Assembly: GCA_031280915.1 (NCBI GenBank)
Contig: JAITGC010000078.1
Coordinates: 116,069 to 149,153 of the forward strand
Length of the DNA stretch: 33,085 nucleotides
Source of the DNA: Desulfovibrio sp.
GTDB lineage: Bacteria; Desulfobacterota; Desulfovibrionia; Desulfovibrionales; Desulfovibrionaceae
Reading direction: 5' to 3'
Of the stretch, positions 1 through 33,085 are shown in pieces (position 1 is the stretch's first letter; every line of letters starts with the position of its first letter). The notes beneath the pieces were generated by a model. That model was not told where the DNA came from. It did not search any database and saw nothing but the letters and a program-made list of their open reading frames with translations. The position numbers were made by a program, and so were the translations under genes.

Positions 1-488
1 TCGCCCTTTTGCCGATTGTCGCCATAGCTGTTTTTGATGTCTGGCAGTCCCGCTATGCCTATAGCGAAAGCATCAAAATGACCAAGGATGAAGTCAAGGA
101 CGAGCGCAAGCAGTCCGAAGGCGATCCGCTCATCAAAAGCAAGCAGCGCCAGAAAATGATGCAGGTTATGAGCAAGCGCATGCTGCGCGATGTTCCCAAG
201 GCCGATGTGGTGATCACAAACCCGACGCATATCGCCGTTGCTTTGCGTTACAACAGCGGCGAAGCGCCTGCTCCTGTGGTGCTTGCCAAGGGCGTGGACC
301 ATCTTGCGGAAAAAATCAAGGAAGTTGCCCGGGAGCACAAGATTCCCATTCGGGAAAACGTGCCTTTGGCACGGGCTTTGTATAAAGCTGTGGACATAGG
401 CGAGATGATTCCCGAGGAACTCTACAAGGCTGTGGCGGCGGTGCTTGCAAGTGTCTGGAAACTCAAGCCGAATATAAGGCGGATGTGA
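1..488 (+). CDS. flhB: Flagellar export apparatus protein FlhB, C-terminal part (5' end outside window)
   Basis: Open reading from the window edge; contains the FlhB autocleavage motif NPTH (VVITNPTHIAVALRY) and typical C-terminal cytoplasmic domain; followed by flhA. Confidence 0.95.
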   Translation, partial: ALLPIVAIAVFDVWQSRYAYSESIKMTKDEVKDERKQSEGDPLIKSKQRQKMMQVMSKRMLRDVPKADVVITNPTHIAVALRYNSGEAPAPVVLAKGVDHLAEKIKEVAREHKIPIRENVPLARALYKAVDIGEMIPEELYKAVAAVLASVWKLKPNIRRM

Positions 489-534
489 TGGCGCTCCGCC
501 GTTTTGATAAAAATTTTTGTGAGGTGTCAGAAAA

Positions 535-2631
535 ATGGCGTCAGTAACTCTTCCGCAATTGGACTACAGCCGGTTCTCCAAACATGGAGACATCGCGCTG
601 GCCGTCGGTGTGGTGGTCATTCTCTTTGTCATGCTGATCCCCCTGCCGACTTTTTTTCTGGACATCATGCTCTGCGTGAGCATCTCCATTTCGCTCCTTG
701 TGCTCGTCACCACCATGTTTATGACATCCCCTCTTGAGTTCAGCATCTTCCCCTCGCTTCTCCTGGTCACAACGCTGCTCAGGCTTGCGCTCAACGTGGC
801 CTCCACGCGTCTTATCCTGCTCAACGGCGATATGGGCGTGGACGCGGCGGGCAATGTCATCCGGGCCTTCGGGGAATTCGTCGTCGGCGGCAGTTATGTT
901 GTCGGCGGCGTCATTTTTATGATTCTTTTTATTCTGAACAAGGTCGTCATCACCTCGGGCACGTCGCGCATCGCGGAAGTGGCGGCGCGTTTCACCCTGG
1001 ACGCCATGCCCGGTAAACAGATGGCCATTGAGGCGGATTTGAATGCCGGGCTTATTGATGAGGAAGAAGCCAACGCCCGCCGCCAGGGGCTGCGCAAGGA
1101 AGCCGATTTTTACGGAGCGATGGACGGCGCGTGCAAATTCGTGGCCGGCGACGTCAACGCCGGCATGTTGATCACCCTGGTCAACCTTGTGGGCGGGATC
1201 ATCATCGGAGTCGCGCAGAAGGACATGGATTGGAATATGGCCCTGACGACGTATTCCCTGCTGACCATCGGCGATGGCCTGGTTTCCACCATTCCCTCGA
1301 TTATTGTGTCCACGGGCACGGGTTTGCTGGTTTCGCGCGCCGCCTCGGAAGCCAAAATGGGCGAGGAATTTCTCGCCCAGCTCACTTTCAACAGCCGCGC
1401 GCTTCAACTCGTCTCCGGCGTACTTTTGCTTTTTGCCCTGACTCCCGGCCTTCCCGCGATTCCGTTTCTCGTGCTTTCGGGGGGCCTTATGTTGGCGGCG
1501 CGTCTGGCCGCGAGCGACGACGAAAACCAGAAGGCGGCTTCGGCCAAAAAAGCCAAAAGCAAGGCCGGGACAACGGCCGACACGCCGGAGGAGGTTCAGG
1601 CCCTTCTGCCCCTTGACGCCCTCGAACTGGAACTTGGCTACGGGCTTATCCCTCTCGTTGATGAGGAGCAAAGCGGCAATCTGCTGGCGCGCATACGTTC
1701 CATCCGGCGGCAGTTCGCCCTGGATATGGGAGTGGTTGTGCCCTCCCTCCACCTGCGCGACAATCTGCAATTGAAGCCCGGCCAGTACGCGCTTTTGATC
1801 AAGGGCAACCAGGTCGCTTCGGCGGAAATCCTGGTGGACCATTTTCTGGCCATGGATCCCGGCAATGTGACGACGCGGATTTCAGGCGTTGAAACCCGTG
1901 AACCCGCATTCAACCTGCCGGCGATCTGGATTCCGGACAGCAGGCGCGAGGAGGCCATGCTGGCCGGCTATACTGTGGTGGATCCCGCAACGGTTATCGC
2001 CACGCACCTCACGGAAGTTTTCAAGCGGCATTTGTCCGATTTCCTGGATCGCCAAGCCGTTCAAGGTCTGTTGGACACCCTTGCCAAACATTCGCCCAAG
2101 GCTGTTGAGGATCTTGTGCCGGGCGTCATCTCCCTTGGCGCCGTGCAAAAGGTGCTTCAATTCCTGGTGCGTGAAAATGTGAGCATACGCGATATGCTCA
2201 CCATTATGGAGACGCTGGCCGACGTCGCTCCCGGCGTCAAAAATCCCGACATGCTGGCCGAATACGTGCGGGAAAAACTTTCGCGTTCCATTATCCGGCC
2301 TTATCTGGACAGCCAGGGCACCCTGCCGGTGCTGACGCTGAACGCCAATGCCGAGCGCATGATACAGGAAGGCATCCGCCAGACGGACAATGGCGCGCCC
2401 TTTCTTTCGCTCAATCCGGCTGCGGCGCAGCGCTTGGTGCAGAATGTCGGCAGCGCCGTCGAAAGCGCCGTCAATACCGACGGGCAGCCCGTGCTGCTGG
2501 CAAATCCCTTGCTGCGGCCGCATCTGGCGCAACTGATCGTCCGTTTTCTCCCCACAGTCGCCGTGATTTCGCAGGCGGAAATTCCTCCCGACATACGCTT
2601 GCAGGCTGTGGGTACCATTGGCGTTGATTAA
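535..2631 (+). CDS. flhA: Flagellar export protein FlhA
   Basis: 698 aa, N-terminal TM helices and FHIPEP-type cytoplasmic domain (LPAIWIPDSRREEA, FLDRQAVQGLLDTL). Confidence 0.97.
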   Translation: MASVTLPQLDYSRFSKHGDIALAVGVVVILFVMLIPLPTFFLDIMLCVSISISLLVLVTTMFMTSPLEFSIFPSLLLVTTLLRLALNVASTRLILLNGDMGVDAAGNVIRAFGEFVVGGSYVVGGVIFMILFILNKVVITSGTSRIAEVAARFTLDAMPGKQMAIEADLNAGLIDEEEANARRQGLRKEADFYGAMDGACKFVAGDVNAGMLITLVNLVGGIIIGVAQKDMDWNMALTTYSLLTIGDGLVSTIPSIIVSTGTGLLVSRAASEAKMGEEFLAQLTFNSRALQLVSGVLLLFALTPGLPAIPFLVLSGGLMLAARLAASDDENQKAASAKKAKSKAGTTADTPEEVQALLPLDALELELGYGLIPLVDEEQSGNLLARIRSIRRQFALDMGVVVPSLHLRDNLQLKPGQYALLIKGNQVASAEILVDHFLAMDPGNVTTRISGVETREPAFNLPAIWIPDSRREEAMLAGYTVVDPATVIATHLTEVFKRHLSDFLDRQAVQGLLDTLAKHSPKAVEDLVPGVISLGAVQKVLQFLVRENVSIRDMLTIMETLADVAPGVKNPDMLAEYVREKLSRSIIRPYLDSQGTLPVLTLNANAERMIQEGIRQTDNGAPFLSLNPAAAQRLVQNVGSAVESAVNTDGQPVLLANPLLRPHLAQLIVRFLPTVAVISQAEIPPDIRLQAVGTIGVD

Positions 2632-2731
2632 AAAATTTGGCCCTGATTTTGCATAAATATTTTGCCGTTCACGAGACGGCATAAAATGCGCAAAGGACGG
2701 CTTGCTCCGTCACGAGGCAAAGGAAAGGCTC

Positions 2732-3778
2732 ATGCAGGTCAAAACATTCACCGGCGGAACTTCACAGGAAATACTGGCCAGAATAAAAGCGGAAATGGGG
2801 CCGGACGCCGTTATTTTGAGCAATCGCACCTACAGCGAAAACGGCGCCGTCATTCATGAGATTGCCGCCGGCATCGACAGGGACGCGTCTGAAAATGCGG
2901 TTCGGGACAAGGGAAGCCCTGGCCTGAGTGAATGGCAGAAGGAATGGCTGCAGATTAAAAATCAGATTTTCGCCTTGATGAAGCCAGCTATACAGCTTGA
3001 GCGGCTGACGCCGCGTCAGCGCGTCGCCCTGGAATATTTGCAGCGGGAGGGCGCTTCAGACGCGGTTATCGTGGAGTTGTACAACCGTTTGCTGGCCGCA
3101 TCCGGCGCATCTGTGCTGGAATGCCTGTATGCCATGGTGGCGGTTAAAGCATGGGGAAGCGCCCATTGGCGGCAGCGCATGCATATTGTCACCGGCCCCT
3201 TTGGCAGCGGAAAAACGACAACTGCCCTCCGTTTTGCCCTGCATCTGCGCAAAGAAGAACCGGATGCCCGTATCGCCTTTATCAATGCGGATTGTTTGCG
3301 CGGCAACGGCAGACTTGTTCTGCGCCATTGGGCCGAACTTTCCAACTTTGCTTATATCGAAGCTCCTGACGGGCCTTCCATGGAGCGGGCGATTGCCGCC
3401 TGCAAGGAAATGAGCGCTGTTTTTATTGACGCGCCCGGTTTGTCCGGTGAACGAAATTTTGCGAAATGGCGGGAAGAGATGGGCCTTGTTGCTGAGGACA
3501 TCGCCGCGCATGTGACGCTTTCCCCATTTTTTGACGCCACCCAGAACAAGGCCTTTTTGCAGCGTTATAAAAGTGACGGCCCGTCCGGCATTGTCTGGAC
3601 AAAGCTGGATGAGGCCGAGTGTTTCGGCAATATTGTCAATATGGCTTGCGCGGGCGGCATGCCCATAACGGCGCTTTCCTTTGGTGCGCAACTCAAGGAA
3701 AGTCTCGTGCCCGCCACAGAGGCACTGATCTGGCGTTTGATTTTCAAACGGCAGATTCCCGGCCAAACAGCGCAGTAA
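2732..3778 (+). CDS. flhF: Flagellar SRP-like GTPase FlhF (likely start MQVKTF at 2732 rather than the TTG at 2702)
   Basis: N-terminal MQVKTFTGGTSQEILARIKAEMGPDAVIL plus P-loop GPFGSGKTTT; downstream of flhA. Confidence 0.93.
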   Translation: MQVKTFTGGTSQEILARIKAEMGPDAVILSNRTYSENGAVIHEIAAGIDRDASENAVRDKGSPGLSEWQKEWLQIKNQIFALMKPAIQLERLTPRQRVALEYLQREGASDAVIVELYNRLLAASGASVLECLYAMVAVKAWGSAHWRQRMHIVTGPFGSGKTTTALRFALHLRKEEPDARIAFINADCLRGNGRLVLRHWAELSNFAYIEAPDGPSMERAIAACKEMSAVFIDAPGLSGERNFAKWREEMGLVAEDIAAHVTLSPFFDATQNKAFLQRYKSDGPSGIVWTKLDEAECFGNIVNMACAGGMPITALSFGAQLKESLVPATEALIWRLIFKRQIPGQTAQ

Positions 3779-3797
3779 AACTATTGGGAGAGAACAA

Positions 3798-4613
3798 ATG
3801 AACGGCGCGTTTCCCCTGGTATTTTCCGTTACTTCCGGCAAAGGCGGTGTCGGTAAGACGAATATTTCCGTCAATCTGGCGGTTTGCCTGGCAAGGCTCG
3901 GCAAGCGCGTTGTTCTGCTGGACGCCGACCTAGGCTTGGCCAACGTGGATGTGCTGCTGGGCCTTACCCCGTCAAAAAATATTTTTCATCTGCTGGAGGG
4001 GGAAGCGCCGCTGCACGAGGTGCTTTTCCCGACGCCCTACGGTTTTTCCATTCTTCCGGCCTCATCCGGCATGGCCGAATTGTGCGCTCTTTCCAGGGGG
4101 CAGAAATTTGAACTTCTGGATGCGCTGGACGAAATGGGCAATGACATTGACTGTCTTATAGTGGATACCGGCGCCGGCATCGGCGACAACGTGCTGTATT
4201 TTAACCAGGCCGTACAAAGAAGACTTGTCGTCTTGACGCCTGAGCCGACGTCGCTTACCGACGGCTACGCCCTCATCAAATCGCTCAAGCAGAATCATGC
4301 CGTCGAGCAGTTTGACGTTTGCATCAACATGTCTTCAGACGTGAAAACAGCCAAGGATGTGTTCACGCGGCTTTACAACGCCTGCGATCATTTTTTGAGC
4401 GGCATTTCCCTGGACATTGCCGGCATTATACCGCGCGATCCCGAAGTCCGCAGGGCTGTGGTGCGCCAGATGCCCTTTACTGTCGACAATGGGCAGACCC
4501 CGGCCGCCAAGGCTGTGGCGGCCCTGGCGAAGACCGTTTCGGATTGGGAGATTCCGGCCAATCAGGACGGTAACATCAAGATATTCTGGAAAAAATTTCT
4601 CGGATTGGGATAG
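3798..4613 (+). CDS. flhG: MinD/ParA-family ATPase FlhG (FleN)
   Basis: Deviant Walker A SGKGGVGKTNISVNLA, DADLGLANVDVLLG; position after flhF. Confidence 0.95.
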   Translation: MNGAFPLVFSVTSGKGGVGKTNISVNLAVCLARLGKRVVLLDADLGLANVDVLLGLTPSKNIFHLLEGEAPLHEVLFPTPYGFSILPASSGMAELCALSRGQKFELLDALDEMGNDIDCLIVDTGAGIGDNVLYFNQAVQRRLVVLTPEPTSLTDGYALIKSLKQNHAVEQFDVCINMSSDVKTAKDVFTRLYNACDHFLSGISLDIAGIIPRDPEVRRAVVRQMPFTVDNGQTPAAKAVAALAKTVSDWEIPANQDGNIKIFWKKFLGLG

Positions 4614-4731
4614 CGTTGCGGCATAGCGATCCGCGGACATCCCATTCGGATACTGTCGCGGCCGGGCTGGCGGGCCAGGGCTGAGCGGCGGACACATAAG
4701 GGAGAAGAGGCAAAATCGGAAGGGTAGTTGT

Positions 4732-5532
4732 ATGAAAACCTGCACAGAGCAGGCGCAGCGGGAGTATCCGTGGGATGCGCTGGAAACCGGCATGACCGTA
4801 TGGGAGGATTTTCCTCCGGCGGAGCAGGAGGCCGTTGTACGGCACTACGCGCCGAAAATCCGCTTTCTCGCATTGCGGCTCAAGGCGAAACTGCCTCGTA
4901 GCGTGGAATTGGGGGAACTCATCAGTTCCGGTACGCTGGGGCTTATGGAAGCGTTGGGGAAATTCAAGGCCCAGTTGGGCATACGTTTTGAAACGTATGC
5001 CGAAAGTCGTATCCGGGGGGCCATGCTGGATGAACTGCGCCGCCTTGATTGGTTTCCGCGTTCTTTGCGCCAGCGCATCCGCGCGCTGGATGAGGCCATG
5101 CGCCAGATTGAGCATGAACACGGCCGACAGGCCACAGAGGAAGAATTGCATGACCTGACGGGGCTTGACGTCCGCGACATACGCCAGGGGCTGGAGGCGC
5201 TGCAGAATCAGCTCTGGCTTTCCCTTGACGCCATCCAGGATACGGTTTCGGGCGAGATCCAGGAAAGCGGCGGCGAGCCGTACAGCGTGACCGCGTCCCG
5301 GGAGCTTGTCGAAAAAGTTGCCTCACTCATTGACAGATTGACACCAAGGGAGAAAATGGTACTCTCCTTATATTATACCGACGAATTGACCATGCGTGAG
5401 ACCGCCGAAATTTTGGGCATCACAGAGGGTCGCGTTTCCCAATTGCATACACAGGCCCTGAATCGTCTGCGCAAAGAATTTGTCAGCCGTTACGGTTATA
5501 TTGATGAAAGTTTTGTAACAAATGTATGTTAA
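4732..5532 (+). CDS. fliA: Flagellar sigma factor sigma-28 (FliA/WhiG family)
   Basis: Sigma-70 regions 2-4 (GIRFETYAESRIRGAMLDELRRLDWFPRSLRQ; LTMRETAEILGITEGRVSQLHTQALNRLR). Confidence 0.95.
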   Translation: MKTCTEQAQREYPWDALETGMTVWEDFPPAEQEAVVRHYAPKIRFLALRLKAKLPRSVELGELISSGTLGLMEALGKFKAQLGIRFETYAESRIRGAMLDELRRLDWFPRSLRQRIRALDEAMRQIEHEHGRQATEEELHDLTGLDVRDIRQGLEALQNQLWLSLDAIQDTVSGEIQESGGEPYSVTASRELVEKVASLIDRLTPREKMVLSLYYTDELTMRETAEILGITEGRVSQLHTQALNRLRKEFVSRYGYIDESFVTNVC

Positions 5533-5544
5533 GGAGATGCCGAC

Positions 5545-5925
5545 ATGCCCTTTAATCCCAATATGCGTGTTCTTGTTGTGGATGATTTTTCCACAATGCG
5601 GCGCATTGTCCGTAACATTCTGCGTCAGTTGGGTTTCAACAACGTTGTTGAGGCGGATGACGGCACAACGGCGTGGGAGACTCTCAACCGCGAGAAGATA
5701 GATTTTATCGTCTCTGACTGGAATATGCCCCAGATGACGGGCATTGAGCTTTTGCGCAAGGTGCGGGCGAGCGAGCAGTTCGCCAATACCCCCTTTCTTA
5801 TGGTTACCGCCGAGGCTCAGCAGGAAAATATCCTTGAGGCCGTGCAGGCCAAGGTGTCCAATTATATCGTCAAGCCCTTTACCGCTGATACCATGAAACA
5901 GAAGATTGACAAGATATTCCCGTAA
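5545..5925 (+). CDS. cheY: Chemotaxis response regulator CheY
   Basis: 126-aa receiver domain: VLVVDDFSTMRRIVRNILRQLGFNNVVEADDG, SDWNMPQMTG, KPF. Confidence 0.95.
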   Translation: MPFNPNMRVLVVDDFSTMRRIVRNILRQLGFNNVVEADDGTTAWETLNREKIDFIVSDWNMPQMTGIELLRKVRASEQFANTPFLMVTAEAQQENILEAVQAKVSNYIVKPFTADTMKQKIDKIFP

Positions 5926-5957
5926 GCCTGTTTCCCCGCTGAAATCTGGAGCAAGAT

Positions 5958-6647
5958 GTGGCAGACGAAACCGCAGTCAAAGAAGCTCCGGCGGCTGATG
6001 AAGTACAGGTCGCGGAGCGCGCGGCCCTGATAGAGAAAAAAGTTCAGCTTGATCTTGACGACGCCCCCTTTTTGCAGGAGGAGTCAAAAAACGTTCCGGC
6101 AGCGCGGGAGGAAGGCGCCACGAAGCCGGCCGCGTCCGGCGAAACAGCGGAAGCGGCTGCCCCGAAGCAGGGAATGGGCCGGAAAAAGCTCATTATTTTG
6201 GCGGCTGGCGCGATTTTTTTGCTTTTGGCGGCTTTGGCCGTCGTATGGTGGTTTTTTCTGCGCCGGCCTCCCCCTCCTCCGGTCGAGGCCGCCAAGCCCG
6301 AGGTCATCGTTGTCCCCTCAAAACCAGCGACACAGGCCGCGCCGGATTATACCAAGGAATTTTCGTCTTTTCTCGTATATCACCCTGATGACAAGGGGAA
6401 AGGACGCTTTCTCGTCTGCAAATTCACCACTCTGACCAAGGCTCAGGGTTTGAGTCGTGAGATGGATCAGAAAATGCTTCCTCTGCGGGATGCCCTTTAT
6501 TACTATCTCAACAGTAAATCACCTGAATATTTGATAAACTCCAAAAATATTCCTGCCATCAAAAAGGATTTGACGGCTGTCATCAATAACTACCTTGTGC
6601 AAGGACAAGTTGAGGATATATTGTTTGAAAGCTATCTGAGCGAATGA
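5958..6647 (+). CDS. FliL-like flagellar basal-body-associated protein (GTG start)
   Basis: Acidic/Ala-rich N-terminus, one TM helix, C-terminus KKDLTAVINNYLVQGQVEDILFESYLSE typical of FliL; flagellar context. Confidence 0.75.
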   Translation: MADETAVKEAPAADEVQVAERAALIEKKVQLDLDDAPFLQEESKNVPAAREEGATKPAASGETAEAAAPKQGMGRKKLIILAAGAIFLLLAALAVVWWFFLRRPPPPPVEAAKPEVIVVPSKPATQAAPDYTKEFSSFLVYHPDDKGKGRFLVCKFTTLTKAQGLSREMDQKMLPLRDALYYYLNSKSPEYLINSKNIPAIKKDLTAVINNYLVQGQVEDILFESYLSE

Positions 6648-6738
6648 TTCCACAGGCGGGCATTGACTGACGCCGTGTTCGCAAATACAGTGGAGGCAGA
6701 CGGCTGTTTCGTGACCGGCGCGTAGCGGGGGAATTATT

Positions 6739-7065
6739 GTGAGTATGGACGCCACCATGGCTGTGCTCTATGCCCAGACGGCCCTGGCCGCGCCTTTCGC
6801 CAATTCCGCTGCGGTGGCGCCGCAGGCGGCCCTTGCGATGTCGCGGGTGCTTGCCGCTGAAATGGCCAAGCAAGAGCGGCAGCATGTTGAAAAATCAGAA
6901 AAAACGGATGGGGCCACAGTTTCCGATGGGGGCGGAGAAAGACGGCCGCCTCTGTTTGGCAGCCGTCGGGCTGGGCGCGTACGGCGCGACGCTGAGATCG
7001 ACGAAGACCAGCGGGGGGCCGCCTTGTCGCCCTTGGTGGGAAACCTTTTGAACATAAAAATATGA
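6739..7065 (+). CDS. Hypothetical protein in flagellar operon (GTG start)
   Basis: 108-aa ORF colinear with flanking genes, Ala-rich N-terminus; no recognised domain. Confidence 0.5.
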   Translation: MSMDATMAVLYAQTALAAPFANSAAVAPQAALAMSRVLAAEMAKQERQHVEKSEKTDGATVSDGGGERRPPLFGSRRAGRVRRDAEIDEDQRGAALSPLVGNLLNIKI

Positions 7066-7085
7066 TCCGGTGTGCGCGTTAACCC

Positions 7086-7517
7086 ATGACAGAAACAATT
7101 TCCCTTATTGCCATCGGCCTTCTCGTTCTGTTTGAGCTTGTTGTATTGACGGGAATTTTCTTTTTTTTCACAAGATTCCGTCGCTCTGAAGCCCTTCTCA
7201 CCACGCTTCAGGGCAATCAGGACGCCCTGCTTGCCCGCATAGAAATGAATGCCCGCCTGGAGCGTGAAATCGTGGCGAGTTTCGCCCAGCGGCAGGCGGA
7301 ATTGCGTAATCTTGACGAAAAACTGGAGGAAAGGGCCAAGGAGCTTCGTCGCCTTCTGCAACAGGCGGAGGAAATACGCCGTTCCCCCCAGTTCTTGCGT
7401 GAGATTATTTTGAATGGCCGCCGGAAGGGGCTTTCCAGCCAGCAGATTGCCAAAAACGCCGGCCTCGGCGTGGATGAGGTGGAACTTATCCTTACTCAAT
7501 CAGCGGGCGATGAGTGA
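7086..7517 (+). CDS. DUF2802-like membrane-anchored coiled-coil protein
   Basis: N-terminal TM, coiled coil, C-terminal HTH-like GRRKGLSSQQIAKNAGLGVDEVELIL; stop next to the following start. Confidence 0.7.
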   Translation: MTETISLIAIGLLVLFELVVLTGIFFFFTRFRRSEALLTTLQGNQDALLARIEMNARLEREIVASFAQRQAELRNLDEKLEERAKELRRLLQQAEEIRRSPQFLREIILNGRRKGLSSQQIAKNAGLGVDEVELILTQSAGDE

Positions 7518-7524
7518 AGGCGGC

Positions 7525-10500
7525 ATGTCAAAAATCCGCATCGGGCTTGATGTCGGCTCAACCACCGTCAAGGCTGTAGTCCTTGAGGCTGACGATACCG
7601 TTCTTTTCAAAAAATATCAGCGTCATTTTTCTGAAGCGCGCGCGAGCGCGGCGTCAATGCTGCTCGAAATCGCGACGCTTTTTCCGGAGCGCCCGTGGAG
7701 CATGAGCGCCAGTGGTTCCGGAGCCATTTCCCTGGCGGCGGAACTTGATATTCCCTTCACGCAGGAAGTGCTCGCTTCAGGTATTTGCATCCGCAAGTTC
7801 ATACCGGATGCCGACGTCATCATTGAACTCGGCGGGGAGGACGCCAAGCTTACCTTTTTAACCGGCGGGCTGGATCAGCGTATGAACGAAACGTGCGCCG
7901 GCGGCACGGGCGCGTTTATCGACCAGATGGCCGCCTTTCTGCAAACCGACACTGCCGGGCTTGACGAACTCGCCTTGCGGCACAGCGCCATTTATCCCAT
8001 CGCTTCCCGTTGCGGCGTTTTCGCGAAATCGGATATTCTGCCGCTGCTTAATGAGGGCTGCTCCCGGGAAGACATTGCCGCTTCGATAATGCAAGCTGTG
8101 GTTATACAGACGATAAGCGGTTTGGCCCGGGGCAGGAACATCAGGGGCAAAGTGGTTTTTCTCGGGGGGCCGCTGGCCTTTCTGCGCTCTTTGCGCGACG
8201 GTTTTGAGGCTACTCTGAAAGAAGTATCATGTTTTGTCCTGCCCGAAAACGCGCAGTATTTTGTAGCCATGGGCGCGGCCCTGCACGCCGCGGAAGGTCG
8301 TACGCGGACGTCGTCTCTTCGGGAACTGGCCGTCCTTCTCGAAAAGCCTGCCGCCAACAGCGACGAGCGGCCTTTGCTTCCTCTTTTCGCTTCCGGAGCC
8401 GAATATAAAGCCTTTGTACGGCGGCATAAATGTGAAGATGTGGCTCGCGCCTCCCTGGAAGATTGCGTGGGGGATGCCTGGCTGGGCTTTGACAGCGGAT
8501 CGACGACCATCAAGGCGGTGTTGATAGACGCCGCGGGGCGTCTTGTCTATTCCTGGTACGGCGCCAACAAGGGCGAGCCTCTTGCGGCCGCCGTGCAGAT
8601 ACTGAAGGATATTCACCTTCGCAAAAACAGGGAACTCGTCATTCGCGCGGCGGCTGTCACCGGATACGGCAGCGCCCTGTTGCGCGAGGCTCTGAGGGTG
8701 GATATTGATGAAGTGGAAACTGTTGCCCACTATGCGGCGGCGCGTTTTTTTAACCCGGACGCGAGTTTCGTTTTGGATATAGGCGGTCAGGACATCAAGT
8801 GTATGCGCATCAAGGACGGGGTCATCACGCGCATACAACTCAATGAGGCCTGTTCGGCGGGGTGTGGCTCATTTATAGAGAATTTCGCGGATTCCCTGCA
8901 AATGCCGCTGGCGCGTTTTGTGCGGGCGGCCTTGAAGGCGCGCAAACCGGTGGATCTCGGCACGCGGTGCACGGTATTCATGAATTCGAAAGTCAAGCAG
9001 GCTCAAAAGGAAGGAGCCGATGTGGGGGATATAGCCGCCGGCCTGTCCTATGCCGTTGTGCGCAACGCCTGTTACAAGGTGGTGAAAATCAACCATGTTG
9101 ATGAATTGGGGGAGCATGTGGTGGCCCAGGGAGGGGCTTTTGCCAATGACGCGCTCTTGCGTGCCCTTGAGCTGCAGCTTGGCCGCAATGTCACGCGTCC
9201 GGCCATCGCCGGGCTTATGGGCGCTTTCGGCGCGGCGCTTATCGCGCGCGAACGCGGCCCGGCCGCGGAGAAAACGCGTCTTTTGGATATTGAGGAAACC
9301 AGGTCGTTTTTTATGCGCACGCGTCATGCGCGCTGCCGTTTGTGCGGCAATGCCTGCCTGCTCACCGTCACGGTTTTCCCCGACAAGCGGCGTTTTGTAT
9401 CCGGCAATCGCTGCGAGCGCGGGGCGGGCGCCACCGCCAACAACCTGCCGAATCTTTACGCGTACAAATATCGTCGGCTTTTCGAGACATATCTCCCCTT
9501 GGCCGAAGAGCAGGCAAAACGCGGCCGGCTCGGCATCCCGCGCACCCTGAACATTTATGAAAATTACCCCCTGTGGTTTACCCTCTTTACGGCGCTCGGC
9601 TTCAGGGTGGAGTTGTCGGCCCCTTCGTCAAAGGAACTTTTTTTTCGCGGGTATGAAACCATACCCTCACAGACCGTCTGCTACCCCGCGAAGTTCGCTC
9701 ACGGCCATATCCTGGATCTGATCGAAGGTGGAGCGGAGCGGATATTTTTCCCCTGTCTGCCCAATGAGCGGCTGGATTTCAGTTCGCAGTCAGGCACGTA
9801 CAATTGCCCTGTGGTTATCGGCTATCCTGAACTCCTGGCCAAAAATATCGGCATGTTGCGGAAAAAGGGCATCACCTTCATTCATGATTTTCTGCCTTTG
9901 GACAGGGAAGCTCTGGCCAGGAGATTGTGCGCTCTGCCGTTTTTCGCCGATATTTCTCTTCAGGAAATGGAACATGCGGTCAAGGCGGGCTTCGGAGAAA
10001 TGGACCGCTTCAAGGAAGACATGCGCATGGCCGGCGAAAGAACGCTGGCGGAACTGGAGCGTACCGGCGGATACGGCATCGTTCTGGCAGGACATCCCTA
10101 TCATGTTGACCCTGGGGTACATCACGGAATTCCCGACCTGATCACCTCCTGCGGCATGGCGGTGTTGACGGAGGATTCCGTCGCGCATCTCATGCCCGAC
10201 CCGGGGCCGCTGCGTGTGGTGGACCAGTGGACGTACCATTCCCGCCTTTACAGGGCCGGAGCCTTTGTCGCGGCGGCGGAAAATCTGGCAATACTGCAGT
10301 TGATTTCCTTTGGTTGCGGCCTTGACGCCATTACTTCGGATCAGCTTGAGGAAATCGTCACCCACAAAGGCCGTCTTTACGCGCAGATAAAAATTGATGA
10401 GGGAATGAATCTCGGCCCGGCGAGGATACGCATTCGTTCGCTGCTGGCGACAATGCGCGAACGTCAGGCCAAGACAAGGGATGCCCCGCCGTTCAGCGAG

Positions 10501-11769
10501 TATAAAGCGCCGCCCGCTTTCACCGAGAGCATGAAAAAAACGCATACCATACTCATTCCGCAGATGTCGCCGATACACTTTCAGTTTCTTGAAACGGTCT
10601 TCGCGGCGGAAGGCTATACGGCCGTGCAACTGCCGAGGGTGGACAGGGAGGCCGTTGAGCTTGGATTGCGCCATGTCAATAACGACGCTTGCTTTCCCGC
10701 CATTGTGGTTATCGGCCAACTGCTCCAGGCCCTGCGGAGCGGACGCTTCGAGCGCGGGCGCGTGGCGCTGATGATTTCGCAGACGGGCGGGGGATGCCGC
10801 GCGACCAATTACATCGCCTTTCTGCGCAAGGCCCTGCACAACAGCGGTATGGACGATATCCCCATATTGTCGTTCATCACCAATGTGAATGAAAAGGAAA
10901 GCGCTTTCAGACTTTCAGGCAGGATGCTCCGTCGTTTCATCATGGCCGGCCAGTTCGGGGACGCGCTGATGCGTATGTTGCACAGGGTCGTTCCCTATGA
11001 GGCCGTGCCCGGCAGCGCGGCGCGTATGGCGGAAGAGTGGGCGCAAAGGGCCAAACGCTGCATTTTTTCCGGGAGCATGCTGCGTTTTGACTTCACCATG
11101 CTGGCCATGATCAGGGCCTTTGACGTATTGCCGCTTTTGACGGAGGAGCGCAGGCCTCTTGTGGGCCTGGTGGGGGAAATACTGCTCAAATATCACCCCG
11201 ACGCCAACAACAGGGCGGCGGAAATTGTAAAAAACGAGGGCGGCGAAGCTGTTGTGACGGATTTGATGGACTTCGCGCTGTACTGTTTTTACGATCATGT
11301 TTTCAATTACAAATATCTGGCCGGCTCTTGGCGGGACTGTCTTTCCGGCTTGACGGGGATATTTTTTCTCGAATTTACCCGATGGGCCATGCGCCTGGGT
11401 TTTCGCCGCAGCAAACGTTTCACGCCCCCTCTGCGTTTCAGGGAACTGAGAAAAAAAACCAAGGATCTTATTTCTCTCGGCCATCAGACAGGAGAGGGCT
11501 GGCTGTTGGTCGCTGAAATGGTCAAATTTCTGGAATCCGGTGTACCCAATATCCTCTGCATGCAGCCCTTCGGCTGTCTGCCGAATCATATAACCGGCAA
11601 AGGGCTGCTTAAAGAACTCAAACGGCGTTATCCCCAGGCCAATATCGTTGCCCTGGATTATGACCCCGGCGCAAGTGAAGTGAACCAGGTCAACAGAATA
11701 AAACTCATGATGTCTCTGGCGAGGCAGCCCTCGCCCCACAGCGGCGGCGGATATTCCGGTTTGTCCTGA
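7525..11769 (+). CDS. Giant acyl-CoA dehydratase activase fusion (two BadF/BcrA/HgdC-type ASKHA domains + DUF2229 + HgdB-like region)
   Basis: Two ASKHA modules: GLDVGSTTVKAVVL...NETCAGGTGAF and GFDSGSTTIKAVLI...NEACSAGCGSF; C-terminal GEILLKYHPDANNRAAEIVKNEGGEAV and MQPFGCLPNHITGKG typical of this family. ORF listed from 7414, start likely 7525 (MSKIRIGLD). Confidence 0.92.
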   Translation: MSKIRIGLDVGSTTVKAVVLEADDTVLFKKYQRHFSEARASAASMLLEIATLFPERPWSMSASGSGAISLAAELDIPFTQEVLASGICIRKFIPDADVIIELGGEDAKLTFLTGGLDQRMNETCAGGTGAFIDQMAAFLQTDTAGLDELALRHSAIYPIASRCGVFAKSDILPLLNEGCSREDIAASIMQAVVIQTISGLARGRNIRGKVVFLGGPLAFLRSLRDGFEATLKEVSCFVLPENAQYFVAMGAALHAAEGRTRTSSLRELAVLLEKPAANSDERPLLPLFASGAEYKAFVRRHKCEDVARASLEDCVGDAWLGFDSGSTTIKAVLIDAAGRLVYSWYGANKGEPLAAAVQILKDIHLRKNRELVIRAAAVTGYGSALLREALRVDIDEVETVAHYAAARFFNPDASFVLDIGGQDIKCMRIKDGVITRIQLNEACSAGCGSFIENFADSLQMPLARFVRAALKARKPVDLGTRCTVFMNSKVKQAQKEGADVGDIAAGLSYAVVRNACYKVVKINHVDELGEHVVAQGGAFANDALLRALELQLGRNVTRPAIAGLMGAFGAALIARERGPAAEKTRLLDIEETRSFFMRTRHARCRLCGNACLLTVTVFPDKRRFVSGNRCERGAGATANNLPNLYAYKYRRLFETYLPLAEEQAKRGRLGIPRTLNIYENYPLWFTLFTALGFRVELSAPSSKELFFRGYETIPSQTVCYPAKFAHGHILDLIEGGAERIFFPCLPNERLDFSSQSGTYNCPVVIGYPELLAKNIGMLRKKGITFIHDFLPLDREALARRLCALPFFADISLQEMEHAVKAGFGEMDRFKEDMRMAGERTLAELERTGGYGIVLAGHPYHVDPGVHHGIPDLITSCGMAVLTEDSVAHLMPDPGPLRVVDQWTYHSRLYRAGAFVAAAENLAILQLISFGCGLDAITSDQLEEIVTHKGRLYAQIKIDEGMNLGPARIRIRSLLATMRERQAKTRDAPPFSEYKAPPAFTESMKKTHTILIPQMSPIHFQFLETVFAAEGYTAVQLPRVDREAVELGLRHVNNDACFPAIVVIGQLLQALRSGRFERGRVALMISQTGGGCRATNYIAFLRKALHNSGMDDIPILSFITNVNEKESAFRLSGRMLRRFIMAGQFGDALMRMLHRVVPYEAVPGSAARMAEEWAQRAKRCIFSGSMLRFDFTMLAMIRAFDVLPLLTEERRPLVGLVGEILLKYHPDANNRAAEIVKNEGGEAVVTDLMDFALYCFYDHVFNYKYLAGSWRDCLSGLTGIFFLEFTRWAMRLGFRRSKRFTPPLRFRELRKKTKDLISLGHQTGEGWLLVAEMVKFLESGVPNILCMQPFGCLPNHITGKGLLKELKRRYPQANIVALDYDPGASEVNQVNRIKLMMSLARQPSPHSGGGYSGLS

Positions 11770-11781
11770 GGGGGCGCGTGT

Positions 11782-12222
11782 TCACGTCATGTAAGAGCCG
11801 ACGACTTCCAGGGCTATCCGCCAAGCCTTGTTGACAATATCCACCTTTTCTCCGGCGGACACGGGCCTGACCCCTTCATCGGTTTCGCGCAGGATGACAA
11901 GCTCATATCCGCCCGGCTGATGTCGGAATTCCAGGTTTTCCCCATATTCGCAGCGCAGCCTCTGGCAGAGGTGGCGCAACATGGGGGTGTCCTCCCCGCG
12001 TACGGTGAAATTTGTCCACAGTTCGCGGGCCACCTGCCGGATGACTTTCTGCCGTTTTGCCTGGGGATCTCTGTCTTGCTCCCTGTGCATCAGCTCCAGC
12101 GTTTCCCGGTGAAAGCTCAAAAGACGGGAGGCCACCAGGTGCTTGTGGTACTGCATGAGCATGTGGCGGGAACTGGCCAGGCCCAGAGACCGTTCCCCGC
12201 CGGGGATGGCAGGGCTTTGCAT
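11782..12222 (-). CDS. Hypothetical protein, possible flagellin-associated
   Basis: 146-aa ORF abutting the upstream flagellin-like gene; no recognised domain. Confidence 0.5.
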   Translation of the reverse strand: MQSPAIPGGERSLGLASSRHMLMQYHKHLVASRLLSFHRETLELMHREQDRDPQAKRQKVIRQVARELWTNFTVRGEDTPMLRHLCQRLRCEYGENLEFRHQPGGYELVILRETDEGVRPVSAGEKVDIVNKAWRIALEVVGSYMT

Positions 12223-13016
12223 TATCCCTTCCCCATAAAAATATTGCCGTTGGCCCGGACGGTGCTCATAAGCAAATCAAGGTAGTTTTGCGGACTTTGC
12301 GTCTGTTCCGCGTTCTCCTCATGGTACGTGCGCGCGTTGTCGAAGATGTCGCCCCGGCTTTCCAGCAACACCCGCAGATTGTCGAGACTCTTTATATCCG
12401 TGGAATACCGGGCCTCAACTCCCTCCATGCGCTCGAAGACCTTGTTGATAAGGTCCAGTGCGGCCAGGGCATCCGCGTTGCCGCTCATCGCGAATTTCGT
12501 CTCCAGCTTGCGGAGGTCTGTTTTTTCGCCGTCCAGCACATCGGCCGCCAGGGGGTTCAGCAGGTTGACCAGCACTTCCCGGACGCTGGTGTCGCCCGCC
12601 TGAAGCTGAAACACGCCGTCGTTGTTCAGTCCGGCTGAACCGTCCAACAGGCGAAAGCCGTTGAATTGTGTGGTTTCGGCCGTTTCCGTCAGTCTTTTTG
12701 CATAATCCCTCAACTGGGCCGTATAGGCGTCGTACTGGGCCTGGGTGGGGGCGACAAGATTGGAGGCGTCAACGGCCAGTTTGCGCATTTCGCCGAGCAT
12801 GTGCTTGATGGCCGTGACGCCCGTTTGGGCGGTGGTGACCATGCTGACGGCGTCTTCCATATTCTGGGCGCCCTGACGGGCCGTGACCGCGTCAAGCCTC
12901 ATCCGGGAAAGGAAAGCCCGGCGGGTGGAGTCCGGCACACGCCGGGCCTCCCGCTGTTGCGTTCCCATGCTCTCGTAGAGCATGGAGGCGATTTTGCTGT
13001 CCATTACCCCCTGCAT
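12222..13016 (-). CDS. Flagellin/FlgL-like protein
   Basis: Flagellin D1-like core: NMEDAVSMVTTAQTGVTAIKHMLGEMRKLAVDASN...TQFNGFRLLDGSAG; terminal regions atypical. Confidence 0.7.
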   Translation of the reverse strand: MQGVMDSKIASMLYESMGTQQREARRVPDSTRRAFLSRMRLDAVTARQGAQNMEDAVSMVTTAQTGVTAIKHMLGEMRKLAVDASNLVAPTQAQYDAYTAQLRDYAKRLTETAETTQFNGFRLLDGSAGLNNDGVFQLQAGDTSVREVLVNLLNPLAADVLDGEKTDLRKLETKFAMSGNADALAALDLINKVFERMEGVEARYSTDIKSLDNLRVLLESRGDIFDNARTYHEENAEQTQSPQNYLDLLMSTVRANGNIFMGKG

Positions 13017-13135
13017 CAGGGAGGCTACGTCCAGTTCCGTATTGCGTTCCGTTGTTTACGCATGTCTTGACGCCGCCGATTTTTCGCCGGCTTCACGACT
13101 CCCCGGAGGGTGAACAACCTCTTGACACTCTATAT

Positions 13136-13166
13136 CCAGAGCAATTTCACTTTGAAATTGCTCTGG
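13136..13166. repeat. Dispersed palindromic repeat copy, perfect 14-bp arms
   Basis: CCAGAGCAATTTCA CTT TGAAATTGCTCTGG. Confidence 0.85.
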
Positions 13167-13259
13167 CGGCGGGCGAATGCATCGCCGCTCACTGCGAAGG
13201 CGTGGGCGAAATTTACTTTTGCCGTTAAGCGCCGAAGCAAGTGTTAAAGGTAAAATACT

Positions 13260-13982
13260 CTAAGTTGACGTGGTTCCGCCCAACATGGCGGCCAGGAGGC
13301 CGCTCGCGCCCTGGGTGGCGGTGATGCTCTGGCCCTGGGCGGCTTCGTCAAAACCCGCGCCGAGGTCGTTCAGCACGGCGGCCCGGTCGGTAAGCTGTTT
13401 ATACTGAATGGCGTAGTCGGCAATATAACCGTTTAAGGCGGCGATGGCCGCGTCGATGGCTCCAATGGCCGTATCCGTGGAGCCTCCGCTCGTGGCAAGA
13501 GTTGAGAAGCCAGCGGCGCTGTCAAGAGTACTCAGATCAGTAGCCACATCTTTGCCGAGTACGCCGATGGTTGCGCCCATACCGGCATTGATGTCCAAAG
13601 TCGTTGAGCCAAACAGATTCTGATTGCCGATTTTGGCGGTCGCAAGTTCACTCGAGAGATATGTCATCATGGTTTCAGCTTGGGCTGCCGCGGCTTTAAC
13701 GGCATCGTCATCCGCGGCGGCGGCCAGGTTATTTCGCATTTCCTGCAGCTTGGCCACCATTTCCGAGGTTTGGGATTGCGCGGCCTGCACGTAGCCGATG
13801 CCGGAGGACACGGCGGCCGCCGCAGCGCCGGCCGCGTAGCCTTCGCTGCTCAATCTTGCGGCCATGGTGCGCCCCGCGGCGGTGACGGTTTTGCCGGTGC
13901 TGGTTTTCAATTGGCCGTTCATGATTTTATTGAGGATGAGTTCGGCGGCGAGGTCGCCGCCGCCCTGAATCAGTGTACCCAT
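13260..13982 (-). CDS. Flagellin-like protein (start likely MGTLIQ at 13982)
   Basis: Helical Ala-rich N-terminus, QMRNNL-type region, KIGNQNLFGS insert and C-terminal helix AIDAAIAALNGYIADYAIQYKQLTDRAAVLNDL resembling the flagellin D1 layout. Confidence 0.55.
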   Translation of the reverse strand: MGTLIQGGGDLAAELILNKIMNGQLKTSTGKTVTAAGRTMAARLSSEGYAAGAAAAAVSSGIGYVQAAQSQTSEMVAKLQEMRNNLAAAADDDAVKAAAAQAETMMTYLSSELATAKIGNQNLFGSTTLDINAGMGATIGVLGKDVATDLSTLDSAAGFSTLATSGGSTDTAIGAIDAAIAALNGYIADYAIQYKQLTDRAAVLNDLGAGFDEAAQGQSITATQGASGLLAAMLGGTTST

Positions 13983-14191
13983 GATGACGCTCCTTGTCGT
14001 TTGGAGGGCCGGATTATCCCTTGGCCTGCGGATGTTGTTCCCATGCCGATGCCCGCATCGCGGCATCCCGCCGCGTATCATATCCGTTCGGTTGTTTGTG
14101 GATTTTCTTTAGAGCCGTCCCGGCTTTTTCAGAGAGCGGGCGGCGCGGCGCGGAGTGTCACGGAAAAATATGAAACCCGCTGACGGCGCCG

Positions 14192-15322
14192 TCAGATGTT
14201 GAGCGCGGCGGCGATCATCCCGCGAAAGCGGCTGAAGAGATAATGGGAGTCGTGCGGCCCGGCCGCGGCTTCGGGGTGGTGCTGCACGCTCATGACAGGT
14301 AGGCTTTTGTGCCGCAAGCCCTCCAGCGTCATGTCGTTGAGGTTGACATGGGTTGCCTCCACATCTTCCAGGTTGTCCAAAAGCACGTGAAAGCCGTGGT
14401 TTTGTGAGGAGATTTCCACCCGGCCCGTGGTAAGATCCTTGACCGGATGATTGGCCCCGTGATGGCCGAAGCGCAGTTTGCCTGTTCTGCCGCCGAGGGC
14501 GTGCCCTATGAGTTGATGGCCGAGGCAGATGCCCGTAACCGGAAAATTTTTGATGAGTTCGCCTATCAGGATGATTTCCCGCGTGAGGGCGGCCGGATCC
14601 CCTGGGCCGTTGGAGAGAAAAACAGCCTGCGCGCCGCTGGCCCTGGCCTGCTCCAGGTTGAAAAGGGGCGGGACGGCCAGCGGTTCAAAGCCGGCTTTGA
14701 CAAGCTCGCGCAAAATATTCCACTTTATGCCGTAATCGTAGACAAGAAGGCGTATCCCCGTGTTTTGCCAGGCATAGGAGCCGTCCGGGGCGAAATGGGC
14801 ATCCCCGGGGCCTTCGGTGGTCCAGGAGTAGGGTTTTTGCGCCGCCACAAAGGGTATCAGGTTCTGTCCCTCCATGGGCGGCAGAGAGCGGGCTTTTTCC
14901 TGCAGGGAAGCAGGGTTGATATCCCCGGTGGACATCATGCCGCGCATGGCCCCGTGGATGCGCAAGTGGCGCGTCAGAGCGCGGGTGTCCAGGCCTTCCA
15001 TGCCGGGGGCGCCGTTTTTCCGCAAAAAATCCGGCAAGGTCATGACGGAACGCCAGTTGGAGGGGCGTTTGCAGCATTCCTTGACCAGAAAGGCGCGCAA
15101 ATGCACTCCGGCGGATTCCATGTCTTCATTGTTTATGCCGTAATTGCCGATGAGCGGCCAGGTCATGCACACCATCTGTCCGTAGTAGGAGGGGTCTGTC
15201 AGCACTTCCTGATAACCTGTCATGCCGGTGTTGAATATGACTTCGCCGCCGGTCTCAAAATCGCCGGTAAAGGATTTGCCGTACAGGCTGAAACCGTCTT
15301 CCAGCGTGAGCAGGGCTTTCAT
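14192..15322 (-). CDS. carA: Carbamoyl-phosphate synthase small subunit
   Basis: GATase motif [18 protein letters not shown]-terminal [16 protein letters not shown]; 4-nt overlap with carB. Confidence 0.97.
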
Positions 15323-18300
15323 GCTTTTCCTCCGCGTTCCCGCGCGTAGTATTCCTGAAGGCTTTCCACATGGATTTCATCTCGGCGGGAACCTATGGCC
15401 GTGGCCGTGGCCCTGGCCCCGGCAATGGTGGTGCAGTACGGTGTACCGTAAAGCAGGGCCGCGCGGCGTATGGCACGGGAGTCATGAGCCGTGCGTTTGC
15501 CCGAAGCCGTGTTGACCACCAGCGCCACTTCGTGGTTGATGAGCATATCCACGACATTGGGCCTGCCCTCATGGACTTTGCGCACCGTTTCCACCGACAG
15601 CCCGCCGGCGCGTAGCGTTTCCGCCGTGCCTCGCGTGGCCAGCAGTTCGAAGCCCAGTTCGACGAATTTGGCTCCAATGTCCGTTACAAAGGGCTTGTCG
15701 CGATCATTGACCGAGAGAAAAATCTTGCCGTTCTGGGGGAGCATCTGCCCGGCCCCAATCTGACTTTTGAGAAAGGCTTCTCCAAAATCCGCGCCCATTC
15801 CCATGACTTCGCCGGTGGAATGCATTTCCGGCCCCAGGATGACGTCCACGCCGGGAAAACGGTGGAAGGGCAGCACGGCTTCCTTCACGCAGGTAAAGCC
15901 GCCGCGCCGCATGCTCCAAGGGTCAAGTTCATCAAGACTTTTGCCCAGCATTACCTGTGTGGCCAGCCGGGGCAGGGGAACCCCTGTGGCCTTGGAGACA
16001 AAGGGGGCGGTACGCGAGGCCCGTGGGTTGACCTCCAGAATATAGAGGTCATTGCCCTTGATGGCGAACTGTATGTTCAGCAGGCCTTTGACTCTGAGTT
16101 CGCGGGCAAGGGCCTCGGCCTGGGCCGCGATAAGGGCCACATGATCGTAGGAGATGGAAAAGGAAGGCAGCACGCAGGCCGAATCTCCGGAATGAATGCC
16201 CGCCTCCTCAATATGTTCCATAATGCCGGCGACATATACTTCCTCTCCGTCGGAGAGGGCGTCCACGTCTATTTCAATGGCGTGTTCCAGAAATTTGTCT
16301 ATGAGAATGGGATGTTCCGGCTTGTCCGGGACCTGCTCGCGGAAATATTCCGTCAATTCCGCCGCGTCATAGACCACGGCCATGGCCCTGCCGCCCAGAA
16401 CGTAGCTGGGCCGCGCCACCACCGGCCAGCCTATGCGTTCCGCCGCTTCCAGCGCTTCTCCCAAATCCCTGGCCGTGCCGTTGGGCGGCTGGAGCAGGTT
16501 GAGCTTGCGGATGAGCGCCTGAAAACGCTCACGGTCTTCGGCACGGTCAATGGCGTCCGGAGAAGTGCCCAATATGGGCACGCCGGCGCGCATGAGGGGC
16601 ACGGCAAGATTGAGGGGCGTCTGGCCGCCGAACTGGACAATGACCCCCTCCGGCTTCTCCTTTTCCACAATGTTCATCACGTCTTCAAAGGTCAACGGCT
16701 CAAAATAGAGGCGATCCGAGGTGTCGTAGTCCGTGGAGACGGTTTCCGGGTTGGAATTGACCATGATGGCTGTGACGCCGGCGTCCCTCAGGGCATAGGA
16801 GGCGTGGCAGCAGCAATAGTCGAATTCGATGCCCTGGCCTATGCGGTTGGGCCCGCCGCCGAGAATAATCACCTTGCGCTCCGCGCCCGGCGCAAATTCC
16901 TGTTCCTGCTCGTAGGTCGAATAATAATAGGGGGTGTAAGCCTCAAATTCCGCAGCGCAGGTGTCCACAAGACAATAGGCGGGTTCAATGCCCATTCCCT
17001 TGCGCAAACGGCGGATGTCGGCCTCCGGCCGCTTCCACATATGGGCGAGCTGTCGGTCGGAGAAGCCGTACTCCTTGGCTTCGCGCAAGACTTCGCGCAT
17101 TTCCGGGTTGGCGGAGGTCATATCGTTGGCAATGCCGAAATCGCGGATATGCTCCTCCATATCCACAATATCCCGCATTTGGCGCAAAAACCAGGGGTCA
17201 ACGGCTGTGGCGGCATACATTTCCTCTTCGCTTGCGCCATTCAGCAGAGCCTGCCGCAGGGCGAAAAGGCGGCGGGAATGTGGTTTGGCGAGGGCGGCAA
17301 GAGCTTCCTCGCGCGAGGAAGCGGCGTCCCTGTCTCCATTGCCGAGGCCCGTTGCGCCTGTTTCCATGGAGCGCAGGCCTTTCTGCAGAGCTTCCTTGAA
17401 CGTGCGGCCTATGCTCATGGCCTCGCCCACGCTCTTCATGGAGGTGGTGAGGGCGTCCTCGGCTCCGGGAAATTTTTCAAAGGTGAAACGCGGGATTTTG
17501 ACCACGCAGTAGTCGATGGCCGGCTCAAAACTGGCCGCCGTTTCGCGGGTGATGTCGTTGCGCAGCTCGTCCAGGGTGTACCCCACGGCCAGCTTGGCCG
17601 CCAGCTTGGCTATGGGAAAGCCCGTGGCCTTGGAAGCCAGCGCGGAAGAACGGGAGACGCGGGGATTCATTTCAATCACCACCATTTCTCCGTTGGCCGG
17701 ATTGACGCCGAACTGCACATTGCTGCCGCCGGTTTCCACGCCGATTTCACGCATGATGGCGATGGAGGCGTCGCGCATGTTCTGGTATTCCGCGTCTGAA
17801 AGGGTCTGCGCCGGGGCCACGGTGACGGAATCTCCCGTATGCACGCCCATGGGATCGAAATTCTCAATGGAGCAGACGATGACGCAGTTATCTTTTTTGT
17901 CGCGCATGACTTCCATTTCGAATTCTTTCCAGCCGAGCACGCTCTGTTCCAACAGCACTTCATGGGAAGGGCTTGCATCAAGACCACGCAAGGCCGCCCG
18001 CTCCAGGTCTTCCAGGTTGTAGGCCACGCCGCCGCCCGCGCCGCCAAGGGTGAAGGCCGGACGTACAATGATGGGAAAAGGCAGAATGTCGGCATAACGG
18101 CGTACGTCTTCCATGGAGCGGGCGATTCCACTGGCCGGCACCTTAAGGCCGATACGCTCCATGGCTTCACGAAAAAGCTCGCGGCTTTCCGCTTTTTCAA
18201 TGACTTCGGCGCGCGCGCCTATCATCTCCACGCCGTATTCGTCCAATATGCCGTGGCGGTGCAGGTCCAAAGCGGCGTTGAGTGCCGTCTGCCCACCCAG

Positions 18301-18567
18301 GGTGGGCAGCAGGGCATCAGGGCGTTCTTTGCGGATAACGGCGGCCAGAGTGTGTTTTTCAATGGGCTCTATATAGGTGGCGTCGGCCATTTCCGGGTCG
18401 GTCATGATGGTTGCCGGATTGGAATTGACGAGCACCACCCGGTAGCCTTCTTCCTTCAGGGCTTTGACGGCCTGAGAACCGGAATAGTCAAATTCGCAGC
18501 CCTGGCCTATGACGATGGGGCCAGCGCCGATAACAAGAATGCTGTGCAAATCCGTGCGTTTGGGCAT
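15319..18567 (-). CDS. carB: Carbamoyl-phosphate synthase large subunit (start likely MPKRTD at 18567)
   Basis: [25 protein letters not shown] and the duplicated [24 protein letters not shown]-terminal MGS-like domain. Confidence 0.97.
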
Positions 18568-18617
18568 ATGTGTCTCGTGTGGATGCGGAAGATTTGCGAT
18601 AGTGTGCAAACTTTTGA

Positions 18618-18647
18618 AGTATAGTCATCGCCCCCCCCTCTCGTCAA
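18618..18647 (-). promoter_or_regulatory. Putative sigma-70 promoter for carB-carA: TTGACG-N18-TATACT with G8 in the spacer
   Basis: On the - strand: TTGACG AGAGGGGGGGGCGATGAC TATACT; about 50 nt upstream of the carB ATG. Confidence 0.5.
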
Positions 18648-18874
18648 TGTTTTTGCCGTGACCATGCCCAGGCTTTCGATGATCCTGGCCCAGTATTCCG
18701 ACGACGCACAGGCTTCCATACCCACCATGCATGCCGGGGGAGGTTGGCGAAAAATCGGGTAACGCCGGAGCGTGAAAGAGTACGCCGCAACACGGGTTTA
18801 CCTTTGGCGTCCACTCCGTAGACGGAAAAATTGTTCTTTGCCAAATCAATGCCGATGGTGGTAATGGTCTTCAT
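18645..18874 (-). pseudogene. IS110-family transposase remnant (N-terminal DEDD domain only, frameshifted)
   Basis: MKTITTIGIDLAKNNFSVYGVDAKGKPVLRRTLSRSGVTRFFANLP in one frame, VGMEACASSEYWARIIESLG in another; rest of transposase absent. Confidence 0.85.
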
Positions 18875-18958
18875 GGGACGGCCTCCTGCAAAGGTTATAT
18901 CTTTCCTTATGCATACCCGCTTTCGTCGGGCGGGGCCATCCCATCAGTTTACGCTTGA

Positions 18959-19067
18959 GATTGTCACTCAACGGCGAAGTGGATTCGCCTCGCGACAATC
19001 TTGCGGCAAGGATCGCAAGCAAATCCTTGCAGAGCAAATTATACATTTTCAATGGTAATTTGCTCTG
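18959..19067. repeat. Three consecutive inverted repeats, including a palindromic dispersed-repeat copy (19030-19067)
   Basis: GATTGTC/GACAATC (18959-19000) enclosing GGCGAA/TTCGCC; GCAAGGAT/ATCCTTGC (19006-19030); CAGAGCAAATTA/TAATTTGCTCTG (19030-19067). Confidence 0.8.
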
Positions 19068-19869
19068 GCAGAGTAAAGGCCGCCATATATTCCTGATTGC
19101 CCTTGGGGCCTTTAAGGGCGGCCGGTTCCACGCCGTCACAGCGGAGGCCGAGAGTTTCCCGGCAAAATGTCACAATTTTGTCCACAGCCCGCTGTCGCGC
19201 GGCTTCATCCCGCACAACTCCCCTGACCGTTTCGCCCGGGCCCAGTTCAAACTGCGGCTTTATCAGTACGGCCGTTCGCCCGCCGCCTTTGAGCCAATAC
19301 ATGCAGGGGGGAAGAATGAGCGTCAGGGAAATGAAGGACACGTCCGCCGTGACCATATCCACCGGCTCCGGCAGCAAAGCGGGGTCGGCCCTGCGCAGGT
19401 TGATTCCCTCCAGGCTGACGACGCGCGCGTCTCTTCTGAGATTTTCGTGCAATTGGTTGCGCCCCACATCCACAGCGTAGACGCGCGCTGCTCCGCGTTG
19501 CAGCAGGCAGTCCGTGAAGCCGCCGGTGGAAGCGCCGGCGTCCAGGCAGACGAAACCGCTTACGTCAATGCGGAATCGCTCGAGGGCCGTCAGAAGTTTG
19601 TAGGCGCCGCGGCTCACGAAAGGCTCGCTTTCCGTCACAAAAAAGCGCGTCGTCGCGGGGTAGATGTGGCCGGCCTTGGTCACGGCCTTTCCGGGATGGT
19701 TGTCTCCCGGCCCGCCCTTTGAAGAAGCGGCCGCCGCCACAACCTTGCCGGCCATAATCAGACGCGCGGCTTTTTCGCGGCTTTCCGTCAGCCCTTGCTC
19801 AAAAACAAGCTGGTCGGCCCGTCGGCGGCCCGTGGGCAGGCTGTCGCTAACCAAGGAATTTTTTGGCAT
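19039..19869 (-). CDS. tlyA: TlyA-family rRNA 2'-O-methyltransferase
   Basis: S4-like N-terminus (RADQLVFEQGLTESREKAARLIMAG) plus FtsJ-like VCLDAGASTGGFTDCLLQRGAARVYAVDVG. Confidence 0.92.
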   Translation of the reverse strand: MPKNSLVSDSLPTGRRRADQLVFEQGLTESREKAARLIMAGKVVAAAASSKGGPGDNHPGKAVTKAGHIYPATTRFFVTESEPFVSRGAYKLLTALERFRIDVSGFVCLDAGASTGGFTDCLLQRGAARVYAVDVGRNQLHENLRRDARVVSLEGINLRRADPALLPEPVDMVTADVSFISLTLILPPCMYWLKGGGRTAVLIKPQFELGPGETVRGVVRDEAARQRAVDKIVTFCRETLGLRCDGVEPAALKGPKGNQEYMAAFTLPEQITIENV

Positions 19870-21178
19870 AGTCCTTGACGAAATCTATGGCAGACCCTCT
19901 GTCGGCGACATCGCCGGCAATCTGCGCCTGCAGAAGCGCCCCGCGGATAACGCCGACCAGGGGGCCTGGAGCAAGATGGGTTTCCGTCATGATCTCGTTG
20001 CCGTTGAGGAGGGGTTCCAGCATTTGCTCCGGGGTTTCCGCCCTGTCCAGATATTTCATATTGTGGTTGAAGGAAGTATAGTTGCCGTTGCGCGCCCGCA
20101 GATCAGCCCGGGACATGGCAATGAGGCGGGGGTATTCGTCCAGGCTCTTGAAGCGGCGTATGCCCCTGTCCGTCAGCATGAAGTGAAAACGCATGTGATT
20201 GTTCACAAGATGGCAGAGCAAATCAATGTCTTCCGTATTAAAGTGCAGACGGCGCAGAATTTTGCGCGTCACCTTGGCGCCCACTCTGTGGTGCTGGTAA
20301 AAGGTCCATCGTCCGTCAAAAAATTCTCCGGTGTAGAGCTTGCCGACATCGTGGAACAGCATGGCCATCGTTCCGAGCCAGTCGTAGTGGAAATCCTCTT
20401 CGGGATAGTGTTTGACGCAGTTGAGAGTGTGTTCGAAGACGCTTTCTTCTTCGCCCTCTTCATTGCGCTGCTGGCGGATACGGGAAAGGGCGGCCACTTC
20501 CGGAATCAGCCCCTGCAGAATATGGGCGTCATAGAGCAGTCTGACGAAGCGGTACAGGGACTCGGCGGCGACTTTCCGCCATTCGTCCATGATGTCCGTC
20601 AGCACGACGTAATCAAGTACGCGGCTTGCCGCCCGCACAATGGCCAGCCATGTGTTGGGCTCAATGGGGATGTCGTAATTGGCGGCGAAACGCAAGGCCC
20701 GGATGGCCAACAGGTAATTGTGGCGCAGTGTTTCGTCGGGCAGGCCCGTCAGGCGTATGACCCCGCTTTTGAAATCCTCGAAGCCGTCATGGGCCTCTCC
20801 GCTGGGAGCCGGACTGCCGAAGCCGGTCAGGCGGAGATGCAGGCGTTTCTGCGGGTCCATGAGGTTCATCATGGTGGGGGTGATACGCAGCAACGAAAGC
20901 TCGGGGTGAGCGGCTTCCGCGATTTCAATGGGATAAAAGCGGAACAGAATGCCGTTTTCTTCCATCTGGGCCAGAAAACGTTTTTCGGGTTCAACCTCGG
21001 CTTTGGGAAAAAGCTTGAGCAAGGTGGCAACATCAGGCTCACAGGCGATATCGACGGCTGTTTGTTGTGGTTTGTTCAGCAGGTGCTGTTGCAGGGGGGC
21101 ATTGATGACATATGCGTCATAGCCGTTGCGGAGCAGTGCTTTGCAGACGCCGATGGCTTCTTTGATTGCTTTGTGCAT
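19847..21178 (-). CDS. CCA-adding-enzyme/poly(A) polymerase-like protein with HD domain, nucleotidyltransferase motifs degenerate
   Basis: HD region HTLNCVKHYPEEDFHYDWLGTMAMLFHDVGK; RALRFAANYDIPIEPNT typical of the PolyA-pol RNA-binding region; N-terminal NT domain lacks GGxVRD. Confidence 0.75.
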   Translation of the reverse strand: MHKAIKEAIGVCKALLRNGYDAYVINAPLQQHLLNKPQQTAVDIACEPDVATLLKLFPKAEVEPEKRFLAQMEENGILFRFYPIEIAEAAHPELSLLRITPTMMNLMDPQKRLHLRLTGFGSPAPSGEAHDGFEDFKSGVIRLTGLPDETLRHNYLLAIRALRFAANYDIPIEPNTWLAIVRAASRVLDYVVLTDIMDEWRKVAAESLYRFVRLLYDAHILQGLIPEVAALSRIRQQRNEEGEEESVFEHTLNCVKHYPEEDFHYDWLGTMAMLFHDVGKLYTGEFFDGRWTFYQHHRVGAKVTRKILRRLHFNTEDIDLLCHLVNNHMRFHFMLTDRGIRRFKSLDEYPRLIAMSRADLRARNGNYTSFNHNMKYLDRAETPEQMLEPLLNGNEIMTETHLAPGPLVGVIRGALLQAQIAGDVADRGSAIDFVKDYAKKFLG

Positions 21179-21254
21179 TGTGATCTCCTTGTTTCGGCCT
21201 CACAACAGCGTACAGTGTAATGCAGGCTGATGACAAACCGCCTTGGACGGTTTT

Positions 21255-21289
21255 GCCGCAGAGTGTCAACATGTTGCTCACTCTGCGGC
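21255..21289. repeat. 11-bp perfect inverted repeat upstream of the CCA-like gene
   Basis: GCCGCAGAGTG (21255-21265) and CACTCTGCGGC (21279-21289); loop contains the palindrome CAACATGTTG. Confidence 0.7.
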
Positions 21290-21509
21290 CAGAGAATAAT
21301 GAACGTTAATACAGGCTCGCGGCGCTCAATGGCGAAAGTGCATTCCGCAGCTCTTTACGCGTTTACGCTTGCCGGGCGAAAGTACATTTCACTCTTGGCG
21401 TTCGCGCGGGCGGCTTCGCGTATTGGCAGCCGTAGCCCCATCCGGGGCGTACGGATGACCATCCCTTGCGGAAACGCTGAGCCGCTGCCAAGTGCCCTTC
21501 GCCCCGCCG

Positions 21510-21542
21510 CCAGAGAGTAATTTCATTTTGAAATTGCCTTGG
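21510..21542. repeat. Imperfect copy of dispersed palindromic repeat
   Basis: CCAGAGAGTAATTTCATTTTGAAATTGCCTTGG. Confidence 0.7.
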
Positions 21543-21654
21543 CCCTGAAGCCGGCGGCGCCACGCGCCCGTGGCGGGAAAACGTTGTCAACAGCCTTATA
21601 ATGGGCTTTGTGATTTTTTTACAATTATGCACAAGAAAGAAGTTGAAAGTCAAT

Positions 21655-21686
21655 AAAAAAGCCCCGCGTCACAATAAACGCGGGGC
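21655..21686 (-). terminator. Rho-independent terminator of the dsr operon
   Basis: - strand GCCCCGCGT-TTATTGTG-ACGCGGGGC followed by TTTTTT, just 3' of dsrP. Confidence 0.92.
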
Positions 21687-21708
21687 CGGGGGAATCCGTG
21701 TTCCGGTT

Positions 21709-22878
21709 TCAGTCGGAGAAATTGCCGGCTTCCTGTTTCACGCCGATGGCGATTTTCCAGAGGATGGATAAAACCAGTGCGCCTATGGCGTAAACGCCCA
21801 GCGCCACAATGACTTCGCGTACTGTCGGCATATAGGGAGTGATGCTTTCATACATGTTGGGCGTGAAGCCGCCGATCAGAAGGCCCAGCCCCTTGTCAAT
21901 CCAGGTGGCCGCCACCAGCATGACAAGGGCCAGGGGCAGCAGAACCGGGTGGGTGCGTAAGGAGGGAGGAATCAGGATGGCCAGGGAAATAAAGGCCATG
22001 GCCACCGCTGCCCACATCCAGTAGCTCACCCAGGCCAGGTGGCCGTCGTGGCCGGCGAAGAGAAAGACGATGGGTTCGGCGTGGCCCGGTATCTGGCTGT
22101 AAAAGGCGGTAAAAAGCTCCAGCACATAAAAAAAGACGTTAACGCACATGGCGTAGACAATGATGGTGGAGAGGGTTTTGACGGCGTCCTTCCCAGGATC
22201 AAAGCCCGTGAGCCTCCGAACGAGGAAAACCAGGAGCAGGAGAATGGAGGGGCCTGAGCAGAAAGCCGATGAAAGAAAACGCGCGGCCATGATGGCGGTG
22301 AGCCAGTAATGGCGACCGGGAATGCCCGCATACAGGAAGGCCGTCACGGTGTGGATGGAAAAAGCCCACAGTATGGAGAGATAGATGAGGGGCTTCACCC
22401 ACTTGGGCGGTTCCACGCCCAGCCGCTCCGCTTCCAGGGTAACCCAGCCGATGATGATGTTCAGCGTGAGGTAGCCGATGAGCACCATCATGTCGTAAAA
22501 CATGACGGAGTTCGGCGTGGGATGGAGCATGACGTTAAGCATGCGCTGGGGCTGGCCCAGGTCAACCACGATAAAGAGAGCGCACATGACCACGGCGGCC
22601 ACAGCCATAAATTCGCCGAAAATGATCATGCGCTTGAATTTTTTGTAGTGATGGAAATAGGCCGGCAGCACCAGCATGACCGCCGAGGCCGCCACACCGA
22701 CAAAATAGGTGAACTGGGAAATGTAAAGGCCCCAGGAGACGTCCCGGTTCATGCCGGTAATGGAAAGCCCTGTTTGCAACTGCTGCCAGTAAACCGTGGC
22801 GCAGCCCGCGATGAGACAAAGCAGAAAACCCAGCCATACATAATATGTTTTGGGAGCCGAAAGCAGTTTTTCAAGCAT
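21709..22878 (-). CDS. dsrP: DsrP, integral membrane subunit (NrfD family) of DsrMKJOP
   Basis: 389 aa polytopic NrfD-like protein directly after dsrO. Confidence 0.93.
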   Translation of the reverse strand: MLEKLLSAPKTYYVWLGFLLCLIAGCATVYWQQLQTGLSITGMNRDVSWGLYISQFTYFVGVAASAVMLVLPAYFHHYKKFKRMIIFGEFMAVAAVVMCALFIVVDLGQPQRMLNVMLHPTPNSVMFYDMMVLIGYLTLNIIIGWVTLEAERLGVEPPKWVKPLIYLSILWAFSIHTVTAFLYAGIPGRHYWLTAIMAARFLSSAFCSGPSILLLLVFLVRRLTGFDPGKDAVKTLSTIIVYAMCVNVFFYVLELFTAFYSQIPGHAEPIVFLFAGHDGHLAWVSYWMWAAVAMAFISLAILIPPSLRTHPVLLPLALVMLVAATWIDKGLGLLIGGFTPNMYESITPYMPTVREVIVALGVYAIGALVLSILWKIAIGVKQEAGNFSD

Positions 22879-22890
22879 GGCCCATTCTCC

Positions 22891-23682
22891 CTAAATAAGG
22901 TAATAGACGCCGGGCTGTGTGCCGAGCGACGGTTTGCGGCGTATGCTGAAATTGGCGGCGAGCGCCCGGCGGACTTTTGAATCCGCGTCTTCAAGATCGC
23001 CGAAAAGGATGCGTCCTTCCGAAGCTTCCACGCAGGCGGGCATTTTGCCCATGGCCAGGCGTTCCGCGCAGAAGGTGCATTTTTCCACAACGCCGATCAT
23101 CCGTGTCGGAAAGGACGGATTGGGAACCGGATTGGGGAGAAAGCCGCGCGGATCCTTGAAATTGAATGAGCGCGCGCCGTAGGGACAGCCGGCCATACAG
23201 AAACGGCAGCCTATACAGCGGTGATAGTCCATGGCGACAATGCCGTCTTCCATTTTGTATGTGGCCTGGGTCGGGCAAACGCGCACACAGGGCGGATTTG
23301 AGCAATGGTTGCACAAAAGAGGATAGGCTGCCTCTCGTGTTTTTGTGTCCAGGTGCGCGTTCATATCGTCAGGGAAGGTGTGTTCATAGCTGTCGAGCCA
23401 GAACCATTTGATGTTCCGCGCATCGGGGATGCTCGGAACATTGTGCTCTTGGCGGCATGCCTCCATCAGCGGCTCGTAATCCCGAGGGCCGGCGAATTTG
23501 CGCGTATCTATAACCATTGCCCAGCGTCTGGCGCGCAGGGCCGCGTCTCCTTTGGCATAGCTGCCGGGAGCGAGTTTGGCGTTGGCCGTTCCCGGCACAG
23601 CCGCCTGGGCGACAATACCGCTGCTCAGGGCAAAGACTGAAAAGCCCGCCACTTTCAGAAAGCTTCGTCTGCTTTTGTTCAT
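22891..23682 (-). CDS. dsrO: DsrO, periplasmic ferredoxin-like subunit with Tat signal (start likely MNKSRRSFLK at 23682)
   Basis: RRSFLK Tat motif; CNHCSNPPCVRVCPTQATYK, CIGCRFCMAGCPYGAR. Confidence 0.94.
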   Translation of the reverse strand: MNKSRRSFLKVAGFSVFALSSGIVAQAAVPGTANAKLAPGSYAKGDAALRARRWAMVIDTRKFAGPRDYEPLMEACRQEHNVPSIPDARNIKWFWLDSYEHTFPDDMNAHLDTKTREAAYPLLCNHCSNPPCVRVCPTQATYKMEDGIVAMDYHRCIGCRFCMAGCPYGARSFNFKDPRGFLPNPVPNPSFPTRMIGVVEKCTFCAERLAMGKMPACVEASEGRILFGDLEDADSKVRRALAANFSIRRKPSLGTQPGVYYLI

Positions 23683-24062
23683 TATTTGCTCTCCCCAGGA
23701 AGAATGTGGCACGTCCAGCAGTAGGGATACACGCTGTTGGCCGTGTGGCATTTGTCACAAAATTCTTTGTAGTTGCTGTGGCATTTCAGACAGGTGTTCT
23801 GCAGGCTGATGCTCCATTTTTTGCCGTCTTCAGCCGTGTAAACGCGGTTTTCTCCACGTAGGGCCTCGTCGCGCCATTCATTGAGCAGGCGCATGTGATC
23901 CTTGCGCATGAATTCCACGCTTTCAATGCATTTTTTTTCATCCTTGGGCAGGACTATGCCGGTGCTTTTATAGTCTTTTCCCGCCAAACCCACCCAAAAG
24001 GGGGCGGTGCACAGGACTGTGAAGACAATTATTCCGGTAATGACAGCTTTGGCGTTATACAT
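23682..24062 (-). CDS. dsrJ: DsrJ, triheme cytochrome c
   Basis: Three CXXCH motifs (CLKCH, CDKCH, CWTCH), N-terminal TM; TAATG overlap with dsrO. Confidence 0.94.
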   Translation of the reverse strand: MYNAKAVITGIIVFTVLCTAPFWVGLAGKDYKSTGIVLPKDEKKCIESVEFMRKDHMRLLNEWRDEALRGENRVYTAEDGKKWSISLQNTCLKCHSNYKEFCDKCHTANSVYPYCWTCHILPGESK

Positions 24063-25700
24063 TTATTCGCCCCCTTCCTGCGCGTCGGTCTCATCTTCTT
24101 CCACGCCGGGCAAGTCCTCCTGGCGCAGGTCCATGGTGCGTTTCTGCTCGCCCGTCATGACCAGGGCGTTGGCCACCAACTCGTGCAGGCCGCTCACGGT
24201 TACGCCCGGCGCCCAGTAATTGGCGAGCGGCGGCAGCGTGGCGCGGTCAATGGCGCACACGCAGGCCATGTGGTTAACGCCGAATTTTTGCTGCACATGG
24301 CGGAGGGCGTTGCCTCGCGGCATCCCGGCCCGCATTCGCAGTTCCATGATTTCTTCCGTGTTCAGGCCGGAGCCGGCGCCACAGCAGAACGTCTGCTCGC
24401 GTATGGTATTTTCCGGCATTTCCACAAAATTATTGCAGACCGCCTTGAGCACATAACGCGGCTCGTCCAGAAGGCCCATGCCGCGTGAGGGATTACAGGA
24501 ATCGTGGAACGTGGTGACGATGTGGTCGTTGCGGCTGGGGTCAAGCTTGAGCTTGTTGTGGTAAATGAGATCCGCCGTAAATTCGGCGATGTGCACCATT
24601 TTTGTGGAGGCCGCGTTGGAAAAGACCGTCCCGGTAACAGGAGATGTCGGGGGGATCATATTGGCCGGCGTGGGGCCGTTGTAGGTGTCCATGTATTGAT
24701 TGATGACGCGCCACATATGTCCGCATTCGCCGCCCAGAATCCACTTCGCGTTCAGGCGTTCCGCCTCGGCGTACATCTTGGCGTTGAGCTTTTTGGCCAT
24801 GTTGAATGAGGTGAAGGAACCGAAATTGCCGCCTTCCGAGGCGTATGTGGAGAGGGTATAGTCCAGGTCGAGTTGGTGAAACAACAGCAGATAGCCCATG
24901 AAAGTGTATATGCCGGGGTCGGCGAAAACGTCGCCGGACGGCGTGATAAAGAGTATCTCCGCGTTCTTTTTGTTAAAGGGGGTTTTGGGGCGGATCCCGG
25001 TGACTGTTTCGCAGTCGTCGGCCAGCATTTCCACGATTTCCACAAAGGAATGCGGTTGAATGCCCAGATGGTTGCCGGTGAAGCTGCAATTTTTCACCGG
25101 ATCCATGATCCAGTGGGTGCCCAGGCCGACCTCGTGCAGCAGTTCCCGGACGATCATGGTTATTTCCGCCGTGTCGATGCCGTAGGGGCAGAAGAGCGAA
25201 CAGCGGCGGCATTCCGTACACTGGTAGGCGTAATAGAAAAGTTCCTTGACGACGCTTTTGTCCCAGCCGCGGGCGCCGGCGGTTTTCCCCAGAAGTTTGC
25301 CGAGCATGGTGTGGTCGCGGCGGTAGAGGGAACGCAGAAGCTCGGCCCGCAATACGGGCATATTCTTGGGGTCATTGGTGCCGAGGAAAAAGTGGCACTT
25401 GTCGGCACAGGCTCCGCAACGTACGCAGATATCCATAAACAGCTTCAGGGAGCGGTGTTTTTCAAGCCGTTCGGCAAAGGCGTCACAGAGCGTCTTTTCC
25501 CAGTTTTCCGGCAATCCCCAATCGTCGGCCGCAGGATCCCATTCGTGGGGATTGGGCATATGCAGACGTTCCATGGTGTCCGGCTTGGCCGGATAACAGA
25601 AGCTGCCCGGCGAAAATTCCGGCTTGAGAGCAAGCCAATGTTCCCCCGGAAACGGGGGCCGTGAGGCGATAAGTTCTTGTGGGGCGGGTAGTTTGGCCAT
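24063..25700 (-). CDS. dsrK: DsrK, HdrD-like iron-sulfur subunit
   Basis: CVRCGACADKC, CTECRRCSLFCPYGID, CCG-type motif TFCCGAGSGLN. Confidence 0.95.
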   Translation of the reverse strand: MAKLPAPQELIASRPPFPGEHWLALKPEFSPGSFCYPAKPDTMERLHMPNPHEWDPAADDWGLPENWEKTLCDAFAERLEKHRSLKLFMDICVRCGACADKCHFFLGTNDPKNMPVLRAELLRSLYRRDHTMLGKLLGKTAGARGWDKSVVKELFYYAYQCTECRRCSLFCPYGIDTAEITMIVRELLHEVGLGTHWIMDPVKNCSFTGNHLGIQPHSFVEIVEMLADDCETVTGIRPKTPFNKKNAEILFITPSGDVFADPGIYTFMGYLLLFHQLDLDYTLSTYASEGGNFGSFTSFNMAKKLNAKMYAEAERLNAKWILGGECGHMWRVINQYMDTYNGPTPANMIPPTSPVTGTVFSNAASTKMVHIAEFTADLIYHNKLKLDPSRNDHIVTTFHDSCNPSRGMGLLDEPRYVLKAVCNNFVEMPENTIREQTFCCGAGSGLNTEEIMELRMRAGMPRGNALRHVQQKFGVNHMACVCAIDRATLPPLANYWAPGVTVSGLHELVANALVMTGEQKRTMDLRQEDLPGVEEDETDAQEGGE

Positions 25701-25711
25701 GGTATGACTCC

Positions 25712-26731
25712 TTACTCAGCGGCCTTGTCGGGGGCTTTTTCCAGCGGCAGGCCAGCTTCGGCCATGGCGTCGCGGTATTCATTCTCGTATTCCGCATAGG
25801 TAAAGTACTGCTTGGGCGGATTCCACGGATTTATGTGGCGCTTCTGGCGCGAGTTATTGGCCAGATTGCGCGTGGGGCTGAAAAAGACGCCCGCCATATG
25901 CGTGAGCTTGGAAAAGGGGGAATACAGGAGCAGGGTGCACACCAGCGTCACATGCACAAAAAAGAGAGGGGCGATGCCCTGGGTGGAAACAGGCGAAAAA
26001 TGCGTGATGCTCATGATGAATACTTTAACCATGGCGATTTCCGTCTTGTCGAAATAGCGCAGGCAGATGCCTGTGCCCACGATGCCGATGAGCAGCCACA
26101 GGGGGAAATAGTCGTTGGCAAGGGAAATACAGCGCAAGCGTTGGTTGAAGAGGCGTCTGCCCAGAAGAAAGAGCAGGGCGACGAGCAGTATGGCGCCGGT
26201 CATGAAAAAGCGGGGAGCGCCGATTTGCATGATGCCGTCAAGGGTCTCGAGACAGGTGATCCAGGCCGGCACAGGTTCCGCGAAAAAGCGGAAATGCCTG
26301 AGAAAAACCAGCAGGAAACAGTAGTGGAACATCAGGGCGAAACACCAGAGCCACTTGGAGGAATAATAAATGGTTCCGGGGCCGTTGCTGGCGGGCAGAT
26401 GGGCGCGCACATCGGCCTGGGTATTGCGGAAGAGCGAGCGGAAAAGAAGAATTTCCAGAACCATGCGGGCGAATACGCCTGCCCGCGTGCTCGGACAGTC
26501 AATTTTCGCCTGCCTGATGAACGCAAGGGATTGTTCCTGTCCGCCGGTGGTGGGAATTCGGAAAGGAACGGGCGATTTCGCCCAGTACACCATGCGCCAG
26601 ATCATGCCGCAGATGAAAACAGCTGTTGCCAGATACGGCAGCGCCACGCCGAACAAAGGGGCGAAACCCGCGGCGGATCCCGCCCAGGCCACAGCCCCTA
26701 TGAGCAGCACCAGCAGTAATGATAACAACAT
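25712..26731 (-). CDS. dsrM: DsrM, membrane cytochrome b-type (NarI-like) subunit
   Basis: Polytopic 339-aa protein, first dsr subunit upstream of dsrK. Confidence 0.93.
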   Translation of the reverse strand: MLLSLLLVLLIGAVAWAGSAAGFAPLFGVALPYLATAVFICGMIWRMVYWAKSPVPFRIPTTGGQEQSLAFIRQAKIDCPSTRAGVFARMVLEILLFRSLFRNTQADVRAHLPASNGPGTIYYSSKWLWCFALMFHYCFLLVFLRHFRFFAEPVPAWITCLETLDGIMQIGAPRFFMTGAILLVALLFLLGRRLFNQRLRCISLANDYFPLWLLIGIVGTGICLRYFDKTEIAMVKVFIMSITHFSPVSTQGIAPLFFVHVTLVCTLLLYSPFSKLTHMAGVFFSPTRNLANNSRQKRHINPWNPPKQYFTYAEYENEYRDAMAEAGLPLEKAPDKAAE

Positions 26732-26757
26732 TCCCTACCTCGCTTGATATTTTTATC

Positions 26758-27282
26758 TCAGCCTGCGACGAGCAAGCTTTTTTTGAATGCCTGTGCCCAT
26801 TTTGTCAGTTGGGCGTGCTGGCTGCGAATTTCCTTCACGCGGGATTCCGCCAGCGTTTCCCGATCCGCCATATACATGTCGAAGGCCAGAAGAATCAGGC
26901 TGTCCAGCCGGGATTCGGCGGCCAGATAGCCGTTGAGCTCCCCGGAATCCGTACAGTGCGGCAAAAGGCGTTGGCGCATAATGGGCTTGAGCAGGTGGAA
27001 AACCCCCAAAGCCCGGCTCGGCGTATCCCGCTGTACCGCGCGCAGCTTCACAAAACGTTCCAGAGCGCCCTTGACGCCGTCAACGGTCGTCTCTTCTCCC
27101 ATCACGGCGTCATAGAGGGCATGTGCCGCTTCTCTGGTCATGTCCGCTCCGGGATTTCCAAAAGGATCGCTGACGGTTCTCAGTACCCCTTTCGCGTCAA
27201 AAGGATAGGTTGCATACACCGCTTCCATCCACAAGCGGAGTATTTCCTCCTTTTCGTCGCGCAAACATTCCGTCAGTCTCAT
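26758..27282 (-). CDS. RsbRD N-terminal domain-like protein preceding dsrM
   Basis: LRDEKEEILRLWMEAVYATYPFD and genomic position characteristic of the small gene preceding dsrMKJOP in Desulfovibrio. Confidence 0.75.
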   Translation of the reverse strand: MRLTECLRDEKEEILRLWMEAVYATYPFDAKGVLRTVSDPFGNPGADMTREAAHALYDAVMGEETTVDGVKGALERFVKLRAVQRDTPSRALGVFHLLKPIMRQRLLPHCTDSGELNGYLAAESRLDSLILLAFDMYMADRETLAESRVKEIRSQHAQLTKWAQAFKKSLLVAG

Positions 27283-27328
27283 ACAGACCCGCGATTTTCA
27301 GGGCAGTTCACGGAAATCCCGTGTCGTT

Positions 27329-27357
27329 CCGCGATATTGCCATAATATATATCACGG
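27329..27357. promoter_or_regulatory. Operator-like dyad near the inferred dsr transcription start
   Basis: CCGCGATAT-N11-ATATCACGG (one mismatch in 9-bp arms), just downstream of the putative -10. Confidence 0.4.
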
Positions 27358-27370
27358 ACATGCTCTTTTA

Positions 27371-27400
27371 ATAATAGTTGAAAATGAGGATTTGCGTCAA
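27371..27400 (-). promoter_or_regulatory. Putative sigma-70 promoter of the rsbRD-dsrMKJOP operon
   Basis: - strand TTGACG-N18-TATTAT (27400-27395 and 27376-27371). Confidence 0.5.
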
Positions 27401-27435
27401 GTATGTTTTCGCAATTTTTTGCCTTCGCCCATAAA

Positions 27436-27466
27436 CCAGAGCAATTTCAAAGTGAAATTGCTCTAA
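27436..27466. repeat. Dispersed palindromic repeat copy
   Basis: CCAGAGCAATTTCA AAG TGAAATTGCTCTAA. Confidence 0.85.
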
Positions 27467-27486
27467 ACGGCGGACATATCGACAGA

Positions 27487-28262
27487 GAGAGTATTATGCC
27501 AGCAATGATAAAAGTTCGTTGGCGCTTCCATTGACCCGGAATCTGGCAAACAAGCCCAAAGTCACGTGAGCCGTCTCCAAAGAACCACTGACAATTTGCG
27601 TCCTCCTGCGAAATCTCCCAGGCCAATGGCGTTGCAGGGCGTTATTTTGTTCAATTTGACAGGTATTTTTTTTGCCTTGATGCAATGACTTGGTCCCTAC
27701 GACTTTCCGGCAACAAGCGTAATTATTTGTATCTATTTGATTTTTCTCATTAAGCCGTGTTCATCACATAAAATCCGTCAAGGTTTGCGAACTACGATCA
27801 CCACATCTCCATCCGATAAGCCGCCCGGTTTTATGATCAGGAACTTTCCACATCCAGAATGTGTATTTTTACCAATAAACGAGTGCATTTCGTCTATTTC
27901 AACTTCTTCCACGGTCCCATCCGGAGTGGGAATATCAGCATATTTATGATAAAATGCCTTGATCCATCGCATGATGCTCGGAGTGCTTGCCCCCACAATT
28001 TTTCCGGTCATATTCATAGAGAGACCGGAGAGATACAAAGTGAGAGCAAGGATTTTATCCCGTATTGGCTTCCCGCGCGGTACTTCCTTTGTAAACTGAT
28101 ACGAGCAAGATTTGCACTTGTATCGTTGTAATTTTTTCATAAATCCGTTTTTGACAATGGCTTCGGAACCGCATCTGGGGCAAACCATTCCGCTCTCCTC
28201 CTTGCTGGTGTGAAGAGGATAGCAAAATTTTAAAAGCTTGTCATTGCAAAAGTAAAACTCTC
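27487..28262 (-). mobile_element. Degenerate IS1-family insertion sequence (about 776 bp)
   Basis: Imperfect terminal IRs GAGAGTATTATGCCAGCAATGA (left) versus GAGAGTTTTACTTTTGCAATGA (right, reverse complement); length near that of IS1; encloses InsA/InsB-like coding sequence. Confidence 0.75.
27494..28188 (-). pseudogene. IS1-family transposase, InsA-like and InsB-like parts in different frames plus two in-frame TGA codons
   Basis: MVCPRCGSEAIVKNGF...VEIDEMHSFIGK, then -1 frame YTFWMWKVPDHKTGRLIGWRCGDRSSQTLTDFM**, then HQGKKNTCQIEQNNALQRHWPGRFRRRTQIVSGSLE. Confidence 0.85.
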
Positions 28263-28358
28263 GAAACCCACAGCATATTGTGGGAACAATTTATTTACGC
28301 TATACTACGCCAAATATTGAGGTACGCATCTTTCGTATACGGGTCGCAAAAGGACGCC

Positions 28359-28619
28359 ATGCCTAAAATTGAAAATACAGACCTTCGCCGCATCCCCGGC
28401 ATTGGCAAAGAGATGGAAAACCGCCTCATACGGCTCGATTACATAAGTGTGGCTTCCCTTAAGGGGCAAAACCCCGAATCCATGTATGAAGCCGACTGTC
28501 GCCTGAACGGCGGACATATCGACAGATGCGTGCTTTACGTCTATCGTCTCGCGGTATATTTTGCGGAAAATGAGAAGCATGAACCGGAAAAACTCAAATG
28601 GTGGAACTGGAAAAACTGA
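28359..28619 (+). CDS. Helix-hairpin-helix protein, Cdd1/pathogenicity-locus-like
   Basis: TDLRRIPGIGKEMENRLIRLDYISVASLKG HhH motif; C-terminal CVLYVYRLAVYFAE...[11 protein letters not shown]. Confidence 0.75.
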   Translation: MPKIENTDLRRIPGIGKEMENRLIRLDYISVASLKGQNPESMYEADCRLNGGHIDRCVLYVYRLAVYFAENEKHEPEKLKWWNWKN

Positions 28620-29302
28620 GCCGGGGCAGTGACATGTCCGGCGTGGCGGTTGGCCGGCACGCGGTCCGCCGTCCAATGGCCGGGCTGCCGCGTGGGTTGG
28701 TCTCCGACGTGGCTCCATTGCCGCCCCCGCCGGACGAAAAACGCTGTTTCGCCTTGTGGCGTGAATACGATATGCTGCCCAATGTGCGACGCCACTCGCT
28801 TCTGGTGGCCCATATCGCCGTGCGGCTGGCGCAACGCGCTGTGAAATGCGGCTTTGGCGTTTCCGTGGAAGAAACGCGCGCTGCCGGTCTGCTCCATGAT
28901 ATCGCCAAGAGCTACTGTCTCAGGCACGGCGGCAGTCATGCCATGCTGGGGGCCAGTTGGGTTGTGGAGCGCACACGCCATTACCCTGTGGCGCGGGGAG
29001 TTCTGCTCCATGTTCACTGGCCCTGGCCTCTGCCTGAGGGTGCGGGCATGTGCGCCCTGCCTTTTTTCATCATTTATGCGGACAAGAGAGTCCGCCATGA
29101 CCGCTGCGTCAGCCTTGAGGAACGCTTTGAGGACTTGCTCGCGCGTTATGGCAAGAATGCGGATGCCAGGCAGGGCATCCGCGCTTCCTTCGAACAGGGC
29201 AAAAACATCGAACAGGCCTTTACGGTACTGCTGCAATGGGACATTCATGAAGATTCTTTTGATTGCGGGCGGCTGGTCGAGCGAGAGGAATGTTTCCCTT
29301 GA
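28598..29302 (+). CDS. HD-domain phosphohydrolase (start 28598 or 28634)
   Basis: [16 protein letters not shown]...[14 protein letters not shown]...HAMLGA. Confidence 0.8.
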
Positions 29303-30290
29303 CGGCGCGCGCGTCATGGAGAAGACTTTGCTTGAATGCGGGCACAGCGTGACGTTTTTCGACCTGTTGGCCGGTTTTGACAATCTGCTGGACGCGGCGG
29401 CGAAACACGATTTCGCCTTTATCAATCTGCACGGCGCACCGGGTGAGGATGGCCTGGTGCAGGCGATGTTGGACAGGGCCGGCTGCCCTTACCAGGGTTC
29501 AGGGCCGGCAGGGTCTTTTCTGGCTCTGCACAAAGCGGCTGCCAAACAAATCTTCCGCCGGGCCGGGCTGCCGACGCCCGATTGGGAATATCTGCCGCTT
29601 CCGCCGGAACAAGCGTGGCGACCGCGTTTGCCCTATCCTCTTTTCGTCAAAAGCAATACCGGCGGCTCCTCGCTTCTCATGGGACGTGTGCGCGACCGCG
29701 CCGGACTGGACGTGAAGCTGGCGGAAATTTTCGCCGCCGGAGACGAGGCCCTGTTGGAAAGCGAAGTCAGGGGGCGTGAAGTCACTTGCGGAGTATTGGG
29801 CAACGAGGCCCTGCCGCCCATCCTCATTGAACCCGGCGAGGGGAAGTTTTTTGACTACCAAAGCAAGTATGCCGTGGACGGAGCGCGGGAAATCTGCCCT
29901 GCGCCCCTGCCGCCGGAGATAACGGCCGAGGTGCGGAAACTGGCTCTCGCGGCCCACAGAACCCTTGGCCTTTCCGGCTACAGCCGGACAGACTTCATCC
30001 TGGCCGAAGATGGAAGGCCGAGTCTGCTTGAAATCAATACTTTGCCGGGCATGACCGCCACAAGCCTTGTGCCGCGTGAAGCCCGCGCCGCCGGTCTGGA
30101 TTTCGGCGATCTGCTGGAGACGCTGATAAGCCTCGGCGGGCAAGGCGCGTCCCAAGTGCGGCAGGCTCGTGCGGGCGGGTTTGTCATCAATCTGCTGAAT
30201 TCGGTGAAAATTTCAAACGGCAAGGAGGCCGGCCATGAAAGCAATGAACAGACAAACGCGACGGCTGCTGGAACTTCTCGGCCACGATGA
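29247..30290 (+). CDS. ddl: D-alanine--D-alanine ligase-like ATP-grasp protein
   Basis: [67 protein letters not shown]; start ATG at 29247 within the longer listed ORF. Confidence 0.88.
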
Positions 30291-31083
30291 AATGCCGTTC
30301 GGCGCCTTTTACTCCGATAAAAAACCTGACGGCTACGGCCCAAAGCCCGGAGAAATTTTTACCCGTGAGCGCGAAACAGCCGGAGAAATTGATTGGCAAA
30401 AAGCCTTTGGAAATTTCACCTGTCTGACCGGAAGCGTCTGGTTGGCCAGAAAAAAGAAAAAAGCCGCCTGGATAAGCCACGAAGAGTGCGGCTGTATGGG
30501 CGGGGGGTATTATTCGGGGATTTACGGCCCGTATCTTGAGACAAATGTACTGTACGTCTCCACGGGTATTCCGGGAACCCATATTGAAGGAGAGCACTAT
30601 CTTCCGTCACCGGAGTCCATGCGGGCTTTTATGGACGACTGCGCTGTCCCCCCTGGCAAGGGCAAGTATTGCGTCCTGAAGCCTCTGGAACAGTTCACCG
30701 ATGTTGAATCACCTTTGAGCGTGACGTTTTTCGCCAGGCCTGAAGTGCTGACCGGTCTGCATACATTGACCGGTTATGCGGCAGGCAACCATAACGCTGT
30801 TGTTACGCCGTTTGGCGCAGCATGTACAAGCATCATCGGCTGGCCTCTGGTATATGAACAAAGGGGCAGAGAGTGCGCCGTGCTTGGCGGATTTGACCCG
30901 AGCGCCCGCAAATTCTTGAAGGCGGACGAGCTTACATTCTCCATTCCGCTGTCTTTGTATAAGAAAATGCTTGATGCGATGGAAACGTCGGCTCTCACGC
31001 GCCATACTTGGGAGGGCGTTCGTAAAAAGGTGATGAAAAGCGGACGTGTCTGGGGAAGAGGAGAAGATGGGGCACAGGGATGA
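30235..31083 (+). CDS. DUF169 family protein
   Basis: [33 protein letters not shown], internal [41 protein letters not shown] upstream. Confidence 0.75.
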
Positions 31084-31109
31084 GGGGGCAAAGGGGAGGG
31101 GCGTATTCA

Positions 31110-31198
31110 GCGGCGGATTATCCGCCGCGGGCGAGCCGAAAATCACGTTTTTCGGCGAAGCGATCTTCTCATGATCAACCGACTGGTTGATTATGAGA
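31110..31198. repeat. Three consecutive perfect or near-perfect stem-loops in the intergenic region
   Basis: GCGGCGGA/TCCGCCGC (31110-31128), GCCGAAAA/TTTTCGGC (31135-31156), TCTCATGATCAACC-GACT-GGTTGATTATGAGA (31167-31198, one mismatch). Confidence 0.8.
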
Positions 31199-31369
31199 TA
31201 ACTTGTAGTCTGAAGAGTTGGCTTGCGCTTGTAGTTTACGGCTATAGTAGTTTCGCCCTTCCGTGCGCCAATGCTTTGCTTGCGCAAGAAGATTAAACGG
31301 AATATTTTCCGCAATTCTTGTGCCTGACATCAAATGATCTGATTTTCAAATCATTTTTATGCCGTATGA

Positions 31370-32495
31370 CTATTTGTCGCAAAGCTGGTTGTATTGTTTG
31401 ATGGACCGGCTATCCCCCTTTTCTCCGGCAAGCTTCCATAATGTACATGCTTTCTGCTTGTCGCGCATTATGCTTTCACCTCCCCCCCAGTACACGATCC
31501 CCAAGTTGCATTGCGCCCATGCAAGTCCTTGATCAGCGGCTTTCTGATACAATTCGACGGCTTTGCGCTCATCCTTGGGGACTCCGTAATCTTGGTCATA
31601 CATGAGGCCCAAGTTGTATTGTGCCCATGCAAATCCTTGATCAGCGGCTTGCTGCAACAATTCGACGGCTTTGCGCTCATCCTTGGGGGACTCCGTAACT
31701 TTGCAGATACCTCCTCAGGGCCAACTCGTATTGTGCCCCTGCAAATCCTTGATCAGCGGCCTTCTGAAACAATTCAACGGTTTTGCGTTCATCCTTGGGG
31801 ACTCCGCGACCTTGCTCATACATGCGGGCCAAGTTGTTTTGTGCCCATGCAAATCCTTGGTCAGCGGCCTTCTGATACAATTCGACGGCTTTGCGTTCAT
31901 CCTTGGGGACTCCGCGACCTTGCGCATACATGACGCCCAAGTTGTATTGTAAATTTTTCGTTTCTTCGTTGCCCTCATAATATTTAAGACTGTTTTCATA
32001 CAATTGCTGCGGACTTGGTAAATCAGCTTCCGAGTGCGATATATTGTTCGTCTTGGTTGTTTGCACACTGCAAAGAGGTAAACCGCATTCAAAGTACATA
32101 ATTATGCTGAATGCTGTATATTTGTTCACCCCATTTTTGATTAAAAAATCCAATGTTTCCGGATATGCTAAAGCTGATGCAGAGATATAATGCCCACCGT
32201 GCCACCCAGAAGCACCGCTCTTTATTAAATCACAATAAATTCTCCTCATACAGTTAGGTGTAACATCATGCCTGTCAATAATTTCTTTAGTTCTTGGCTG
32301 CGAAAGGACATATGGGAATAACTCATTCTCAATAGTATCAAGCTGGAATTTGGCGAGTTTTTGCGAAATTCGCTTCAGAGTAGAATTCATTGGTCCGATA
32401 CGAGCATTTTTTTTGCGTGATAAACGGAATAACAATGTAATAATTATGAAAATAATTATGAAAATAATAAAATATATTATTGTTGTTGCTTCCAT
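31370..32495 (-). pseudogene. Sel1-repeat (SLR) protein with N-terminal TM anchor, split by frameshift at a G5/C5 tract
   Basis: ORFs 31677-32495 and 31370-31660 join after correction; repeat GVPKDERKAVELYQKAADQGFAWAQYNLGLMY; 108-bp repeat register. Confidence 0.85.
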
Positions 32496-32821
32496 TATTT
32501 TGTCTCTGATATGCTTTCTGAGCAGAACTTAAAATATGATGTTGCTGCACTTTTAATTGATCGCATTCCATTGTAAATATCTGAATTTTTTTGAAAGATA
32601 ATCGGTGGTTTGATATTCAAATTTTGATCACCTCTTGTATAAGTCAGCAAGTTTAATAACGATTTTCCTTTATCTCTTGCATATTCATTATCTAAATTGA
32701 CGCCAAGCCCGGATTTTTTGTTTTCAATACGTCGACATCTAGATATGTAATCACTGATTGCACGTTGTGTAAGACCTTTATCTTCGAGAAAATATTTAAA
32801 ATATTCTTCTTTCATTATCAT
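32495..32821 (-). CDS. Hypothetical protein upstream of the Sel1 gene
   Basis: 108-aa AT-rich ORF colinear with the Sel1 gene. Confidence 0.45.
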   Translation of the reverse strand: MIMKEEYFKYFLEDKGLTQRAISDYISRCRRIENKKSGLGVNLDNEYARDKGKSLLNLLTYTRGDQNLNIKPPIIFQKNSDIYNGMRSIKSAATSYFKFCSESISETK

Positions 32822-32850
32822 TACCTATTGATATAAAATATTTATATTAG

Positions 32851-32970
32851 TTATATTTTTGAATTAAGAAATTCCAAATCTTCACCACGCAGTACACTAC
32901 TGTCAAGTCCGTTTGATATTGCTTTTTTATACCAGGAAATTGCGGTTGATGTATTACACTTTATACCAAT
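32851..32970 (-). pseudogene. C-terminal fragment of a Sel1-like gene, truncated at the IS boundary
   Basis: Translation ...KCNTSTAISWYKKAISNGLDSSVLRGEDLEFLNSKI*; open upstream into the IS. Confidence 0.6.
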
Positions 32971-33085
32971 CGTGTCCGGCTAAGGGTTGATAAATATGTT
33001 CAAAATCTCCGAGATTTATGCTACAAAAAAGCTGCCAAAACCATTGCAGTTCAAGGAGATTTTGAACATGGCCCACGTTACCACA
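32970..33085 (+). mobile_element. Left end of an insertion sequence (IS4-like suspected); transposase start MAHVTT at 33068
   Basis: RBS AAGGAG and ATGGCCCACGTTACCACA; interrupts the Sel1-like fragment; family assignment rests on six codons. Confidence 0.45.

Follow-up and report, generated by a model that had tools for sequence, protein, structure and literature searches.

A run of eight G residues lies between the predicted −35 and −10 hexamers upstream of carB and carA, the genes for the large and small subunits of carbamoyl-phosphate synthase, in a Desulfovibrio genome. Its position raises the question of whether expression of a core biosynthetic operon might be tuned by homopolymer slippage, as the initial annotation of this 33,085-nucleotide stretch of DNA (hereafter, the window) had proposed. 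We consider it likely that the site is an ordinary inherited sigma-70 promoter of carB-carA, whose G8-containing spacer is lineage-specific, mildly mutable and near-neutral, and not a selected switch.

The window is part of a 149-kb contig in an assembly of 2.34 Mb (102 contigs, 87% complete) that resembles a metagenome bin. From their protein family matches, the two genes can be confidently assigned as carB and carA (Table 1). Upstream of the CarB ATG (18567–18565, minus strand), the sequence confirms the arrangement described in the initial annotation, i.e., TTGACG, an 18-nt spacer containing G8, and TATACT, the −10 box being 50 nt away from the ATG. When the whole 33-kb window was scanned, this tract proved to be its sole G/C run of at least eight bases. 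The hexamers match the sigma-70 consensus at 10 of 12 positions and their spacing falls within the criterion of 16–18 nt. They constitute the single sigma-70-like match between 18300 and 19200; however, shuffled sequences already yield 0.8 matches on average, so that the hexamers alone are weak evidence for a promoter. No known RNA motif was detected in the window at the gathering threshold.

Table 1. Coordinates of the features discussed. Plain numbers are window positions; entries beginning with C are contig positions in the genome containing the window (G000).
Feature	Position	Strand	Evidence or remark	Locus
carB, carbamoyl-phosphate synthase large subunit, 1082 aa	15319..18567	-	NCBIfam NF003671 (1660.9 bits) and TIGR01369 (1492.4 bits), both above cut-off	
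carA, carbamoyl-phosphate synthase small subunit	14192..15322	-	TIGR01368 (428.3 bits), above cut-off; start overlaps carB stop	
-10 hexamer TATACT	18618..18623	-	sequence; TAT[A/G][C/T]T in relatives	
Spacer AGAGGGGGGGGCGATGAC, 18 nt	18624..18641	-	sequence; 17 nt in four close relatives	
G8 homopolymer inside spacer	18631..18638	-	sequence; no counterpart upstream of carB in 30 relatives	
-35 hexamer TTGACG	18642..18647	-	sequence; invariant in G000, G051, G053, G055 and G056	
Truncated IS110-family 5' end (left end and start of frameshifted transposase, ATG at 18874)	18667..18947	-	75-76% identity to intact G007 copies	
Dispersed two-hairpin repeat, ~96 nt	18945..19040	-	~20 partial or full genome copies; fold z = -3.07	
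Adhesin C11 tract	C3:113686-113696		~2.4 kb left of window start	L248
Adhesin C15 tract	C40:16777-16791			L247
Adhesin C12 tract	C61:278-289			L249
C14/G14 run with same adhesin leader	C34:61-74		near contig end	L250
G14 inside hexapeptide acetyltransferase gene	C7:60803-60816		Pfam Hexapep; in frame at G14 length	L270
15-base C run a few bases upstream of response regulator ATG	C53:7810-7824		Pfam Response_reg	L267
G12 in reading frame of probable multi-pass membrane protein	C102:1339			L269

The carB relatives comprise a group of 79 genomes under one genus, and the four closest of these with readable DNA upstream of carB (G051, G053, G055 and G056) carry the same hexamers in front of the gene: TTGACG-N17-TATACT in G053, TTGACG-N17-TATGCT in both G055 and G056, and TTGACG-N17-TATATT in G051. 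Across the five aligned sequences, the entire −35 box is identical, as is the TAT of the −10 box, and the spacer is divergent at most positions. The distance from the −10 box to the ATG is likewise similar in three of the four relatives (51, 51 and 54 nt, compared with 50 nt in the window), whereas it is 83 nt in G055. It is this conservation at carB that makes the promoter credible and bears out its initial assignment to that gene; on these grounds it is a vertically inherited housekeeping promoter of predicted sigma-70 type. Among the more distant congeners fetched, most have a TTGAC-type box and a spacer of 16–18 nt upstream of carB, with many of the −10 matches being weak. A fifth near relative, G078, has a tRNA gene upstream of carB and no match to the TTGACG-N17 promoter. 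The upstream neighbors of carB vary further, with other genes in G055 and G056, and tlyA, which is the neighbor upstream of carB in the window, is located elsewhere in the relatives; conservation therefore begins close to the −35 box.

The G tract is not part of this inheritance. In each of the four relatives the spacer is 17 nt long and its G run never exceeds four, in contrast to the 18 nt and G8 of the window, so that the longer form is derived. Furthermore, the 170 nt preceding carB in 30 relatives contained no counterpart of the G8 run, the longest G/C run there being six. A scan of genome contigs for a second strain matched only more distant carB loci, the nearest named record among the matches being a Desulfovibrio metagenome-assembled genome with 70% protein identity, and viral contigs scanned by a pattern allowing variable G-run length gave no match. 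An inherited 17-nt spacer would most simply have reached 18 nt with G8 by the insertion of a single base, possibly through strand slippage. The initial annotation had pointed out that loss of one G would give a 17-nt spacer, and this is indeed the spacer length found between the same hexamers in all four close relatives.

How surprising such a tract is depends on the scale considered. Under a second-order Markov model of the window, 0.59 G/C runs of at least eight bases are expected per 33 kb, and at least one occurred in 44% of the simulations, so that the G8 run by itself is unremarkable. None of 400 simulated windows had a G8 in the spacer of a promoter-like pair in which neither hexamer had more than one mismatch; the combination is thus rare in any given window. 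The genome as a whole contains 72 G/C tracts of at least eight bases, a number that, relative to genome size, ranks among the higher ones in the genus. If these are placed uniformly, about 0.3 cases of such a tract in a promoter are expected by chance (72 tracts, 11 placements and about 1000 promoters, the promoter number being assumed), and more if tracts favor intergenic DNA. With 72 tracts available, about one falling in some promoter by chance would be unsurprising, and the coincidence of G8 with a promoter spacer is mild. When the other 71 tracts were examined, none fell within a spacer whose flanking hexamers had at most two mismatches in total, and the notion of a genome-wide class of G-tract promoters was dropped on this account. 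Sorting the tracts into coding and non-coding by composition was also abandoned as too weak, a G14 within a hexapeptide acetyltransferase gene having been called non-coding.

The excess of long G/C tracts indicates that slippage is clearly active in this genome. As judged from MutS1 alone, mismatch repair shows no indication of a defect: a full-length MutS1 close to those of the relatives is present on C41 (77% identity to that of G053). A second MutS1 (C38:1942-4596, L266) is 54% identical to the MutS1s of the genus, and the assembly also holds a second carA-carB operon (C35:11778-16499, L246; G+C 0.61) whose CarB is 52% identical to that of the window; the close relatives gave no further carB-like match. 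The second operon and the second MutS1 may have been acquired, or may belong to foreign contigs in the bin.

Several of the longer tracts lie in genes of a quite different kind. A set of RTX/BapA-like adhesin paralogues, whose Pfam BapA_N match is below threshold, has in common the leader MAD..L.RP..GQT and a poly-C run of 11, 15 or 12 bases at about codon 18–22. Across a tract of C11 or C15, leader and body fall into different reading frames; the C12 copy reads through its tract in frame but meets a stop later. Adhesin paralogues of G051 have C8 and C9 at similar places (L280, L283), and many paralogues have no tract. These adhesin genes are likely contingency loci, and the hexapeptide acetyltransferase is a candidate phase-variable modification enzyme. 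Together with the tract in the membrane protein (Table 1), these long runs (C11–C15, G12–G14) occupy classic contingency-locus targets.

Could the carB tract nevertheless be a true phase-variable promoter, in which slippage of G8 switches carBA between discrete levels and is kept by selection? Promoter spacers of 16–19 nt are usually active, and one of 18 bp is workable. Slippage of the carB tract would therefore be expected to have only a small output range: the G run probably slips now and then, modestly altering promoter strength (17 nt with G7, 19 nt with G9). Furthermore, a phase-variable promoter of the porA type would be expected to retain its tract across related lineages, and this tract is missing from all sister species read. 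G8 is also short compared with the C11–C15 of the adhesins, being among the shortest tracts of the genome, and the target is a biosynthetic housekeeping operon.

What speaks for such a switch is (i) the precedent of porA of Neisseria meningitidis, which, according to PMC3899988 (citing van der Ende 1995), has a poly-G run at the corresponding place, between −35 and −10, so that one-base slippage alters spacer length just as it would in the window; (ii) that loss of one G regains the ancestral 17 nt; and (iii) that slippage-based variation is plausible in this organism, given the long tracts in its surface-type genes, adhesin leaders among them. However, porA encodes an outer-membrane porin for which length variants and expression levels are demonstrated, while the G8 of carBA is known from one genome. 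A second precedent, fimX of Bordetella pertussis, resembles the window, as do other fimbrial promoters of that species, in that the tract is short and a single base matters there: fimX promoters whose C7/C8 tracts differ by one base show a 3.8-fold difference in transcript (PMC1891110), which makes a modest effect of the carB tract plausible. The fimX tract, though, varies among strains and sits between the −10 box and an activator site, whereas that of the window lies between −35 and −10. In the same B. pertussis study, C/G tracts longer than eight bases exceeded chance expectation, which places G8 at the margin. In a literature search of partial coverage, homopolymer promoter switching turned up neither for Desulfovibrio nor for carAB.

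Since conservation of the tract is lacking, a spacing of 18 bp is workable and about one chance promoter tract is to be expected from 72, phase variation is unsupported, and we regard a selected, porA-like switch as unlikely. It seems less probable still that carBA is under slippage-driven stochastic promoter control of a kind that would extend contingency-locus behavior from surface structures to nucleotide and arginine metabolism. Adaptive phase variation at carB is less likely than slippage of modest effect, and the G8 form is most likely near-neutral and tolerated.

A sequencing or assembly error, with a true spacer of 17 nt and G7, or a mixed population, would also account for the eighth G. 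Homopolymers are error-prone, the assembly has the fragmentation of a bin, and four of four relatives have the 17-nt spacer. In the same assembly, poly-G runs of up to 20 and 22 occur in G+C-rich stretches at the ends of C25 and C28 and the start of C34 (L200, L202, L205), and these look like assembly or sequencing artefacts. The carB tract, however, is situated in the middle of the 149-kb contig and does not reach the length at which short reads usually run into difficulty, and the spacer differs from those of the relatives at non-G positions too. We therefore think it improbable that the eighth G is an error.

Upstream of the inherited promoter lies the truncated IS110 copy, whose intact counterparts in G007 encode a protein matching Pfam PF01548 and PF02371, both IS110 transposase families. 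Another remnant, at C60, is 89–91% identical to that of the window and breaks off in the same zone. Homology to the element ends near 18667, in codons for ESLG, which leaves about 20 nt to the −35 box, and TTGACG is absent from the corresponding place of intact IS110; within the stretch read, none of the four relatives has an IS110 remnant upstream of carB. Although the remnant lies directly upstream of the promoter and in the same orientation, the suggestion that its insertion created the promoter is thus very improbable and was discarded, because the hexamers lie outside the IS homology and the −35 box, the −10 box and downstream sequence are common to the carB genes of four relatives that carry the promoter without IS110. 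Since the genes upstream of carB differ and tlyA is elsewhere in the relatives, a separate rearrangement would instead have placed tlyA, the two-hairpin repeat and the IS110 fragment just upstream of an existing promoter. The repeat adjoins the left end of the IS110 remnant and may be a REP-like target of the element.

The comparison with relatives thus sets the ancestral promoter apart from the adjoining IS110 remnant, and the carB site illustrates how, in a genome with many G/C tracts, a G run can arise within a promoter that was inherited. If slippage in the tract did switch carBA, core metabolism would be an unusual setting for homopolymer phase variation; the adhesin-like genes, with their longer tracts, are better candidates for real contingency loci than the G8 run of carB.
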